In this document: positions 1-64,000 of the stretch, piece by piece
Position numbering within the stretch: the first letter of the stretch is position 1
Layout of the letters: every line of letters starts with the position of its first letter
Origin: Aquificota bacterium
Lineage (GTDB): Bacteria; Aquificota; Aquificia; Aquificales; Hydrogenothermaceae
Assembly (NCBI GenBank): GCA_013153635.1
Contig: JAADDZ010000015.1
Span: 62,001 to 126,000 of the forward strand
DNA length: 64,000 nucleotides
Direction of reading: 5' to 3'
Made by a program: the position numbers and the translations under genes
The notes under the pieces: model-generated
Seen by the model: the letters and a program-made list of their open reading frames with translations, nothing else
The model's database searches: none
Told to the model about the DNA's origin: nothing

Positions 1-2
1 AA

Positions 3-827
3 TCTCCTCTCTCTCCAGAAGTTTTTGAGCTTAAAAAGACTCTTAGAAAGCTAAATTTACATACTGTTTGTGAGGAGGCTTCTTGTCCTAATATTGGAGA
101 CTGTTTCTCAAGAAGAACAGCCACTTTTATGATACTTGGGGATAGGTGTACTAGAGCTTGTCCTTACTGTGATGTTTCCCACGGAAAACCTAAACCTCCA
201 GACCCTAAAGAACCTTTACATATAGCTACCGCTGTTAAAGAACTAGGGCTTAACTACGTTGTTATAACATCTGTAAATAGAGATGACTTGCACGATGGAG
301 GAGCTTCTCATTTTGTAAAAGTGATACAAGCTATAAGAGAAAACTACCCTAGCTGTAAGATAGAAGTTCTGATTCCAGATTTTCAAGGTGACTTTGAAGC
401 GTTAAAAATGGTGGTCGAAGCTAAACCAACTGTGGTGAATCACAATATAGAAACAGTTCCTTCTCTTTATGGAGAGATAAGGCATAGAGGGAATTATCAG
501 CGTTCTATACAGATAATAAAATGGATTAAGGAGATAGACAGTAGTATATATTCTAAATCTGGAATTATGGTAGGGTTAGGAGAAACAAAGCAAGAAGTAT
601 TCAATGTTATGGACGATTTGGCAAAGGTTGGCTGTGATATTTTTACTGTAGGTCAATACTTGCAACCATCTAAAAATCATATACCTGTAAAGAGATACGT
701 GTCCACAGAGGAGTTTAAAGAGTATGAAAAGGTAGGATACGAAAAAGGGTTCAAAGAAGTCTACAGCGGTACGTTAGTTAGAAGCTCTTTTCATGCTGAT
801 GAAATATTTAATAAAGTAAGAGATTGA
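3..827 (+). CDS. lipA: Lipoyl synthase LipA (5' end outside window)
   Basis: Radical SAM enzyme that inserts two sulfur atoms into octanoyl groups on lipoyl domains of 2-oxoacid dehydrogenases or the glycine cleavage H protein. The open frame runs in from the window edge, and about 274 residues are visible, so only a few N-terminal residues are missing. Both cluster signatures are present: the auxiliary Fe-S motif CEEASCPNIGDC and, about 25 residues later, the radical SAM motif CTRACPYC preceded by TATFMILGD. The C-terminal RSSFHA matches the family's conserved RSS element. The first in-frame ATG (129) lies inside the conserved core and is not the start. A short gap and a new ribosome binding site separate it from the next gene. 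Confidence 0.96.
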   Translation, partial: SPLSPEVFELKKTLRKLNLHTVCEEASCPNIGDCFSRRTATFMILGDRCTRACPYCDVSHGKPKPPDPKEPLHIATAVKELGLNYVVITSVNRDDLHDGGASHFVKVIQAIRENYPSCKIEVLIPDFQGDFEALKMVVEAKPTVVNHNIETVPSLYGEIRHRGNYQRSIQIIKWIKEIDSSIYSKSGIMVGLGETKQEVFNVMDDLAKVGCDIFTVGQYLQPSKNHIPVKRYVSTEEFKEYEKVGYEKGFKEVYSGTLVRSSFHADEIFNKVRD

Positions 828-866
828 TTCCGAATAGTTATATAAACACTATTAGGGGTCTTTTTA

Positions 867-1082
867 ATGTATATAGTAAAATGCTCTAGCTGTGGTTACC
901 AACTAACCCAGAATAACCAAATTATTCTGTATGCTGGTGAAAAAGTCGCTTCCTTGATAGCTGTAGAATGCTCTAGCTGTAGCTCTTTTGGAGAAAAAAG
1001 GAGAAAAGTCGCTTCTATTTTTAATGATTATGATATACGATGCCCACAATGTAAAAGAGCCGGGGAATGGACTTGGCTATAG
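867..1082 (+). CDS. Small zinc-ribbon-like protein, unknown function
   Basis: A 71-residue protein with three CxxC pairs (Cys6/9, Cys35/38, Cys59/62), consistent with a small metal-binding ribbon with a spare pair. I do not recognise a named family. The start has an AGGGG-type ribosome binding site, and the frame is conserved-looking (CSSC, CSSC and CPQC knuckles) rather than random. It follows lipA on the same strand by 39 bases and may be co-transcribed. Its last six bases overlap the end of convergent panC. A DNA/RNA-binding or iron-sulfur scaffold role would be a guess. Confidence 0.7.
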   Translation: MYIVKCSSCGYQLTQNNQIILYAGEKVASLIAVECSSCSSFGEKRRKVASIFNDYDIRCPQCKRAGEWTWL

Positions 1083-1922
1083 CTCTATATTGTCTATGAG
1101 TCTCGTTTCTCCAACAAAAACAGCTAAGGCTATAATGTCTCCCTTTTTTACTGTTTTTACTGGTTTTAATGTTTTTGGATTTACAATCTCTATGTATTGA
1201 ATCTCTTTTATTTTTGGGTATCTCATAATAAGAGATTGTATCTCTTTTTTTAAGACTTGTGGGTCTGTCTGTCCTTTGATAAATAGATTTTTAGCTAATA
1301 AAAGGGCTTTGTTTAACGCAGATGCAGATGTTCTCTCTTCTTTTGAGAGATATTTATTCCGTGAAGACATAGCAACGCCATCTTTTTCTCTTATTATGGG
1401 ACACCCTATTACTTGGGTATCCATGTTTAGGTCTTGAACCATCTGTTTAATCACTACTAATTGTTGATAATCTTTTTTACCAAAGTATGCTCTATCTGGT
1501 TTAACAATGTTAAACAGTTTTGCTACTACAGTGGTAACACCTTTGAAATGGTTAGGTCTATATCTGCCACATAAGGTAGAAGTAAGGTCTTCTACCACTA
1601 TGTATGTTTTAAAACCTTTTGGATACATCTCTTTGTACAGTGGATTAAAAAGTATATCCACCTTTTCTTTTTCACATAGTTGAATGTCTTTTTTTATGTT
1701 CCTTGGGTATCTGTCTAAATCTTCATTTTTACCAAACTGGATAGGATTCACAAAAACGCTAACTATCACAATATCGTTCTCTTTTTTTGCACATCTAATC
1801 AAGGATATATGCCCTTCGTGTAGGTAACCCATAGTTGGGACGAATCCTATACTTTTTTTACTGTCTTTATAGTTTTTTATAATACTTTTCATCTTCTTTA
1901 TAGACCTTATCCATCTAGTCAT
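1077..1922 (-). CDS. panC: Pantothenate synthetase PanC
   Basis: ATP-dependent condensation of pantoate and beta-alanine to pantothenate, for coenzyme A synthesis; cytoplasmic. The 281 residues carry the adenylylation motif PTMGYLHEGH with HxGH at about residues 35-38, the KKDYQQL motif and the SSRNKYLS segment (KMSKS-like loop of the cytidylyltransferase superfamily). Length is normal. The chosen ATG places VPTMG at residue 28, as in well-studied PanC proteins; a second ATG ten residues in is less likely. It lies 7 bases after thiS and probably shares its transcript. Confidence 0.96.
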   Translation of the reverse strand: MTRWIRSIKKMKSIIKNYKDSKKSIGFVPTMGYLHEGHISLIRCAKKENDIVIVSVFVNPIQFGKNEDLDRYPRNIKKDIQLCEKEKVDILFNPLYKEMYPKGFKTYIVVEDLTSTLCGRYRPNHFKGVTTVVAKLFNIVKPDRAYFGKKDYQQLVVIKQMVQDLNMDTQVIGCPIIREKDGVAMSSRNKYLSKEERTSASALNKALLLAKNLFIKGQTDPQVLKKEIQSLIMRYPKIKEIQYIEIVNPKTLKPVKTVKKGDIIALAVFVGETRLIDNIEL

Positions 1923-1929
1923 CTATCTT

Positions 1930-2130
1930 TTATCCTCCCCCAACAAAGTGTACAATTTCTACTTTGTCTCCGTCTTTTAATCTAAAAGAGCTGTACTCAC
2001 TCTTTGGAATGACGTCCATTCCAACGGCTACAGCAAAGTTTGGAGCTTTAATACCTAGCTTTTTTACAAGCTCTTCTATGGTCATTTCTTGGTCAAACTC
2101 CTTTTCTTCTCCGTTGATTATGAGCCTCAT
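1930..2130 (-). CDS. thiS: Sulfur carrier protein ThiS
   Basis: A 66-residue ubiquitin-fold sulfur carrier for thiazole synthesis in the thiamine pathway. It has the MRLIINGEEKEF start, the EELVKKLGI helix and the obligatory C-terminal Gly-Gly (ending VGGG) that is thiocarboxylated. A strong AGGAGG site precedes the ATG. It is first in a two-gene unit with panC. No thiG, thiF or thiazole partner is adjacent, and I see no TPP riboswitch-like element in the 132-base upstream region. Confidence 0.93.
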   Translation of the reverse strand: MRLIINGEEKEFDQEMTIEELVKKLGIKAPNFAVAVGMDVIPKSEYSSFRLKDGDKVEIVHFVGGG

Positions 2131-2215
2131 CTATACCTCCTTTTTAGGTCTATTTTTCCTTTATATTGTTATTGCAAAAAGTACAAATTTCAACAAGGTA
2201 ACACTTAGGTAACTT

Positions 2216-2246
2216 TATATGTATATGTTATCTAGAAATACATATA
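2216..2246. promoter_or_regulatory. Inverted repeat upstream of DUF2202 lipoprotein gene
   Basis: Two perfect 9-base arms (TATATGTAT at 2216-2224 and ATACATATA at 2238-2246) separated by 13 bases, ending just before the AGGAGG ribosome binding site of the gene at 2263. Two direct GGTAAC copies lie immediately upstream. It could be a regulator site or a leader hairpin that touches the ribosome binding site; AT-rich chance symmetry is also possible. Confidence 0.35.
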
Positions 2247-2262
2247 ATTAGGAGGTTTAAAG

Positions 2263-2994
2263 ATGAAAAAATCTTTACTTACACTTTCAGCTGTAGCTTT
2301 AGGTTCTGTTTTTCTCTTTTCATGTGGAGACGGAGGTGGAGATGGTAACGATATTACAATCGACCCTTACTACGACTCTGCTCTACAGCAAAATTTTACA
2401 TACATCACAACCGCTCCTGTTCAAGACCTGTCTGCTTACGAGGTAGAATCCTTGATATTTATGTGGAATGAAGAAAAAATGGCCAAAGACCTGTACTACG
2501 CTCTGTACGAAGAGTACAGTAACTATCCAACTGCACTGACTTTTAAAAATATAGCAGAAAGGTCAGAAACCACACATCAAAAGGTTATAGAACTTCTGTT
2601 AGACAAATATCAGCTGTCTGTAGATGACCAACCTTACGACCCTGATAGAGATTTGGAAGATGACTATCCTCCGGGAGAGTACAGCATAGACGAGGTAAAA
2701 CAGTTATACGATAATTTGTTAGCCCAAGGTCAGGTTAACATTATAGAAGCGCTAAAAGTAGGGTGTATCGTTGAAGTAGTAGATGTAGAGGACTTAAATG
2801 AGAGACTTGCCTTGGTAGATAATCAAGATATTATATTAGCTTTCGAAGCTCTTAGACAGGGTAGTTACAACCATTATTGGGCTTTTTATTACTCCTTACA
2901 GCAGATAGGTGTTGAGGAAGGGTGCTGTGTATTAGGAGATGAATACTGCAAAACTAAAGAAGAGTTCCCTCCAAGTAACAGAGCTCCCTACTAA
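2263..2994 (+). CDS. DUF2202-domain lipoprotein (ferritin-like fold)
   Basis: A 243-residue exported lipoprotein. The N-terminus has a signal peptide ending in LFSC with Cys21 as lipidation site, followed by a Gly/Asp-rich linker. Residues about 58-220 match DUF2202: the helix beginning EVESLIFMWNEEKMAKDLY and a later ERSETTHQKVIELL helix supply Glu and His residues in a spacing seen in ferritin-like four-helix proteins. The C-terminal tail carries extra cysteines (CC then C near 221-229). Function of DUF2202 proteins is not established; metal binding in the periplasm is an inference. It has a strong AGGAGG site and its own terminator downstream. Confidence 0.85.
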   Translation: MKKSLLTLSAVALGSVFLFSCGDGGGDGNDITIDPYYDSALQQNFTYITTAPVQDLSAYEVESLIFMWNEEKMAKDLYYALYEEYSNYPTALTFKNIAERSETTHQKVIELLLDKYQLSVDDQPYDPDRDLEDDYPPGEYSIDEVKQLYDNLLAQGQVNIIEALKVGCIVEVVDVEDLNERLALVDNQDIILAFEALRQGSYNHYWAFYYSLQQIGVEEGCCVLGDEYCKTKEEFPPSNRAPY

Positions 2995-3003
2995 TAGTTT
3001 GTA

Positions 3004-3031
3004 GGCAGGTGAAAAACCTGCCTTTTTGTTT
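3004..3031 (+). terminator. Rho-independent terminator after DUF2202 gene
   Basis: Perfect 7-base-pair stem GGCAGGT/ACCTGCC with a GAAAA loop, followed by a T-rich run. It lies directly after the stop codon of the DUF2202 lipoprotein gene. Confidence 0.88.
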
Positions 3032-3047
3032 TATAATTATTTTTACT

Positions 3048-3383
3048 ATGGCTACGAAAATAATACTAGATTCTTCAAAATTCAAAGATGAGAGACCTTT
3101 TTCAGAAAGGATTTTAGAAACTGATGATTTTTTACTTATCCATTTTTACTTGAAACAAGGACAGAAGATACCTATGCACACTTCTCCCTCTTTGGTTCTT
3201 ATCACTGTTTTGGAAGGAAAGGGTAGATTTTTCTACGGTAGTGAAGAGAACTTTGAAGATTTGGATTGTGGAGAGACTATAAAGTATCAGCCGGAAGAAC
3301 CTCACGGATTTAGCGCATTGGAAGATATGGTAGTTCAAGCTTTGGTGATTCCTAAACCGGTTAAAAGGGTTTCTATTTCCTAG
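3048..3383 (+). CDS. Small cupin-domain protein
   Basis: A 111-residue single-domain cupin: the segment QGQKIPMHTSPSLVLITVLEG and the later PEEPHGFSAL resemble the two cupin motifs, with His residues that could bind a metal. The substrate is unknown. I use the ATG at 3048; the earlier in-frame GTG at 3009 falls inside the terminator hairpin of the preceding gene and would give an odd hydrophobic leader. No clear Shine-Dalgarno precedes 3048, but a perfect TATAAT (3032-3037) ends 10 bases upstream, so the mRNA may be leaderless. It converges on flhB with a 9-base gap. Confidence 0.75.
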   Translation: MATKIILDSSKFKDERPFSERILETDDFLLIHFYLKQGQKIPMHTSPSLVLITVLEGKGRFFYGSEENFEDLDCGETIKYQPEEPHGFSALEDMVVQALVIPKPVKRVSIS

Positions 3384-3392
3384 ATTCTGTTT

Positions 3393-4448
3393 TTACAGTT
3401 TTAATCCTTTCTCTTTATAAATCCTAGCTAGGATTTTTGCCACCGCTGTATATAGATTTTCTGGTATATAATCTCCTATCTCACAGCTCTTGTATAGTGA
3501 ACGGGCAAGGGGTGGGTCTTGAAATACTGGGACTTTGTTTTCTTTTGCTTTTTCTTTTATTTTAAGAGCTATATTGTCTACTCCTTTTGCTATAACTTTT
3601 GGAGCCTGCATCTTTCCTTTTTCATATTTTAGAGCTACTGCGTAGTGATTGGGATTTGTTATTACTACATCTGCTTTTGCTACCTCTGCCATCATTCTAA
3701 GCATAGATAGCTCTCTTTGTTTTTTTCTTATTGCGGCTTTTATCTGTGGATTTCCTTCATACATTTTTCTCTCTTCTTTTACCTCTTGTTTTGTCATTTT
3801 TATGTTTTCTTCGTATTCAAATTTTCTGTATATGAAGTCTATGACGGCTATAGGTACAGACAAAAGAGAAAAAGCAAGGATAAGTATCAATGTGTATTTA
3901 ACCATTATGTAAATTTGGTGACTTATCGGGAGATTTACGAATCTAATAATATCGTTGAACAGGTAACTTAGAATAAAGTAAGAGATAGCTGTTGCTACGA
4001 TAAGTTTTAGTACATTTCTAAATAGCTCAAAGATGGTTTTTAATGAGAGCAGTCTCATGATACCAGATATAGGATTTATCCTGTCTAGTTTCGGTTTTAA
4101 TGCTTTTATAGAAAAGATAAGCCCAAATTGAGCTATATTTGATACTATCCCGACAATCAAAAAGGTTAAAAATACTGGAAGTAGCAAAACGGCTATCGTT
4201 TTAACCCCAAGCATGATTAGAGAGGAGTTCACTGTAGGGATTAGATAGTCTGGATTTGAGAATATATATCTGTATAAATTCAGGAGATAGGAATATGCAA
4301 AGGGTATATAGGCGAGAAAGAGAAAAAACATCACTATCAAAGATGCAGATATTGGTATATCTTGACTTTTTGCTACCTGACCTTCTTCTTTTGCCTTCTG
4401 CCTACGCCGAGGCGTAGCTTTTTCTGTCTTGCTTGGGTCTTTTGCCAT
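3393..4448 (-). CDS. flhB: Flagellar export switch protein FlhB
   Basis: Membrane component of the flagellar type III export gate that switches substrate class from rod/hook to filament. The 351 residues show a basic N-terminus (DPSKTEKATPRRRQKAKEEG), four hydrophobic segments between about 30 and 210, and the cytoplasmic autocleavage domain. The cleavage motif, NPTH in most FlhB, reads NPNH here (TNPNHYAVALKY). Downstream PPLARSLY and a KGLKL end are typical. It is the last gene of the long flagellar operon, two bases after fliR stops, with an AGGAAA site before the ATG. Confidence 0.95.
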   Translation of the reverse strand: MAKDPSKTEKATPRRRQKAKEEGQVAKSQDIPISASLIVMFFLFLAYIPFAYSYLLNLYRYIFSNPDYLIPTVNSSLIMLGVKTIAVLLLPVFLTFLIVGIVSNIAQFGLIFSIKALKPKLDRINPISGIMRLLSLKTIFELFRNVLKLIVATAISYFILSYLFNDIIRFVNLPISHQIYIMVKYTLILILAFSLLSVPIAVIDFIYRKFEYEENIKMTKQEVKEERKMYEGNPQIKAAIRKKQRELSMLRMMAEVAKADVVITNPNHYAVALKYEKGKMQAPKVIAKGVDNIALKIKEKAKENKVPVFQDPPLARSLYKSCEIGDYIPENLYTAVAKILARIYKEKGLKL

Positions 4449-4449
4449 G

Positions 4450-5226
4450 TTATTTTCCTATATGCTTTATTATCTGGACAAAGGAGCTTCCTGTTTGGTC
4501 TAGTATATTTACAGCAAAATATATTATTGTTGCTGTTCCAATAGCTAAGGAGATAAGCCCTAAAAATATCTGAAGAGGTAAACCTACGATAAATACCATG
4601 ATTTGAGGAATCAGTCTATTTATCAAAGCTAAAACTACATTGGTTATAAACAAGACGAGGATAAAAGGAAAGGCAAGTTTAAAACCTAGTACAAATATCT
4701 GGGTACTCTTTTCTAAGATGTACTGGAACACGCCAGTATTCAAGCTAAAAGCATATACCGGAAATATTTCAAAACTTGCTACTACTCCTGCTAGAAATAT
4801 TTGATATACCCCTGTGATAAAAAATAGTAGGTAGAATATAAGTATAAACAGTCTATCTAGTACAGCTATCTGTCCAAAGGTTGGGTCGAAAGTATTCACT
4901 ATGGTTAAACCCATAAAGTAGCTTATGAGTTCTGCCGCATAAGAAAAGGCAGATATAAATATGGTTACAATTATCCCAAGTAAAAACCCTACAAGCAATT
5001 CTTTTAGTATATTTAGTAGTATTTCTACTACTATCAGGTCTTCTACAGATATTTTTATGTCTAGGATAGAGGAGATATAGAAGGATAATGAAACTAAAAA
5101 TAGAACTCGAATGTTCAAAGGTATCATAGATGTATTTAGTAGTGGGAAGCTCAAGAATATGCCTATAACTCTTGTAAATACAAATCCTATACCTAAAGCT
5201 TGTTCTGGAGTGATTAAAGGGGTCAT
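4450..5226 (-). CDS. fliR: Flagellar export gate protein FliR
   Basis: A 258-residue polytopic membrane protein of the export gate (FliPQR complex). It is hydrophobic throughout, with about six predicted spans, the RVIGIFLSFPLLN N-terminal element and the NTFDPTFGQIAVLDRLF central segment that is characteristic of FliR. The start codon overlaps the fliQ stop by four bases (ATGA), so translation is coupled. Order fliP-fliQ-fliR-flhB is the common arrangement. Confidence 0.95.
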   Translation of the reverse strand: MTPLITPEQALGIGFVFTRVIGIFLSFPLLNTSMIPLNIRVLFLVSLSFYISSILDIKISVEDLIVVEILLNILKELLVGFLLGIIVTIFISAFSYAAELISYFMGLTIVNTFDPTFGQIAVLDRLFILIFYLLFFITGVYQIFLAGVVASFEIFPVYAFSLNTGVFQYILEKSTQIFVLGFKLAFPFILVLFITNVVLALINRLIPQIMVFIVGLPLQIFLGLISLAIGTATIIYFAVNILDQTGSSFVQIIKHIGK

Positions 5227-5492
5227 CTTATCATCTGTACTATCAGCTCAAATACATGTTTGGTGTAATCAACTAATTCAATAAACATCCAAGTACCAAA
5301 AAATATCATAGCTAGTATGGTAGCAACTATCTTTGGTATAAAGGTTAACGTCATTTCATGTATCTGGGTTGCGGCTTGGAATATGCTTATCAAAAGTCCT
5401 ACGATAAATGCGGTAGCAATTACTGGCGTTCCTACTTTGAGTGCTACCCACAGCATTTCTTGTATTAGGGTTATAGCCATGTCTACACTCAT
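5223..5492 (-). CDS. fliQ: Flagellar export gate protein FliQ
   Basis: An 89-residue protein with two transmembrane helices and the family pattern GTPVIATAFIVGLLISIFQA followed by MTLTFIPKIVA. Four copies join FliP5FliR1 in the export gate. It overlaps both neighbours by four bases (fliP stop and fliR start), which implies translational coupling. Confidence 0.95.
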   Translation of the reverse strand: MSVDMAITLIQEMLWVALKVGTPVIATAFIVGLLISIFQAATQIHEMTLTFIPKIVATILAMIFFGTWMFIELVDYTKHVFELIVQMIR

Positions 5493-6217
5493 CTATAACT
5501 CTCTACTAATGCCTTTGTTAAAAGCTCCCACCCATCAGCCATGATAAATAAGACTAGCTTAAATGGGAGGGAGATAAGCATAGGGGGTATCATCATCATT
5601 CCCATAGACATAAGTATGCTGGCTATAAGCAGGTCTATTATCAAAAATGGTAAAAAGATAACAAACACTATCTCAAAGGCTGTTTTTATTTCACTTATCA
5701 TAAAAGCTGGTATTAAAGCTGTCATACTGACTTCTTCTGGACTTTTTGGTTTTTCTTCTGCCAAATCTATGAATAGTTTTAGGTCTTCTTTTCTAGTATT
5801 TGTCAGCATAAATTTTTTTATTGGTGTTTTTGCTTTTTCTAATGCTTCCAAATCTCCTATCTCTTTTTTTAGGTAAGGCTGTAAGGCGTTTTGGTTTATA
5901 TCATCGAAGACAGGTTTCATTATAAAAAAAGTGAGAAATAAAGACAGAGCTATTATAACTTGGTTTGGAGGGGTTTGGGGAATCCCTAACGCATGTCTAA
6001 GTAATGAAAGGATTATAACTATTCTAGTAAATGATGTGATGGTTATTAAAAGGGCTGGAGCTATACTTAGTATAGTGATTAAAAATAGGATTTTTAGGGT
6101 TATATCAAGGTTGTTTAACTGGTTTAAGATTTCTTGTGTTTGTTCTGCTACAGCGGGATATACTGCTGTTAGTAGTACCAAATTCGTGATGACTATCTTG
6201 TTTTTCATCTTTTTCAT
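5489..6217 (-). CDS. fliP: Flagellar export gate protein FliP
   Basis: A 242-residue core subunit of the export gate. It has an N-terminal cleavable signal ending near AVA (about residue 24), as expected for FliP, then the hallmark segments LITITSFTRIVIILSLLRHA, GIPQTPPNQVI and ALIPAFMISEIKTAFEI, and MSMGMMMIPPMLISLPFKL near the end. Its first 113 bases lie inside the frame annotated as fliO. An ATG three codons later is an alternative start. Confidence 0.96.
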   Translation of the reverse strand: MKKMKNKIVITNLVLLTAVYPAVAEQTQEILNQLNNLDITLKILFLITILSIAPALLITITSFTRIVIILSLLRHALGIPQTPPNQVIIALSLFLTFFIMKPVFDDINQNALQPYLKKEIGDLEALEKAKTPIKKFMLTNTRKEDLKLFIDLAEEKPKSPEEVSMTALIPAFMISEIKTAFEIVFVIFLPFLIIDLLIASILMSMGMMMIPPMLISLPFKLVLFIMADGWELLTKALVESYR

Positions 6218-6464
6218 TCCACTGGTCTATTTTTTGTATAGAGTTACTCGAAAATGCTATTAGATAGTTTTTTCGTCCGATTTTGGCTAAAACTAAAGTT
6301 TTGTCTTTCCCTATGTACTGTATCTCTTCTATTTTGAGTTTTTTACCTGTATGTATCGGTAATTTTCTATGGTATCTCTTTAGTAGATAAAATCCTGCGT
6401 ATATAAAAAACAGGACTATGACGAAAGAGGAGATGAGCCTTAGGGTATCTTGATATTCAAGCAA
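6105..6464 (-). CDS. fliO: FliO-like flagellar assembly protein
   Basis: A 119-residue protein with one N-terminal membrane helix (about residues 8-28) followed by a short basic domain, KLKIEEIQYIGKDKTLVLAKIGRKNYLIAF, which matches FliO proteins in pattern. FliO helps assemble the FliP ring. It sits between fliN and fliP as usual. The frame continues 113 bases into fliP and its last 37 or so residues look like a by-product of the fliP signal peptide region, so the functional protein may be effectively about 80 residues plus an unconserved tail. Confidence 0.82.
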   Translation of the reverse strand: MLEYQDTLRLISSFVIVLFFIYAGFYLLKRYHRKLPIHTGKKLKIEEIQYIGKDKTLVLAKIGRKNYLIAFSSNSIQKIDQWNEKDEKQDSHHEFGTTNSSISRCSRTNTRNLKPVKQP

Positions 6465-6708
6465 GGTCTATTATCCTTACGCTGTATTTTTCATTTACTA
6501 TCATCATTTCACCAATGGCAAATGTTTTTCCATTGATATGTATGTCTAGATAATCTTCTGTATGTTTGTCTAACTGGATTACATCTCCTTCTTTCATTTT
6601 TAGTATTTCTCCAAAGAGTTTTTGTACCGTCCCAACTGATACAGACACTTTTAGCTCTATATCTTCTAAGAATTTTAGCTGGTCTACTTTAGCTGTTTGT
6701 TTATCCAT
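6457..6708 (-). CDS. fliN: Flagellar motor switch protein FliN
   Basis: An 83-residue SpoA/C-ring domain protein: LKFLEDIELKVSVSVG, the MKEGDVIQLDK turn, and INGKTFAIGEMMIVNEKYSVRI are classic FliN. It forms the lower C-ring with FliM and affects rotation direction and export. I use the ATG at 6708, which shares one base with the fliL stop (TGATG), instead of the GTG one codon earlier. The usual upstream neighbour fliM is absent: fliL runs directly into fliN. Confidence 0.95.
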   Translation of the reverse strand: MDKQTAKVDQLKFLEDIELKVSVSVGTVQKLFGEILKMKEGDVIQLDKHTEDYLDIHINGKTFAIGEMMIVNEKYSVRIIDLA

Positions 6709-7217
6709 CACGCCGTCTGTATTACAAATTCTGTGAAATACACATTTTTTACTCCTCCTATTGGGAGGATTGCATTTACTCTCTTTAATATTTCTTCTTT
6801 TAGTCTCTCTAAACCTTCTGGACTTTTTAGGTCTGCTGATGTTTTTGTAAATAAAAGGGTAGTTATGACATCTTTGATTTGAGGGAGTCTCTTTTCTACT
6901 TCCATTTTTACTTTTTCATCTTGTATCTCTAAGACTATAGCTATTTTTAGGTATCTGTCTGCATCTTTATCAGCAAGATTTACGATAAATGAACCTAAAT
7001 CGTATTGGATTCCCACTTCTTCTATATTTTTTATTTCTTCTACTATCTTTTCTGCTTTATCTTCTTCTTTATTTTCTTTGTTGAGGAATAAAAATTTGTA
7101 GGCTACTGCAGAACCAGCTCCACCTAGTACGAGTAGGAGAAGGAAGAGTATGAAAAATTTCTTCTTTCCTCCTCCTTTCTTTTCTTCTTGCTCTACATTT
7201 TGGTTTTCTTCAGCCAT
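6708..7217 (-). CDS. fliL: Flagellar basal body protein FliL
   Basis: A 169-residue single-pass inner membrane protein that associates with the stator ring. It has a charged N-terminal tail with a GGGKKK patch, one transmembrane helix (about 25-46), an acidic linker, and a periplasmic domain with LGSFIVNLAD and RYLKIAIVLEI, both typical. It lies 8 bases after flgE in the operon and overlaps fliN. Confidence 0.93.
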   Translation of the reverse strand: MAEENQNVEQEEKKGGGKKKFFILFLLLLVLGGAGSAVAYKFLFLNKENKEEDKAEKIVEEIKNIEEVGIQYDLGSFIVNLADKDADRYLKIAIVLEIQDEKVKMEVEKRLPQIKDVITTLLFTKTSADLKSPEGLERLKEEILKRVNAILPIGGVKNVYFTEFVIQTA

Positions 7218-7225
7218 CTATTTTT

Positions 7226-8839
7226 TTACCTCTTTAGGTTCATTGTTTCTTGTAGTACTTGGTCTGAAGTGGTTATAGTCCTAGCATTAGCTTGGTACGC
7301 TCTTTGGGCTGTTATAAGATTTATAAACTCTTTTGATATATCTACATTAGAGAGTTCTAAAAATCCGCTTCTTACTTTTGATATTACTCCACCGGGAACG
7401 ATTATAGGTGTAAAGGTTTGACTGTTTGGAAGGTATAGGTTGTTTCCTTTCCTGACTAGCATCTCTTTATCGTTGAATGTTGCTACCGCTATTCTTGCTA
7501 AATCTCTAACTTGCCCATTAGAGTATACGCCCCTAACTGTACCATCTTCACTTATCGATGTAGACAGTAGGTCTCCTTTTGCATATCCATCTTGTTGTGC
7601 ATAGAAGATAAATTCTGAATCTAACTGTTTTATACTAGCAAAATCCATGGAAAACGCTATAGGGTTTCCTCCTGTGTTTAAGGTCATAGAGTTTGGATTG
7701 TTTGTTGGGATAGCTACTATCTGTATGTCTTCTGGTTGGGCGGTATTTGTTGATACTGTTGTATCATAGGTTTTGTAACTTCCAGTTACTAGGGACTCGT
7801 TCGCTCCACTCCCGGCGAACTGATTTATAATTATCTTTCCGTCGTCGTAACTGATGCTTCCTATAACTCTGTTTTCATTATTTAGGTCTATTATGTTTCC
7901 ATGTCCATCGTCTATCCAGTTTACTGGTATGTTAGTTGTACCATCGTTGTACTCTGTGATTACTAAAGAACCTGCAAGTATAGGTGTATTTGATAGGGTT
8001 ATCGTTCCTAGGTCTCCTGTGTCTGTCTCTCCTGCCAATGTTTGGTCAGTATTTATACCAAAACCTTTGACAGAGTTTATCTGTCCAACTCCGTTAAATT
8101 CTACAACTAAGGCGTTATAAGTGTTTGTGTCTCCGGGGATAGTAAACTGGATAGGCTCATCATCTAACAGTCCAAATACTTTCCACTGGTTTGAATCTGA
8201 ATGTACAAAATAAAATTGGGCTTCATGGGATACTCCTAGGGAGTCGTATATTGTTAATGAGTTTACATAACTGTAAGTTCTTGCGTCTCCTGTGTCAAAT
8301 GGGTCGGTTATTATCTGTGAATTTGCATCTAGGTTTGTAGGCTCTTTAAAGCTTAGTTTTGTGGTTACTTTTGGGGACATGTCGTTAGGGATTTTAATTT
8401 CGTTTAATGCTCCAGCTATGTTTCCACTTTGGTCTAATGCCCAACCTAGAAGTTTTAGTCCTCCTGTGTTTATCAGTCTACCTTCTGCATCTTTTCTAAA
8501 CTGTCCTGCTCTTGTGTAGTATGTGAGTCCTTGACTGTCTCTTACCATAAAGAACCCTTCTCCGTCTAGAGCTAGGTCTGTTGCACTATTTGTATTCATA
8601 AGAGCGCCTTGAGCGAAATCTTTTGTTGTACTTGTTGCAAATGCTCCTCCACCTATTTCAGAATTTTTGGGAACATTATTGTTGAATGAAGTTATTGAGC
8701 TTGCTATAAGGTCTTCAAAGTTTACTCTCTCTCCTTTGAATCCGATTGTATTTACATTGGAGATGTTATCAGAGATTACTGAAAGCCATTCCTTGTTGGC
8801 ACCTAGTCCAGAGCTTCCTGTATAAAAAGACTGTATCAT
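7226..8839 (-). CDS. flgE: Flagellar hook protein FlgE
   Basis: A 537-residue hook subunit. The N-terminal rod/hook signature SLGANKEWLSVISDNISNVNTIGFKGERV-like region (residues about 10-42) and the C-terminal coiled heptad ending SNVDISKEFINLITAQRAYQANARTI are both present; the central variable domain is longer than in enteric FlgE (about 400 residues). A GGAGG ribosome binding site precedes the ATG. It follows flgD (hook cap) by 4 bases, the expected order. Confidence 0.95.
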   Translation of the reverse strand: MIQSFYTGSSGLGANKEWLSVISDNISNVNTIGFKGERVNFEDLIASSITSFNNNVPKNSEIGGGAFATSTTKDFAQGALMNTNSATDLALDGEGFFMVRDSQGLTYYTRAGQFRKDAEGRLINTGGLKLLGWALDQSGNIAGALNEIKIPNDMSPKVTTKLSFKEPTNLDANSQIITDPFDTGDARTYSYVNSLTIYDSLGVSHEAQFYFVHSDSNQWKVFGLLDDEPIQFTIPGDTNTYNALVVEFNGVGQINSVKGFGINTDQTLAGETDTGDLGTITLSNTPILAGSLVITEYNDGTTNIPVNWIDDGHGNIIDLNNENRVIGSISYDDGKIIINQFAGSGANESLVTGSYKTYDTTVSTNTAQPEDIQIVAIPTNNPNSMTLNTGGNPIAFSMDFASIKQLDSEFIFYAQQDGYAKGDLLSTSISEDGTVRGVYSNGQVRDLARIAVATFNDKEMLVRKGNNLYLPNSQTFTPIIVPGGVISKVRSGFLELSNVDISKEFINLITAQRAYQANARTITTSDQVLQETMNLKR

Positions 8840-8843
8840 GGTT

Positions 8844-9485
8844 TTAACCTCCTATCTGTTTTATCTTATCTATAGGTATAGAAATACCAGAGAATATAAC
8901 TTTTATCTGGTTGTCTTCTTTCAAAGCTCCTTCTACATATGCGGTAGATATGGTTTTTGTATCGATTTTTTCTTTGCCTTTGTAAGCGTCTATATAAACT
9001 GTGTAATATCCATCTTCTAGTTGTGGATTGTCGATTTCTAGGGAGTAATTCTCTCCAGCGTTTAAGAATTCGAATTTCTTCTCTTCTACAAGATTTCCGT
9101 TTTTATCTACTATGGATACTTTTACTTTTTCTGCAAAGTCTTCTAGCTGAAAGGTTATCTGACCTTTCCCATTTTCTATGTAGGTCTGATTGCCTTCGTA
9201 TATTATTTTTTTCCCTATTAGGTTAGATGCCATTAGTAGGGAGTTTGAACCGTTTAGCTCTCTTAGGGTGTTTATCGTATCTTCAAAGCTGTTTAGTATC
9301 TCTATTTCTCTTAGTTTTACACTGTTATTTATAAAGTCGTTTATATCGTTTACGTCCATCGGGTTTTGCCATTTTATATCTGCTAGTAATACTTTTAAAA
9401 ATTCATCTTTGTCCATTTTGGAGTTGTCGTAATTCGCGTCTACAATTTTGGTGGTTTTTTCTTGATTAATCCCAGCTAATTCCAT
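8844..9485 (-). CDS. flgD: Flagellar hook cap protein FlgD
   Basis: A 213-residue hook-capping scaffold. The N-terminal motif MDKDEFLKVLLADIKWQNPM followed by DVNDINDF is diagnostic, and the C-terminal half reads as FlgD Ig-like domain (GYYTVYIDA). The ATG at 9485 is chosen because GGAGGTG lies six bases upstream; the in-frame GTG at 9494 is part of that ribosome binding site. The gene overlaps the end of fliI by 20 bases and takes the place where fliJ is often found. Confidence 0.92.
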   Translation of the reverse strand: MELAGINQEKTTKIVDANYDNSKMDKDEFLKVLLADIKWQNPMDVNDINDFINNSVKLREIEILNSFEDTINTLRELNGSNSLLMASNLIGKKIIYEGNQTYIENGKGQITFQLEDFAEKVKVSIVDKNGNLVEEKKFEFLNAGENYSLEIDNPQLEDGYYTVYIDAYKGKEKIDTKTISTAYVEGALKEDNQIKVIFSGISIPIDKIKQIGG

Positions 9486-10794
9486 ATTTTTCACCTCCTT
9501 CCTTTTTTATTTCGTCAATAAGGGATTTTAGTTGAGAGAAACTAGTTTGTATGTTTACAGATTGATTTACCGTCTGTTTTAAAAATTTTTCTATTTTTGG
9601 ATACATTTCTATGGAGAGGTCTATTTTGGGAGATGTTCCTCTTTTGTACAGTCCAAGGTTTATCATCTCTTCTGCTTCTTTGTATGTGGATAGAAGTTCA
9701 ATAAATAGGGTTTGATATTTTTGTATCTCTTCATCTACTAGTTGGTCTGACAATCTGCTTACACTTTTTTGTATGTCTACTGCTGGATATATCCTTTTGT
9801 TTGCCATTTCTCTAGAGAGTACTATATGCCCATCTAAGAATCCTAGTGATGCATCTCCTATTGGGTCAGAATGTATGTCATCTCCTTCTACTAGGACTGT
9901 GTATATTCCTGTGATACTTCCTCTATTTTTAAAGTTTCCTGCTTGTTCAATGATTTTTGGTAGCAAGGAAAAAACTGAAGGGGTATATCCTTTTGTTGTT
10001 GGAGGTTCTCCTATAGCTAGTCCTATTTCTCTTTGTGCCATTGCAAGTCTTGTTATTGAGTCTAATAGAAATAGAACGTTTTTCCCTTGGTTGGAGAAGT
10101 AGTTGGCTATAGCTGTTGCCGCAAAGGCGGCTCTTATTTTTGATAGGGGTGTTTGTTCTGATGTTGCTGTTATAACGACGGACTTTTTTAGCCCTTCTTC
10201 GGATAAATTGTCTTCTATGAATTCTTTTACTTCTCTTCCTCTTTCTCCTATTAAGGCTATAACGTTTATGTCTGCTTCTGTATATCTGGCTATCATTCCT
10301 AAAAGGGTGCTTTTTCCTACTCCTGCTCCTGCAAATATCCCTATCCTTTGACCTTTTCCTATTGTTAAAAGGGAATTTATACTCCTTATCCCTATGTCTA
10401 ATGGCTGTTTTATTCTTTCTCTTGTGAATGGATTTATAAAGTCGTTTTTTAGATAGAAACAGTTTTCATATTCTATCTTTGGTTTATTTAGGGGGTTTCC
10501 AAATGGGTCTATCACTGTTCCAAGGAGGTCTTTTCCTACTCCTATTGTTACTGGGTGAAGGTTGGCGTATACTTTGCTTCCTACTTTTATTCCTTTTGTG
10601 TCGTCAAAAGCCATAAGAAGGGTTTTTCCGTTTTTAAATCCTACTACTTCTGTTTCTAGTCCATTTTCTAATGTACAAGAGTCTCCTATAGAGACTTTTG
10701 GTAGGATAGCTTCTATTACTGGTCCTGTAACTCCTGACACTTTTCCTATAACTCTGTATCTAGGTAAGTTTTTTAATCTCTCTTTTAATTTCAT
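9466..10794 (-). CDS. fliI: Flagellum-specific ATPase FliI
   Basis: A 442-residue F1-beta-like ATPase that energises and orders flagellar protein export. Walker A GAGVGKST lies at 156-163, Walker B as LFLLDSITRLA near 245, and the export-ATPase signature GEPPTTKGYTPSVFSLLP follows. The N-terminal beta-barrel domain (IGKVSGVTGPVIEA) is intact. It overlaps fliH by 35 bases and has no strong ribosome binding site, consistent with coupling to fliH translation. Confidence 0.96.
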   Translation of the reverse strand: MKLKERLKNLPRYRVIGKVSGVTGPVIEAILPKVSIGDSCTLENGLETEVVGFKNGKTLLMAFDDTKGIKVGSKVYANLHPVTIGVGKDLLGTVIDPFGNPLNKPKIEYENCFYLKNDFINPFTRERIKQPLDIGIRSINSLLTIGKGQRIGIFAGAGVGKSTLLGMIARYTEADINVIALIGERGREVKEFIEDNLSEEGLKKSVVITATSEQTPLSKIRAAFAATAIANYFSNQGKNVLFLLDSITRLAMAQREIGLAIGEPPTTKGYTPSVFSLLPKIIEQAGNFKNRGSITGIYTVLVEGDDIHSDPIGDASLGFLDGHIVLSREMANKRIYPAVDIQKSVSRLSDQLVDEEIQKYQTLFIELLSTYKEAEEMINLGLYKRGTSPKIDLSIEMYPKIEKFLKQTVNQSVNIQTSFSQLKSLIDEIKKEGGEKYGISWD

Positions 10795-11410
10795 CTTTTA
10801 TTATTTTTAGTTTCTCTTTTAGTTTGTTTTCTATCTGGAATTCTCCAAAGTCGATGATAAAGTCGTAGTTCTCTAGTTGGGGATTTTTTTGAAGATTGTT
10901 AAATGTGTCTTTCAGTGTTTGATATAGGGCTTCACTTACGTATATCTGGATTTTTTCTTGCTCTTTAAATTCTAGGAGTATCGTTTCTATCGCTTTGGTT
11001 ATCTGATTGTGATTTTTTGTGTCTATGTATAAGAGCTGGAGTATTTCTGATAAACTGTCTATCAGTATTTCTCTGATGTTGTCGATATATTTTTTGTATT
11101 TTTCGTTTATCTGTTTTTCTATTTCTTTTAGTTGGGATAAGGTGTTGTCTATCTTTTTTTCTTTTTCTTTGAGTATGCTTTGTAGTTGGTTTTGGTACTC
11201 TTTTTTTAGTTTTGTTTCTGCTTGGGTGTAGCCTTCTTGTAGCCCCTTTTCATAGGCTTTTTCAGTTTGGATTTTTATATTTTCTTCGTACTCTTTTTTT
11301 AGTTTTTGTATTTCTTCTATATATCTTTTTTCTAGCTGTTCTTTGGTTTCTTCTTTTTCTGCTTTTTCTCTTAGTGAGAAAATATTGTTAAAATCTTCTA
11401 GCTCTAGCAT
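10760..11410 (-). CDS. fliH: FliH-like flagellar export protein
   Basis: A 216-residue, very charged coiled-coil protein (residues about 15-120 rich in Glu/Lys heptads, including the KAYEKGLQEGY element of FliH) with a C-terminal domain resembling the V-ATPase E/FliH stator family. FliH binds and regulates FliI. Start chosen at 11410, where the fliF stop and this ATG share a base (TAATG) behind AGGAAGG; an ATG 24 bases earlier is inside fliF without a site. fliG, normally between fliF and fliH, is not here. Confidence 0.85.
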   Translation of the reverse strand: MLELEDFNNIFSLREKAEKEETKEQLEKRYIEEIQKLKKEYEENIKIQTEKAYEKGLQEGYTQAETKLKKEYQNQLQSILKEKEKKIDNTLSQLKEIEKQINEKYKKYIDNIREILIDSLSEILQLLYIDTKNHNQITKAIETILLEFKEQEKIQIYVSEALYQTLKDTFNNLQKNPQLENYDFIIDFGEFQIENKLKEKLKIIKDEIKREIKKLT

Positions 11411-13008
11411 TATTTTCCTTCCTCTTTGAGCCATTTTGATATAAGGTCGGCTATAAGTTCAGGATTTTTTTCGGCGATTTCTAGTATTTTTCTATATATA
11501 GGCTCGTTTTCTAGCTCAAATGCTTCTTCTGATTTGTGTAAGGCGGCTATACTTGCTAGCCCTTCTGCTCCTGCTGATACAGAGATTTGTTCTGATTGCT
11601 GTTCTTTTTTCTTTTTCGATTTTACTAGAAAGATTAACAGGAGAACTATTATTGTTAGTATCAAAAAGCCTACAGTTCCTAATAGAGCTATATCTTTTGT
11701 GGTTAACTTTTTTTCTTCAAATTTTATAGGGGGCGGGGCTTCAAATGGGATACTAGCTACTTTTACTTGGTCTCCTCTTTCTGGATTAAAACCTATTGCA
11801 CTTTTTACTAGCTCTTCGTATAGTTTTATCTCTTCTTGAGACCTTGGTACGAATTTTTTGATTGGGTTTCCTTTTTCATCTTTTTCTTCTATGTATTTTC
11901 CGTCTATAAGTACTCCTACGCTTATTCTTTTTATTTTGAATATCTGTTTTTCTGTTTTTATTGTTGATTTTGTTACGTCATAATTTTTGGTCTGGTCTTT
12001 TCTTTCCTTTTGGGTTCTTATGTTTGCGTTTCCAGTTAAGTCTAGAACTGGTGGAACATTTGTTGTTGTTCCGGGAACTCCTGCTTGGTTTTCTCTGTAT
12101 GATATTTCTTTTTCTTGGATTTTTCTTTCACTTACTACTGCTGTTCTATCTGGGTCGTATATTTCGTCTTGCTGTAGCTGTCTACCTGTTTCTAGGTCTA
12201 CTGTGGCTTTTACTACTACTTTATTTGCTCCTAGTGCCTTTGCTAATAAGGAGTATACGCTTTTTTCTATCTGTTTTTCTAGCTTTTTCTTTATCTGGAG
12301 ATTTTTGTCACTTGCTATCTGGGTGTCTTCATTTTCGATAAGGTCTGATAGTACTCTTCCTCTGTTATCTATAACTGATACATTTTCAGGTTTTAGTTTT
12401 GGTACCGCATTTGACACTAAAAATATTATGGCTTTTACTTGCTCTTTTGATAGGTCTTTTCCGGGATACAGTTTTATAAGAACTGATGCTTTTGGCTCGT
12501 CTTCTTCTCGTATAAATATAGATTCTTTGGGTAGAGCTATGTTTACTTTGGCGTCCATTATTGCGTCTATCTGCTTTATGGTTCTTTCTAGTTCTCCTTC
12601 TACTGCTCTTAGGTAATTTATCTGCTCTTGAAACTGGGTAGTTCCCATTTTTGGTTCTTCAAATATCTCAAATCCTACTGATTTCCCTGATGGGATTCCT
12701 TTTGAAGCTAGCTTTAGCCTTATGTCGTAGACTTTGTCTTTTGGGACTAGGATTATTGTTCCATTTCCTTCTACTTTGTATGGTATGTTTTCTTCTTGTA
12801 ATACTGTTAATATCTGACCTGCATCGTCAGGGCTTAGTCCTGTGTATAGTACCGCAAAATCGTCTTTTGTGGCATTTTTCAGGATTATTGTCCCAACTAT
12901 GGCTATAATCGTTAGAGCTGTAACTAGGAGAGCTATATTTTTTGCGTTTACATGTTGTTTAGCTTTTTTTATTAGGGTATCTATGTCTAGCTTTTTTTCT
13001 TCTGCCAA
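11410..13008 (-). CDS. fliF: Flagellar MS-ring protein FliF
   Basis: A 532-residue membrane protein that builds the MS-ring. It has N- and C-terminal transmembrane helices (about 23-44 and 432-455), the YscJ-like domain with LYTGLSPDDAGQI and KGIPSGKSVGFEIFE, and the FliF domain with AVPKLKPENVSVIDNRGRVLS. The C-terminal tail that would hold FliG is present (EKNPELIADLISKWLKEEG), so a FliG partner must exist elsewhere. The start is a TTG 7 bases after GGAG. Confidence 0.96.
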   Translation of the reverse strand: MAEEKKLDIDTLIKKAKQHVNAKNIALLVTALTIIAIVGTIILKNATKDDFAVLYTGLSPDDAGQILTVLQEENIPYKVEGNGTIILVPKDKVYDIRLKLASKGIPSGKSVGFEIFEEPKMGTTQFQEQINYLRAVEGELERTIKQIDAIMDAKVNIALPKESIFIREEDEPKASVLIKLYPGKDLSKEQVKAIIFLVSNAVPKLKPENVSVIDNRGRVLSDLIENEDTQIASDKNLQIKKKLEKQIEKSVYSLLAKALGANKVVVKATVDLETGRQLQQDEIYDPDRTAVVSERKIQEKEISYRENQAGVPGTTTNVPPVLDLTGNANIRTQKERKDQTKNYDVTKSTIKTEKQIFKIKRISVGVLIDGKYIEEKDEKGNPIKKFVPRSQEEIKLYEELVKSAIGFNPERGDQVKVASIPFEAPPPIKFEEKKLTTKDIALLGTVGFLILTIIVLLLIFLVKSKKKKEQQSEQISVSAGAEGLASIAALHKSEEAFELENEPIYRKILEIAEKNPELIADLISKWLKEEGK

Positions 13009-13021
13009 CTGTCAGCTCCAG

Positions 13022-13306
13022 TTATACTTGCATTCTGAATATCTCTTGGTAGGATTCTAGAGCTTTGTTTCTTATTTCTGTTATAAGTCTAAGAGATATT
13101 TCTGATTTTTGGATTGTGTACATCAGCTCTTCTAGGTTGTTTACCTCTCCTTTTATTATCTTCTGCTCTGCTTCTTTTGCTTTTAGCTGGTCGTTGTTTA
13201 TCTGTGCGATAAATTCTTTTAATATATGAGAGAATTTTTCTTCTGTTTTAGGTTTTTGGGAGGGTTCTACTGTTATTTTTAAAAGGTCTATATTTTCTAT
13301 TTTCAT
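13022..13306 (-). CDS. fliE: Flagellar basal body protein FliE
   Basis: A 94-residue rod/MS-ring junction protein, the first export substrate. It has the C-terminal family pattern NLEELMYTIQKSEISLRLITEIRNKALESYQEI. A GGAGGAAG site precedes the ATG. Order flgB-flgC-fliE-fliF is the standard one. Confidence 0.93.
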   Translation of the reverse strand: MKIENIDLLKITVEPSQKPKTEEKFSHILKEFIAQINNDQLKAKEAEQKIIKGEVNNLEELMYTIQKSEISLRLITEIRNKALESYQEIFRMQV

Positions 13307-13320
13307 CTTCTTCCTCCTGT

Positions 13321-13725
13321 TTATACTCTTAGTATCTCTAATGATTTTAGGAGCATGTCTTTATGGGTGTTAAATGCTGTTATATTTGCTTCGTAACTTC
13401 TGATGGCTGACATCATGTCTACCATCTCTTTTATTGGGTCTACATTTGGTAATCTAACATAACCATTTTGGTCTGCATCTGGGTGTTTTGGGTCGTACCT
13501 CATTTTGAATGGTGTAGGGTCTTTGACGACTTTTGCTACTTTGACTTTTATTAGGTTTGTTTGCTGGTCTAATACTGCTTGGAAGACAGGAACTCTTCTT
13601 CTGTATGGCTCACCGTTTTCTGCTCTTGTTGAGTTTACATTTGCAAGGTTACTAGAAGTTAAGTCTATCCTTACCTTTTGGGCTTTCATTCCTGTTATTG
13701 ATACTTCTAGACCTTTGAATATCAT
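13321..13725 (-). CDS. flgC: Flagellar proximal rod protein FlgC
   Basis: A 134-residue rod subunit: FKGLEVSITGMKAQKVRIDLTSSNLANVNS at the N-terminus (rod signature), GYVRLPNVDPIKEMVDMMSA in the middle, and RSYEANITAFNTHKDMLLKSLEI at the end. AGGAGG precedes the ATG. It lies between flgB and fliE with gaps of 10 and 14 bases. Confidence 0.96.
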   Translation of the reverse strand: MIFKGLEVSITGMKAQKVRIDLTSSNLANVNSTRAENGEPYRRRVPVFQAVLDQQTNLIKVKVAKVVKDPTPFKMRYDPKHPDADQNGYVRLPNVDPIKEMVDMMSAIRSYEANITAFNTHKDMLLKSLEILRV

Positions 13726-13735
13726 AATTTGCCTC

Positions 13736-14113
13736 CTACCTTCCTGTTATGCTTATTTTTAGTTTTGTCAGCTCTTTTTTCATCGTTTCCACTAGGGATT
13801 TGTACATGATTGAGCTTTCTGCAAGTTTTGCTAGCTCTTCTTCTATGTTTACTTGGTTTGCATCGTACCCAGAGTATTTTCCTTTTTCTACTATTTTAAA
13901 GTCTACTTTCTCTTCTAAGGAGGGGTTTATATGTTTTGGGTGTTTTGTTTTCATCTGTACAAATTCGATAAGATGTTTTTCAAAAACTAGGTCTTTTGGT
14001 TTGTAAAATGGTGTATCTATGTTTGCTATGTTACCTTGGATTATTTTTGTTCTTTCTAAGAAGTATGATGCCTTTTGGGATATGTTATCTGTTATGCTCC
14101 ACATATCACTCAT
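13736..14113 (-). CDS. flgB: Flagellar proximal rod protein FlgB
   Basis: A 125-residue rod protein with the N-terminal RTKIIQGNIANIDTPFYKPKDL signature and the C-terminal NIEEELAKLAESSIMYKSLVETM helix. GGAGG precedes the ATG, which overlaps the upstream TPR gene stop (ATGA). It interacts with FlgC and FliE in the proximal rod. Confidence 0.95.
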   Translation of the reverse strand: MSDMWSITDNISQKASYFLERTKIIQGNIANIDTPFYKPKDLVFEKHLIEFVQMKTKHPKHINPSLEEKVDFKIVEKGKYSGYDANQVNIEEELAKLAESSIMYKSLVETMKKELTKLKISITGR

Positions 14114-16029
14114 CTTTTTAGCCTCCTTGTTATCTGGTACGATTCATACAGGTGTTTTGCTACTTCTGCCCAGCTATTTTTACAGTCGTCTATTTTTTCG
14201 GACAAATTTTCTATTTCTTCAGTTTTTTGTGTTCTGATAGATGCTATTATCAGCATGCTTCCTATATGACAAAGGTCTTTTGAATGAGTATAGAGTTTTT
14301 TGGACAGGGTGTATAACTGGTTATACCTTTCAAAAAGGTCTAGCTTTGTAAGTAATTTGTTTATAAAGTAGGTTATCGTTTCGTTTTGGTTGTACTGTTT
14401 TCCTAAAGGGTTTGCATATTTTTCTGCAAATCTTAGAGGCTCTTCTGTATTGGTGTGTAAGAGATGTATGTATTTTATAGCATAGGCTTCTAAGTTGTTT
14501 TTTGGACATAATTTCTCTATTTTGGACACTACTGGTGATAGGTCTAGATTTAGCTGGATAAAGTTTTTTCCGTAGAGGGTTGCGTATCTACAGTCTTTCG
14601 TTTTTACTGTATTTAGTATTTTTAGGGACTGATGGTATTCTTGGTTTTCGTAGTATCCTTGGGCTAGTTCTAATCTTATGTTGTCTTCGTCCCATTTTAT
14701 AAGCATAAATTTTAGTAACTGGATTTTTTCTGTGTATTTTTTACATTTTTTTAGGTCTTTTGCTATTTTTAATAATGTTTCTTTGTCCATTGAAATCTGG
14801 AAGAATTTAGGGTTTACTAGGTAAACAGAGCAGGTTTTTTCTGGTGATAGTTTTGCTATTTCTCCTTTCCACATAAAACGTAAGTATTCTATATGTTCAA
14901 ACTCTAATTTTGGTGGATAAAGTAGAGATATTTCCCACTGTAGTCTTTTTAGGAGCTTTTTTGAATCTGATTCAAAGACTATCTGACCTAGATTTGCTAG
15001 AGCAAATTTACCTATATAACCTGTTCTATAGTTTACTAAGTTTTGTGCTATGAATTTTATAGGCTCTTTGAATTCTTCTTTTGCAAAAGCTAAGATTCTA
15101 GCTTTTGTTTTTGGGTCTTTTTCCATAATTCCTATAAGTTTTAGCTTTGCTATGATACCTTCTTCTGTCTTAGGATACTTGTGTACAAGGGTGTAATAGT
15201 TTGTTATCGCTGTAGAATTTTCTCCTGTTTGAAGACCGATGTCTGCTATTCTAAGGATAGATTTTCTTATGATTTTTGCATCTTTTACTGTTGATGATAT
15301 TCTCCTAAAGAGTTTGTTTGCAAATTCAAAATCTTTTAGTCTATAGGCTGTCTCTGCTACTATGTAGTAGTACTCTGGGTTGTCTATTAGATATACTTCA
15401 AACTCTCTGTATGTCTTTAAAAAAGATTTCATCGCTTTTTGGTAATTTTTGTTTGAAAATTCAACCATACCTTTTATAAATTCGAGTTCTTTTTTGTCTT
15501 TTTCTTCTAGGATTTGGGTTCCTGCTTGTATCATGTACCTAGTAACAAAATCCATCTTTCCAAAACCTACAGAAGCCCTAAGTAACGATATTACAGTTCT
15601 TTTAATCTGTTGGTCGTTTTTTATATAAGAAGATGCGATTCGGTATACAGATATAGCTCGTTCATACAGCCCTATAGCTTCGTAGATGTTTCCTTTTAAC
15701 ATGTAGTAGTCCCAGTTATATTTCTTAGTTCTTGATGCGTATATGTTCAGATAGTATAAGGAAGACCAGAGATATTTTTTTATCCCAGTTCTTTTCCCTA
15801 TTTTTAGGTAAACCTTACTAAGCATAAATAGGGTTTTGTTGTAGTAATGAGAGTCTGGAAATCTTAGTATCTTTTGAAGCTCTCTTAATGCATCGTAATA
15901 TGAGTTATAACTGTAGTACTGGATTCCTTTTTTGTAAGTATACTCTATATCTAATTTTTTTTCTTCTTGGGCATACAAGTTAAAAAGTAGTAATATTACT
16001 GATAGTAATAGAGTTTTATACCTTAACAT
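14110..16029 (-). CDS. Exported TPR-type repeat protein in the flagellar operon
   Basis: A 639-residue protein I cannot name. It begins with a signal peptide (hydrophobic residues 6-19, likely cleavage after LYAQ), then consists almost wholly of degenerate helical hairpins typical of tetratricopeptide repeats, for example YDALRELQKILRFPD, YERAISVYRIA and YQKAMKSFLKTYREF. It overlaps the FliK-like gene by 14 bases and flgB by four, so it is translated with flagellar genes. I infer a periplasmic or envelope role in basal-body or motility function, but nothing in the sequence proves it. Confidence 0.75.
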   Translation of the reverse strand: MLRYKTLLLSVILLLFNLYAQEEKKLDIEYTYKKGIQYYSYNSYYDALRELQKILRFPDSHYYNKTLFMLSKVYLKIGKRTGIKKYLWSSLYYLNIYASRTKKYNWDYYMLKGNIYEAIGLYERAISVYRIASSYIKNDQQIKRTVISLLRASVGFGKMDFVTRYMIQAGTQILEEKDKKELEFIKGMVEFSNKNYQKAMKSFLKTYREFEVYLIDNPEYYYIVAETAYRLKDFEFANKLFRRISSTVKDAKIIRKSILRIADIGLQTGENSTAITNYYTLVHKYPKTEEGIIAKLKLIGIMEKDPKTKARILAFAKEEFKEPIKFIAQNLVNYRTGYIGKFALANLGQIVFESDSKKLLKRLQWEISLLYPPKLEFEHIEYLRFMWKGEIAKLSPEKTCSVYLVNPKFFQISMDKETLLKIAKDLKKCKKYTEKIQLLKFMLIKWDEDNIRLELAQGYYENQEYHQSLKILNTVKTKDCRYATLYGKNFIQLNLDLSPVVSKIEKLCPKNNLEAYAIKYIHLLHTNTEEPLRFAEKYANPLGKQYNQNETITYFINKLLTKLDLFERYNQLYTLSKKLYTHSKDLCHIGSMLIIASIRTQKTEEIENLSEKIDDCKNSWAEVAKHLYESYQITRRLKR

Positions 16030-17743
16030 CGATAGCTCTTGATGCGTAGGTTTTGTTCGAATGGTACGCTTTTTTAGGTTTTTCTTTTAGGACTACATTA
16101 AATCTAGAAAAACCACTGTCTTGAAGAATGTTTTCTATATCTTTTATAAGAGTCTGCACATTGTTTAGTTCAAAGTTAGGGTTCAAAACTAGTTTTAGAT
16201 AGTTGTTTCTCATAATTGTTCTTACAGAAACCTTATCATCTGAAAATGTAAAATCAAAGCTGTTTTTTGTGGTTATCTCTTCTCTTTCAAATAGCTGTTC
16301 ATCATAAGAAAGATACTGTTTTGAAGGTGTGTCTTGATTTGAAAAAGAGCTATTTTGGAAAGTCTCTTGAACCTCTGTCCGCTCTAACAGAGCTGTACTT
16401 TCGAAATTGAACATAGCTTTTGTATGGGACAAAGGGGGTTTTTGATTTTTTTCTATCTTTTTTTCGTGTTTTGTATCTTTTATAACTATGTTTTCTATAA
16501 TTTTAAAATCTGTATTTGTCTGGTTTTTTTGCTTTGGAAAAGAAGGACTGTTTTCTTTATCTAGTATAAGTTTTGTTTGAATAGTTTTTTCTACAGACTC
16601 CCTACCTTGGAGGGATTTGGTTTCCTCTTCGCGGAGGATATGAACTTTTATTTCTTTTTTTTCTTTCGTATAGAAGGTTATAGGTTCATTTTTATGTACT
16701 TTTTCTTCTGTTAAAGGGGTATAGTTACTAAAGTTTTTTTCATATGACTTTTGGGTATTTAACTTCTGTTTAGGAGGGCTTATTTTATATGAAAGGTTCA
16801 CAGGATTTGTATGTTTGAAATTGTCTATCTTTTCTTTTGGCAGATTTTCAGGTCTAGTTTTGTAGGGAGTTTGAGGTATGTATTCACTGGGAGAAACAGT
16901 CAGTTTTATAGTAGGTAACCGTTTTTTATCGTTATGCTCTATATCTGTTTTGTTGGAAGGTTGTGCGAAACTGGTTTTATAGTAAGGAGTCTGCTTTGTA
17001 CCAAAGGATAGTTTATGTGATATTTGGGTTTCTTTAGAGGCTTTTTTTAGGGTATCTATATTTTGGTAAAAAGCATAGGTTGTATCAATTTTTGTTTTAG
17101 GATTTGTAGTTTTTTTAGGGGTTATTTTTTGAGATTCAAATTGGAAAGACACTGATAAGTTTGTTTCTTTTGGAATGGTCTTAGTTAGTTTTGGAGGTTG
17201 GACTGGTTTTGTATTCTTATTTTTCTGTGTTGAGTTTACTGTTGTAAGCTGGAGTTGGTGTTTTATCTGACTTTTGTATTTGGGATATGTTGGAAAATCT
17301 GTTTTATGTTCTGTTTTTGGAGGTTGGACATTTGTATCTATCAATCTTTTCCCATCTTTTTTTAGGGGAGGAGTCTTGGGTTGGTGTTTTTGAACAGAAG
17401 GAATAGCTACTGTATTGGAATACTCTTTCGGAGATAAGGGTACAGGAAAATTCTCTGCCTCTTTTTGAATATTCTGTCTTTTTTTTAAAATAGAATGGTC
17501 GTTAGTTCTTGATTTTGTAGGAAGCTTTTTCGGATAGAAACTATCTAATAGTTTATCTTTTGTCTGTTTGGGAGAGTTTGTTGGTGTATATATTGATTTA
17601 TTCTGTGTTTTGTTTTTATTTGAAAGGTTTTGAAATTTTTTCATATGGGAAAAAAATATATCGTCAAATACAGTTTTTGGTACTTTTTTTCCCTTTTTTG
17701 TCTCTAAACCTAAAGCTTTGCTAAAAGCAAGATGTTTTATCAA
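16016..17743 (-). CDS. FliK-like hook-length control protein (tentative)
   Basis: A 575-residue, low-complexity protein rich in Lys, Thr, Pro, Gln and Ser, first in the flagellar operon. Only the last 80 residues look folded (a segment around VRTIMRNNYLKLVLNPNFELNNV followed by a helix and a beta strand), which is reminiscent of the C-terminal Flg_hook domain of FliK. A long disordered ruler followed by a compact C-terminal domain and the location make hook-length control the best guess. I prefer the TTG at 17743, 8 bases after GAGG; a TTG at 17761 lacks a ribosome binding site. A sigma-28-like promoter lies upstream. Confidence 0.6.
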   Translation of the reverse strand: MIKHLAFSKALGLETKKGKKVPKTVFDDIFFSHMKKFQNLSNKNKTQNKSIYTPTNSPKQTKDKLLDSFYPKKLPTKSRTNDHSILKKRQNIQKEAENFPVPLSPKEYSNTVAIPSVQKHQPKTPPLKKDGKRLIDTNVQPPKTEHKTDFPTYPKYKSQIKHQLQLTTVNSTQKNKNTKPVQPPKLTKTIPKETNLSVSFQFESQKITPKKTTNPKTKIDTTYAFYQNIDTLKKASKETQISHKLSFGTKQTPYYKTSFAQPSNKTDIEHNDKKRLPTIKLTVSPSEYIPQTPYKTRPENLPKEKIDNFKHTNPVNLSYKISPPKQKLNTQKSYEKNFSNYTPLTEEKVHKNEPITFYTKEKKEIKVHILREEETKSLQGRESVEKTIQTKLILDKENSPSFPKQKNQTNTDFKIIENIVIKDTKHEKKIEKNQKPPLSHTKAMFNFESTALLERTEVQETFQNSSFSNQDTPSKQYLSYDEQLFEREEITTKNSFDFTFSDDKVSVRTIMRNNYLKLVLNPNFELNNVQTLIKDIENILQDSGFSRFNVVLKEKPKKAYHSNKTYASRAIDVKV

Positions 17744-17777
17744 AAATACTTCCTCATACAAAGGATACTTTTGTATG

Positions 17778-17804
17778 TTTTCGGAATAGAAAACAGATTT
17801 CTTA
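17778..17804 (-). promoter_or_regulatory. Candidate sigma-28 promoter of the flagellar operon
   Basis: On the minus strand TAAGAAAT, 11 bases, then TCCGAAAA. The second element matches six of eight bases of the sigma-28 consensus GCCGATAA and resembles the stronger TCCGATAA upstream of flgL in this window. The first element is a weak match to TAAAGTTT. It lies between tmk and the FliK-like gene. Confidence 0.35.
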
Positions 17805-17818
17805 AGGGAAGGGGAGGT

Positions 17819-18448
17819 TTACAAGTATTCTTTGAATCTACTCTCAAAGATTTTTATGATTTTTGCAGATATTTCTTGAGGAGAGTTTAGTCCATCTATC
17901 ACTACTACTCTATTTTTTTCCTCTTGGGCTATTTTTAGAAAACCTTCTCTTAGTTTTTTATGAAAATCAATATCTTCCTGTTCTATCCTGTCAAAACCTC
18001 TCTCTTCTCTTATCCTTTTTAATCCTTCCTCTACAGGTATGTCTATCAAAAAAGTGATGTCTGGAGTCAGATTGTCAGTGGCTAGTTTGTTTAGGTATTT
18101 TACTACTTCTTTATCTATATTTCGTGCGTATCCTTGATATGCAAGGGTAGAATCTATATATCTGTCTGAAATCACTATATATCCTTTTTCTAAAAGTGGT
18201 TTTATCTTGTTTTCTACATGTAAAACCCTATCAGCTTCGTACAGAAAAAGCTCTGCAAGAGAGGGGAAAACTTCTTCGGTTGGAGTAAGAAGAATCTCCC
18301 TTATTTTCTTTCCTGTGTCAGTTCCCCCCGGTTCTCTAGTTAGAGCTACTTTTGGGTTTTGTTCTTTTAGATAGTTATATAGCTCTTTGGCTTGGGTTGA
18401 TTTTCCTGCACCTTCTATACCTTCAAAAGTTACAAATAGTCCTTTCAT
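17819..18448 (-). CDS. tmk: Thymidylate kinase
   Basis: A 209-residue dTMP kinase for dTTP synthesis. The P-loop GIEGAGKST follows MKGLFVTFE directly; the DR(Y/H) motif (ISDRYIDSTLAYQGYAR) and the lid region after DIPVEEGLKRI are present. The ATG at 18448 has GAGGAAAG just upstream; earlier in-frame starts extend into the promoter. It may be co-transcribed with the flagellar operon, which starts 75 bases downstream. Confidence 0.95.
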   Translation of the reverse strand: MKGLFVTFEGIEGAGKSTQAKELYNYLKEQNPKVALTREPGGTDTGKKIREILLTPTEEVFPSLAELFLYEADRVLHVENKIKPLLEKGYIVISDRYIDSTLAYQGYARNIDKEVVKYLNKLATDNLTPDITFLIDIPVEEGLKRIREERGFDRIEQEDIDFHKKLREGFLKIAQEEKNRVVVIDGLNSPQEISAKIIKIFESRFKEYL

Positions 18449-18469
18449 CGCTTTCCTCTTTTTGTTAAT

Positions 18470-18497
18470 TTGAAATTTATATAAAACCATATATAAT
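18470..18497 (+). promoter_or_regulatory. Sigma-70 promoter of tRNA-Ser
   Basis: TTGAAA (18470-18475), 16 bases, TATAAT (18492-18497); the tRNA begins 15 bases later. It lies face to face with the tmk promoter on the other strand, with both -10 and -35 elements interleaved. Confidence 0.75.
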
Positions 18498-18505
18498 ATT
18501 GTCAA
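18476..18505 (-). promoter_or_regulatory. Sigma-70 promoter of tmk
   Basis: On the minus strand a perfect TTGACA (18505-18500), 18 bases, TATAAA (18481-18476). Expected transcription start is near 18469, leaving about 20 bases of leader with the GAGGAAAG site. It occupies the same DNA as the tRNA-Ser promoter. Confidence 0.78.
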
Positions 18506-18512
18506 TGTCTTT

Positions 18513-18601
<89 letters not shown>

Positions 18602-18603
18602 TT

Positions 18604-19719
18604 TCAGGAAAAAATCACCATATCATCTGTATGTATGACTTCTTTTGGTTTTTTCTTTAGTATCTTTTCTATCTCTTTTGTTTTCTTTCCTGCTATCTTC
18701 TTTAGCTCTTTGTAAGAATAATTTACTATACCCTTTCCTATCATCTCTTCTTCTTCATTTAACACAGCTACTACATCTTTCTTTGAGAATATACCTTCAA
18801 CGCTTTTGATACCAGCAGGTAGGAGACTTTTCCCCTCTTTTAGAGCTTCTTGGGCGCCTTTATCTACTATGATTCTTCCTTTTGGGTAAGACAAAGATGC
18901 TAGCCATCTTTTTTTGCTACTAACCTTCTTTTTGGTATGAGGGTATATGTATGTACCGATAGGCTCTTCTTGTAGTAGGATTTTTTCTAGTATGTTTTCT
19001 TTTTTTGGAGCTATGATTACTGGAATCCCTTGAGATACGGCTATTTTTGCCGCCTCTAGTTTGCTCCTCATTCCCCCACTTCCATATCTTGATTTTGTGG
19101 CTTTTGCAAATTTTAGACTTTTTTCTATATCTTTTATCTCTTTTATAAGCTGAACTTTTTCTTTTAGAGGGTCTCCTGTATAGACTCCTCCAGCTGTTGA
19201 AAGTATGATTAATAGGTCAGCTTTTACCAAGGTGCTTACATGTGCGGCTAGAAAATCATTATCTCCAAATACTATCTCCTCTACTGCTACTGTATCATTT
19301 TCGTTTATTATCGGAACTACATCAAATTCGAGGAGTTTTTCCAAGGTCTGTCTTGCATAGTTGTACCTCTTTCTATCTCTTAAACCTTCTAAAGTTAAGA
19401 GAATCTGTCCTATGTTCATACCTTTTTTAGAGAAAATTTTATCGTAAATCTGCATCAAAAATGCCTGACCTACCGCTGATACAGCCTGCTTTTCTGATAT
19501 AGTTTGGGGTTTTCTTGTTAGGTTCAGCTTTTTTATCCCTGCTAAAATAGCTCCAGATGATACTACTAGGACTTCTATATCTTTTTCTTTTAATGTTTTT
19601 ACCTGTGAAGATAGATTTTCTATAAATTCTGTATCTATATCTCCGCTTTTTTCGAGGAGTTGCGAACCTATTTTTATTACTATCTTTTTTGCCTGTTTTA
19701 CCGCTTTTTCCCTGTCCAT
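18604..19719 (-). CDS. proB: Glutamate 5-kinase
   Basis: A 371-residue enzyme for the first step of proline synthesis. The amino-acid kinase domain (KIVIKIGSQLLEK start, SSGAILAG, NENDTVAVEEIVFGDND, KSRYGSGGMRSKL) covers residues 1-260, and a C-terminal PUA domain (GRIIVDKGAQEAL onward) completes it. Normal length. Its stop lies two bases from the convergent tRNA-Ser. It overlaps the preceding gene's stop (TAATG). Confidence 0.96.
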   Translation of the reverse strand: MDREKAVKQAKKIVIKIGSQLLEKSGDIDTEFIENLSSQVKTLKEKDIEVLVVSSGAILAGIKKLNLTRKPQTISEKQAVSAVGQAFLMQIYDKIFSKKGMNIGQILLTLEGLRDRKRYNYARQTLEKLLEFDVVPIINENDTVAVEEIVFGDNDFLAAHVSTLVKADLLIILSTAGGVYTGDPLKEKVQLIKEIKDIEKSLKFAKATKSRYGSGGMRSKLEAAKIAVSQGIPVIIAPKKENILEKILLQEEPIGTYIYPHTKKKVSSKKRWLASLSYPKGRIIVDKGAQEALKEGKSLLPAGIKSVEGIFSKKDVVAVLNEEEEMIGKGIVNYSYKELKKIAGKKTKEIEKILKKKPKEVIHTDDMVIFS

Positions 19720-20588
19720 TACTCTAAGTTATCATATATTTTGTCTATGTTGTACTTTATCATCTGTATGTATGTCTTATCTATCCCAAAAGGGTCTAAC
19801 AAAACTACTTTTACATTGGTGGAACGGATTATAAGGTCTGTATATTTTTTGTTGTAGAATTGGACAGATGCAAATATAGCTTTTATTTTAAATCTGTTTA
19901 TCTGTTTTATTATGTTGAGTATATGTTTTGCGGTAGGCTCTCTTCCATGTCCAAGCTCTATAACATCTAGATATATCAATCCAAATCTCTTAGTAAAATA
20001 AGGCCAAGTGTAGTGATAGGATATGAAGTATCTATTTCTTAAAGTAGAGAATTTGTTTGTACCGTATTTTAGAACTGTATCTACCTCTTTAGAGAATTTT
20101 TCAAAGTTAGTCTGATAGTAGTACATATTCTCTGGGTCTAGGTCTCTTAGTTTAGAGAGGATATGTTTTGCTATGATTTTTGCATTTATTGGGTCTAACC
20201 ATATCGCTGGGTGAGGATTTTTATGGTTTTCTTCGTTTGAGTGGTTATGTTCAAACTCAAACTTATATATGAGATTTAGGTCTTTTAAGTTTATCAGTTT
20301 TATTACTTCTCCTTTGGCTTTTGTTCTTGTGATTTTTTCTAAGTTGGGTTCTCCGACTCCTATGTACAAAAATAGGTCAGCTTCGTAGATTAACTTTATA
20401 TCACTTATCTTGTATTCATAAAAATGAACAGATGCCTGTGGAGGTATAACATAATGAGCTTCTACTTTGTCTCCTCCTACCGCTTTTACTATGTCGCTAA
20501 TAGGTTTGATAGAAGAAACTATTACAGGTCTAGAAAAGGAGACCAAAAAAATAGATAAAACTGAAAAGATAATTAATATAAATCTCAT
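19719..20588 (-). CDS. ZnuA/TroA-type metal-binding periplasmic protein
   Basis: A 289-residue ABC-transporter solute-binding protein of the TroA/ZnuA metal family. A signal peptide covers about residues 1-19; PVIVSSIKPISDIVKAVGGD is the typical mature start. The His-rich loop (EFEHNHSNEENHKNPHPAIWLDP), a His at about 55 (SVHFYEY), a later FISYHYTWPYF and ELGHGREPT supply metal ligands. No ATPase or permease gene is adjacent, so it must work with subunits coded elsewhere. It is coupled to pncB upstream and proB downstream by overlapping stop/start codons. Confidence 0.85.
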   Translation of the reverse strand: MRFILIIFSVLSIFLVSFSRPVIVSSIKPISDIVKAVGGDKVEAHYVIPPQASVHFYEYKISDIKLIYEADLFLYIGVGEPNLEKITRTKAKGEVIKLINLKDLNLIYKFEFEHNHSNEENHKNPHPAIWLDPINAKIIAKHILSKLRDLDPENMYYYQTNFEKFSKEVDTVLKYGTNKFSTLRNRYFISYHYTWPYFTKRFGLIYLDVIELGHGREPTAKHILNIIKQINRFKIKAIFASVQFYNKKYTDLIIRSTNVKVVLLDPFGIDKTYIQMIKYNIDKIYDNLE

Positions 20589-21937
20589 CTGTTCTCTCCT
20601 TTTAAAGCTTTTATAGTCTGCTCTATTGTATTTTCTAACTTTTTACTTATCTGTGGTAGGAAAATCTCATTTGAGTAAATATCTTTTATGTTTTGAGGGA
20701 TTTTAGATAGATTTTTTATAGTCTTTAACCTAATCTCTTCCAAAGATGGAACACTTTTTACAAGTTTTCCATCTTTTATAAATAGGGTCAGAAGTTTTTC
20801 TCCCTCAAAAGCTTCATCATACAAGGCTAAAATATCTTTTTCTATAACTCCATCTTTGTAATAACGAAATACCTGTTTTTTTGCAGGATAAGTTATCTTT
20901 TTTGTACTTAGTTTCATCTTTGGCTTACCATCATACTCCACTAACTTGTAAGCACAGTCAAGATACGGCACGTCAGCAGATACGGCTAGCTCTGTACCTA
21001 CCCCCCAAGCATCTATAGGAGCATTCTGGTCTAGAAGTTCTTTTATCTTGTATTCGTTTATACCTCCACTTACAAAGATTTTTGCCTCTGTTAAACCTGC
21101 TTCATCTAACAATTTTCGTGCTTCTTTGGATAGATAGAGAATATCTCCACTGTCTAACCTTATACCTTTAAAGTTCTTTAGTTTTAAATTTTTTACAACC
21201 TTTATAGCTTTTTTAATACCTTCTATCGTGTCAAAAGTATCTACCAGAAAAACAGAACCTTCTGGGTACTGTTTTGCAAAAGCTTCAAAAGCTTTTTCTT
21301 CATCTCCAAAAGCTAGGATAAAAGAGTGAGCCATAGTACCGTACAACCTTATATTGTACTCTTTTCCTGCAAGAACATTAGAAGTCCCTACAAACCCTCC
21401 AATGAAAGAATTCCTTGCTGTTTTCATTCCTGCATCTGTACCGTGCGCTCTTCTAAGCCCAAAGTCTACTAAGTCTGTTCCTTTTGCCACAGAGTAACAT
21501 CTCAAAGCTTTTGTCGCTATTAGTATAGATATTTGTAAAGTGTTTATCAGAAACGTTTCTATAATCTGGGCTTCTATAAGAGGAGCTTCTATTTGGACTA
21601 TAGGTTCATTAGGAAATACTATCTGTCCTTCTTCTACCCCATAAACATTTCCAGAAAATCTAAAGTCTCTTAGGTAGTCCAAAAAGTCATCACTAAACTT
21701 TTTGGTACTTTTTAAAAAATCTATATGTTCACTGCTAAATCTTATGTTCTGCAAGTAATATAGAAGCTGTTCTAATCCTGCACTTACAAGATAAGGTCTT
21801 CTTTTGTCAGGTCTTGTATAAAAATCAAACACCGCTGTTTTGTTCATATTTTCTTTAAAATAGACTTGAGCCATCGTTAGTTCGTAAAGGTCTGTTAGCA
21901 AAGCCATATTATCTTCGTTCACAAAAGGATATTTCAT
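20585..21937 (-). CDS. pncB: Nicotinate phosphoribosyltransferase
   Basis: A 450-residue NAD salvage enzyme forming nicotinate mononucleotide from nicotinate and PRPP. Visible hallmarks are DLYELTMAQVYF at the N-terminus, DFGLRRAHG, GTMAHSFILAFG with the catalytic-site His, and IRLDSGDI. A GAGGG site precedes the ATG. It heads a unit with the metal-binding protein and proB. Confidence 0.93.
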   Translation of the reverse strand: MKYPFVNEDNMALLTDLYELTMAQVYFKENMNKTAVFDFYTRPDKRRPYLVSAGLEQLLYYLQNIRFSSEHIDFLKSTKKFSDDFLDYLRDFRFSGNVYGVEEGQIVFPNEPIVQIEAPLIEAQIIETFLINTLQISILIATKALRCYSVAKGTDLVDFGLRRAHGTDAGMKTARNSFIGGFVGTSNVLAGKEYNIRLYGTMAHSFILAFGDEEKAFEAFAKQYPEGSVFLVDTFDTIEGIKKAIKVVKNLKLKNFKGIRLDSGDILYLSKEARKLLDEAGLTEAKIFVSGGINEYKIKELLDQNAPIDAWGVGTELAVSADVPYLDCAYKLVEYDGKPKMKLSTKKITYPAKKQVFRYYKDGVIEKDILALYDEAFEGEKLLTLFIKDGKLVKSVPSLEEIRLKTIKNLSKIPQNIKDIYSNEIFLPQISKKLENTIEQTIKALKGENR

Positions 21938-22052
21938 AGGTAACCCTCTACTAAAATCTTTGTTAAAATAATCTTCATTATGAAAATCAGAAGAACCATT
22001 TTATAATTTTGATACATTATTTTAGAACAAAATCTAAATCTTTCTAAGGAAA

Positions 22053-22949
22053 ATGGAAAAAAGAATAAAAATAGCTCTTTTACAGATGAGTTCTTCAAAA
22101 GATATAGAAGAAAACGAAAAGAAGGCAGTCTCTCTGATAAAAAAAGCTACGAAGAAAGGGGCAAAAATCGTATGTACCCAAGAGCTTTTTAAAACAGAGT
22201 ACTTCCCTCAAGTAGAGCGGTGGTCTTATTTTAGATACGCAGAAAAGATAAACGAAAATTCAAAATCTATAAAAAAATACCAAAAACTTGCAAAAGAGTT
22301 AAATGTAGTGCTGATTCTTAGCTTGTTTGAAAAAAGGGCTGACGGTATATATCACAATACGGCGGTTGTTATAGATGCTGATGGTAGGTATTTAGGGAAG
22401 TATAGGAAGATGCATATCCCTGACGACCCTCATTTTTATGAAAAATTCTATTTTACTCCGGGAGATTTAGGGTACAAAGTTTTTGATACAAAGTATGGAA
22501 AGATAGGCGTTCTTATCTGCTGGGATCAGTGGTTTCCAGAAGCGGCTAGACTAACTGCAATGAAAGGAGCAAAGATAATCTTTTACCCTACAGCTATAGG
22601 CTGGCTTCCTTCAGAAAAAGAAAAATACGGAAAATCTCAATATAACGCTTGGGAAACTATACAGCGTTCTCACGCAGTAGCCAACGGTATATATGTAGCT
22701 TCAGTAAATAGAGTAGGTTTTGAAGAAAGCCCTGACAAAGATGAAGGTATAGAGTTTTGGGGGAAAAGTTTTATTTCTAACCCTTATGGAGAAATAATAA
22801 AACAAGCATCTTCAAAAAGGGAAGAGATTGTTTTAGCAGATGTAGATTTGTCTGTTATCGATGAGATTAGAACCAGTTGGCCTTTTTTCAGAGATAGAAG
22901 AATAGACAGCTACAAAGAGTTACAAAAAAGATGGTTGGAAGATGAGTAA
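22053..22949 (+). CDS. aguB: N-carbamoylputrescine amidase (nitrilase family)
   Basis: A 298-residue carbon-nitrogen hydrolase that converts N-carbamoylputrescine to putrescine in the agmatine route. The Glu-Lys-Cys triad is in CTQELFKTEYF, KYRKMHIPDDP and GVLICWDQWFPEAAR; the block AIGWLPSEKEKYG and the C-terminal NWPFF-like segment (TSWPFFRDRRIDSY) are typical of AguB rather than other nitrilases. AAGGA precedes the ATG. It overlaps bioD by eight bases. No agmatine deiminase gene is adjacent. Confidence 0.9.
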   Translation: MEKRIKIALLQMSSSKDIEENEKKAVSLIKKATKKGAKIVCTQELFKTEYFPQVERWSYFRYAEKINENSKSIKKYQKLAKELNVVLILSLFEKRADGIYHNTAVVIDADGRYLGKYRKMHIPDDPHFYEKFYFTPGDLGYKVFDTKYGKIGVLICWDQWFPEAARLTAMKGAKIIFYPTAIGWLPSEKEKYGKSQYNAWETIQRSHAVANGIYVASVNRVGFEESPDKDEGIEFWGKSFISNPYGEIIKQASSKREEIVLADVDLSVIDEIRTSWPFFRDRRIDSYKELQKRWLEDE

Positions 22950-23625
22950 AACAATCTTTGTTACAGCAACAGATACAGGTGTAGGCAAAACTACGGTATC
23001 AGCCGCATTAGCTAACTTGTTAAAAGAAAGAAAAAAACATGTAGGCTACTTTAAACCTATAGAAACAGGTTGTCAGCCTATACCCCAAGACGCAAAACTT
23101 CTGTCCAAGATAACAGGACAGCCTTTAGAGGAAGTAGTTTTGTATACATTTAGGCAACCTGTAGCTCCGTATGTAGCTGAAAAAATAGAGAGAAAATCCA
23201 TAGATGTCCAAAAGATAATTAAACACTTCTTTAGATTAAAACAGAAATATGAGTATCTTATTATCGAAGGAGCTGGAGGTATATGTGTACCTATCACCAA
23301 GATAAAAAATAGATTTTATACATACGTAGATTTAATCAAGGATATAAAAGCCCAGACTCTATTAGTAGCAAGAGGAACTTTAGGTACAATAAATCACACA
23401 TGTATGACCGTTAAAATACTAAAAGAAAACGAAATAAAACTCATAGGAATCATACTAAACTTATTTGAAGAAAACGATGACGTTTCACAGAATACGAATT
23501 CTATAGTTATTATGGAAATGACAGGAGTACCTGTTTTGGCAAAATGTAAAAAAACGAACACAGAACCTATACAAGAATGTAAAAACTCTCTCCAAGAGAA
23601 ACTGGAAAGAATTCTAAAATTATGA
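22942..23625 (+). CDS. bioD: Dethiobiotin synthetase
   Basis: A 227-residue ATP-dependent ligase of biotin synthesis. The P-loop is ATDTGVGKTT, followed by FKPIETGC (substrate Lys) and the EGAGGICVPI motif. Overlaps aguB by eight bases and the next gene by four, which suggests one transcript. bioA lies 29 kb away in this window, so the biotin genes are dispersed. Confidence 0.94.
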   Translation: MSKTIFVTATDTGVGKTTVSAALANLLKERKKHVGYFKPIETGCQPIPQDAKLLSKITGQPLEEVVLYTFRQPVAPYVAEKIERKSIDVQKIIKHFFRLKQKYEYLIIEGAGGICVPITKIKNRFYTYVDLIKDIKAQTLLVARGTLGTINHTCMTVKILKENEIKLIGIILNLFEENDDVSQNTNSIVIMEMTGVPVLAKCKKTNTEPIQECKNSLQEKLERILKL

Positions 23626-24194
23626 AAGTACTAGCCTCTATCTTGGCAGGAGGATTCTGTACAAGGTTCAGTTATCCAAAATTTTTGACCTTATACGGAA
23701 ATCGTACCCTTATAGAGATTTTGATAGAAGAGGCTAGCTATGCCTTTGACCAAGTAATTATTGTCTCTGGGCATTATCACAGATTATTAAAAATATATAC
23801 AAAAGTACCAGTAATCTACAATAGAGATTATCCAAAAGGAATGGCTTCTTCTATTAGAACCACCGTGAAATTTGCAAAAGAACACAATTTTGATGCTTTA
23901 TGTATACTGCCTTCTGACATGCCTTACATAAACAAAAAGATGCTTTTCTTGCTAAAAGAGTACTTATACAGAGAAAAGGTTGAAGGAGTCTCTTTCTGGT
24001 ATAAGGATAGACCATCTCCCCCGGCTATATTTTCTCATACTTTGTTTGATGAACTCTTAAAATTAGATGGAGATAAAGGAGCTAGGGCTGTTTTAAAAAA
24101 CAGTAAAAGTTTTTATATACAAGGATATGAAGATTATCTTATAGATATAGATACCTTAGATAACTACATAGATGTAATTACACCTTTTATATAA
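23622..24194 (+). CDS. MobA/MocA-like nucleotidyltransferase
   Basis: A 190-residue protein of the molybdenum cofactor cytidylyltransferase-like family. The nucleotide-binding LAGGFCTRFSYPKFL, GMASSIRTTVKFA and LPSDMPYINKKML segments match. Canonical MobA-type LAGGxSxRMGxxK is altered: Phe-Cys replaces Gly-Ser, and Phe replaces Met-Gly. It probably transfers a nucleotide to a molybdopterin or related cofactor, but a sugar nucleotidyltransferase is possible. It is the last gene of the aguB operon and overlaps the end of convergent dnaJ by eight bases. Confidence 0.75.
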   Translation: MKVLASILAGGFCTRFSYPKFLTLYGNRTLIEILIEEASYAFDQVIIVSGHYHRLLKIYTKVPVIYNRDYPKGMASSIRTTVKFAKEHNFDALCILPSDMPYINKKMLFLLKEYLYREKVEGVSFWYKDRPSPPAIFSHTLFDELLKLDGDKGARAVLKNSKSFYIQGYEDYLIDIDTLDNYIDVITPFI

Positions 24195-25071
24195 GAAAAA
24201 CCTTTATATATAAATCCCCAAAGACACCTTTTCTATTTTTGAATCCTCTACCTTTTATGCGGAAAATCGTTTTATTCTGCGTTTCTTTCGGTATTTTCAC
24301 TGAAAGTAGATTTCCATTAAGGTCGTAAAAAGATATATCAACAGGTAAGTTATCCTTTTTCAGTTTTATCTCTTTGTACAAATCTAACCCTTTCTTTTTA
24401 AAGGTCTTATGTTTGTAAAACTTTACCTTCAAATATAAATTACCTACCTCTGAAGGAGTTATATTCCCCCCCTGTTCTAAGAATAGAACTTCACCTTCGT
24501 CTATCCCTGATGGAACTTTAACAGTTTTTTCAATAAAATCTTCAAAGAAACCTTCCCCTTCACAAAAATGGCAAGGGTTTTGTATAACAAAACCTTTTGC
24601 CTTACAAGATAGACAGGGAATCTTAAGATTTAGATAAGTTATGTATCCTCTGTTCTTACATCTAGGACAGTTTGATAGTTTGCTATTTCTGGTTATACCT
24701 GTACCTTCACAATTTTTACATCTTTCTACTCTTTTGTACCTTATATTTTTGTTTGTTCCTGTGTAGGCTTCTTCTAAAGACAGGGTTAAGGTCTTGTAAA
24801 TGTCCTTTTTTATATGTTTAGACAGAAGTATCTTTTCAAGGGTCTTTTCTAAAGAAGACTTTATCTTTGAGTTTTGGTACAGCTTTTTATCATAAATTTT
24901 TCTCTTTTCTGGGTCTATAAGAGTTTTGTAAGCTTGGGTTATCATCTTGAACTTTTCATCGTCAGATTTGTTAATATCTGGGTGATACTTCTTCGCCAAG
25001 TTCCTATAAGCTACCTTTATCTGTTTAGAGGTAGCATCTTTAGGTATACCTAAAAGCTTATAAAAATCCAT
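24187..25071 (-). CDS. dnaJ: DnaJ co-chaperone, short form
   Basis: A 294-residue Hsp40 that delivers clients to DnaK. The J domain (residues 1-63) has the HPD motif (KKYHPDINK). Four CxxCxGxG-type zinc repeats follow (CKNCEGTG, CPRCKNRG, CLSCKAKG, CHFCEGEG, about 112-170), then the client-binding beta domains. The classical Gly/Phe-rich linker is absent, replaced by a Lys/Leu-rich helical stretch, and the C-terminal dimerisation tail is missing, so it is about 80 residues shorter than the norm. It follows grpE by five bases; dnaK is not nearby. Confidence 0.88.
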   Translation of the reverse strand: MDFYKLLGIPKDATSKQIKVAYRNLAKKYHPDINKSDDEKFKMITQAYKTLIDPEKRKIYDKKLYQNSKIKSSLEKTLEKILLSKHIKKDIYKTLTLSLEEAYTGTNKNIRYKRVERCKNCEGTGITRNSKLSNCPRCKNRGYITYLNLKIPCLSCKAKGFVIQNPCHFCEGEGFFEDFIEKTVKVPSGIDEGEVLFLEQGGNITPSEVGNLYLKVKFYKHKTFKKKGLDLYKEIKLKKDNLPVDISFYDLNGNLLSVKIPKETQNKTIFRIKGRGFKNRKGVFGDLYIKVFLI

Positions 25072-25076
25072 CTTTT

Positions 25077-25631
25077 TTAGGTAATTTCTTCTTTTTCATC
25101 AGGGGACAAGGCTACTACTACTTTTGCTGGTCTTATCACTTTGCCTTTGAATTTGTACCCTTTTTGGATAACCTTTACTATCTCGTTTGGCTTATGGTCT
25201 GTAGAGTAGATAGTCTCTAGAACTTCATGCTCCATAGGATTGAATGTACCGGCTGTTTCTACAGCTTCTATCCCATGCTCCTTCAAGAATCTAACAAGCT
25301 GGTAATGAATCATCTCTATGCCTTGCATCAGAGCATTTACATCTTGGGTGACCTTTGCACTCTCTAGAGCTTTTTCAAAATTGTCCAAAATGTCTAAGAA
25401 CCCTTTTGCCACTTTTAGTACACTTTCTTCCTTCAATTCTTCTTTTTCTCTTTGGGTACGCCTTTTATAGCCTTCAAAATCTTCTTGGAGAGATTGGTAC
25501 AGCAAACTCAATTTTTTTGCGGCTTCTTCTGTTCTTTCTAATTTTTTTTCTAACTCTTGTATCTGCTTTTTTAATTCTTCTACATTTTCTTTTTCTTCTA
25601 TCTCTTCTTTTTTACTTTCTTTATCTTCCAT
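25077..25631 (-). CDS. grpE: Nucleotide exchange factor GrpE
   Basis: A 184-residue DnaK exchange factor. An acidic Lys/Glu coiled coil (about 1-55) leads into the GrpE head with [25 protein letters not shown] and [14 protein letters not shown]. Length is normal. GAGGGAG precedes the ATG. It is divergent from dnaG across 131 bases, in which no CIRCE (HrcA) element is visible. Confidence 0.95.
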
Positions 25632-25762
25632 TACGCTCCCTCTATGTTTTGTTTTAATCGGTTATATAATTTTTTTCATTTTTACTGTATTTCAAGAAAA
25701 TGTTGCTAGCAAAACTTCTTTGACCAATATTATAAAATAATAGATAACCTTTTGGAGAAAAA

Positions 25763-27340
25763 ATGGCTATATCTCCAGAAACTATAGAAGAAGTTCAAAG
25801 AACAGCAAACATCTATGATGTTGTCAGCGATTATCTAGACCTAAAGAGAGCTGGTGCCTCTTACAGTAGTCTATGTCCGTTCCATGCGGAAAAAACACCC
25901 TCCTTCTATATATCCCCAGAAAAAAATGTATGGAAATGTTTTGGCTGTGGAAAAGGAGGAGACCCAATAAAATTTGTAATGGAATACGAGGGGTTATCCT
26001 TTACCCAAACGATACTAAAGCTAGCTGAAAAATACGGTATAGAGATAAAATACACAGATGGAACAAAAGATAGCCAAAAATTAAAAGGTCTATTTAATGT
26101 CACAGAAAAAATATCAGAATTTTATTTTCAGCAACTAAAAAAATCATTTGAAGCTAAAAACTACCTTATCAATAAAAGGAAACTATCTCCAGAGACTATA
26201 AAACGATTTCACCTAGGTTACTCTCCAGAGTCTATCGAAGAGCTTTTAGCATTTTGTAAAAAAGAAGATATATCTATTGAAGACCTAAAAAAGGTTGGTG
26301 TTCTCTCTGAAAAAAGTGAAAAACCAAAAGATATTTTTGCCGGGAGAGTGATATTTCCTATTAGAGATTTAAGAGGTAGAGTCGTTGCCTTTGGAGGAAG
26401 AGCTATAAAAGAAAACCAAAACCCAAAATATATAAACTCTCCACAAACACAGCTTTACCAGAAAAAAGATGTACTTTACGGCATGTACGAATCCCGAGAC
26501 TACACAAGAGAAAAAAGAACAGCCGTGCTTACAGAAGGATACATAGATGTTCTTTCTATGTACCAAGTAGGTATAAAGAATGTTATGGCTCCTTTGGGTA
26601 CAGCCCTTACAAAGAATCAAGCAAAACAGATAAAAAGATTTGCCAAGAAAGTAGTGCTGATGTTCGATGCTGATAAAGCAGGCAAAAAAGCTGTGATTTC
26701 TGCCGCAAAAGTACTTCTATCCGAAGATATAGATGTTTTATATGCCCCTTTGCCAGAGGGAGAAGATGCTGATGGACTTGCCAAAAAGGGTTATAAAGCC
26801 ATTCATTCAATACTGAATGAAAAAAGAGATATATTTATATTTTTAATAGAACAATTGGAAAAATTAAATACAGAAAGTACAGAGAATCACGAAGATTTAT
26901 TGAAAAAAAGATATAAGCTTATAAATTTATATTTAGAGCTTTTAGCTTATGTAAAAAATACTGCTAAAAGAATAGTATATCATCAAGCATTATCTCAAGT
27001 AACAGGTTTGCCGCTTGAGGCTTTGTCTTTTAGTATTGTAAAGGAAAATAAAAGTGAGGATAAGGTGATAGATAGTAAATTATCATTAAGAGAGAAGATT
27101 GTATTAAAAGCTTTGATCCATCACAAAGACGAGTTGTTAGAGTTTGTAGATGATTTTAGTAAAATCTCAAGCTCTGGTTATTTCCTCCATCTTACAGACC
27201 TTATTTTGAATAATCAACTTTCACAAGAAGAAAAACAGATGATAGAAAATTTTGATGTTCCTCATGACATTAATGTAGCCCTTGAAGCTATTCAAATCAT
27301 GGAAAATCTCCAAAGGAAAAAATCAATTCTTTCTTTTTAA
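25763..27340 (+). CDS. dnaG: DNA primase
   Basis: A 525-residue primase. The zinc ribbon has Cys38-His41 and Cys59-Cys62 (CPFH and CFGC). The catalytic core includes NPKYINSPQT and the TOPRIM Glu (LTEGYIDVLSMYQVG) with the DADKAGKKA aspartates. The C-terminal helicase-binding part is shorter than in E. coli. The gene starts with ATG after TTGGAG and is followed 28 bases later by rpoD, as in the macromolecular synthesis operon. Confidence 0.95.
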   Translation: MAISPETIEEVQRTANIYDVVSDYLDLKRAGASYSSLCPFHAEKTPSFYISPEKNVWKCFGCGKGGDPIKFVMEYEGLSFTQTILKLAEKYGIEIKYTDGTKDSQKLKGLFNVTEKISEFYFQQLKKSFEAKNYLINKRKLSPETIKRFHLGYSPESIEELLAFCKKEDISIEDLKKVGVLSEKSEKPKDIFAGRVIFPIRDLRGRVVAFGGRAIKENQNPKYINSPQTQLYQKKDVLYGMYESRDYTREKRTAVLTEGYIDVLSMYQVGIKNVMAPLGTALTKNQAKQIKRFAKKVVLMFDADKAGKKAVISAAKVLLSEDIDVLYAPLPEGEDADGLAKKGYKAIHSILNEKRDIFIFLIEQLEKLNTESTENHEDLLKKRYKLINLYLELLAYVKNTAKRIVYHQALSQVTGLPLEALSFSIVKENKSEDKVIDSKLSLREKIVLKALIHHKDELLEFVDDFSKISSSGYFLHLTDLILNNQLSQEEKQMIENFDVPHDINVALEAIQIMENLQRKKSILSF

Positions 27341-27368
27341 ATAAAAACTTTTAGGAGGCAGGTACTCA

Positions 27369-29105
27369 ATGAACATGCATGAACGAGATGATGTAAGAAA
27401 ACTCATCATGCTCGCCAAAGAAAAAGGGTATGTTACCTACAAAGAGCTAAACGAAACAATCGATGAGGATATTCTCCTATCTGAAGAGTTAGACGCTCTA
27501 ATAGAATATCTAAACGAACTAAACATAGACGTGGTAGACGAAGGGAAACCTGAAGAAATATCTTCATCAGATAACAACCACGAAGACTACTTGGGTATTG
27601 ACCTTTCTGATGATGTTTGGGCAAAAACAGACGACCCTGTAAAACTGTACTTGAAAGAGATGGGAAAGATACCTCTTTTAACAAGGGAGCAAGAGATACA
27701 GCTAGCAAAAGAGATAGAAAGAGGAAGAAAGATAGTATTTAGAGGGCTACTTAGAACATCTTTCCTCATCGATAGAATCCTAGATGAGTGGGCTAAAATA
27801 GCAGACGGTAAAATGAAAGTAAAAGATTTTATAAATATAAACATAAACGAAGACGAAGATGACGGCTCTTACGATGAGACGATAGACGCAATAACAAAGG
27901 AGTTTATACAAAAAGGTCTAGAACTAGCAAAGATGTATAGAGACCTAAAGGACTTAGAATTAAAAGTTATTGAAGACCCTACCAATATAGAACTAAAAAA
28001 AGAGTTCCTGTATCAGCATGCTAGAGTGAACAGATTTATAAAATCTATGAATATAAAATTTACCAAAATAGACAAATTCGCTGACGAGCTAAAAGAGCTT
28101 TACCAAAGGTACAAGAGAAGGCAGAAAGATTATGAAAAAAGAGTTAGAAAAATATCACAGATATACCCTGATGTAGAAAAGGTTTTAAAAGGTGAATATG
28201 ACGACGAGATACTAAGAAAAATAGAGGAACATGGGTTTTCCTTTGGAAGGTTTGAGATACTAAGAACAGAAACCTTAAAGATAAAAAATGAGATAGAAGA
28301 GATAAGAGAAAAGATAGGAACAATTCCTTCAGAACTTCAGCACATTATAGACATAATCCAAGAAGGAAGACATATAGTAAATACCACAAAACAACTGATA
28401 GTCCAATCTAACCTTAGACTTGTCGTTTCAATAGCCAAAAAATATACAAATAGAGGATTACAATTCCTTGACCTAATTCAAGAAGGAAACATAGGTCTTA
28501 TGAAAGCGGTGGATAAATTTGACTACAAAAAAGGATACAAATTTTCTACATATGCTACATGGTGGATAAGACAGGCTATTACTAGAGCTATAGCAGACCA
28601 AGCAAGGACTATAAGAATCCCTGTCCATATGATAGAAACCATTAACAAAATCATAAGGGTATCAAGGCAGATGTTCCAAGAGCTAGGAAGAGAACCAACC
28701 CCAGAAGAGATAGCAAAGAAAGTAGGAATGTCTCCAGAAAAAGTAAGAAAAATACTTAGAACATCTCAAGAACCTATATCTCTAGAAACACCAATAGGAG
28801 ATGATGATGAGTCCCATCTTGGAGATTTTATAGAGGACAAATCTGTTATGTCTCCAGAAAAATATGTACTAAGACAGGCTCTTAGAGCCCAACTAGAAGA
28901 AGTTCTATCCACTTTATCAGAGAGGGAAGAGCAGGTTCTAAGATACAGATTCGGTTTAGAAGATGACACAGAATACACCCTTGAGCAGGTAGGTAAGAAG
29001 TTTGGCGTTACAAGAGAGAGGATAAGACAGATAGAAGCAAAAGCGTTGAGAAAGTTAAGGCATCCAAACAGAGCAAAATATCTAAGACCTTTCTGTGAAG
29101 ACTAA
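27369..29105 (+). CDS. rpoD: Housekeeping sigma factor RpoD
   Basis: A 578-residue sigma-70. Region 1.1 lies at the N-terminus ([20 protein letters not shown]), region 1.2 includes [26 protein letters not shown], regions 2.1-2.4 contain [20 protein letters not shown] and [21 protein letters not shown], and region 4.2 has [21 protein letters not shown]. The ATG follows AGGAGG by ten bases. A terminator follows. No alternative sigma gene is in the window, although sigma-28- and sigma-54-type promoters are. Confidence 0.97.
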
Positions 29106-29110
29106 TCTTA

Positions 29111-29138
29111 CTACCGCCCTTGGGGGTGGTAGCTTTTC
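29111..29138 (+). terminator. Terminator after rpoD
   Basis: A nine-base-pair stem (CTACCGCCC paired with GGGTGGTAG, one G-T pair) with a TTGG loop and a short T run. It lies between rpoD and the convergent CDF gene. Confidence 0.75.
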
Positions 29139-29140
29139 TG

Positions 29141-30025
29141 TTAATGTACATTTTCACATCTAAAGTTTTCTGTTTCTGGTTGTATCGTTATATGTTTTAT
29201 ACCTTTTGATTTTAATATCTTTGAAATGTCTAAAATTATCTGTTCTATTTCCTCAAGCTTTGTATCTGGATTTAGAATGATATGTCCAGTGAAATATATA
29301 TCTTTTGACGACAAAGCCCATACATGAATGTCATGAATATCCTTTATTGAAGGAACTTTCTTTATTTCAGTTTTCAATAGTTCTATATCAATATCTGGAG
29401 GTACTCCCTCCATAAGGATATTGTAGCTTTTCTTCAAAATAGGCAAAGTCTCTTTTAGTATATATAAACTAAAAAGCAAAGATAAAACAGGGTCTATCCA
29501 ATAGATTCCTGTATAGTACATAGCTATACCACCTAAGGCTACTGCTAAAGAAATCCCAGCATCACTAATCAGATGAAGATAAGCCGCAGTTATATTTAGG
29601 TCATGGTGGTGGTGATGATGATGGTGAAAACCTAGTATCACAGCTGAAAAACTGTTTATAAAAAAAGCTATAAACCCAAAGATTATGACATATATACTTT
29701 TGACCTCTTCAGGAGTTATAAGCCTTTCTATACTTGTTAGTATAACTAAGAAGATAGCCCCTACCAAAAATCCAGAATTGATAAACCCAGCAAGAGCCTC
29801 TGCCCTTAGGTATCCATAGGTCATTTTTTTAGTAGGTTTTTTATTAGACCATAAAACAGCTACAAAAGCGATAATCAACGAAAGAACATCTTGAAAGTTG
29901 TGTACCGCATCTGTTATCAATGCGATAGAATGACTAACTATCCCAAAAAACAGTTGAAGGATAACTATAACTACATTAAGAACAATAGCTATAAGAAGTC
30001 TTTTTGTATTAGTTAAATTTCTCAT
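29141..30025 (-). CDS. Cation diffusion facilitator family metal exporter
   Basis: A 294-residue CDF antiporter exporting Zn2+ or similar divalent metal. Six transmembrane helices are evident, with metal-site residues in DAVHNFQD (helix II) and HLISDAG (helix V). Between helices IV and V is a run of eight consecutive His (about residues 134-141), a typical CzcD/ZitB-like metal-sensing loop. The C-terminal cytoplasmic domain (VPSIKDIHDIHVWALSS) is complete. It ends at 29141 and directly follows phoD in the same direction. Confidence 0.93.
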   Translation of the reverse strand: MRNLTNTKRLLIAIVLNVVIVILQLFFGIVSHSIALITDAVHNFQDVLSLIIAFVAVLWSNKKPTKKMTYGYLRAEALAGFINSGFLVGAIFLVILTSIERLITPEEVKSIYVIIFGFIAFFINSFSAVILGFHHHHHHHHDLNITAAYLHLISDAGISLAVALGGIAMYYTGIYWIDPVLSLLFSLYILKETLPILKKSYNILMEGVPPDIDIELLKTEIKKVPSIKDIHDIHVWALSSKDIYFTGHIILNPDTKLEEIEQIILDISKILKSKGIKHITIQPETENFRCENVH

Positions 30026-31561
30026 CTAGTATTCTATAAATTTTGTATTATTAAGGTATAGTCTAAAATTTCTTTTTATTTTAATACCTTTATCTGCATT
30101 TTGTATGTCCACAGACTTAAATATTATGTCTGTATAATCTTTTGTCATCTCAACAATAGTGTACCCATTGGTGCTAGAGTTAAAGTATTTTATATGTTCA
30201 TTTTCTAGAGAGACTAGACTTTCTAATAAATCTACATCGATAGGTACGATTTCATCTAGATTTGACGAAGTTGCAGATGTTGTTATAAATTCTGGGACTA
30301 TATTTTCTTCGTCTAATTGGGCAAAACCACCAACAAAACTGTGCAAATCTCCAGTCAAGATAAAAAGATTTTTCAACTGAATCTGTTTTATTTTCTGTAA
30401 AATCAAATCTCTTTCATATTGATAACCGTCCCATGAATCAAAGCTTATGTACCGATTATCTAGTTTGAGCTTCATAAAAGCTACAGGATTTGCCCAGACA
30501 GTCCATCTTTGCTCGTTAGAACTTAACTGATAGAAAAACCAGTTAAGCTGTTCTTCTCCTAACATCGTTCTATCTGGAGACTTTTCTTCTCCACACCCTT
30601 GAGAGAGATACCTTTGGAACTTTCTCTCTCCACAAGGGTGAGAAGACCTATAACTCCTCTCATCTGTAAGTATAATCTTCATCAAATCTCCAAAGCAAAA
30701 CTCTCTATATATCTTGATTTTATCAAAAGATTCTACTTGAACATCTACAGGCATACTGTAAAACCATGCCTTACTGGCGGCTGTTCTTAAATTTTTTAGA
30801 TACTCTTCGTCTTTTATAAAGTGGTCAGGAGCATTGTAACCATAGCAATCGTTGGCATATTCATGGTCGTCCCACACGACTAAAAATGGGAATTTTCTGT
30901 GGAGTTCCTGTAGATACATATCAGATTTGTAGGTATTGTATAGATAATAGTAATCTTCCAGTGCTGATGCTATCTCATTACCAGAGGGTAAGTTCAGTTT
31001 TCTTAGTACTTTATCTGCTTCTTTATCAAAAGAGTATTCGTATATGTAATCACCTAAAAATAGGACAAAATCTAAATCTTCCTGTGCCAAGTATCTGTGA
31101 GCATAGAAGTTCCCTACAGAGTAATCTTGACAGTTCAAAACTCCAAATCTTACCTTTTCTATCTCTTGATTCTTCTCTGGTAATGTTTTAAACATTCCGA
31201 TACTCGAAAGGTGATTTTTATATCGAAACCTGTAGTAATACTTCTGCCATGGGTTTAATTTTGAAGAAGTTATGTATGATTTTACAGTAAAATTCTCCTG
31301 TAGGTTTATGTACTCTGTTTTAGAAATCAAAATGTCACGGAAAGATGAATCTTCAGATATTTCTACTGTTATCTGGTGGTTATCAAAAATTTCAGGGTTT
31401 ACTCTAGTCCACAAAACGATACCGTTTGGTTTAGGGTCTCCAGACCCAATTCCTTGAGGAAAAACAGATGAACCATTATCATTTTTATCTTCACAAGATA
31501 CTAGTATACTTGGAAATAAAGGCAATACTGCACTAAGTTTTATAAAATCTCTCCTTTTCAG
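30026..31561 (-). CDS. phoD: Tat-exported PhoD-type alkaline phosphatase, CTG start
   Basis: A 511-residue metallophosphodiesterase/alkaline phosphatase. The catalytic core has WTRVNPE, GVLNCQDYSVGNFYAH, LGDYIYEYS, WDDHEYANDCYG and LTGDLHSFVG, matching PhoD and its Fe3+/Ca2+ ligands. The first ATG/GTG/TTG in this frame (TTG, 31525) cuts off a perfect Tat signal: reading back to 31561 gives KRRDFIKLSAVLPLF with twin arginine and a lipobox-like LVSC. The only start with a ribosome binding site (AAGGGG, 7 bases) is a CTG. Exported Tat (lipo)protein; initiation at CTG is inference. Confidence 0.85.
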   Translation of the reverse strand: MKRRDFIKLSAVLPLFPSILVSCEDKNDNGSSVFPQGIGSGDPKPNGIVLWTRVNPEIFDNHQITVEISEDSSFRDILISKTEYINLQENFTVKSYITSSKLNPWQKYYYRFRYKNHLSSIGMFKTLPEKNQEIEKVRFGVLNCQDYSVGNFYAHRYLAQEDLDFVLFLGDYIYEYSFDKEADKVLRKLNLPSGNEIASALEDYYYLYNTYKSDMYLQELHRKFPFLVVWDDHEYANDCYGYNAPDHFIKDEEYLKNLRTAASKAWFYSMPVDVQVESFDKIKIYREFCFGDLMKIILTDERSYRSSHPCGERKFQRYLSQGCGEEKSPDRTMLGEEQLNWFFYQLSSNEQRWTVWANPVAFMKLKLDNRYISFDSWDGYQYERDLILQKIKQIQLKNLFILTGDLHSFVGGFAQLDEENIVPEFITTSATSSNLDEIVPIDVDLLESLVSLENEHIKYFNSSTNGYTIVEMTKDYTDIIFKSVDIQNADKGIKIKRNFRLYLNNTKFIEY

Positions 31562-31632
31562 TGTTATACCCCTTTTGTACGTTATAATTACAAGAACAAT
31601 TTATATTAATAGAAAATCTCAAGGAGATAAAG

Positions 31633-31995
31633 ATGAAAGAAACTTTTTTTCTAACCCCGGAAAAATTATACGAGGAGGTTAAAACTTATGTAGAAAAGGG
31701 AGTATTCTCTCTAGAGAATTTTGATAAAGCGGAATCTCCAAAAGATATATACATCTTCCAGCCAGCTTTTATAGAAGTTTTTGAAAAACTGTTATTTGAG
31801 CTATCAAAAGAAAATCTTAAAGAACTTACCCCAAAACTTGAAAAATTTGTAGAAGAATCCCCTTACACTGTAGAAAACAAAGAAGAGCTTATATGGGCTT
31901 TACAGCTTTGGAAAGAGAGTCCTAATGCTTCTTTTACAAAGACTTTAAACACTGCCAAAGCAAGAAGCAATAAGATTCATTCTGTTATCAGATAG
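31633..31995 (+). CDS. Conserved-looking hypothetical protein
   Basis: A 120-residue acidic, helical protein (LTPEKLYEEVKTYVEKG start) with no motif I recognise and no signal peptide or membrane segment. AAGGAG lies 7 bases before the ATG. It is divergent from phoD and its end overlaps carA by eight bases on the other strand. It carries no cysteine and no nucleotide-binding pattern. Confidence 0.65.
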   Translation: MKETFFLTPEKLYEEVKTYVEKGVFSLENFDKAESPKDIYIFQPAFIEVFEKLLFELSKENLKELTPKLEKFVEESPYTVENKEELIWALQLWKESPNASFTKTLNTAKARSNKIHSVIR

Positions 31996-33130
31996 TTTTA
32001 ATAAACTCTCTATCCTGTATCAATCTTTTAAACAAATCAAAAACATAAAAAGAATCGTGAGGTCCCGGCGCTCCTTCTGGGTGGTACTGAACAGAAAATA
32101 CTGGATAACTTTTGAGTTTTATACCTTCTATAGTATTGTCATTTAGGTTTATGTGGGTAATTTCTACATCTGAAGGAATAGAGTCTGGACTGGTAGCATA
32201 GTTATGATTCTGTGCGGTAATCTCAACCTTTCCAGTTTTTAAATATTTTACCGGGTGGTTTCCTCCGTGATGTCCAAACTCGAGTTTGTAAGTCCTTCCA
32301 CCGATAGCCCAAGATAAAAGCTGATGTCCTAAACATATACCGAAAATAGGTATATCAGTATGTATCAGTTTTTTTATCTGTGATATTTGATAAGAAAGAG
32401 TAGATGGGTCTCCAGGTCCATTTGATAAAAATATACCATCTGGTTTGAAGTCTATTATCTCTTTTGCTGATACATTATAAGGAAAACATGTTAAGTCAAA
32501 CTCTCTTTCAGCTAAAAGTCTTAAAATATCTCTCTTTATGCCGTAATCTATGACTGCTACTTTATGCTTTTTTTCCTCTATCTTCCGAAAACCTTTTCCT
32601 AACTGCCAATATCCTTCTTCCCATTTGTAGATATTTTTGTGAGCTACTTTCTCCACTAGATTTATCTGGGAAATATCTGGTACTTTTCTCGCTTTCTCTA
32701 CAGCTTGGTAAGGAGAAATATCCCCTATACCTATGTATCCTTTCATTACACCATGCTCTCGTAGTACTTTGACTACTGCTCTTGTATCTATGCCAAAGAT
32801 ACCAATTATACCGTTCTGTATTAGATACTCCTGTAGGCTTTTTACTGCCCTCCAGTTTGAGTATACAGAAGGGATATGTTTTACAACAAAACCGTTAACT
32901 TGGACTTTGTCTGACTGTATATCTTCTAGATTTATACCATAGTTTCCTACTTCTGAAGGAGTCATTACTACTATCTGTCCCTTGTATGAAGGGTCAGTTA
33001 AGATTTCTTCATAGCCAGTCATTGATGTATTGAATATAACTTCTCCACCTGTTTCATTTAATCTAGGATTTGAGAAGGCATATCCATAAAAAAAATGTCC
33101 GTCTTCAAGAGCGAGTATGGCTCTTTCCAT
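31988..33130 (-). CDS. carA: Carbamoyl-phosphate synthase small chain
   Basis: A 380-residue glutaminase subunit feeding pyrimidine and arginine synthesis. The N-terminal domain begins MERAILALEDGHFFYGYAFS; the class I glutaminase nucleophile Cys is in FGICLGHQLLSWAIGG and the His/Glu pair in QYHPEGAPGPHDS. The ATG has AGGT upstream. carB is not in the window. It follows the lipoprotein gene on the same strand by two bases. Confidence 0.96.
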   Translation of the reverse strand: MERAILALEDGHFFYGYAFSNPRLNETGGEVIFNTSMTGYEEILTDPSYKGQIVVMTPSEVGNYGINLEDIQSDKVQVNGFVVKHIPSVYSNWRAVKSLQEYLIQNGIIGIFGIDTRAVVKVLREHGVMKGYIGIGDISPYQAVEKARKVPDISQINLVEKVAHKNIYKWEEGYWQLGKGFRKIEEKKHKVAVIDYGIKRDILRLLAEREFDLTCFPYNVSAKEIIDFKPDGIFLSNGPGDPSTLSYQISQIKKLIHTDIPIFGICLGHQLLSWAIGGRTYKLEFGHHGGNHPVKYLKTGKVEITAQNHNYATSPDSIPSDVEITHINLNDNTIEGIKLKSYPVFSVQYHPEGAPGPHDSFYVFDLFKRLIQDREFIKTI

Positions 33131-33132
33131 GT

Positions 33133-33714
33133 TTACCTCTCATATATGATTTTTTCTATCTTAAATTGGGCAACTAACTCTCCCATGTCGTATATGTAGA
33201 TATTATTGCCGTCATATCTTATAAGAAGATTCTTTAGAAGAACATTTTTCAGTTTTCCATCTTTATAAATAAGGCTAAATCCGGGTTTTTCTATAATTAA
33301 ACTGTCTTCAGAATTACATCTATAGCTGTCATTTTTAGAAATCATAAAGTTTTGAGTAAGTATCTTTTCTACAGAGATTCCTAGTTTTCTAAAAGGATTA
33401 GACACTTTTTTGCAGTTTTTATCTTCTTTGATACAGAACTCTTCTCCGTTTTTCTCGACAGTGGCTACCTTTTTACCTATTGGTAGGTAAAATTTCATAG
33501 TACCTCCACCATACTCATTAAAATCCCCTTTCATCAATAGATGTTTTCCATCTATATAGACATAGGAATAAACTTTAAACGCTTTTTTAGTTTTTTGTTT
33601 TTGGAGTATCTGTGCAAAATACTCATCACAGCTCTTATAAGAAGGCTTTTTTTCTTTTTTTACTGCACAAGAGGTAATCATGATAGGAATTAACAATAGA
33701 GCTAACTTCTTCAT
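33133..33714 (-). CDS. Lipoprotein, possibly LolB-like or DUF4292
   Basis: A 193-residue protein with a lipoprotein signal peptide (Cys16 after MITS). The mature part is beta-rich (VYSYVYIDGKHLLMKGDFNEYGGGTMKFYLPIG) in the pattern of LolB/LppX-like half-barrels, but I cannot identify the family with confidence. It overlaps the TPR gene by four bases (ATGA) and precedes carA, so the TPR-lipoprotein pair likely acts together in the envelope. Confidence 0.6.
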   Translation of the reverse strand: MKKLALLLIPIMITSCAVKKEKKPSYKSCDEYFAQILQKQKTKKAFKVYSYVYIDGKHLLMKGDFNEYGGGTMKFYLPIGKKVATVEKNGEEFCIKEDKNCKKVSNPFRKLGISVEKILTQNFMISKNDSYRCNSEDSLIIEKPGFSLIYKDGKLKNVLLKNLLIRYDGNNIYIYDMGELVAQFKIEKIIYER

Positions 33715-35420
33715 TTTTGAACCTCCAACTGTTTTAATTTTTTCAAAATCCTCTGCTTTTGATTCTTCTCTGGCTCGTTACCTGTTTTTTCTATAATCTC
33801 AAGAGCTTTTTTAAAGTATTTTATCGCTTCTTCTTTTTTCCCCATTTTTAGAAGAACTTCTGCGTAATGTTCATTTAGTACTGGGTCTTCAGGGAGCTTT
33901 TCATAGGCTTCTTTTATGTATCTGTAAGCTTTCTCTATGTCTCCTTTTTTGAAGTAACCCCAACCTAAACTGTCAAGATAAGCTGGATTGTTTGGGTCAT
34001 ACTGTAGAGCTTTTTTAACCAGCTCTATACCTTTATCTATGTCTATATCTCTCAAGATATAGGAATACCCTAAGTAATTAAGAGCGTCTGCATAGTTAGG
34101 TCTAATCTCTATAGCTTTTAAGAAAGCTTTTTCTGCTTTTTCCCAGTCTCCAAGTTTGTCGTAATACACGCCAAGTAAAAAGTAAGCCACTGGGTCTTCA
34201 TTGTTTATCTCTAGAGCTTTTTTTACATACTCGATAGCTTTCTTTGTGTCTCCCATTCTGTCTGCTATGTCAGCCATCATCAGATATATTTTGTGGTCAT
34301 TTGGTCTTATCGATAGGAGTTTTTCTAAGGTTTTTAGGGCATCTTTATATTGGTTTAACTGTATATAAACATTGGCAAGCCTCTCTAGAACTTCTTCATT
34401 TTTAGGCTCTTCTTTTAGTATTTCTAGATATATCCTTTTCGCATCTTTGTATCTTCCTACACTTTCGTATGCCATACCTAGTATCGTTTTTACAAAATTG
34501 TCATGAGGTCTCTTTTTAGCTAACTCTTCCATCTCCTTGACTATCTCTTGTGCCTTTCCCTCTTTTAGGTATAGGAGGAACTTTTTTAGTAAGGCTTGTC
34601 TATCACTTGGATTGAGTAAGGTTATTTTATTGATAACCTTTTCTGCTTCTTCGTATTTTCCTTGGTCTATATATACTTGAAACAGTCTGTTTAAAGCCTC
34701 TAAATCATCTGGTTTTGAATTTAAAACTTTTTTGTACACATTTTCCGCCTTTTCAAACTGTTTTGATTGGCGGTATATCTCTCCTAAAAGTACGTAAACA
34801 GGTTTAAAAGTAGGGTCTATCTCAAAAGCTTTTTCCAAAAATTCTATAGCTTTGTCTTTGTTACCTTCTACAAGGTATATCCTAGCGAGGGTATAGTATA
34901 TCTTTGGTTTTTCTTCAGAGAAAACAGCAAGCTCTAGGAGGAGTTTTTTTGCTTTTTCAAACTCTTTTAGATTTATATAGGTGTTTATAAGCTCTGTTAT
35001 TATTTTTTCATCTTTAGGAAATTTTTTGTAAGCCTGCTCTAAGATTTCTTTTGCTTTTTCTGGTTTCCCTGTATTTTTGTATACACTAGAAATAAATATA
35101 TAAGTTTCTGGTTTGTTTGGAAATTTTTGTTTTAACTCTTCTAACAGTTTGAATGCTTCGTCCTCTTTTCCAGTATGAAGAGCTAAGGTTATGGTCTCTT
35201 TATACACCAAGAAAGTATCTGGTAATGTTTTTAGAGCTTTCTTGCAGTAGTTATAGGCTAGTTCTAAATTTTTATTTTTTTGTTCGTACTTACATGCCAC
35301 ATAGTAGTAGTAAGGATTTTCTGATTTAAGGTTTAAAAAAGTTTTTACAGATGCGGCTGATAGGTTACAAGAGCTGTATATAAAGCTCAATATAATTAGG
35401 AATAGTAACTTAGTTTTCAT
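33711..35420 (-). CDS. Exported tetratricopeptide repeat protein
   Basis: A 569-residue protein with an N-terminal signal (Cys18 near the cleavage region, in a non-canonical lipobox IYSSC) followed by about fifteen canonical TPRs, such as GNKDKAIEFLEKAFEIDPTFKPVY and GDWEKAEKAFLKAIEIRPNYADALN. TPR scaffolds organise multi-protein complexes in the periplasm or on membranes; here the partner is likely the lipoprotein just downstream. It overlaps the universal stress gene end by 11 bases. It starts with ATG after GGAG. Confidence 0.85.
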   Translation of the reverse strand: MKTKLLFLIILSFIYSSCNLSAASVKTFLNLKSENPYYYYVACKYEQKNKNLELAYNYCKKALKTLPDTFLVYKETITLALHTGKEDEAFKLLEELKQKFPNKPETYIFISSVYKNTGKPEKAKEILEQAYKKFPKDEKIITELINTYINLKEFEKAKKLLLELAVFSEEKPKIYYTLARIYLVEGNKDKAIEFLEKAFEIDPTFKPVYVLLGEIYRQSKQFEKAENVYKKVLNSKPDDLEALNRLFQVYIDQGKYEEAEKVINKITLLNPSDRQALLKKFLLYLKEGKAQEIVKEMEELAKKRPHDNFVKTILGMAYESVGRYKDAKRIYLEILKEEPKNEEVLERLANVYIQLNQYKDALKTLEKLLSIRPNDHKIYLMMADIADRMGDTKKAIEYVKKALEINNEDPVAYFLLGVYYDKLGDWEKAEKAFLKAIEIRPNYADALNYLGYSYILRDIDIDKGIELVKKALQYDPNNPAYLDSLGWGYFKKGDIEKAYRYIKEAYEKLPEDPVLNEHYAEVLLKMGKKEEAIKYFKKALEIIEKTGNEPEKNQKQRILKKLKQLEVQK

Positions 35421-36309
35421 TATAATTTCTCCTTACGATGATTACTGGAATGTTTGCTTCTTTAACTACTTTTGATGCAGTCGTCCCTATGAACAGTCTC
35501 TTTACTACAGATGTTTTTCTTTTACCGAGTATAACTATATCAGGTTGATATATGTGAATCTCATCTATTATTGCTTCGTAAGGTGGCTCTCTCAAAATTT
35601 CATAATCCATAACGATGTTTTCTTTTTCCATCTGCTTTTGTATCTGGTTTAGTATAATCTTTTTTCTTTCTAGTACTTTTTTGTATATACCTTTAAAATG
35701 GGCAAAAGGCTCGTCAGCATCTCCATGAATGATTCTTATAATGGCATTAAATTTTTTGGCTAGTTGTTTTGCTATCTCTAGAGCTTCTTTTGAGTTTGGC
35801 AGGAAGTCGTAGCCACAAAGTATCTTATTTATCTGGCTTAAGGGAGTACCTTTTATTACCAAGACAGACTTGCTTGCCTTTGATATTATTTTCTCTGATA
35901 CTGTTCCTAGTATAAGCTTGTTTACTAGACCTTTCTTATGACTACCTATAATTATAAGGTCTATATTATTTTCTTCTGAAAAATCAAGTATCGTATCGAC
36001 TATATCTCCTGTCTCTATCAAAATCTTTGTTTTGATTCCTTTTTCTTCTAATTTTTTCTGGTACATCTTAAGATTTTCTAGAGCTTCTTCTTTTAGTTTT
36101 TCTTCTGCAAGCTGGAGTATCTCTTCTTCATCTGGTTCAAAGAAAATTTCAAGGTTTTTGACATATACAAGGGGGGAGAGATGTTCTACAACAAATAGCA
36201 GATGTACAGTTGAGTCGAAATTCTTGGCTATGAATTCAGCAGATTTTATTACCGCATCTGTTATCTGTGAAAAATCTACAGGTACAAGAATGTTTTCAAA
36301 CACATGCAT
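35410..36309 (-). CDS. Tandem universal stress protein
   Basis: A 299-residue protein made of two UspA domains. Each carries the ATP-binding pattern GxxGx9GS/T: IIIGSHKKGLVNKLILGTVS in the first half and VILGKRKTSVVKRLFIGTTAS in the second. The N-terminal FENILVPVDFSQI is typical. Tandem Usps form internal dimers. Its start overlaps the leuD stop by one base (TAATG). Confidence 0.92.
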   Translation of the reverse strand: MHVFENILVPVDFSQITDAVIKSAEFIAKNFDSTVHLLFVVEHLSPLVYVKNLEIFFEPDEEEILQLAEEKLKEEALENLKMYQKKLEEKGIKTKILIETGDIVDTILDFSEENNIDLIIIGSHKKGLVNKLILGTVSEKIISKASKSVLVIKGTPLSQINKILCGYDFLPNSKEALEIAKQLAKKFNAIIRIIHGDADEPFAHFKGIYKKVLERKKIILNQIQKQMEKENIVMDYEILREPPYEAIIDEIHIYQPDIVILGKRKTSVVKRLFIGTTASKVVKEANIPVIIVRRNYNEN

Positions 36310-36809
36310 TAATCACCTTTTATCTGTGATTTGGCATATTCCATTAAACCACCAGCTTCTAATACTTTTTGTAGGCTTTTGGGAAGTTTTTTTATTTTGT
36401 ACTCTTTTCCTTTTGTTAGATTTTTTACTATTCCTTGTTCCATATCTATCTGTAGAATATCTCCTTCTTCAGCGTCTTTTACAATTTCTGGAGATTCTAT
36501 AACAGGTATTCCTAGATTTATAGCATTTCTAAAAAATATCCTTGCAAAGGATTCAGCGATAACAGCAGATATTCCAGCTCCTTTTATAGCTAAGGGAGCA
36601 TGCTCTCTTGAAGAGCCACAACCAAAGTTTTTTCCAGCTATAATGATGTCTCCTTCTCCTACTTTTTTTGCAAAATCAGGGTCTATGTCTTCCATAACGT
36701 ATTTTGCTAATTCTTTTGGGTCTGTAGTAACTAGGTGTCTTGCAGGGATTATCTCATCTGTATTTACATCGTCTCCAAATTTCCAAACTTTACCTTTGAT
36801 GGTTGACAA
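36309..36809 (-). CDS. leuD: 3-isopropylmalate dehydratase small subunit
   Basis: A 166-residue swivelling subunit of isopropylmalate isomerase (leucine synthesis). The diagnostic segments are VWKFGDDVNTDEIIPARH and GKNFGCGSSREHAP, with the catalytic-site Ser-Arg. The short length is that of the archaeal/thermophile-type LeuD; homoaconitase small subunit has the same architecture, so the exact substrate is not proven. TTG start, 8 bases after AGGAGG. leuC is not adjacent. Confidence 0.9.
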   Translation of the reverse strand: MSTIKGKVWKFGDDVNTDEIIPARHLVTTDPKELAKYVMEDIDPDFAKKVGEGDIIIAGKNFGCGSSREHAPLAIKGAGISAVIAESFARIFFRNAINLGIPVIESPEIVKDAEEGDILQIDMEQGIVKNLTKGKEYKIKKLPKSLQKVLEAGGLMEYAKSQIKGD

Positions 36810-36867
36810 TATTGCTTCCTCCTAGATGAATAGTGTAAATTTATTATAACAAATATCGGAGGATTTT

Positions 36868-37896
36868 ATGAAAATCTACTTTTTCGAAATAGAAGATTGG
36901 GAAAAGCTCTATATAGAAAAAGTTGTTAAAGAAAAAGGTCTCCAAGCTGATATAGAGTTTTTCAAAGAGCCTTTAACTCCTGCTATTGTAGACAAAATAA
37001 AAGATGCAGAAGCTATAAGTATCTTTATATATTCTAAGATTACTAAAGAGATTATAGACAGCCTCCCAAATCTAAAGATGATAGTTACAAGGTCTGCCGG
37101 CTACGACCATATCGACATAGATTATGCAAACAAAAAGGGTATTATCGTTAGTAATGTACCCGGATACGGTGATAACACTGTGGCAGAATACACATTCGCC
37201 CTTATTTTAGCTTTGGCAAGAAAGTTAAAACCTATGATAGAGAGAACATCTAAAGGTATCTTTTCTAGAGAGGGACTTACTGGAATAGATTTGATGGGAA
37301 AAACTATCGGGATATTGGGTACAGGGAGAATCGGTAGTCATGTGGCAAAGATTGCTAATGGTTTTGGAATGAATATCATTGCCTATGATAGAACTAGAAG
37401 AGAAGAACTGATAGAAAAATACAACGTTCAATATATGGGTCTTGAGGAACTCCTTATGAATGCAGATATTATAACTATTCATCTTCCGTACAATAAATCC
37501 ACCCATTATTTGATAAACAAATTTAATATCAAACTCACTAAGTTAGATGCGATGCTAGTAAATACCTCAAGAGGTTCTATAGTTGAGTTGGAGGCAATTG
37601 TAGAGGCATTAAAAGAGGGAAGATTAGCTGGAGGTGTAGCTTTAGATACTGTAGAGTTAGAAGAGGTTCTCCCTGAAGAAGAGGAGTTAAAAAGAGGGGA
37701 CATTACAGCCATAAGAATCAAAAAAGCTATAGATAGATATTTTATTCTTCAGTCTGAAAATGTGATAATATCCCCTCATATAGCGTACAGTACAAAGGAC
37801 GCTCTCCACAGGATACTTGATATAACTATAGAAAATCTGTTCTCTTGTCTTGTAGAAGGAAAACCAAGAAATGTTGTTTCAAAGGCAAGCTGTTGA
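36868..37896 (+). CDS. D-2-hydroxyacid dehydrogenase (D-lactate dehydrogenase-like)
   Basis: A 342-residue NAD-dependent oxidoreductase. The Rossmann motif GILGTGRIGSHVAKIA is central; the catalytic Arg (NTSRGSIV), Glu (DTVELEE) and His (ISPHIAYST) are present. Membership of the D-isomer dehydrogenase family is sure; D-lactate as substrate is a guess. A long charged insert before the His (EEEELKRGDITAIRI) is like D-lactate dehydrogenase. CGGAGG precedes the ATG. It overlaps the next gene by 4 bases (TTGA). Confidence 0.88.
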   Translation: MKIYFFEIEDWEKLYIEKVVKEKGLQADIEFFKEPLTPAIVDKIKDAEAISIFIYSKITKEIIDSLPNLKMIVTRSAGYDHIDIDYANKKGIIVSNVPGYGDNTVAEYTFALILALARKLKPMIERTSKGIFSREGLTGIDLMGKTIGILGTGRIGSHVAKIANGFGMNIIAYDRTRREELIEKYNVQYMGLEELLMNADIITIHLPYNKSTHYLINKFNIKLTKLDAMLVNTSRGSIVELEAIVEALKEGRLAGGVALDTVELEEVLPEEEELKRGDITAIRIKKAIDRYFILQSENVIISPHIAYSTKDALHRILDITIENLFSCLVEGKPRNVVSKASC

Positions 37897-38717
37897 AAGA
37901 TATAATCATTTTTACAGATTTAGATGCTTCGTTGTTAAACCATGATGATTATTCCTTTGAAGATGCCAAACCAGCCCTTTCTATAATAAAAAATCTAAAT
38001 ATTCCTTTGATTATCACCACAAGTAAAACGAGAAAAGAGATAGAAATCCTACAAAAAGAGTTACAGATATATGACCCTTTTATAAGTGAGAATGGAGGAG
38101 GCATTTTTTTCCAAAAGGGTTATAGAGGTTTTTATATCACTAATTGTAAATCGGTAGATAATTACTGCCTTATACAGCTTGGTAAAGCTTATTCCCAGAT
38201 TGTTGATTTTGAAAAAAGGGTAATGAAAGAGATTTTACTAAAGGGTTTTTACTTTATGTCCCTAGAAGAGATTGCAGAGCTTACAGGTCTCACGACACAG
38301 CAGGCTAAATTGGCAAAAGAACGGGAATTTACCGAGCCTTTTATACTGTATGAAAAAGACAAGTACGCCCTTCTAGAAAAAAAAGCGGATAAAGAGGATA
38401 TAAAAATAACAAAAGGTGGAAGGTTCTTTCATTTTATAGGAAAAAATCAAGATAAAGGTAAAGCTGTTAAGCTGGTTAAAGATATTTTTGAGAAAAATAC
38501 AGGCAAAAAGTTCTTGTCTGTAGGGTTGGGAGATAGCAAAAATGATATTCCTATGTTGGAGGTTGTGGATATTCCTATCTTGATAAGAAAGCCTGACGGG
38601 AGTTATGAAAACTTCGAGAAAGAGGGTTTAATCAAATCTCGTTACTCTGGAAGCAGAGGTTGGAATGAAGCTATGTTTAAGGTTTTTAATCACGTAGGGA
38701 TTAGCTCCCCTGAATGA
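37893..38717 (+). CDS. mpgP: Mannosyl-3-phosphoglycerate phosphatase
   Basis: A 274-residue HAD phosphatase of the MPGP/YedP type. The start is a TTG sharing TTGA with the upstream stop, with AAAGG 7 bases before. Motif I reads FTDLDASLLN (DxDGT is usual), motif II is ITTSKTRKEIE, the cap region contains ENGGGIFF, and motif IV is GLGDSKNDIPML. It would release mannosylglycerate, a compatible solute of thermophiles. The synthase gene is not in the window. Its last 28 bases overlap smc. Confidence 0.85.
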   Translation: MKDIIIFTDLDASLLNHDDYSFEDAKPALSIIKNLNIPLIITTSKTRKEIEILQKELQIYDPFISENGGGIFFQKGYRGFYITNCKSVDNYCLIQLGKAYSQIVDFEKRVMKEILLKGFYFMSLEEIAELTGLTTQQAKLAKEREFTEPFILYEKDKYALLEKKADKEDIKITKGGRFFHFIGKNQDKGKAVKLVKDIFEKNTGKKFLSVGLGDSKNDIPMLEVVDIPILIRKPDGSYENFEKEGLIKSRYSGSRGWNEAMFKVFNHVGISSPE

Positions 38718-41700
38718 AGTTTTGATATATCTAAGGTGTATATGTTAGATATACCTTCTGTCGCTGTTACACCGATTAGTCTATCAGCAAAACTTGCCAT
38801 TGTGTCTCTAAGGGTTACTACTATGAACTGGGCTTCTTTTGATAGTTCTTTCATCAGCTCTGCTATTTTTCGTGCATTTGCATCGTCGAGATGAGCATCA
38901 ACTTCATCAAAATAATAGAAAGGAGCTGGTCTGTACTGTTGAACAGCGAATAAGAATGCCAAAGCTGTTAATGTTTTTTCTCCTCCTGACATTATTTCTA
39001 GTCTTTTTACATCTTTTCCTCTAGGTCTTGCTTTCAAGAATACTCCTGCTTCTAGTGGGTTTTCTGGAGCTTCTAGTTCAAGATAGGCTTTTCCTCCGGG
39101 AGATAACCTCCTAAAGATTTTACCTAGATTTTTGTTTATCTCTTGGTATACTTCCATAAATGCTTTAAATTTTTTGTCTTCTAGCTGTTGTATTAGCTCT
39201 TCTATAGATTTCTTTTCGTCTAAAAGGGTATTTACTTTTTGGTTTAAGTCTTCGTAGCGTTTTAAGGTTTCTTTGTAGTCTTCTAATGCTCTTTGATTAA
39301 CTGCTCCTATATTTTTTCTAATCTCTTCTAGTTTTTTTAACTCTCTTTCTAGTACATCTAGGTCTCCTTCTTGTGCCTCTCCTGTGTATTCTAAAGTTAG
39401 CTCTTCTATAGATAAGTTTATATCTTCTATCTTCTGCTCTAGCTTACCTTTTTCTTCAAGGAGGTGGGTTATTTCTTTTGTGTAGTAGTCCTCTTTTTTT
39501 CTTAAAGATTTTAGCTGGTCTCTAATGTCCTCTATCTGGTTTATCAAGCTGTCTCTCTCTTTTTCTTTGTCTTTTAGACCTTTCCAAAGGTTTGACACTT
39601 CTTTACTTAACTGTTGTATCTTTTGGGTTATCTGTTGTACTTCTTGTTTTTTATGTTTTATCTGGTCTTCTATCTTTAGTTTTTCACTTTCTATCTGGAA
39701 TATGCGGACTTTTAGGTTGTTTTCTACTTTGTCTTTTAGATTTTCTATCTGATTTTCTAGGGAGATTTTTTTCTCTCTTAGTTTATAAACCAAGTTTGTA
39801 GCATCTTCCCATTCTTTTCTAAGTTGATGGAGTCCTTCACTTTCCATTTTGTTCAGTATCTTTTGTTTTTCTTCTTTTACTAGGTTTAGCTGACTTTGTA
39901 TCTTGGTTAGTTGTTTGTTTATCTCGTCTATCTTATTCTCTTCTTCAAACTGTTTCTTTTTTATATTCACTAACTCATTTTCTAACATGTTTATTTTGTT
40001 ACTTATGGATAGTATGCTTTCGTTTAGCTGTTTTCTTCTTTGGGATATACTGTGTTCTTCTGTTTGGAGCTTGTAGATTTCTTTGTCTTTTTCTACAAGG
40101 TTTCTTTGGATATTTTTTAGCTCTTGCTCTATAGCTTCTTCTTCTTTTTTTAATCTATCGTCTTCAGCTTCTAATTTTTCTTTTTCGTTTTCTAGTGTAC
40201 CTCTACCAAGTAAAGTTCCTGCTTGTTTTTGAGAACCTCCAGATATTGTTCCTGATTTTTCAAACAGCTCTCCTTTTGGGGTGACCATTCTAAAGGTTCC
40301 TATTCCTACTGCCCGTGCTGTATCAAAGTCTTCTACTAACAGGGTATCTCCAAAGACAAATCTTATAGCTTTTTCTACTTTTGAGTCGTACTCTACAAAG
40401 TCTAAAATATATCCTTTTATTCCTCTGTACCTTGGAAGCATAGGTAGATTTTGAGTTTTGATTTTGTTCAGTGGTATAAATGTTGCTCTACCTGCTTTAT
40501 TTTTCTTTAGCTCTTGGATACACTCTTGGGCTACTTTGTCGTCTTCGACTACTATATGTTTCAGTCTACCTCCTCCTGCTGTTTCTACTGCGGTAGACAG
40601 AGCTGGGTCTTTTAATCCTATAAGGTCTGCTACCTGTCCATAGACACCGGGTATATGCTTTAGGATAGATATTGACCTGTCTTCTCTTATCTGGGAGAGG
40701 GAAGCTAAGACTTGGGCTAACCTTTTGAATATCTCTTCTTTTTTTGCTCTTATCGTTTTTAGTCTATTTTCTAAGGTCTCTTTTCTTACTTTTAATCTTG
40801 TTATTTCACTTTTTATTGTGTTTAGTTTTTTTTCGTAAGTGTTTGTGTAAGAGCCTATATTTTTTTGGGTTTCTTTTAGTTTTTCAAGCTCTTGGGTTTG
40901 CTCTTCTATGGTCTTTTGGTACTGGCTGTAGGTTTCTTGTAGTTTTTTGAGCTGGAATTCTAATTGTAGTTTCTCTTTTTCTAGCTTGGATAGGGTGTGC
41001 TGAAGCTGTTTTTCTTCTTTTTCTATCTCTCCTAAGTCTATCTTTGCTTTTTGTCCACCGATTTCTATCTGATGGAGCTTTTTATTTTTCTCTTCTAGAG
41101 CTTCTTCTGCTTCTTCTAGCTGTTTTTGTATCTGTGGTAGGTCTTTTGTTAGTTGTTCTATCTGGTTTTCTAAAGATATTATCTGTTTTATTTTTTCGTC
41201 TTTTTCTTTTTGGTAATGGTTTATAGTTTCTTGTAACTGATTTATGCTGTCTTCTAACTCTTTTTTCTTTTCGTTTAATGAGCTTATCTGTGCGGTTATT
41301 GCTCCCTCTTTTTCTTTTATAGGTAGTAGTGATTCTTGTATCTGGTTTAAACTATCTTCTAACTGTTTTATCAGGATAAATAGCTCCTTTTGTCTATCTG
41401 CATTTATGTTTTTCTCTTGTTCTAAGGATTTTATTTTGTTTTCTATCTGATTTAAGCGGTTTAAGCTCTCTTCTTTTGCCTTCTCTAGAGTATAGAGTTT
41501 TACTGCATTGATTTTCTGTTTTGTATAAGCTATTTTTTCTTCTATCTGTGATGCTTTCTCTGCGTTTTCTTTTTCTTCTTCTAATCTTTGGAGGTTGTGT
41601 TTTACTTCTTTTAGGACTAATTTTGCGGCGTTTAACTTTTCTTGAGTTTCTTCTAATCCTTTTAGAGCTTTTTGTTTTTTTTCTTCATATTCAGTGATAC

Positions 41701-42199
41701 CTGCTATGTCGCTTAATATGTCTCTTCTCTCTGATGGTGTCATTTTTATGAATCGGAATATGTCTCCTTGGGTTACTATGTTATATGCTTGTTTTGGTAT
41801 ACCTGCGTATGATAACAGCTCTTCTATCTCATACTGTTTTACTACTCTGCCGTTTATCTTATAGATAGAACGACCGTTATGCTCTACCTTTCTGTATATA
41901 GAAACTTCTTCGTCATTTAGGGGGAATGCTCCTAGGTTTTTAAATACTACTTCTACTTCTGTATATTCTGCGGTTTTTCCTTTTGAGGAAAATATAAGGT
42001 CTGAAAGCTTCATAGCTCTCATGGATTTTGCTGTTGCAAGTCCAAGGGCAAATATGATAGCGTCCCCTATGTTACTTTTACCAGAACCGTTTGGCCCTAC
42101 TATAGCTGTAAAACCGTCTCCTAGGGGGATAGTTAATCTTTTTTCTCCGTAAGATTTAAATGCATAAACGTTAATTCTGTCTATATATGCTTTTTCCAT
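38690..42199 (-). CDS. smc: Chromosome partition protein SMC
   Basis: A 1169-residue structural maintenance of chromosomes ATPase. Walker A GPNGSGKS is at about 35-42, long coiled coils (roughly 165-500 and 680-1000) flank a hinge domain around 505-665 (IPGVYGQVADLIGL...GGGRLKHIVVEDD), and the C-terminal signature LEIMSGGEKTLTALA with Walker B YYFDEVDAHLDD closes the head. Length is normal. No obvious Shine-Dalgarno precedes the ATG. Confidence 0.97.
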   Translation of the reverse strand: MEKAYIDRINVYAFKSYGEKRLTIPLGDGFTAIVGPNGSGKSNIGDAIIFALGLATAKSMRAMKLSDLIFSSKGKTAEYTEVEVVFKNLGAFPLNDEEVSIYRKVEHNGRSIYKINGRVVKQYEIEELLSYAGIPKQAYNIVTQGDIFRFIKMTPSERRDILSDIAGITEYEEKKQKALKGLEETQEKLNAAKLVLKEVKHNLQRLEEEKENAEKASQIEEKIAYTKQKINAVKLYTLEKAKEESLNRLNQIENKIKSLEQEKNINADRQKELFILIKQLEDSLNQIQESLLPIKEKEGAITAQISSLNEKKKELEDSINQLQETINHYQKEKDEKIKQIISLENQIEQLTKDLPQIQKQLEEAEEALEEKNKKLHQIEIGGQKAKIDLGEIEKEEKQLQHTLSKLEKEKLQLEFQLKKLQETYSQYQKTIEEQTQELEKLKETQKNIGSYTNTYEKKLNTIKSEITRLKVRKETLENRLKTIRAKKEEIFKRLAQVLASLSQIREDRSISILKHIPGVYGQVADLIGLKDPALSTAVETAGGGRLKHIVVEDDKVAQECIQELKKNKAGRATFIPLNKIKTQNLPMLPRYRGIKGYILDFVEYDSKVEKAIRFVFGDTLLVEDFDTARAVGIGTFRMVTPKGELFEKSGTISGGSQKQAGTLLGRGTLENEKEKLEAEDDRLKKEEEAIEQELKNIQRNLVEKDKEIYKLQTEEHSISQRRKQLNESILSISNKINMLENELVNIKKKQFEEENKIDEINKQLTKIQSQLNLVKEEKQKILNKMESEGLHQLRKEWEDATNLVYKLREKKISLENQIENLKDKVENNLKVRIFQIESEKLKIEDQIKHKKQEVQQITQKIQQLSKEVSNLWKGLKDKEKERDSLINQIEDIRDQLKSLRKKEDYYTKEITHLLEEKGKLEQKIEDINLSIEELTLEYTGEAQEGDLDVLERELKKLEEIRKNIGAVNQRALEDYKETLKRYEDLNQKVNTLLDEKKSIEELIQQLEDKKFKAFMEVYQEINKNLGKIFRRLSPGGKAYLELEAPENPLEAGVFLKARPRGKDVKRLEIMSGGEKTLTALAFLFAVQQYRPAPFYYFDEVDAHLDDANARKIAELMKELSKEAQFIVVTLRDTMASFADRLIGVTATEGISNIYTLDISKLHSGELIPT

Positions 42200-42238
42200 T
42201 TTTTAACTTTTAAAATTTTTTATAATTTTCGTCAAGTT

Positions 42239-43009
42239 TTACATTCCTATTATATGATAACCTGCATCTACGTGTAAGATTTCTCCTGTAACTCCTGTCC
42301 CTAAATCACTGCACAGGAATAAAGCCGCTTTTCCCACTTCCTCTATTGAGACTGTTTTTTTAAGTGGAGCTTTTTCTTCTGCCATTTTTTGTATTTCTGA
42401 AAATCTAGCTATCCCTGTCGCGGCTAAGGTTTTGATAGGTCCTGCTGATATTGCGTTGACTCTGATTTTTTTTATCTCTCCTAAATCTCTTGCTAGATAT
42501 TTCACACTAGCTTCTAAGGCGGCTTTTGCCACTCCCATTATGTTGTAGTTGTATATGACTTTCTCCGCTCCATAGTAGGATAACGTTAAAAGAGAGCCTC
42601 CTTCATTCATTATAGGTAGGAACTCTCTCGCTAATGCTGTAAATGAATAAACGCTTATGTCCATTGCTTGTAAAAAGGACTGTCTATCTATTTTGTAGTA
42701 ATAATCTCTAAGGTACTCTTTATTGGCAAATGCTATAGAGTGAACGATAATATCTACACTTCCCCATTTTTCTTTTACTGTGTTTACGAAATCTGTTATC
42801 TCTTTATCAGAGGATACGTCTAGTTTCTCGTAAATCGTTGCTCCTAATTCTTCTGCTATTGGTTGGAGTTTTTTTTGAAATTTTTCATTTAGATAGTTGA
42901 TTCCTATCTCTGCTCCTTCTTGATAAAATGTCTTTGCTATACCATAAGCTATACTTCTGTTGTTTGCTATTCCTAAGATAAGTGCCTTTTTACCTTGTAA
43001 TAATCTCAA
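42239..43009 (-). CDS. fabI: Enoyl-ACP reductase FabI
   Basis: A 256-residue NADH-dependent reductase ending each fatty-acid elongation cycle. The N-terminus GKKALILGIANNRSIAYGIAK is characteristic, and the catalytic Tyr/Lys pair is in LSYYGAEKVIYNYNIMGVAKAALE, with RVNAISAGPIKTLAA following. TTG start, 7 bases after GGAG. It is followed by smc on the same strand. Confidence 0.95.
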   Translation of the reverse strand: MRLLQGKKALILGIANNRSIAYGIAKTFYQEGAEIGINYLNEKFQKKLQPIAEELGATIYEKLDVSSDKEITDFVNTVKEKWGSVDIIVHSIAFANKEYLRDYYYKIDRQSFLQAMDISVYSFTALAREFLPIMNEGGSLLTLSYYGAEKVIYNYNIMGVAKAALEASVKYLARDLGEIKKIRVNAISAGPIKTLAATGIARFSEIQKMAEEKAPLKKTVSIEEVGKAALFLCSDLGTGVTGEILHVDAGYHIIGM

Positions 43010-43063
43010 TTTTTATCTCCTTTTTCTTATTAATCATAAATTTTTTGATGTTTAGTTTCAATT

Positions 43064-44383
43064 TTACAGATTCCAATATAGGAAACCTTCTTTTTCTGCT
43101 TTTTTTCTATCGTACAGTCCCTTTATGTCTATCAGTATAGGTACTGGCTCTTTTGATATTTGTTTGAATTTTTTTAGGTCTAGCTCTTGCAAAAATATCC
43201 CATGTCTGACAGCTACTATTACTGCATCGTAAGGTGCTTTTGAATCTATAGACTCTAAAAGGTCTATCATGTACTCTTTTTTTACTTCTTCTGGGTAAGC
43301 AAAAGGGTCATATATATATGTATCTACTCCATACTCTAGAAGTTCGTTATACATATCTATAACTTTTGTATTTCTAACATCGCTGATGTTTTCTTTGAAT
43401 GTAAATCCTAAGATTAGGACTTTTGTTCCTTTTACTGCTTTTCCTGCTTTTATCATAAGCTTAACTGTGTTCTCTGCGATAAATTTTCCCATATTGTCAT
43501 TTATCCTTCTTCCTGCAAGGATAACCTCTGGGTGATGTCCTATCGCCTCTGCTTTGAAGGTTAGATAATAAGGGTCGACTCCTATACAGTGACCTCCTAC
43601 TAGCCCCGGTTCGAATCTTAAAAAGTTCCATTTTGTTGATGCGGCATTTAGAACATCTCTTGTATTTATCCCTAGTTTGTGAAATATGATAGCTAATTCG
43701 TTCATTAGGGCTATGTTTAGGTCTCTTTGGGTGTTTTCTATAACTTTTGCGGCTTCTGCTGTTTTTATATCAGGGGCTTTATGTATTCCAGCAGTGATAA
43801 CTGCTCCGTAGAGCTTAGCTAAGAACTCTGTGGTCTGTGGTTCATCTCCAGCAACTACTTTTATTATTTTGTCTATTGTGTGCTGTTTGTCTCCGGGATT
43901 AACCCTCTCTGGGGAGTATCCTACATGAAAGTCTACTTTCCATTTGTAGCCGCTTTCTTTTTCTAGGATTGGTACACATTCTTCTTCTGTAAGTCCCGGA
44001 TAAACGGTAGATTCGTATACTACAATGCTGTTTTTTGGCATGTACGTTCCTACAGTTTTGGTGGCTTCTTTTATCGGTTTAAGGTCAGGTATTTTATGCT
44101 CGTCTATAGGAGTAGGTACTGTAATGATGATAACTCTACATTCTGATAGTTTTTTTGGGTCGTTGGTAAATTCTATCTTGCTCTTTAAGAGTTGGTCTTT
44201 TTCTACTTCTCTTGTTTTGTCTATCCCTTTTTTTAGTTCTTCTATCCTCTCTTTACTAATGTCGTAACCAATAACATTAAATTTCCTGTCCAATAGTACA
44301 GCTAAGGGAAGACCCACATAACCTAATCCTACTACTGCAATTTTTTGCTTACCTTTTTTAAAATCTTCAATATCTAGCTTCAT
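43064..44383 (-). CDS. UDP-N-acetylhexosamine / UDP-glucose dehydrogenase family protein
   Basis: A 439-residue NAD-dependent nucleotide-sugar 6-dehydrogenase, closest in pattern to WbpO/TviB (UDP-N-acetylgalactosamine dehydrogenase). The Rossmann motif GLGYVGLPLA, the VPTP segment, the catalytic-Cys motif GGHCIGVDPYYL and LILGFTFKENISDVRNTK are intact. It would supply uronic-acid sugars for surface polysaccharide. I use ATG 44383 (GGAG 7 bases before) rather than a TTG twelve bases earlier. It overlaps trpC by 17 bases. Confidence 0.9.
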   Translation of the reverse strand: MKLDIEDFKKGKQKIAVVGLGYVGLPLAVLLDRKFNVIGYDISKERIEELKKGIDKTREVEKDQLLKSKIEFTNDPKKLSECRVIIITVPTPIDEHKIPDLKPIKEATKTVGTYMPKNSIVVYESTVYPGLTEEECVPILEKESGYKWKVDFHVGYSPERVNPGDKQHTIDKIIKVVAGDEPQTTEFLAKLYGAVITAGIHKAPDIKTAEAAKVIENTQRDLNIALMNELAIIFHKLGINTRDVLNAASTKWNFLRFEPGLVGGHCIGVDPYYLTFKAEAIGHHPEVILAGRRINDNMGKFIAENTVKLMIKAGKAVKGTKVLILGFTFKENISDVRNTKVIDMYNELLEYGVDTYIYDPFAYPEEVKKEYMIDLLESIDSKAPYDAVIVAVRHGIFLQELDLKKFKQISKEPVPILIDIKGLYDRKKAEKEGFLYWNL

Positions 44384-45164
44384 AGCCCTCTCCAAGAAGC
44401 TCTTTTAGTTTATGGTATATATCTTTTTCTCTCATCAAGGATTCCCCTATTAAAAATGCATCTACACCACAGCTTTTTAACTGTTTTATATCTTCGTTAG
44501 AAGATATTCCGCTTTCTGCTACTACTACTTCTATTTCTTTACTTTTTAGGTAAGGGGCTAACTTTTTTGAGGTGTTAATGTCTACTTTAAAAGTTTCTAA
44601 ATTCCGGTTGTTTATTCCTACTATCTTTGCTCCTGCATTTACAGCTATATCTGCCTCTTGTTTTGAATGTATTTCTACAAGAGCTTCCATACCAAATTCT
44701 CTACCGTATTCTAAAAGCTCTCTTAGCTGGTTTTCTGTTAAAACTTTTACTATCAGTAGATAACTGTCTGCTCCGTATGCGAAAGCTTCTAATATCTGTT
44801 TTTTGTCGATTATGAAATCTTTTCTTAGTAGTGGTATAGTAGTAACTTTTCTTACTTTTTCTAAAAAGAAAATCTCCCCTTGGAAATATTTTTTATCTGT
44901 TAGTACAGATATGGCACTAGCTCCTCCTGATTCGTATATCTTTGCTATATCAACTGGGTCAAAGTTCTCTCTTATTATTCCTTTTGAGGGAGAGGCTTTT
45001 TTTAGCTCTGCTATTATATTTATTTTTTCTTTTTTTAAGGCTGATTTAAAGTCTCTAACTAGGTCTCTTTTTGCGATTTTTCTTTCGAGAAATTTTATAT
45101 AATCAGGAGTAAAATCTAAAAGTTCTATCTGTTTTGTCTTTATTATTTTCTCTAAAATGCTCAA
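44367..45164 (-). CDS. trpC: Indole-3-glycerol phosphate synthase
   Basis: A 265-residue TIM-barrel enzyme of tryptophan synthesis. The active-site pieces IAELKKASPSKGII, LTDKKYFQGE, LLRKDFIID, GINNRNLETF and AESGIS are all present. TTG start right after AGGAGG. It lies 12 bases after purN and overlaps the dehydrogenase. Other trp genes are not nearby. Confidence 0.96.
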   Translation of the reverse strand: MSILEKIIKTKQIELLDFTPDYIKFLERKIAKRDLVRDFKSALKKEKINIIAELKKASPSKGIIRENFDPVDIAKIYESGGASAISVLTDKKYFQGEIFFLEKVRKVTTIPLLRKDFIIDKKQILEAFAYGADSYLLIVKVLTENQLRELLEYGREFGMEALVEIHSKQEADIAVNAGAKIVGINNRNLETFKVDINTSKKLAPYLKSKEIEVVVAESGISSNEDIKQLKSCGVDAFLIGESLMREKDIYHKLKELLGEGYEARY

Positions 45165-45176
45165 GAAAACTCCTCC

Positions 45177-45824
45177 TTAGAAGTCCTCTAATGCTGGATT
45201 TGTCGGCAATGTTCCATATCTTGCATTTTTTACGATAACTTTTCTTCCATTTTGTTTTATTCTACCATCTTCTATCCATTTTATAACTTGGGGATATATT
45301 CTGTGTTCATATTTTAGTATTTTCTTGGATAATGTTTCTTCTGTATCATCAGGTAGAATAGGGACTACAGCTTGAATAATTATAGGTCCACTATCTAGCT
45401 CTTTTGTTACAAAGTGGACGGTACAACCACTGTACTTTGCTCCGTATTCTAAAGCTCTTTTTTGGGGTTTTAAGCCTTGAAAAGCTGGGAGCAAAGACGG
45501 GTGAATATTAATAAGCTTACCTTCAAATTCTTCTATAAACCTATCAGATAGTATCCTCATATACCCAGCTAGGACTACCAAATCTATACTGTGATTCTGT
45601 AAGATTTCGATTAATTTTTGGTCAAAACTCTCTCTACTTTCAAAAGAGTTTGGGTCTATGTAAAAGGTTTTTATACCATAATTTTTGGCTATTTTTAATC
45701 CTTGGGCATTTGGGTTGTTTGATAAAACAACCCTTATATTTGATTTTATTTTTCCAGCGTTTTTTGCTTTTAGAATAGCTTCTAGATTAGAACCTCTTCC
45801 TGATATTAGGATACCTATGTTCAA
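45177..45824 (-). CDS. purN: Phosphoribosylglycinamide formyltransferase
   Basis: A 215-residue folate-dependent transferase of purine synthesis. Substrate-binding ISGRGSNLEAI, the catalytic Asn/His/Asp set in INIHPSLLPAFQGL and LDSGPIIIQA, and YSGCTVHFV are clear. TTG start after AAGGA. It sits between a radical SAM gene and trpC. Confidence 0.96.
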   Translation of the reverse strand: MNIGILISGRGSNLEAILKAKNAGKIKSNIRVVLSNNPNAQGLKIAKNYGIKTFYIDPNSFESRESFDQKLIEILQNHSIDLVVLAGYMRILSDRFIEEFEGKLINIHPSLLPAFQGLKPQKRALEYGAKYSGCTVHFVTKELDSGPIIIQAVVPILPDDTEETLSKKILKYEHRIYPQVIKWIEDGRIKQNGRKVIVKNARYGTLPTNPALEDF

Positions 45825-45847
45825 CTGTTTTTCCTTTTTATTTTAAA

Positions 45848-46765
45848 TTATACTATCACAAGTTTTTGTGTTGCTCTTTTTGCTTTGAAAGCATCTTGTA
45901 TCTGTTTTAAAACTCCTTGTTTCTTTTTTGGTGAACACCAGCTAGGAGCTATCAGCTCTTCTTCAGGTGCTTCTCCTGTGAGCCTATGAACTATAATATC
46001 TTTTGGCAGGTATTCAAACATGTCTGCTACTATTTTTGCATATTCTTCCATAGATAGTAGGTTAATCTCCCCATTTTTATACTGCTTCTCCATGACCGTA
46101 TGTTTTACTATGTGAAGAGGGTGTATCTTTATACCATCTATAGGTAAAGAAGCTATAAGTTTCGCTGATTCTATGTAGTCCTCGTATTCATCTCCCGGAA
46201 GACCAACGATTAAGTGAGCACAGATTTTTATATGTGGTCTTTTTTTGGTTCTTAAAACGGCATCGATAAATTCAGCGACCCCGTGCGCCCTATTTATGTT
46301 TCGTAAAGTTTTAGGGTTAGCTGTCTGTAAGCCATATTCTATCCATATCTCTGGTTTTTCTACAGTATAGGTAGCTATCAAGTCTAAAACTTCATCTGGA
46401 ACAGTATCAGGTCTTGTACCAATAGATATACCGATAATCTCTTCGTATTCTAAGGCTTTATCGTATAGGTCTTTTAGTTTATCTACTGGTGCATATGTAT
46501 TTGTATATGCTTGAAAGTAAGCTAAAAATCCTTTTATGCTTTTGTACCTTTTTTTATAGAACTCTATAGACTTCTCTATCTGATTTTGGACTGTCTTTTT
46601 TGTCATAGCATATGGACTAAAGGCGACATTGTTACAAAATGTACAGCCTCCAGAAGCCTTTGTTCCATCTCTATTTGGACAGGTAAAACCTGCATCTATT
46701 GAGATTTTCTGGATTCTACCTTTATACCTATTTTTTAGGTAGCTATTGAAACTCGTGTAATACAT
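45848..46765 (-). CDS. YhcC-type radical SAM protein (TIGR01212)
   Basis: A 305-residue radical SAM protein of the TIGR01212/YhcC family. The cluster-binding Cys set lies in CPNRDGTKASGGCTFC, an early Arg-Asp-Gly element unique to this family, followed by FQAYTNTYAP and GLQTANPKTL. The biochemical substrate is not settled in the literature I can recall. AGGAG precedes the ATG. Confidence 0.9.
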   Translation of the reverse strand: MYYTSFNSYLKNRYKGRIQKISIDAGFTCPNRDGTKASGGCTFCNNVAFSPYAMTKKTVQNQIEKSIEFYKKRYKSIKGFLAYFQAYTNTYAPVDKLKDLYDKALEYEEIIGISIGTRPDTVPDEVLDLIATYTVEKPEIWIEYGLQTANPKTLRNINRAHGVAEFIDAVLRTKKRPHIKICAHLIVGLPGDEYEDYIESAKLIASLPIDGIKIHPLHIVKHTVMEKQYKNGEINLLSMEEYAKIVADMFEYLPKDIIVHRLTGEAPEEELIAPSWCSPKKKQGVLKQIQDAFKAKRATQKLVIV

Positions 46766-46813
46766 CTATACTCCTAAGAATTTTTGGATTAAAAAGATAT
46801 TCCTGTTTGTAGC

Positions 46814-48124
46814 TTATTCAAACATGTTTTCTTTTATTGGGACTGCTTTACGCTCTATGTTCGCCCCAAGAGAACTTAATTTTAAGTCTATCTTTTCATA
46901 CCCTCTATCTAGATGGTGAAGGTTATGTATCGTCGTATATCCTTCAGCGATTAACCCAGCGATAACCATTGCGGCACTTGCCCTTAGGTCTGTTGCTTTT
47001 ACATTTGCTCCACTAAGGTTTTTGACCCCATTTATTATAGCTACTTTGTTGTTTATTGTACTGATACATGCTCCTAGTCTAATTAACTCTGGTACATGTA
47101 AAAATCTATTTTCAAATATGTTTTCCTTTATAAGAGACAGTCCATCTATGGTTGATAATAGGGTCATTACTTGAGCTTGTAAATCTGTTGGAAAAAATGG
47201 ATACTCTTTTGTTTCTATGTATGTAGGTTTTAGGTATTTTTCTCTTTTTACTATTACTGTATCGTTTCCAGTCTTTATAATGTGTATTCCTATTTTATTC
47301 AAAATAGAATGAACGTAAGTCAATAGATTGTACGGATAGTTTTTCAGTATGATTTTACTTTTCGTTAGTGCAGACATTATGGCAAATGTACCAGCTTCTA
47401 TTCTGTCTGGTATTATTTTATGAGCTGTACCTTTTAACTTTTGAACTCCTCGTATTTTTATCGTCCTGCTTCCTTCTCTCCAATTCCACTCAATATCTGC
47501 TCCCATTTTTTTCAAAAGGTTAGCAAGGTCTACAACTTCTGGTTCCAAAGCCGCATTTTCTATTATGGTCTCTCCTTCTGCAAGTACAGAAGCCATCAAA
47601 ATATTTTCTGTACCTGTAACGGTTATTTTATCAAAAGTAATATGAGACCCTTTTGGTCTACCTTTTGCTATAACAAACCCATGTTCTATGTCTATAGACA
47701 CTCCCATCTTTCTTAAAGCTTTTATATGTAAGTCTATAGGTCTTTGTCCTATTGGACAGCCTCCGGGCAGAGCTATTTTTGCCTCTCCAAATCTAGATAA
47801 CATCGCTCCTAGAACAAGTATAGATGCTCTCATTTTGTTAACAATTTCGTAATCTACACATAAAGATGTAGGTTCTTTTAGAGAATATACAAAAGTCTTT
47901 TCGTCTATCTGTTCAACTTTAGAACCGATAGCTTTTAGGAGGGAATTCATATATTTTACATCTAATAGTTCCGGTAGATTCTGTAGTATAACTGGTTTGT
48001 CTGTTAATATAGTAGAGGCTATGTTAGGTAAGGCAGAATTTTTTGCCCCTGATATTTCTAAAACCCCCTCTAAACTTTCTGCTTTGTGGACGATTAGAAC
48101 CTCTTTTTTTTCTTTATTTTTCAT
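46814..48124 (-). CDS. murA: UDP-N-acetylglucosamine 1-carboxyvinyltransferase
   Basis: A 436-residue enzyme for the first committed peptidoglycan step. The N-terminal SGAKNSALPNIA binds PEP/UDP-GlcNAc, and the loop GGCPIGQRPID has the catalytic Cys at about 123, the form inhibited by fosfomycin. TDLRASAAMVIAGL is near the end. GGAG precedes the ATG, which overlaps the prmC end by 11 bases. Confidence 0.96.
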   Translation of the reverse strand: MKNKEKKEVLIVHKAESLEGVLEISGAKNSALPNIASTILTDKPVILQNLPELLDVKYMNSLLKAIGSKVEQIDEKTFVYSLKEPTSLCVDYEIVNKMRASILVLGAMLSRFGEAKIALPGGCPIGQRPIDLHIKALRKMGVSIDIEHGFVIAKGRPKGSHITFDKITVTGTENILMASVLAEGETIIENAALEPEVVDLANLLKKMGADIEWNWREGSRTIKIRGVQKLKGTAHKIIPDRIEAGTFAIMSALTKSKIILKNYPYNLLTYVHSILNKIGIHIIKTGNDTVIVKREKYLKPTYIETKEYPFFPTDLQAQVMTLLSTIDGLSLIKENIFENRFLHVPELIRLGACISTINNKVAIINGVKNLSGANVKATDLRASAAMVIAGLIAEGYTTIHNLHHLDRGYEKIDLKLSSLGANIERKAVPIKENMFE

Positions 48125-48959
48125 GTTTTTCTCCTATGATAACCCTATCTATACCTTGTAAATCTTTATAAGAATAGGTTTTAAAATTTTTTACTTTTAA
48201 TAAATCTTCTACTATTCTTCCTTGGTTGTAACCCACCTCGAAAGCTATAAAACCTTTTGGTTTTAAGTACTTATCTATTTCATCTAAAATTTTTTCGTAA
48301 AACTCTGTCCCTACTTGACCTGCTAAAAGAGCTTCTACAGGTTCTTTTTTAACTTCTTTTTGCAAAGTCTCGTATTCCTTTACAGGTATATAGGGAGGAT
48401 TTGATACGATAAAATCAAATTTCCTCCCTTTTATGTTCTGAAATAAGTTACTTTTTAAAAGTAGTAATCTATCTGTAACATTATGTATTTTAGCATTTTT
48501 TTGGGATACAGCTAAAGCTGTATCTGATATATCGATTCCTAACATGTTTACTAAAGGTCTATTCTTCAGTAGGGCTATACTTATAGCTCCGCTACCTATT
48601 CCTATATCTAAGCCTATATAACTTTTTTCTGAATCTAACCTGTTTAATACAGCTTCCACCAAAATTTCTGTCTCTGGTCTAGGTATTAATACCCCTTCTT
48701 GTACAAAGAACTCTAATCCGAAAAACTCTTTCTTTTTTGTTATGTATGCGATAGGAAAACCGGTAATCCTATGTTTGATGCGCTTTTTGTAAATATCTAT
48801 TATTTTTATATCGATAGTTTTTTCTTTTAATAGAATCAGTTCCCAAGTTTGTATATTGAGTAAGTCTGCAAGGAGTATGTAAGCGTCTATAATATGATTT
48901 TCTATTTCGGCATCTTTTAAACTTTTTATCCCGTAATCTAATAGTTCTTTTACTTTCAT
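48114..48959 (-). CDS. prmC: Peptide chain release factor methyltransferase PrmC
   Basis: A 281-residue glutamine N5-methyltransferase acting on the GGQ motif of release factors. The SAM site is LDIGIGSGAISIALL and the catalytic NPPY motif is SNPPYIPVKEYE; an N-terminal helical domain is present. It overlaps murA by 11 bases. It is divergent from glnB across a 160-base region. Confidence 0.94.
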   Translation of the reverse strand: MKVKELLDYGIKSLKDAEIENHIIDAYILLADLLNIQTWELILLKEKTIDIKIIDIYKKRIKHRITGFPIAYITKKKEFFGLEFFVQEGVLIPRPETEILVEAVLNRLDSEKSYIGLDIGIGSGAISIALLKNRPLVNMLGIDISDTALAVSQKNAKIHNVTDRLLLLKSNLFQNIKGRKFDFIVSNPPYIPVKEYETLQKEVKKEPVEALLAGQVGTEFYEKILDEIDKYLKPKGFIAFEVGYNQGRIVEDLLKVKNFKTYSYKDLQGIDRVIIGEKHEK

Positions 48960-49067
48960 AAGGTTTGCACTAAATTTGTGAAAATATCTTTAATATTTTG
49001 ACACATTATTGTGCAGTTTTCTTCCTTTGCAGTGCTTAAACCTGTGTAATCTTTTGTATTTCTTGTA

Positions 49068-49084
49068 TGGCATATTCTTTGCAT
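49068..49084 (+). promoter_or_regulatory. Sigma-54 promoter of glnB-amt
   Basis: TGGCATATTCTTTGCAT: GG and GC exactly ten bases apart, close to the TGGCAC-N5-TTGC consensus. Transcription would start near 49096, about 24 bases before glnB. A CACA-N4-TGTG dyad (about 49002-49013) and a TTGCACT...GTGAA near-dyad upstream may bind an activator such as NtrC. Confidence 0.8.
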
Positions 49085-49089
49085 TTTGA

Positions 49090-49458
<369 letters not shown>

Positions 49459-49487
49459 AAAATAAAAATTTTAAAGGAGGTATAAGA

Positions 49488-50789
49488 ATGAAACACAAGA
49501 TATGGTTGTTTTTGGCATCTTTAATACCCTTTTTCGCAATAGCTGAAGAAGCAAAGATAGACACTGGAGATACTGCATGGATGATAACAGCTACAGCTTT
49601 AGTTGTTCTTATGACTGTAGGAGGACTTACACTTTTCTATGGAGGAATGACAAGAGCCAAAAATATAGTAAACACTGTTATGATGGTATTTACTGCCTAT
49701 GCATTGGCGATTATCGTATGGACACTGTGGGGATACTCCCTTGCTTTTTCCGATGGTGAAGGTGCAATATACGCAATAGTGGGAGACCTTAAATACTTTT
49801 TACTTAATGGGATTGACTACAAACAGATAAGTGGAATAGGCCCTTTTCCTGAATGGGTGTTTATAGCATTCCAGTCTACATTTGCGGCTATCACAATAGC
49901 ACTAGTCTCTGGGTCTGTTATTGAGAGAATGAAGTTTTCTACTTGGGTATTATTCGTAATTCTTTGGGTTACATTCGTTTATGCTCCGATTGCTCACGTT
50001 GTATGGGGAGGAGGATTTTTATTTGATTTAGGAGCTTTAGACTTTGCTGGTGGAACTGTTGTTCATATAAATGCAGGGGTTGCTGGACTTGTACTTGCTA
50101 TACTTCTTGGTAGAAGAAAAGATTACAAAAAGGCGGCTATCTTACCTTCTTCTGTAGTTTTAACAACTCTTGGCGCAGGTTTACTTTGGTTTGGTTGGTT
50201 TGGATTTAATGCCGGTTCTGCCTTTGGAGCTAATGATGTTGCTGGTGTAGCATTACTCACAACTAATTTGGCAACTGCCACCGCTGTAGTCTCTTGGGTT
50301 TTGGTTGAGTGGATTGTTGCTAAAAAACCTACTTTACTTGGTGCGGCTTCAGGGGCTATTGCTGGACTAGTTGCTATAACTCCAGCGGCAGGTTTTGTTG
50401 ATGCCAAAGGAGCTATTATTATAGGTTTCATTGCTGGTATTGTAGGCTGGTTCGGAGTATTTGTTCTGAAAAAAGCGATTGGCTATGATGATTCTTTAGA
50501 TGTTTTTGGAATTCACGGTCTTGCAGGAATATGGGGAGCCTTAGCTACCGGATTTTTTGCCCTCCAATCATTGGCATGGGACGGAAGCCCTCTTCAAAAC
50601 GGAGATAGAATGGGACAGATTATAGTTCAAGTTGAATCTATATTATTCACTATCATTTACACAGCTATAATGACAGCTATCTTATATTTTGTGTCCTCTA
50701 TCTTAACTGCTGGAGGTAGAGTTGATGAAGAAACTGAAACGATTGGATTAGATGAGGCTACCCATGGTGAGAGGGGTTTCAACTTATAA
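49488..50789 (+). CDS. amt: Ammonium transporter
   Basis: A 433-residue inner membrane ammonium channel. It has a cleavable signal (about 1-19), eleven predicted transmembrane helices, and the twin-His pore pieces AGGTVVHINAGVAGL and FGIHGLAGIWGALATG. PII (upstream) regulates it by plugging the channel with its T-loop. AAGGAGG lies before the ATG. The stop codon falls inside the terminator hairpin. Confidence 0.97.
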   Translation: MKHKIWLFLASLIPFFAIAEEAKIDTGDTAWMITATALVVLMTVGGLTLFYGGMTRAKNIVNTVMMVFTAYALAIIVWTLWGYSLAFSDGEGAIYAIVGDLKYFLLNGIDYKQISGIGPFPEWVFIAFQSTFAAITIALVSGSVIERMKFSTWVLFVILWVTFVYAPIAHVVWGGGFLFDLGALDFAGGTVVHINAGVAGLVLAILLGRRKDYKKAAILPSSVVLTTLGAGLLWFGWFGFNAGSAFGANDVAGVALLTTNLATATAVVSWVLVEWIVAKKPTLLGAASGAIAGLVAITPAAGFVDAKGAIIIGFIAGIVGWFGVFVLKKAIGYDDSLDVFGIHGLAGIWGALATGFFALQSLAWDGSPLQNGDRMGQIIVQVESILFTIIYTAIMTAILYFVSSILTAGGRVDEETETIGLDEATHGERGFNL

Positions 50790-50811
50790 GGGTTGAACCC
50801 CTTTCCTTTTT
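50773..50811 (+). terminator. Terminator after amt
   Basis: Arms GGGGTTTCAAC and GTTGAACCCC (one bulged T) around a TTATAAGG loop, then a T-rich run. The amt stop codon is in the loop. Confidence 0.78.
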
Positions 50812-50864
50812 ATGTTATAAGTTTATTTGAATATTAAAATATCTTTATGTAGGAGGTTTAGAAG

Positions 50865-51761
50865 ATGAAGAAAATGATAGGTGCTTTAGCTGTATCTTCC
50901 TTATTTGCTGTAGGTTCGATAGCGGCTGAACTCCCGATAGAAGTTCACGGAGGGGTTTCTGCTGGTTATCAGTACACCGATGGAAATAATGAAGGGTTTT
51001 TTGTATCTAACGCTTTAGTTGAGCTTTCAAAAGAAGCTAAAGACGGCATAGGATTTGCGGCGGCTTTTGGTTATCTTATGAACTGGGACCCTTCTACCAC
51101 AGGAGATAGCTTTGGTCTTCAATATGGTTACCTTTCTGTACCTGTTGGAAAGCTCACAATAGACGCAGGGGTTCTCCCAACTATGGTTGGTTATGAAGTT
51201 GCCAATACTTATGCTAATCCAAACATCAATATAGCTACCATCTGGGGTGGACAACCTGTTTACTATGGTGGATTAAGAGCTACTTACTCTTTGGGAGATG
51301 AAAATATATGGATAGAAGTAAATGATGACGGTAAAGATGTAGGTACTGATGGTGCTTGGTCTGTTGGTGGTTCTGGAGATTTAGGTGCGGTTAGTATAGT
51401 TGCTAGTTATTATGCGTACAATAAAGATAGAGACATTGTAGATATTATTTTATCCTCTACGATTGGTGGTCTTGATGTAGCTTTAAATTTCGATTATCAA
51501 ATCAATGATGGAAACGGTGATGATGGATATGGAGTAGCTTTTTACATAATACCTAAACTTGGAGAGATAGATATTCCTATAAGGATAGAGTCCTTTGATC
51601 CGGGAGATACTGGTGCGTATGGTGATAAAGGTTGGGATATTGCTATTACTCCTACTTTGAGACTAGGAAACGGCTATGCAAGAGCAGAAGTTTTCTATAC
51701 TGATTATGATATAGCTGGAAGTGATACCCAAGTAGCTGTTGAATTTGGTCATGTGTTCTAA
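50865..51761 (+). CDS. Outer membrane beta-barrel (porin-like) protein
   Basis: A 298-residue exported protein. The signal peptide ends at about residue 20 (GSIAAE); the rest is alternating polar/hydrophobic strands with many Gly, Tyr and Asp, as in porins (GGVSAGYQYTDGNNEG, GLRATYSLGDENIW), ending in Phe (VEFGHVF), the usual C-terminal outer membrane sorting residue. The best family is the OmpL-like putative beta-barrel porin-2 type, not certain. AGGAGG precedes the ATG. It lies between the amt terminator and its own hairpin. Confidence 0.8.
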   Translation: MKKMIGALAVSSLFAVGSIAAELPIEVHGGVSAGYQYTDGNNEGFFVSNALVELSKEAKDGIGFAAAFGYLMNWDPSTTGDSFGLQYGYLSVPVGKLTIDAGVLPTMVGYEVANTYANPNINIATIWGGQPVYYGGLRATYSLGDENIWIEVNDDGKDVGTDGAWSVGGSGDLGAVSIVASYYAYNKDRDIVDIILSSTIGGLDVALNFDYQINDGNGDDGYGVAFYIIPKLGEIDIPIRIESFDPGDTGAYGDKGWDIAITPTLRLGNGYARAEVFYTDYDIAGSDTQVAVEFGHVF

Positions 51762-51782
51762 TCTCTGCTGCTAAACCTACAA

Positions 51783-51801
51783 CGGAGCCTTTTAGGCTCC
51801 G
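51783..51801. terminator. Hairpin between porin-like gene and fmt
   Basis: An eight-base-pair stem CGGAGCCT/AGGCTCCG with a TTT loop between two convergent genes. The flanking T runs are poor on both sides, so it may serve both strands weakly. Confidence 0.6.
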
Positions 51802-51804
51802 AAT

Positions 51805-52743
51805 TTATTCAAATTTTTCTCCAACTTTGATGTGATAACCTTTTACTGCTTCAAAAGCGGGAATAGGTTTTGAATTTGGGAACTGAATTTTCTTAATAAG
51901 AATCTTCCCTTTTCCTGTTTGAACTACAAGCCCTTCTCCTTTTATTATCTGGGTTATTTTTCCTGCTTCATCTTCCACTGAAGTTTCATCTATTATTTTT
52001 GCTTCTAATATTTTTACTTGTTGGTCTCTAAAATCGGTAAAAGCTTTAGGCCATATTTTTAATGCCCGAATCTGATTAAAGATGTCTCTAGATGATTTTT
52101 TCCAATTTATCTTTCCTTCTGCCTTTTGTATAGGTTTTGCGTAGGTAGCTTTTTTATGATCTTGAGGTTTTTTTTGTATCTGTCCTTCTTCTATCTTATC
52201 CAAAACTTTTAAAAGGAGATTTGCTCCTTTTTTGGCGAGTTTATCGTGTAGAGATTTTATATCATCTGTATCTTTGATTTCTATCTCTTCACAGGCATAT
52301 ATATCTCCTGCATCTAACTCTTTTGTTATCTCCATTATACATACACCTGTTTTTGTTTTCCCTTCCATTAATGCTCTATGTATTGGTGCAGAACCTCTGT
52401 ATTCTGGCAATAAAGATGCATGTACATTTATCGTTTTGAAATTAGGGATATTTATTATCTCTTCTGGTAAAATCTTCCCGTATGCTACTACTACAAAGAT
52501 GTCTGGATTCATATCTTTTAATATTTTTATCAGTTCTTTATTTTCCTTTAAGTTTTTAGGTTGGAGAACTTTTATATTATGTTTTAGAGCTTCTTCTTTT
52601 ACAGGAGGAGGCTGAATTTTTTTCCCTCTGCCTTTTGGTTTGTCTGGTTGGGTTACCACTGCTAGTACTTTATGATTACTCTTTATAAGAGCTTTTAGGC
52701 TCTCTACTGCAAACTCTGGAGTTCCCCAAAAAATTACCTTCAA
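51805..52743 (-). CDS. fmt: Methionyl-tRNA formyltransferase
   Basis: A 312-residue enzyme that formylates initiator Met-t[20 protein letters not shown] starts the protein, and the folate/catalytic motif [20 protein letters not shown] with ELDAGDI is intact; the C-terminal tRNA-binding domain ([10 protein letters not shown]) follows. TTG start after AAGGAG. def (deformylase) is not adjacent. Confidence 0.96.
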
Positions 52744-52804
52744 CTTGTTCTCCTTGATTTATAATTTTGAAATATAATAACAAAAAATAAAAAGAGGAAT
52801 TGGT

Positions 52805-54166
52805 ATGTTAGATAAAAGCTATCTTCAGCAGTGGGACAAGGAATATTTCTGGCACCCATTCACCCAGATGAAAGTTTACAGAGAAAAGGAGAATATTATT
52901 GTTGAAAGAGGTGAAGGTGTATATATATATGATATTTATGGAAATAGATATTTAGATGGTGTTGCCTCATTATGGTGCAATGTTCACGGTCACAATCACC
53001 CTAAGTTAAATAAAGCTATTATCCATCAGTTAAAAAAGATAGCTCACTTTACTACTTTAGGAGCTTCTAATATCCCAGCTATCGTTTTTGCTAAAAATCT
53101 TGTGGATATAGCTCCAGAAAAATTGACGAAAGTTTTTTATAGTGAAGATGGTGCTGAAGCTATGGAGATAGCGATAAAAATCGCTTACCACTATTGGCAT
53201 AATAAAGGAGAAAAACAAAAAAATAAATTTATAACTCTTAGTGAAGCTTATCATGGAGATACAATAGGAAGTGTGAGTGTTGGAGGGATAAATATTTTTC
53301 ACGAAAAATACAAACCGTTACTTTTTGATGTTTACAGATTGCCCTCTCCTTACAGAGAAGCGGTGAAAAAAGTAGGAAGGGATAAAGCCTTAGAATATGA
53401 CACCACAAAGCTTTTGATAGAAGAAGTTGAAGATTTTGTATTCCATCACCATCAAGAGATAGCTTCTATCGTTTTAGAGGGTGGAGTACAAGGAGCGGCA
53501 GGAATTTTACCTTTTCCTCATGGATACCTAAAAGAAATTAGAAGAATCTGTGACGAGTATGGGATATTGATGATAGTAGATGAAGTAGCTACAGGTTTTG
53601 GAAGGTCTGGTTATATGTTTGCCTGTGAAAGAGAAGGGGTAGAGCCGGATATTATGGCTTTAGGAAAAGGGATAACAGGTGGTTATCTGCCACTTGCGGC
53701 TACTTTGGTTTCACAGGAGATTTTTGAAGCTTTTTTAGGAGAATTTGGGGAGGCTAAGCAGTTTTACCATGGACATACATATACAGGAAACCCTCTTGCG
53801 TGCAATGTTGCTATTGCAAATCTGGAAGTATTTGAAGAAGAACAAACATTGAAAAAACTCCAACCTAAGATAAAGCTCCTACAGGAGAAACTAGAGGAGT
53901 TTTGGGATTTGGAACATGTTGGAGATGTTCGCCAGTTTGGATTTATGGCTGGGATTGAAGTTGTAAAAGATAAAAAAAGTAACGAGCCGTATCAGTACGG
54001 TGATATGGTTGGTTTTAAGATAGCTGATGAGATGCTTAAAAAAGGGATATGGATAAGACCTTTGGGAGACGTTATGGTGGTAATGCCTCCTTTGGTAATA
54101 ACTCACCAAGAACTTGAGTATTTCTTAGACTCTCTCAAAGAGAGTATTAGGACAGTTACAGAATAG
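52805..54166 (+). CDS. bioA: Adenosylmethionine-8-amino-7-oxononanoate aminotransferase
   Basis: A 453-residue class III aminotransferase of biotin synthesis. The N-terminal WHPFTQMK and the PLP-Lys motif MALGKGITGGYLPLAAT are typical of BioA; DEVATGFGRSGYMFACE precedes the Lys. GAGG precedes the ATG. It lies downstream of a short AT-rich gap after the fmt start. Its end overlaps dgt by 11 bases. Confidence 0.95.
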   Translation: MLDKSYLQQWDKEYFWHPFTQMKVYREKENIIVERGEGVYIYDIYGNRYLDGVASLWCNVHGHNHPKLNKAIIHQLKKIAHFTTLGASNIPAIVFAKNLVDIAPEKLTKVFYSEDGAEAMEIAIKIAYHYWHNKGEKQKNKFITLSEAYHGDTIGSVSVGGINIFHEKYKPLLFDVYRLPSPYREAVKKVGRDKALEYDTTKLLIEEVEDFVFHHHQEIASIVLEGGVQGAAGILPFPHGYLKEIRRICDEYGILMIVDEVATGFGRSGYMFACEREGVEPDIMALGKGITGGYLPLAATLVSQEIFEAFLGEFGEAKQFYHGHTYTGNPLACNVAIANLEVFEEEQTLKKLQPKIKLLQEKLEEFWDLEHVGDVRQFGFMAGIEVVKDKKSNEPYQYGDMVGFKIADEMLKKGIWIRPLGDVMVVMPPLVITHQELEYFLDSLKESIRTVTE

Positions 54167-55187
54167 CCCACCCTTTTGGGATAAAAATCTTTTCATATGT
54201 TTTTATGGCAAACCTGTCTGTCATGCCTGCTACATAGTCTACAGATGCTTGATTTGGGTCGTATTCTCCCCATTTTTTTAGGTATTTTTCGTAAAATGGT
54301 ATCTCATAATAGTTTTGAGTAAAGTATTCAAAAAGTGCTTTTACTATACCTTTTCCTTTTTCTAGCTCTTTTACAACCGGTTCAGATAAGTAAACATGTT
54401 CAAATAACCAGTCTCTCAATAGATACATCGTTTTATAGATTTTTTCTTCCATTACTATATGCTGGTATTTATCTTCTATCGTTGCATTGATAACACTACT
54501 TACTATTGTTTTTATCCTTTGTGATTTAGTTTCTCCAAGAACAGCTACGACCTGTGAAGGAATATCTGTGTAAGATATGATTTTAGCTCTTATTGCATCT
54601 TCTAAGTCATGATTTATGTATGCTATTTTGTCTGAAAGTCTTACTATTTCACCTTCTAAACTTTTAGGCATATTCCCTTTTGTTATCAGTGGAGATTTTC
54701 CTTTGCTGTGTTTTAATATTCCGTCTTTGACTTCTTCTGTTAGATTTAAGCCTTCTCCCTCATTTTCTAGCTTTTCTACTATCCGAAGGCTCTGTTTTGC
54801 GTGATGGTAGCTTGTTTTTCCTTCTCTTAGTATAAACTCTCCAGCATGTCCAAAAGGGGTGTGTCCTAGGTCATGTCCTAGTGCTATAGCTTCCGTTAGG
54901 TCTTCATTTAGTCTAAGGGCTTTGGCTATGGTTTTCGCTATCTGGGCTACTTCTAATGTATGGGTCATTCTTGTTCTGTAGTGGTCTCCTTCTGGAGCCA
55001 TAAAAACTTGGGTTTTGTGCTTCAATCTTCTAAAAGATTTAGAATGTAAAATTCTATCTCTATCTCTTTGAAACTTTGTTCTTATACTACACTCTTCTTC
55101 GTACTTGTTTCTCTTGGCTTCTTTACTTTTTGAAGCTCTACTATGGAGATATTTGTATTCTAGATTTTCTAGGTTTTCTCTAATCAT
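54156..55187 (-). CDS. dgt: dGTPase-like HD-domain triphosphohydrolase
   Basis: A 343-residue dNTP triphosphohydrolase family member. The HD metal site reads RTRMTHTLEVAQIAK with GHDLGHTPFGHAGE, then LSDKIAYINHDLEDAIRA; the N-terminal RDRDRILHSKSFRRLKHKTQVF is the family signature. It hydrolyses dGTP or other dNTPs to deoxynucleoside and triphosphate. AAGGT lies before the ATG. Confidence 0.92.
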   Translation of the reverse strand: MIRENLENLEYKYLHSRASKSKEAKRNKYEEECSIRTKFQRDRDRILHSKSFRRLKHKTQVFMAPEGDHYRTRMTHTLEVAQIAKTIAKALRLNEDLTEAIALGHDLGHTPFGHAGEFILREGKTSYHHAKQSLRIVEKLENEGEGLNLTEEVKDGILKHSKGKSPLITKGNMPKSLEGEIVRLSDKIAYINHDLEDAIRAKIISYTDIPSQVVAVLGETKSQRIKTIVSSVINATIEDKYQHIVMEEKIYKTMYLLRDWLFEHVYLSEPVVKELEKGKGIVKALFEYFTQNYYEIPFYEKYLKKWGEYDPNQASVDYVAGMTDRFAIKTYEKIFIPKGWAIL

Positions 55188-55269
55188 AGTACCTTCCCTT
55201 TACGAAAAACTGTTTTGTAACATTCTATAATAGAACTAATATGATATAAGTCATAAATATTTTAGGAAA

Positions 55270-55293
55270 TATTATTAGAATATTCTAATAATA
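55270..55293. promoter_or_regulatory. 24-bp perfect palindrome upstream of thioredoxin-like gene
   Basis: A continuous perfect palindrome centred on GAATATTC, 15 bases before the ATG of the TlpA-like gene. A 13-base dyad TTCTATAATAGAA lies about 35 bases further upstream at 55224-55236 and contains a TATAAT. The arrangement looks like a dimeric repressor operator overlapping a leader. The regulator is unknown. Confidence 0.55.
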
Positions 55294-55307
55294 CTAAAGG
55301 GTTAATT

Positions 55308-55802
55308 ATGAAAACCTTTACTTATTTTGCTTACTTTTTAATACTGTTACTCTTTGCTCCTTCTTTTGCACAAAAGAAAGCTCCCTATTTTGAACTTTTT
55401 GATGAAGATGGAAATACTGTAAAAAGCCATTCCTTAAAAGGTCAACCTACAGTTCTTGTTTTTTGGGGTATTAACTGCTCTAGCTGTAGAGAAGACCTTC
55501 CTAAAATGGAAATTCTGTACCAAAAATATAAGGAAAAGAATATCCGTTTTTTTGCTATCGTTATGGATAGCAGTTCCATAGATGAGATTAAAAAAAGGAA
55601 GATTCAGTGGAATTTTACTATTCCTGTTCTTATCGGGAACAAAAAAATCATGTATAAGTATAGAATAATAGGTGTCCCTATTACCTATATCCTTGATAAG
55701 GATATGAAAATTAAAAAGGTGCTATACGGAGTACAGCCTGTACAAAAAATAGAAAAAATCCTTTTACAGTTGTTAAAAAATGAAAAAACAGCTAAAAATT
55801 GA
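55308..55802 (+). CDS. Exported thioredoxin-like (TlpA/ResA) protein
   Basis: A 164-residue periplasmic thiol-disulfide oxidoreductase-like protein. A signal peptide covers about 1-21 (ending SFAQ), and a thioredoxin fold follows with active site CSSC in FWGINCSSCREDLPKM and the cis-Pro element GVPITYILDKD. TlpA/ResA-type proteins reduce apocytochrome c or other periplasmic thiols. AAAGGG lies upstream. The last codons contain the -35 element of the flgL promoter. Confidence 0.88.
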   Translation: MKTFTYFAYFLILLLFAPSFAQKKAPYFELFDEDGNTVKSHSLKGQPTVLVFWGINCSSCREDLPKMEILYQKYKEKNIRFFAIVMDSSSIDEIKKRKIQWNFTIPVLIGNKKIMYKYRIIGVPITYILDKDMKIKKVLYGVQPVQKIEKILLQLLKNEKTAKN

Positions 55803-55819
55803 CCTATCGATTCCGATAA
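55793..55819 (+). promoter_or_regulatory. Sigma-28 (FliA) promoter of flgL
   Basis: TAAAAATT (55793-55800), 11 bases, TCCGATAA (55812-55819): six of eight and seven of eight matches to TAAAGTTT-N11-GCCGATAA. It lies directly upstream of flgL, a known late-class flagellar gene in other bacteria. Confidence 0.8.
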
Positions 55820-55853
55820 TTATAACCAAGAAAAAATATATGTGAGTGAAGCT

Positions 55854-56795
55854 ATGAGAATCCCAGATATAGCTTTTTTTGATACTTTTATAAAGTACGA
55901 CCGACTAAAAGAAAAAGATATTAAAAAGTTTACCCAGCAACTTGCATCTGGGAAAAAGATTCTTACTCCTTCTGATAATACAGTAGATACTGTTAGGTCT
56001 TTGAGGCTTTCCAATATCGCTGACGACTTAAATGTGTACAGAAAAAATATAGATATTGTCAAATCTACTCTAGAGATTGCTGAAGATTCGTTAAGGTCTA
56101 CTGTAGATGCTATGCAGGAAACGAGAGTAGAGATTATTAGACTTCACAATACAGGTGTGCTTGACTATGAAGATGCACAGATAGTAAAAGATTTTTTAGA
56201 AGGTATGAGAGATTATGTTATTGATATGGCTAATGTAAAAGTAGGAGATTCCTATATATTTTCTGGAGTAAGAAATCAAATAACTCCTTTTGATTCTGCT
56301 GGAAATTACAGTGGAGCGGTAGAGGAGTCAAAAGTTTTTATATCAAAAGGTGTAGAAACCAGCAATAACTTTAGTGGAAAAGATTATTTTGGCGTTAATG
56401 AAATCACAAACAAAATAACGGTAGTAGAAGTGATAGACCAGATTATTAGTATAATTGATAGCGGTGATTTATCCCAGATTCATAACAGAACCATAAATCT
56501 ATCTATAGGTGGAAAATCCTATGGAGATGTAAAACTCTTAGAAGCTTTCGATATTGGTCTTTCTGAACTGATGAAGTACCAATCAAAAATCGGCTCTGAT
56601 GTAAACGTTATTGATAACATATATCAGCAACATCTACAGATAGAAGTTAATGTTAAAAATCTCCAATCAAAATTAGAAGACGCCGACTATGCATATGCTA
56701 TATCAGAACTAGAAAAAGCAAAAACGTCTTATCAAGCTTTGCTTTCATCTATCGCTCAAAATAAAGACCTTAGTTTGCTAAATTTTATTAGTTAG
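55854..56795 (+). CDS. flgL: Flagellar hook-associated protein FlgL (HAP3)
   Basis: A 313-residue hook-filament junction protein. The N-terminus MRIPDIAFFDTFIKYDRLKEKDIKKFTQQLASGKKILTP-like region matches FlgL/flagellin (start of the D0/D1 coils), with SLRLSNIADDL and the C-terminal YAYAISELEKAKTSYQALLSSIAQ. The ATG at 55854 gives the conserved MRI start; a GTG 12 bases before is the alternative. flgK is not adjacent. Its end overlaps the convergent kinase gene by eight bases. Confidence 0.9.
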   Translation: MRIPDIAFFDTFIKYDRLKEKDIKKFTQQLASGKKILTPSDNTVDTVRSLRLSNIADDLNVYRKNIDIVKSTLEIAEDSLRSTVDAMQETRVEIIRLHNTGVLDYEDAQIVKDFLEGMRDYVIDMANVKVGDSYIFSGVRNQITPFDSAGNYSGAVEESKVFISKGVETSNNFSGKDYFGVNEITNKITVVEVIDQIISIIDSGDLSQIHNRTINLSIGGKSYGDVKLLEAFDIGLSELMKYQSKIGSDVNVIDNIYQQHLQIEVNVKNLQSKLEDADYAYAISELEKAKTSYQALLSSIAQNKDLSLLNFIS

Positions 56796-58371
56796 AGTTT
56801 AGTTTTATCTCTATAATAAACCTTGTTCCTTTGTTATTGCTGTCTAAATTTATACTCCAACCGTGACTGTACACTATTTTGTAAACGATAGGTAATCCTA
56901 ATCCTGTACCTTTTGTTTTGGTGGAGAAAAACGGCTTAAATATTTTGTCTTTTATCTCTTCTGGAATACCTGTTCCAGAATCTTCAAAGGTTATTCTTAT
57001 TATTTTACTGTTCTGTTTTTCTATTAGTTTTGTCTGGATTTTAAATACCTTAGGTGGCTCTTTTTTTTCTCTAAGAGTATCTAATGCATTGATAGCAAGA
57101 TTAAGGATTATCTGTTTAAACAGATTTTTATCAAATTTTATTTTAGGTATATTAGTATCTAACTCTAATTGGAGCTGGATATTTTCATTTTTAAAATCAT
57201 CTTCTAACAGTTTTATACTTTCTTCTATCACAGAGTTTAGATTATGGTACTCAAATTTTGGCTCTATCAGTTTTGAAAAATTCAAGAAAGATACTGTTAT
57301 CTCGTTTAGCCTATTGACTTCGTTCCTGATAACAGTGGAAAATTCTTTTACCAAAGGGTTATTTACATTCCTTCTCATGTAATCAGCCGCGTTTCCTATA
57401 GCATATAGAGCATTTTTAATCTCGTGGGCTATCTTTGCACTCATCTCTCCCATACTTGCAAGACAGTTTAGAGTTTCCCTTTCTTTATATGCTTCTTCTA
57501 ACTTTTTTAAGTAATCTTGTAGGGAGGCTGTCATCATATAAAAGCTATACGTTAGCTCCTCTATCTCTCCTGACACAGAGTTTTTGTATTTTGGACAGTT
57601 TTGACACTCTCTTAAGGTTAGCTCTCCTAGCTCTTGCATGATTTTTGATGCATTTTCACTAGATAACCAACATTCTTCAGATATTCCCTTTGTACACTCT
57701 TTTGATAGTTTTGGTTTAAAAACTTTTTCTACTTTTAGGGGTTTATCTATGTTAGAGGCTAGATTTACTATCTTATCTTTTAGAACTTTGATAGGTCTAA
57801 TCATAATCCCAGAGATAACAAAAGTCCCTATAAAAGAAGCAAAAATCACAAAAAAGGATATGGATAGAGTTTGTATAGCGATTTTTAGAATATCAAAATC
57901 TACAGAAGCTTTTAAGATTTCTCTATCATATGAGGTTACTACGTACCCTATAGGGGTTGTTTCTACCGTAACTGGATAGAAATACTTGATTAGATTTTTA
58001 TTTTTTTCTAAAAAGGCTTCTTTTTTTTGACCAAATTTATCTAAAAGCTCCCGGGAAAACTTGCCAAGATTTCCAATATCAGAGTGTCCTATGATTCTAC
58101 CATCTATATCTAGAACTACTACTTCATCTATTGATTCTAAAGATGAGATAGTTTTTACCATCTCGTCGATTTTTTCTAGATTCCTTACGATAAAAAAATC
58201 TTTATAACTCTCTATTATGTTTACTATACTTTTGACTGTATTTTTTTCTCTTTCTTTTAAAAGGTTCTTCTCAAAATTAGCTACAGCAAAAAGAATAGAG
58301 CCTACTAAGATTATCAATATATAAACAGAAGTTAAAAAAGCTATTTTCCATTGTATTGATAGATTTTTCAT
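56788..58371 (-). CDS. Membrane histidine kinase with cysteine-rich insert
   Basis: A 527-residue sensor kinase. Two transmembrane helices (about 11-33 and 165-190) enclose a roughly 130-residue periplasmic domain. After the second helix and a HAMP-like segment there is an insert with four cysteines (about 227, 235, 257, 260; EECW and CQNCPKY), then the H-box AHEIKN (His about 317) and catalytic motifs NLAINALD, DSGTGIP and GTGLGLP. The type is NtrB/ZraS-like, matching the sigma-54 response regulator divergently encoded nearby. The start shares one base with the upstream binding-protein stop (TGATG). The cysteine insert may bind an Fe-S cluster, haem or metal. Confidence 0.9.
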   Translation of the reverse strand: MKNLSIQWKIAFLTSVYILIILVGSILFAVANFEKNLLKEREKNTVKSIVNIIESYKDFFIVRNLEKIDEMVKTISSLESIDEVVVLDIDGRIIGHSDIGNLGKFSRELLDKFGQKKEAFLEKNKNLIKYFYPVTVETTPIGYVVTSYDREILKASVDFDILKIAIQTLSISFFVIFASFIGTFVISGIMIRPIKVLKDKIVNLASNIDKPLKVEKVFKPKLSKECTKGISEECWLSSENASKIMQELGELTLRECQNCPKYKNSVSGEIEELTYSFYMMTASLQDYLKKLEEAYKERETLNCLASMGEMSAKIAHEIKNALYAIGNAADYMRRNVNNPLVKEFSTVIRNEVNRLNEITVSFLNFSKLIEPKFEYHNLNSVIEESIKLLEDDFKNENIQLQLELDTNIPKIKFDKNLFKQIILNLAINALDTLREKKEPPKVFKIQTKLIEKQNSKIIRITFEDSGTGIPEEIKDKIFKPFFSTKTKGTGLGLPIVYKIVYSHGWSINLDSNNKGTRFIIEIKLNSN

Positions 58372-59183
58372 CACTTTAACATAGGATACTGATTTAGTAT
58401 AGATTTATAATCTTTCAAAATATCAAAAAGTCCCGCTGGTGGTGGAACAAAAGCATCTATCCCAAGCCTTTTTAACGTCTTTTCATCATTTAGGTGATAG
58501 AGAGATTTTACGATTTTTCTAAACTTTCTTTTTGGGAGATTCGTTGACAGATTTACTACATATCTTGGGACATATGGAGATTTGGCAAGGATTTTTATAC
58601 CTTTATCTAAAAACTTTAGAGCGCTTTCTTCTTTTACACCTGCCGCATCAGCTAGTCCTGCTATTACAGCTAAGATAGCCGCTTTATCTGAACCAGAACT
58701 CCACAAGTCTGGAATATCTTCATAAGTTATCCCTTCTTTACTCAAAACATAAAGAGGCATAACACAATTACTGGCACATATGGAACTTCCTAAAGTAACT
58801 CTTTTGTCTTTTAGGTCTTTTACCGTTTTTATATCACTATCTTTTCTTACTACTATTACTCCTGACTCTAAAATCTGCCCATTTATCTTTATTACAGCAA
58901 CAGCATTTATATCAAAACCTCTATCTTTTAACTCAAAATACACAATAGGACAGGTTATAGACATATCTATCTGCTCTTTCTCATAAAGGTATAAAAGCTG
59001 GTCAACTTTTGCTATGATTTTAAGCTCTACAGGCTCATTTATCCGTTTTGCTAGGTATTCTGATAGGTTTTTGAATCTTTTATACTCTTGGACTGGATTT
59101 CCAGCAGATAATATAGCTAAAGTAAAGGCGTATGATAATTTATAAAAAAGAATTAGAAAAAGAATGCTACTTCTTTCTACCAT
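58371..59183 (-). CDS. PhnD-like periplasmic binding protein, orphan
   Basis: A 270-residue solute-binding protein of the phosphate/phosphite/phosphonate-binding (PhnD) superfamily. After a signal peptide (about 1-25) the typical fold starts AILSAGNPVQEYKRFKNLSEYLA, with SGVIVVRKDSDIKTVKDLKDKRV. Where PhnD proteins have a ligand-binding Ser/Thr-rich loop (STSG), this one has CASNC with Cys136 and Cys140, so the ligand may differ. No ATPase or permease is adjacent; it is coupled to the kinase gene, so a sensory role is inferred. AAAGGAAAAG precedes the ATG. Confidence 0.85.
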   Translation of the reverse strand: MVERSSILFLILFYKLSYAFTLAILSAGNPVQEYKRFKNLSEYLAKRINEPVELKIIAKVDQLLYLYEKEQIDMSITCPIVYFELKDRGFDINAVAVIKINGQILESGVIVVRKDSDIKTVKDLKDKRVTLGSSICASNCVMPLYVLSKEGITYEDIPDLWSSGSDKAAILAVIAGLADAAGVKEESALKFLDKGIKILAKSPYVPRYVVNLSTNLPKRKFRKIVKSLYHLNDEKTLKRLGIDAFVPPPAGLFDILKDYKSILNQYPMLK

Positions 59184-59694
59184 ACTTTTCCTTTATCTTT
59201 TTAAAGTCGTGTACAATGGCAGGAACCAATCTATAACCTTGGTCTTGTAAGACAGCCAGTTTAGCTACTCCGGCAGGTGTAAGTATAACAAATGGAAGTA
59301 CATCTTCTTTTGAGTAACCTAGCGCTCTTATAGCGTTGTAGCATACATAAAACTTTATCCCATAACCTTTATTAAAAGATTTCATTCTAGCTATAACATC
59401 TTTGAATTTTTCAAAATTATCTTTAACGAAGATAGCCACTTCAGGACCGTGACTTACAACCACTATTTCTACCTCTTCAAAAGGAGAATATTCAGAATAA
59501 GCTTTTAGATGATTTGATATATAGTTTAGAGCTTGGTTTACTGCTTCTGGACTTTGTAGATTCCAGTCATAGACTACTTTTGTAGAAGGATACGTACTGT
59601 CTGAAATCTCCAAAACAGCTTCCTTCTGTTTTTCTTTCGCTAATGAGGACAAAACCAGTACTAACATAGCCAAAATTAAAAAATTTTTAAACAT
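59167..59694 (-). CDS. Exported DsrE-family protein
   Basis: A 175-residue protein with a signal peptide (about 1-19, cleavage after SSLA) and a DsrE-like domain: VVVSHGPEVAIFV, YGIKFYVCYNAIRALGYSKEDVLPFV with a single conserved Cys at about 108, and TPAGVAKLAVLQDQGYRLV. DsrE proteins handle sulfane sulfur, usually in the cytoplasm; the exported form is typical of periplasmic sulfur oxidation settings. The ATG at 59694 has GGAGGAAAG; upstream in-frame extension is intergenic. It overlaps the binding-protein gene by 17 bases. Confidence 0.85.
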   Translation of the reverse strand: MFKNFLILAMLVLVLSSLAKEKQKEAVLEISDSTYPSTKVVYDWNLQSPEAVNQALNYISNHLKAYSEYSPFEEVEIVVVSHGPEVAIFVKDNFEKFKDVIARMKSFNKGYGIKFYVCYNAIRALGYSKEDVLPFVILTPAGVAKLAVLQDQGYRLVPAIVHDFKKIKEKYGRKK

Positions 59695-59783
59695 CTCTTT
59701 CCTCCAGAGCCTTTTTGTTTTGGTGTTACAAAAATAATATATTCTGTCATTTAAAATAGCAAATAAGTTAGTATATTCAAACA

Positions 59784-59810
59784 TTGCAGTATATTTATTA
59801 TATTTATAAT
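59784..59810 (+). promoter_or_regulatory. Candidate sigma-70 promoter of the response regulator gene
   Basis: TTGCAG (59784-59789), 15 bases, TATAAT (59805-59810), 30 bases before the TTG start. Spacing is short, so confidence is low. I see no GG-N10-GC sigma-54 element in this 146-base region on either strand. Confidence 0.35.
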
Positions 59811-59840
59811 ATATAAGGGTAAATATCTGGAGGTTTTTCA

Positions 59841-61172
59841 TTGAAAAAAAGAATACTTTTGATAGATGATGAGAAAAGTATCAGAAAGGTTATAAAAACA
59901 ATACTAGAGAGTGAAGGATTTGAAGTAGACACAGCAAAAACTAAACAAGAAGCTATAAATCTTCTACAGAAAAAAGATTTTGACATAATCCTTTGTGATT
60001 ATAGACTTCCTGACGGAACAGGTATAGAGATTCTAGAGTTTTTTAGAAAGTTTAACACTGCTGTTCCTTTTATCATAATAACCGCTTACGGCTCTATCAA
60101 CGGAGCAGTTGAAGCTGTAAAAAAGGGAGCTACCCATTATGTAGCAAAACCTATAAATGCAGAAAATCTGATTCAGATGATAAATTTCCATATATCTAAA
60201 CAAGAAAGTGATGAGATAAAAGAAAATGAGTTTCACGGGATAATAGGTAAAAGCAAAAGAATGAAAGAGCTTTTTAGAGAAATATCCATTATCGCAAATA
60301 CAGAATCCTCTGTTCTGTTAGAAGGAGAAAGTGGAACAGGAAAAGAACTCATAGCAAAAGCAATACATAACTTGTCAAAAAGGAAAAAAAATCCGTTTAT
60401 TGCGATAAACTGCTCTGCTATACCTTTGGAATTATTTGAAAATGAACTATTTGGACATGAAAAAGGAGCTTTTACTGGAGCAGTATCAAAGAAAACAGGT
60501 AAATTTGAACTAGCAGGAGAAGGTACATTATTTTTAGATGAAATATCAGAGATGCCAATAATAATTCAGGCAAAACTACTTCGGGTACTTCAAGAGAAAG
60601 AGTTTTACAGACTAGGCGGAACAAAACTAGTATGTGTAAAATGTAGAGTTATATCAGCTACCAATAAAGATATAGAAAAAATGGTAGAAGAAGGTAGTTT
60701 TAGAGAGGATTTGTTCTATAGGATAAATGTGATACATATAAAGATTCCTCCTTTAAGAGAAAGGAAAGAAGACATTCCCCTATTAGCAAAACATTTTTTA
60801 GAGAAATTCAGTAAGATAAACCTAAAAGATATTCACCATATAGACTGCCAAGCTATGGAAGCATTAATAAACTACAACTGGCCGGGAAATGTAAGAGAGT
60901 TAGAAAATGCGATAGAAAGGGCGGTCGTTATGTGTACTTCTGATACAATTAAGTTAGAACACCTCCCAAGGAGAATCACTCATAGCCAAAAAGAAGATGA
61001 TTTTCAGTACATAAATTCCACGAATCTAAATGAGATAGAAAAAAAAGTTATTCTAAAAGTTCTAGAAGAAGAAAACTGGAATCAGACAAAATCAGCCAAA
61101 AGATTAGGTATCTCTAGAAAACAGCTTAGAACGAAGATGAAGAATCTAGGTATCTTTCCAAAAAGAGTTTAA
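59841..61172 (+). CDS. Sigma-54-activating response regulator (NtrC/ZraR family)
   Basis: A 443-residue regulator. The receiver domain (1-115) has the acidic pocket Asp9/Asp10, phospho-acceptor Asp53 (LCDYRLPDG) and Lys103. The AAA+ domain has Walker A GESGTGKE (about 162-169), the sigma-54-contact loop GAFTGA (209-214) and Walker B GTLFLDEI. A Fis-type helix-turn-helix ends the protein (NQTKSAKRLGISRKQLRTKMK). TTG start, 7 bases after GGAGG. It is divergent from the DsrE-binding protein-kinase operon and is its probable partner. The last four bases overlap cmk. Confidence 0.95.
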   Translation: MKKRILLIDDEKSIRKVIKTILESEGFEVDTAKTKQEAINLLQKKDFDIILCDYRLPDGTGIEILEFFRKFNTAVPFIIITAYGSINGAVEAVKKGATHYVAKPINAENLIQMINFHISKQESDEIKENEFHGIIGKSKRMKELFREISIIANTESSVLLEGESGTGKELIAKAIHNLSKRKKNPFIAINCSAIPLELFENELFGHEKGAFTGAVSKKTGKFELAGEGTLFLDEISEMPIIIQAKLLRVLQEKEFYRLGGTKLVCVKCRVISATNKDIEKMVEEGSFREDLFYRINVIHIKIPPLRERKEDIPLLAKHFLEKFSKINLKDIHHIDCQAMEALINYNWPGNVRELENAIERAVVMCTSDTIKLEHLPRRITHSQKEDDFQYINSTNLNEIEKKVILKVLEEENWNQTKSAKRLGISRKQLRTKMKNLGIFPKRV

Positions 61173-61825
61173 GTTTTTAACTTTTTTGCCTTTTCTAGTA
61201 TAAAGTCTACAACTTCATCAATAGACTTTCCTGTTGTATCCAAAATGATAGCATCTTTAGAAGGCTTTAGTGGAGCTTCCTTCCTTTGGGTATCGTTTTT
61301 GTCCCTGTTTAAAATCATCTTTAGAATCTCTTCATAGGAAACTGCTAATCCCTTTTCTTTTAGCTGAATATATCTTCTTCTAGCTCTTTCTTCTGGTTGA
61401 GCTGTCAAAAAAATTTTCAAATCAGCATTAGGGAAAACAACGGTACCTATATCCCTACCTTCTAGCACAGCGTTTTCCTTTTGAAGTGCCATATTTCTTT
61501 GAAGCTTCACTAAAGCTTTTCTCACTTCTGGAATTGTAGCTATCTGTGAAGCTACTTTACCAACTTGTTCTGTTCTAATTTTGTCAGTAATATCTTCTCC
61601 ATCAAGTATTATTCTTATCTGATTATCTACCTCTATAAACTGAAGATTCAAACCGTCCAAGACGGTAGATACATCTTCTACAGAAATCTTATCTTTTATT
61701 AATTTGTAGGCTACCGCTCTATACATAGCTCCTGTATCTATATAAGAAAATCCCAATTTTTGGGCTACGAGTTTAGCTACTGTACTTTTGCCAGAACCAG
61801 CAGGACCATCTATAGCTACTATCAT
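61169..61825 (-). CDS. cmk: Cytidylate kinase
   Basis: A 218-residue CMP/dCMP kinase. The P-loop is DGPAGSGKST, the NMP-binding part contains DTGAMYRAVA, EGRDIGTVVFPNADLKIFL and ARRRYIQL, and NRDKNDTQRKEAPL is the lid. The ATG has GAGG upstream. It is convergent with the response regulator and lies 12 bases after the UbiB-family gene. Confidence 0.96.
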   Translation of the reverse strand: MIVAIDGPAGSGKSTVAKLVAQKLGFSYIDTGAMYRAVAYKLIKDKISVEDVSTVLDGLNLQFIEVDNQIRIILDGEDITDKIRTEQVGKVASQIATIPEVRKALVKLQRNMALQKENAVLEGRDIGTVVFPNADLKIFLTAQPEERARRRYIQLKEKGLAVSYEEILKMILNRDKNDTQRKEAPLKPSKDAIILDTTGKSIDEVVDFILEKAKKLKT

Positions 61826-61837
61826 TAACTAACCTCA

Positions 61838-63439
61838 CTATAAAAAAGATTTCCTAAAAAAGAGTATCTTAATTATGGTATATATTCCTACAATAATACC
61901 AAAAATTAGAAATATATCCCCTAATCTCTCTTTTCCTGCTAGATAAAAGATTCCAGAAGCTATAAAAAATGAGGTAAAAAGAAGAACACCAATAAGCCTG
62001 TACATCAGTTTTCTTTGAAAGATAAGATAATCTTCAAAATCTTTAAATATTATCTGTAGCGTTAGTCTTTCTCTTACTATAAGTCTATACAGATTTTCTA
62101 GTCTAAATATAAACTCATATCCAGTATTTAAAGCTTCTTTTATTTCAGCGGTTTTTTCCTTTATATAATCAGCTGTAGATTTTTTTATAAAATTTTGTAG
62201 TCTTTGAGTAGGGTTAAAATCTGGATAAATCTCTCTAACGATACCTTCAAGGTTTATAGCTGTTTTCCCAAGATAGGCAAGCTGTCTAGGTAACTTTAGT
62301 TTATGCTCTCTTATAATATCAAGCAAATCTAAAACTAACTCCCTCATATCTATCTTTTCCAAAGTTTTATTGTGGTACTTTTCTAAAAAAATCTCTATAT
62401 CGTTCAAAAAAGCATCTATATCTGTTTTTGGAGTAATCATTCCCAGATTTTCATAAAATCTCATAGCCAAACTCACATCAAGAGTTGTAACTGCGATAAT
62501 ATGCTCATACAGTAGTTTTTTTAAATCTTTAGAAACCCTAGAAACCATTCCAAAATCTATACACCCTATCCTCCCATCATGAAGTACAAATAGATTTCCC
62601 GGGTGAGGGTCTGCATGAAAGATACCATCAACAAAAACCATCTTAAAATAGGCATCTGTGAGATTTTCTACTATCCTTCTCAAGGAAAAACCTTGTTTAA
62701 CTATATTTTCTTTATCTGTAATTTTCCAACCTTCCAAAAATTCTGTAACAAGGACTTCTCTATTAGAAATATCCATAAAACATTTTGGAATATAAAAATC
62801 CTTAAAGTCTTTAAAATTCTCTCTAAAAATCTCTATATTGTTAGCCTCTATTTCAAAATTCGCCTCTCTTAGGGTTGTATGTTTAAACTCATATATCAAA
62901 CCTCTTAGATTTAGTTCTTTTACTATCTCAAAATGCCTTTCCAAAACAGAAACGATAAACTCTAAGACCTCAACATCTAAAGATATGTACTGCTCAATGT
63001 TAGGTCTTTTCACTTTTACAGCTACCTTCTCTCCTGTTTGTAGATAACCAAGATGTACTTGAGACATAGAAGCAGAAGCCACAGGTTTTGGGTCAATATA
63101 AGCAAAAATTTCCTCTAATTTATCCCCATAATTTTCCTCTAAGACCTGCCTTATTACCTCATAATCAATAGGTTTAGCCTTATCTTGAAGTTTTATAAGC
63201 TCCTGTATAATAGGCTGTGGAACAATGTCAGGTCTTGTACTTAAAACCTGTCCCAACTTTATAAAAGAAGGTCCCAATCTCTCTAGCGCTTCTCTTATCT
63301 TTCTCGGTTTGACATTCTCATCAACATCAATACCAAAGAGTATCTTAAAATATTCATACACATCATAAAATCCGATTTTGGTTAAGGTTAAACTAATTTC
63401 TACAAATCTTTTAAAGACTTTTAACTTCTTTTTTATCAT
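61838..63439 (-). CDS. UbiB/ABC1-family protein kinase-like protein
   Basis: A 533-residue membrane-associated atypical kinase/ATPase linked to quinone biosynthesis. The family's KxGQ motif is FIKLGQVLSTRPDI; the Ala-rich nucleotide loop is PVASASMSQVHLG, the invariant Lys is in EKVAVKVKRP, and the catalytic loop is GIFHADPHPGNLFVLHDGRIGCIDFG. Two C-terminal membrane helices (about 480-525) are present. I use ATG 63439; a TTG 6 bases before is possible. Substrate is unproven. Confidence 0.92.
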   Translation of the reverse strand: MIKKKLKVFKRFVEISLTLTKIGFYDVYEYFKILFGIDVDENVKPRKIREALERLGPSFIKLGQVLSTRPDIVPQPIIQELIKLQDKAKPIDYEVIRQVLEENYGDKLEEIFAYIDPKPVASASMSQVHLGYLQTGEKVAVKVKRPNIEQYISLDVEVLEFIVSVLERHFEIVKELNLRGLIYEFKHTTLREANFEIEANNIEIFRENFKDFKDFYIPKCFMDISNREVLVTEFLEGWKITDKENIVKQGFSLRRIVENLTDAYFKMVFVDGIFHADPHPGNLFVLHDGRIGCIDFGMVSRVSKDLKKLLYEHIIAVTTLDVSLAMRFYENLGMITPKTDIDAFLNDIEIFLEKYHNKTLEKIDMRELVLDLLDIIREHKLKLPRQLAYLGKTAINLEGIVREIYPDFNPTQRLQNFIKKSTADYIKEKTAEIKEALNTGYEFIFRLENLYRLIVRERLTLQIIFKDFEDYLIFQRKLMYRLIGVLLFTSFFIASGIFYLAGKERLGDIFLIFGIIVGIYTIIKILFFRKSFL

Positions 63440-63465
63440 AAGCAATCTCTTGAAAAAAATTAAAT

Positions 63466-63494
63466 TTGAACAAATATTTCTTTTGGTTTTTAAT
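63466..63494 (+). promoter_or_regulatory. Candidate promoter of GspC-like gene
   Basis: TTGAAC (63466-63471), 17 bases, TTTAAT (63489-63494), 22 bases before the ATG and before GGAGGG. Five of six bases match at -10. Confidence 0.5.
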
Positions 63495-63515
63495 TATAAA
63501 GTCGGAGGGTTTTTA

Positions 63516-64000
63516 ATGACAATAGTAAAAGATTTAAATCTTATAAAATTTGTAAAGGATTTTTCTATACTAGTAGTAATAATTTCTATCTCATTTTCAT
63601 TGGCATATATAATAAACAGCTATATAGCATATAGACTATTTGACATACCCGAAAAAACAATCACCAAGCAAATATCCCAAGAAGAAAGAACCAAAACATA
63701 CCAATACATAACCTATCTTTTTAAAAAACTATCAGCTCCTTCAGTCCAAACTCCAACCCTAGAAAACGAAAACCTACCTCCATCTCCAACCTCAACAAAC
63801 ATACAAACAACCACTGAAGAATCTAGAAATATCAAGTTAATAGGAACAGTCCTTGGAGAAGGAGAAAAATTAGCTCTTCTAGAAATAGATGGTAACTTAA
63901 GACTAGTTAAAGAAAGAGAAAAGGTCGATAATCTAAGAGTAAAAAAAATAGACAGATTTATAGTAGTACTAACAGACGGTAAAAAAGAATACAAAATAGC
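63516..64000 (+). CDS. GspC-like inner membrane protein (3' end outside window)
   Basis: About 161 residues are visible before the window ends. The ATG follows GGAGGG by 7 bases. It has a short cytoplasmic N-terminus, one transmembrane helix (about 17-40), a proline/threonine-rich periplasmic linker (about 80-105), and a domain with the pattern LIGTVLGEGEKLALLEIDGNLRLVKE followed by VLTDGKKEYKI. That pattern resembles the homology region of GspC/PilP-type type II secretion proteins. It would mark the start of a type II secretion or pilus locus beyond the edge, an inference from a partial gene. Confidence 0.65.
   Translation, partial: MTIVKDLNLIKFVKDFSILVVIISISFSLAYIINSYIAYRLFDIPEKTITKQISQEERTKTYQYITYLFKKLSAPSVQTPTLENENLPPSPTSTNIQTTTEESRNIKLIGTVLGEGEKLALLEIDGNLRLVKEREKVDNLRVKKIDRFIVVLTDGKKEYKI

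Follow-up and report, generated by a model that had tools for sequence, protein, structure and literature searches.

In the window, the whole 64,000-nucleotide stretch of Aquificota contig JAADDZ010000015.1 analysed here, a PhoD-family phosphatase gene (phoD) lies on the minus strand between a cation efflux gene and a divergent open reading frame. The features considered below are as follows.

29141..30025, minus strand: CDF cation efflux gene (Pfam Cation_efflux, 156.4 bits), abutting the phoD stop (TAGATG)
30026..31561, minus strand: PhoD-family phosphatase gene, 511 codons from the proposed CTG plus a TAG stop, with profile and structure matches
31493..31504, minus strand: lipobox LVS/C predicted from sequence (Cys23 counted from CTG), with LTSC at the equivalent place in the G010 orthologue
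31523..31525, minus strand: TTG, the first canonical start and likely annotation start, with a Shine-Dalgarno (SD) duplex of only -1.7 kcal/mol
31538..31558, minus strand: twin-arginine (RR) motif KRRDFIK, with RRDF in both same-genus orthologues in synonymous codons
31541..31543, minus strand: ATA, a rival start behind AAAAGGAG (31558-31551), SD duplex -8.9 kcal/mol, spacing 6
31559..31561, minus strand: CTG, the proposed start codon, 7 nt after AAAAGGGG and opposite the G011 orthologue's ATG in the alignment
31569..31576, minus strand: SD site AAAAGGGG, duplex -8.2 kcal/mol, as strong as or stronger than that of 58% of 211 genes
31633..31995, plus strand: divergent open reading frame of 120 amino acids, no Pfam match

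In a profile search, the phoD product scored above the Pfam gathering cut-offs for PhoD (267.3 bits, cut-off 27) and PhoD_N (71.7 bits, cut-off 30). Its score against the NCBIfam alkaline phosphatase PhoD equivalog (NF058638), 279.4, fell below the curated cut-off of 1000 bits, and we therefore name it only as PhoD-family. Within the genus it has full-length matches. Cysteine, aspartate and histidine motifs align with those of two solved relatives, 9uya and 2yeq, the latter of which we take to be a Bacillus subtilis-type alkaline phosphatase D. NCQDY, LGDYIYEY, WDDHE and TGDLHS are intact and alignable with 2yeq; NCQDY, GDY, WDDHE and TGDLH are presumably the metal-binding motifs. Alkaline phosphatase D of the Bacillus subtilis type is exported by the Tat pathway. 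By sequence, 2yeq and the phoD product share the PhoD domains and metal-site motifs, whereas the phoD product differs from 2yeq-type PhoD in the missed equivalog cut-off, in being a predicted lipoprotein and in its proposed CTG start.

The gene is present as a single copy in the window's genome (1.69 Mb, 28 contigs, 96.3% complete), and its order with the cation efflux gene recurs at two further loci (L002 and L003). Separately, an open reading frame 71% identical to the divergent one occurs at the equivalent position in L002; of the loci compared (L002-L046 and the G011 stretches), no other has it beside phoD. A promoter scan of 31400-31800 returned 2 sites against 1.3 expected. Predicted mRNA structure gave no sign of assisting initiation at the CTG: a 76-nt segment around it folds no better than shuffled sequence (z +1.43; 191 of 200 shuffles are equally or more stable), and a 45-nt segment gives z +0.34.

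Candidate start codons of phoD

The phoD frame opens after TAA 31603-31601 and runs through ATT 31600, GTT, CTT, GTA, ATT 31588, ATA 31585, ACG 31582, TAC, AAA, AGG, GGT, ATA 31567, ACA 31564 and CTG 31561, followed by AAA AGG AGA GAT TTT ATA AAA, which encodes KRRDFIK (31558-31538). No ATG, GTG or TTG occurs in frame upstream of TTG 31525, and that TTG lies downstream of KRRDFIK, confirming the claim of an earlier note on this DNA that annotation limited to these three codons would lose the motif.

We scored each candidate by pairing the preceding 20 nt with an assumed 16S tail, not taken from the window's genome, and compared the scores with those of 211 genes of that genome with an aligned canonical start (186 ATG, 19 TTG and 6 GTG). 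The reference genes had a median duplex of -7.0 kcal/mol, and 120 of the 149 with sites of -5 or better had a spacing of 4-8. Judged by these scores and spacing statistics, CTG 31561 (-8.2 kcal/mol, aligned spacing 7) is well placed and TTG 31525 is not, while ATA 31543 is a serious competitor. CTG 31561 thus stands at a normal SD spacing with no better canonical start, as expected of a CTG-initiated gene, and SD strength and spacing favour it over the other in-frame codons that precede the RR motif.

These results bear out the proposal of the earlier note that CTG 31561 is the phoD start, and we regard it as the probable one on the basis of sequence. The accompanying claim, that CTG is the only codon spaced correctly from the site, holds in that its spacing of 7 fits but needs qualifying, as ACA 31564 shares the same site at spacing 4, although it is not among the usual start codons. 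With an odd codon further upstream as its start (ACA 31564, ATA 31567, ATA 31585, ATT 31588 or ATT 31600), the protein would have a longer n-region, and AUU, AUA and AUC starts appear to serve other genes of this lineage (below); in E. coli, translation of a synthetic gene is reported to begin at ACA (PMC6397469). However, ATA 31567 (-7.7 kcal/mol) is too close to its site at spacing 2, ATT 31588, ATA 31585 and ACG 31582 each score +0.8, ATT 31600 reaches only -2.7 at spacing 16, and upstream of the CTG there is no evident peptide similarity to the orthologues compared. We therefore consider an upstream start highly improbable.

The start that annotation would pick, TTG 31525, is the first canonical codon, and TTG starts are used in this genome. 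Yet its SD duplex is far weaker than that of CTG 31561, and starting there would drop the conserved RR block and leave ten residues before the lipobox cysteine; of the readings weighed here, we find this one extremely unlikely. The earlier note described the protein read from this TTG as signal-less. Such a protein would indeed lack the RR n-region and the beginning of the hydrophobic stretch, but the lipobox LVSC remains downstream of the TTG.

PhoD orthologues and the predicted export signal

PhoD matches occur in 8 of 41 family genomes, at 10 places; besides the window's phoD, eight of the nine keep the N-terminus, and the ninth (L055) is a fragment without it. The earlier note had proposed checking orthologues for a start at this position, and the check agrees with the CTG reading: at all eight N-terminus-bearing loci, the nearest canonical codon (seven ATG, and TTG in L052) stands 1-3 codons before the RR pair. 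One codon separates start and RR pair in L048, which has an additional TTG two codons before its ATG; two do so in L047, L049, L052 and L054, and three in L050, L051 and L053. In the window's phoD, one codon separates CTG from the RR pair. Loci from L024 to within L031 lie outside this comparison. CTG 31561 aligns with the ATG of the same-genus genome G011, and the preceding ACA with the ATG of a second, G010. Conservation of the CTG itself gave no support, as both G010 and G011 have ATG and the CTG was seen in one genome only.

One of the relatives, L050 (G035 C1:767286-768821), lies in a single-contig genome and has one TAA inside the match; it may be a broken copy or something else.

Among the nine N-terminus-bearing family loci, only the window's has no canonical codon ahead of the RR motif, as would also be seen if the start had been lost recently and phoD were now barely expressed or decaying. 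The state of the gene argues otherwise: the frame is open for 511 codons with its enzyme motifs intact. Unique residues number 39 against 31 in G010 (chi-square 0.9), so that the branch excess is not significant, and the differences from G010, 131/77/259 of 509 over the three codon positions, fall mostly at the third. By these sequence measures the gene does not look decayed, and we judge recent loss of the start very unlikely, although it would leave no trace.

The RR block also bears on ATA 31543, from which translation would begin by way of AAAAGGAG, inside the RR codons, and yield a Sec-type rather than a Tat lipoprotein, MKLSAVLPLFPSILVSC. Its SD duplex is slightly stronger than that of the CTG, and AUA appears to initiate a PilB-like gene in G010 (below). 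Against this, RRDF(I/L/F)KL is common to the G010 and G011 orthologues, in which KRRDF is kept as protein downstream of an ATG, while its codons differ synonymously (AGG AGA GAT versus AGA AGG GAC). The block is therefore read as protein, and a start at ATA 31543 is therefore less likely. Moreover, AAAAGGAG resembles an SD site because AGG and AGA codons encode the RR pair; most of the Tat-signal genes compared contain similar strings made by such codons, so that an internal string of this kind is expected without function. Taken together, we view initiation at ATA 31543 as rather improbable.

Read from CTG 31561, the N-terminus has the sequence features of a Tat substrate: an RR-x-F motif, a hydrophobic stretch and, in the same genome, translocase genes (one TatC and one TatA-type match). 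It also has those of a lipoprotein, with a lipobox ending in cysteine and encoded lgt and lsp genes. LVSC was called by the lipobox consensus; the G011 orthologue has no clear lipobox (IYSC). Against the TAT_signal profile (PF10518), phoD scored 15.4 bits, below the cut-off of 22.7, as did its G010 orthologue (15.2). TAT_signal matches in the window's genome number 11, of which 3 reach the cut-off. An ATG precedes the motif in all nine others with a readable start, which leaves phoD and L086; this, like the profile score below the cut-off, counts against the CTG reading. The earlier note overlooked the lipobox; rather than simply a Tat-exported enzyme, the phoD product is probably a Tat-exported lipoprotein.

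Probable near-cognate starts elsewhere in the genome and known cases in other bacteria

We surveyed starts across about 688 kb of the window's genome against about 947 kb of G011. A survey of all stop-to-stop frames flagged mostly antisense shadows, and reciprocal best hits were used instead: 336 pairs, reduced to 264 (at least 40% identity, without overlap) and then to 251 after a third-position test dropped 13. Eight rows were flagged as lacking the partner's start in the window's genome (filters of at least 4 residues and at least 30% identity). In five of these, the window's genome and G011 have an ATG in common, and a sixth, A232, has the look of a non-coding frame; the survey's 'both' list probably includes several non-coding frames too. 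Only two genes of the window's genome then lacked a canonical codon aligned with the partner's start: phoD and a glycosyltransferase of family 9.

The survey bears on whether faulty base calling or assembly turned an ATG or TTG into this CTG. A single base change would be enough, and TTG accounts for 19 of the 211 mapped starts. However, only two genes among 251 coding-like pairs lack an aligned canonical start, so that gross error is not evident, and the second of them has a plausible ATT start common to other genera. We consider a base error quite improbable.

That second gene, the glycosyltransferase (L089:14713-15702, minus strand; L167-L179), has a frame overlapping the one upstream, and carries CTA where G010 and G011 have their ATG. 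The CTA was rejected as a start, with an SD duplex of only -1.8 against -8.1 for an ATT five codons upstream. The ATT stands 8 nt after AGGAG, inside a AGGAGATAGA-NNN-ATTAAA string common to G033 and G038, in which the conserved RFSSLG/RLSSLG block follows the upstream stop with no canonical codon in between. In a PilB/GspE-like ATPase gene (L100:2492-3925, plus strand; L188 and L189), ATT follows GGAGG in the window's genome (G000) and G011, ATA takes its place in G010, and TTG stands there in several other genera. The window's genome has in-frame TTG codons upstream of this ATT, one overlapping the SD site, and the putative AUU start therefore rests mainly on G011 and G010. A separate family search, outside the survey, added infC (L211 in G000; L207-L210), in which no ATG, GTG or TTG occurs from the upstream stop to the IF3_N domain in 5 of 5 genomes; after GGAGGT stands ATC in three genomes of the genus and ATT in G015 and G033. 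From these sequences we infer near-cognate starts for infC (AUC), the PilB-like ATPase (AUU) and the glycosyltransferase (AUU). Such starts are thus present in small number, and among those found only phoD has CTG.

Published work describes similar cases. In S. aureus, AUU and AUA starts with a strong SD give about 10% of the AUG yield, in poor medium (PMC13009471), and AUU or AUA starts are described for infC and pcnB of E. coli and for infC, cvfC1 and ccpN of S. aureus (PMC1780047, PMC13009471). The ATC and ATT of infC in the window's lineage agree with these known infC starts. The E. coli and S. aureus genes resemble phoD, as read from CTG, in having a near-cognate start, in S. aureus behind a strong SD, and in a lower yield, which for phoD is predicted, but they use other codons and their expression effect has been tested; the S. 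aureus starts are also conserved between species, whereas the phoD CTG is found in one genome only.

CTG starts are rare: a figure quoted in PMC11983097 gives 20 of nearly 85,000 genes as annotated with one. Against the CTG reading, CUG initiates poorly: in E. coli it is placed about tenfold below UUG (Hecht et al., as quoted in PMC11983097), and a mycobacterial selection enriched ATT and not CTG (PMC4633059). In its favour, CUG ranks among the seven strongest start codons in E. coli (PMC12350097). The closest parallel is the FIB rep gene of E. coli F-like plasmids, whose CTG start was established by N-terminal analysis and mutation, and for which annotation often chooses a GTG lying 14 codons further on (PMC11983097). 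Like phoD, FIB rep has a CTG behind a good SD, and annotation picks an in-frame canonical codon downstream; unlike phoD, it is a plasmid replication gene with a proven start and, as described, no export signal. Because CTG starts are proven elsewhere, as in FIB rep, phoD is probably a further case of a known rarity and not a new mechanism. In a literature search on Aquificota and non-AUG start codons, Aquificota went unmentioned among the matches listed, which is not proof of absence.

A side observation from the same genome concerns ylxR (L093:17063-17592, plus strand, G000 C12; L212-L238), the neighbours of which are presumably nusA and infB. The gene is split at a run of nine A residues: the zero frame soon ends in MKKPIRTCIICKKKLKNKIY-stop, and the conserved remainder continues in another frame past TGT-AAAAAAAAA, with the part after the break scoring 21.8 bits against Pfam YlxR, below the cut-off of 26.9. 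G011 has the identical frame break. We found 37 matches in 35 of 41 genomes and compared 30; the junction is present in 27 of the 30 loci, 25 of these 27 have A9, and the zero-frame RxCxxC motif is visible in 23 of those 25. Of the A10 loci, G024 is in frame and G012 is apparently out of frame the other way, and the run is absent from three loci of genera g9 and g10. The A9 run recurs across six genera (g1, g2, g3, g6, g7 and g8), a pattern that looks like programmed slippage or frameshifting; an A9 run serves transcriptional slippage in Thermus dnaX (PMC1088944). A literature search did not find transcriptional slippage and ylxR together, and ylxR is not named in the available parts of one review and one genome-wide survey. 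The ylxR break is possibly more interesting than the CTG start.

Proposed mechanism and significance

In the mechanism we propose, AAAAGGGG would hold the 30S subunit while initiator tRNA with formyl-methionine pairs with CUG apart from a mismatch at the first position, so that initiation would be weak but correct and the protein would start M-KRRDFIKLSAVLPLFPSILVSC. By its RR motif the enzyme, folded and carrying its metal, would be directed to the Tat translocase, and Lgt and Lsp would lipidate it and cut before Cys23, giving a membrane-anchored extracytoplasmic phosphodiesterase/phosphatase. In this scheme the use of CUG, the low yield, Tat export, lipidation and enzymatic activity are each predicted. 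A further idea, which is tentative and on balance doubtful, is that the near-cognate starts are IF3-governed low-expression settings: infC (AUC), the PilB-like gene (AUU/AUA), the family 9 glycosyltransferase (AUU) and phoD (CUG) would respond together to the level of IF3, and the phoD CUG would be tuned rather than accidental.

If the CTG reading is true, annotation from ATG, GTG and TTG alone would make a Tat-exported lipoprotein look like an enzyme that is not exported. The phoD case suggests that orthologue N-termini and SD spacing can recover near-cognate starts, and together with the other candidates phoD would provide a compact test set for near-cognate initiation in an Aquificota thermophile.

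Follow-up and report, generated by a model that had tools for sequence, protein, structure and literature searches.

What would a two-component system sense when it is encoded together with two exported proteins, and which genes would it switch? This question is raised by four genes of the window, the 64,000-nucleotide stretch of Hydrogenothermaceae DNA (phylum Aquificota) analyzed here, which the original prediction had read as a locus sensing sulfur compounds or other anions. All four genes were found where they had been placed, and their domains were confirmed by Pfam. The features of the locus are as follows.

56788..58374, minus strand: sensor histidine kinase with two TM segments; Cache-like periplasmic domain, Cys linker, HisKA and HATPase
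58371..59183, minus strand: orphan PhnD-like periplasmic binding protein; PF12974, with PtxB and ArrX/AioX matches
59167..59694, minus strand: exported DsrE-family protein; PF02635, signal-like N terminus, orthologues in relatives
59695..59840, no strand: divergent intergenic region of 146 bases, without a UAS palindrome
59841..61172, plus strand: NtrC/AtoC-type response regulator, sigma-54-dependent and TspR-like; receiver, AAA+ and Fis HTH, TTG start

The 17-base overlap of the DsrE and PhnD-like genes and the 146-base divergent gap to the regulator gene were both as described, and Shine-Dalgarno sequences precede the two divergent starts in that gap. The 1-base overlap claimed between the PhnD-like and kinase genes stands if the kinase starts at the ATG at 58371, but it becomes 4 bases with the GTG at 58374. 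Hydrophobic signal-like segments open both the DsrE and the PhnD-like protein, in agreement with their supposed export, and no transporter ATPase or permease was found near the locus, as had been noted. The regulator matched Response_reg, Sigma54_activat (E 5e-72) and HTH_8, the kinase matched HisKA (2e-9) and HATPase (3e-19), and the PhnD-like protein matched Phosphonate-bd (PF12974, E 3e-44). The match of the DsrE protein was to PF02635 (E 1e-11); in the alignment its single conserved cysteine lies in an FYVCYNA motif, which we take to be the typical position in the DsrE family.

The genes proved to be co-conserved, as the original prediction had supposed. A search of 136 Aquificota genomes recovered kinase orthologues from 27 genomes in 8 genera, all of them Hydrogenothermaceae, a family of hot-spring bacteria, and PhnD-like orthologues from 26 genomes, nearly all identical with the kinase-bearing set. 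The PhnD-like protein, the kinase and the sigma-54 regulator are kept as a unit in about 25 of the 41 Hydrogenothermaceae genomes. In nearly all genomes the PhnD-like and kinase genes are separated by -4 to +3 bases, and because such gaps recur across most genera of the family, the coupling of the two genes is not due to chance. In genera g5 and g9 all three genes form one operon, with overlapping genes and the regulator 3’ of the kinase.

For many Aquificota, sulfur oxidation by the Sox pathway is a main source of energy. In six genera (g1, genome G075, and g2, g5, g6, g7 and g9) the soxXYZAB operon lies directly beside the module, or in some of the genomes beside its regulator, the order of the operon being soxX, a thioredoxin-like gene, soxY, soxZ, soxA, soxB, a DUF302 gene and a porin gene; SoxX, Y, Z, A and B were identified above the NCBIfam equivalog cut-offs. 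The regulator orthologues are 63-83% identical and many adjoin sox operons in the relatives. The window’s genome has a complete sox operon in the same order on a separate contig (C10), so the link between module and sox in this genome is drawn from the identity of the promoter sites and from the relatives. Among the 41 family genomes, 24 encode both the PhnD-like protein and SoxB, 11 encode neither and 6 are discordant (Fisher p = 3e-5, a test that ignores relatedness, and several of the discordant genomes are incomplete).

A scan for sigma-54 promoters near sox, where the original prediction expected them, revealed a -24/-12 site TGGCAYNNNNNTTGMW with at most one mismatch upstream of soxX in 20 of 22 genomes, including that of the window (shuffle mean 0.45), and 29 exact copies of the palindrome TGTYCYNNNNRGRACA in the 22 soxX upstream regions, compared to 0.015 in shuffles; the genomes are related, and these shuffle statistics overstate their independence. 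Nearly all of the promoter-bearing soxX upstream regions carry palindromes, usually two, spaced 21-23 or 32-33 bp apart. Because of this relatedness we also compared the genome’s own soxX region, window by window, with those of six other genera, and the palindromes and the -24 element were the most conserved parts. In the window’s genome, which encodes RpoN, the proximal soxX site is TGTTCCAAATGGAACA and a second copy, with one mismatch to the degenerate pattern, lies 32 bp upstream. This was the only promoter with palindromes found in the genome; the other four exact copies of the palindrome are intragenic, with no -24/-12 promoter in the right position, and the regulon predicted on this basis consists of the sox operon. 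The earlier suggestion that the regulator switches sulfur-metabolism genes can thus be narrowed, from linkage and promoter sites, to the sox genes as its predicted targets, and we regard this assignment as well supported. Autoregulation of the module through the palindrome was considered and rejected: the intergenic region at 59695-59840 contains no such site, and the module is therefore probably not switched by its own regulator.

Two genomes that depart from the common pattern bear on this assignment. G101 lacks the PhnD-like protein, the kinase and the regulator; a TnpB-type gene lies ahead of its soxX, and neither the palindrome nor a -24/-12 site was found upstream of soxX. Judged from its sequence, G101 has lost the whole module and also the soxX promoter, where a transposon gene now stands. 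G069 has kept the regulator (67% identical) as well as the palindromes and the sox promoter, which are on contig C44, the end of which matches the start of the sox contig. No orthologue of the PhnD-like protein or of the kinase was found in G069, suggesting that the regulator and the promoter form the core of the system while the input side is changeable, and that the switch does not strictly depend on the periplasmic PhnD-like protein.

Taking the observed gene set, its conservation, the linkage to sox, the paired sites and the promoter together, we propose with good confidence that the locus is the module that senses the signal for the sox thiosulfate-oxidation operon and switches it, a TspSR-type system joined by a periplasmic co-sensor resembling AioX and by an exported DsrE protein. 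In the proposed mechanism, the PhnD-like protein would bind a periplasmic sulfur oxyanion, most likely thiosulfate, and would dock on the kinase at its Cache-like periplasmic domain. Next, the kinase would phosphorylate the divergently encoded sigma-54 regulator, which would bind the two palindromes, two or three helical turns apart, and activate the -24/-12 promoter of soxX; phosphotransfer from kinase to regulator and sigma-54 activation are established behavior of these families. The exported DsrE protein would carry sulfane sulfur, either feeding the Sox reactions or reporting on their activity. We infer thiosulfate as the ligand, and likewise the roles of DsrE and of the five cysteines of the kinase described below.

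Several known systems resemble parts of this module. In Acidithiobacillus caldus, TspR is the sigma-54 regulator of sox, with the activator site TGTCCCAAATGGGACA (PMC6335251). The TspS-TspR pair (PMC6335251, PMC12194929) shares with the present locus a sox-linked sigma-54 response regulator and kinase, the palindromic site and a sigma-54 promoter before soxX, and may also share the Cache-type periplasmic domain of the kinase, a likeness drawn from the published description and the site rather than from protein sequences. The traits of this type found here are the receiver, AAA+ and HTH regulator, the palindrome and -24/-12 site before soxX, and the adjacency to sox in relatives of six genera. 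It differs in that no PhnD-like or DsrE partner has been described for it, in belonging to another phylum, and in that the sites are mostly paired here. In the AioX-AioS-AioR, ArxXSR and ArrXSR systems (PMC5908839) an orphan PhnD-like protein is encoded together with a kinase, joined in Aio and Arx by a sigma-54 AtoC-type regulator; the predicted target here is sox instead of arsenic enzymes, and there are an extra conserved cysteine in the anion-binding loop and an accessory DsrE protein. The sensors TtrS and ThsS (PMC5408782) use a PhnD-like fold for tetrathionate or thiosulfate, as proposed here, but in these the PhnD domain and the kinase are one fused protein and ThsR resembles FixJ, whereas the locus has a separate protein and a sigma-54 regulator. 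The comparison with TtrS made in the original prediction therefore holds for the fold, but it is looser than those with AioX-AioS-AioR (PMC5908839) and TspS-TspR (PMC6335251), two systems that the prediction did not name, and the TtrS profile gave no more than a marginal match (E 0.04).

In the literature searched, PhnD-like and DsrE proteins were nowhere described as partners of a sox regulator, and no paper dealt with Sox regulation in Aquificota. The 2017 paper on TspSR reportedly mentions similar clusters in other chemolithotrophs, so a link between such a regulator and sox is perhaps not entirely without precedent in Aquificota. The control of sox by TspSR was already published for Acidithiobacillus; what seems to be new is the addition of two exported helpers to a regulator of that type, which has so far been known from acid-mine bacteria.

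The orphan status given to the PhnD-like protein was borne out, as it is encoded by a single gene in the window’s genome and a PhnE-type permease was found above the cut-off in none of the 41 family genomes. Of the outcomes that the original prediction had named as speaking against it (no co-conservation, a transporter elsewhere to which the binding protein belongs, targets unrelated to sulfur or anions), none was observed. Because no permease passed the cut-off in these genomes, we rejected the idea that the protein is a part or remnant of a phosphonate or phosphite transporter (PhnCDE or PtxABC). When the orthologue profile was compared with solved structures, the best match was the phosphite binder PtxB (2e-26; PDB 5o2j), followed by ArrX (4e-16) and AioX (6e-6). 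PtxB differs in having an ABC permease, absent here, and in its anion-binding loop, where STSS is replaced by CASN. The loop contains Cys136, which together with Cys78 is invariant in the 16-sequence alignment of PhnD-like proteins; Cys140 is present in most of the sequences, and Cys78 is in a loop of lobe 1, aligned with a cysteine of ArrX. A structure predicted for the protein from four sequences had a pLDDT of 52 and was not used.

The ArrX and AioX matches, the shared lobe-1 cysteine and a gene set like that of aioXSR (PhnD-like protein, kinase and sigma-54 AtoC-type regulator; PMC5908839) could mean that the protein is an orthologue of AioX/ArrX, with arsenite or arsenate as its signal. 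We consider this highly improbable, and rejected it: the large subunit of arsenite oxidase (aioA) is absent from the window’s genome and present in only 3 of the 41 family genomes, linkage and promoter sites indicate sox, and the top structural match is PtxB. Moreover, G069 has a separate set of PhnD, kinase and response regulator genes adjoining aioBA, arsB and arsC, in which the regulator is only 40% identical and the PhnD-like protein has the lobe-1 cysteine but no CASNC loop. Alternatively, the kinase might sense the signal alone, by means of its Cache domain, as has been suggested for TspS, with the PhnD-like protein only tuning the response or buffering the ligand. TspS has an sCache_3_2 domain and no described PhnD partner (PMC12194929), sCache_3_2 matched weakly in 3 of 15 kinase orthologues (best E 6e-4, the window’s kinase being below the cut-off), the model of the kinase has a confident alpha/beta periplasmic domain, and G069 keeps the regulator and the sites but not the PhnD-like protein. 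Still, the strict coupling of the PhnD-like and kinase genes wherever the neighborhood of the kinase is intact, and the invariant cysteines of the pocket, argue for an essential role of the binding protein, and we consider this alternative unlikely. The signal might also be cytoplasmic or redox in nature: sulfane sulfur, a metal or an Fe-S cluster would be bound by the cysteine cluster of the kinase, with a secondary part for the periplasmic proteins. The five cysteines of the cytoplasmic linker (C227-C235-C257-C260 and C304) precede the histidine-kinase core or stand at its beginning, and none of them varies among the kinases aligned from the family; however, the linker was predicted with a pLDDT below 50, the kinase is linked to two exported proteins, and the pocket cysteines of the PhnD-like protein are likewise invariant, so we find a cytoplasmic signal quite improbable. 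The kinase model, confident only for the periplasmic domain and a portion of the catalytic one, retrieved ordinary kinase cores in a fold search.

The DsrE gene immediately precedes, and overlaps or adjoins, the PhnD-kinase pair in genera g1, g3, g4, g6 and g7 and in three g2 genomes, and it lies at the 3’ end of the sox operon, away from PhnD, in g5, g9 and G065. With the gene beside PhnD-kinase in most genera and at the end of sox in others, DsrE may be a component of the Sox pathway and not of the sensor; that the two exported proteins together offer a reactive sulfur species to the kinase, as the original prediction suggested, would go beyond this evidence. Whether it is such a sulfur-handling protein outside the sensor, which would be compatible with the sox switch, we judge to be evenly balanced: the position at the sox 3’ end speaks for it and the position next to PhnD-kinase against it. 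We tentatively suggest, while regarding it as unlikely, a periplasmic relay in which sulfur from Sox turnover, carried on DsrE, is handed on to, or alters, the pocket lined with cysteines in the PhnD-like protein; the kinase would then read Sox flux and not just the concentration of thiosulfate. If true, such a relay would give the two-component system a sensor that works by covalent sulfur transfer.

The predicted sox regulon is now specific and testable, with its binding sites named, and it points to one activator site being shared by Aquificota and Acidithiobacillia. Sensors of thiosulfate are both useful and rare (ThsS, PMC5408782), and the orphan PhnD-like protein, proposed as a thiosulfate-binding co-sensor, would have practical interest as a thermostable sensor of thiosulfate.

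No plasmid match was found for the cysteine linker of the kinase, and the plasmid matches of the PhnD-like protein were distant (about 25%) and uninformative on function. A contig search with a single query sequence returned no more than two close relatives and a single distant one.

The cytoplasmic linker of the kinase carries a set of five cysteines, all of which were present in the linker of every kinase aligned.

Window 57460-57700: cytoplasmic linker of the kinase, with the invariant C227, C235, C257 and C260, plus C304.

We found no Pfam family matching this linker, and its cysteines possibly form a metal, Fe-S or sulfur-reactive site.

Two other Aquificota genomes, G069 and G101, hold the loci below.

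L070 (G069:C32) 5022-10376: second PhnD-kinase-regulator set, adjoining arsB, arsC and the arsenite oxidase genes aioBA.
L071 (G101:C10) 16386-18050: TnpB-type transposon gene, immediately upstream of soxX.

The G069 set is an AioXSR-like system within an Aquificota genome; aioXSR has been listed from Alpha- and Betaproteobacteria only (PMC5908839). The TnpB-type gene of G101 takes the place of the sigma-54 promoter and activator sites at soxX, and the PhnD-like protein, kinase and regulator were also lost from this genome.

We further catalogued genes neighboring the module in the window and in genera of its family.

Window 55308-55802: exported ResA/TlpA-like thioredoxin, close to the module.
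L035 6742-11168: genes for a porin-like and a small cytochrome-like protein and two flavoprotein genes, which separate soxX from the regulator in g5 and g9.
L039 10310-10780 and relatives: second exported DsrE paralogue, shorter than the first.

The thioredoxin was not kept in the module neighborhoods of the relatives examined, and both flavoprotein genes are sulfide dehydrogenase-like. In g3 and g7 the shorter DsrE paralogue is next to the longer one; in g5 and g9 it lies within the sox operon.

In the genome G065, an exact TGTCCCAAATGGGACA palindrome and a -24/-12 site, approximately 40 bp apart and oriented antisense to flgL, adjoin that gene (L097, G065:C10:38523-38595), which adjoins the kinase gene in the window too.
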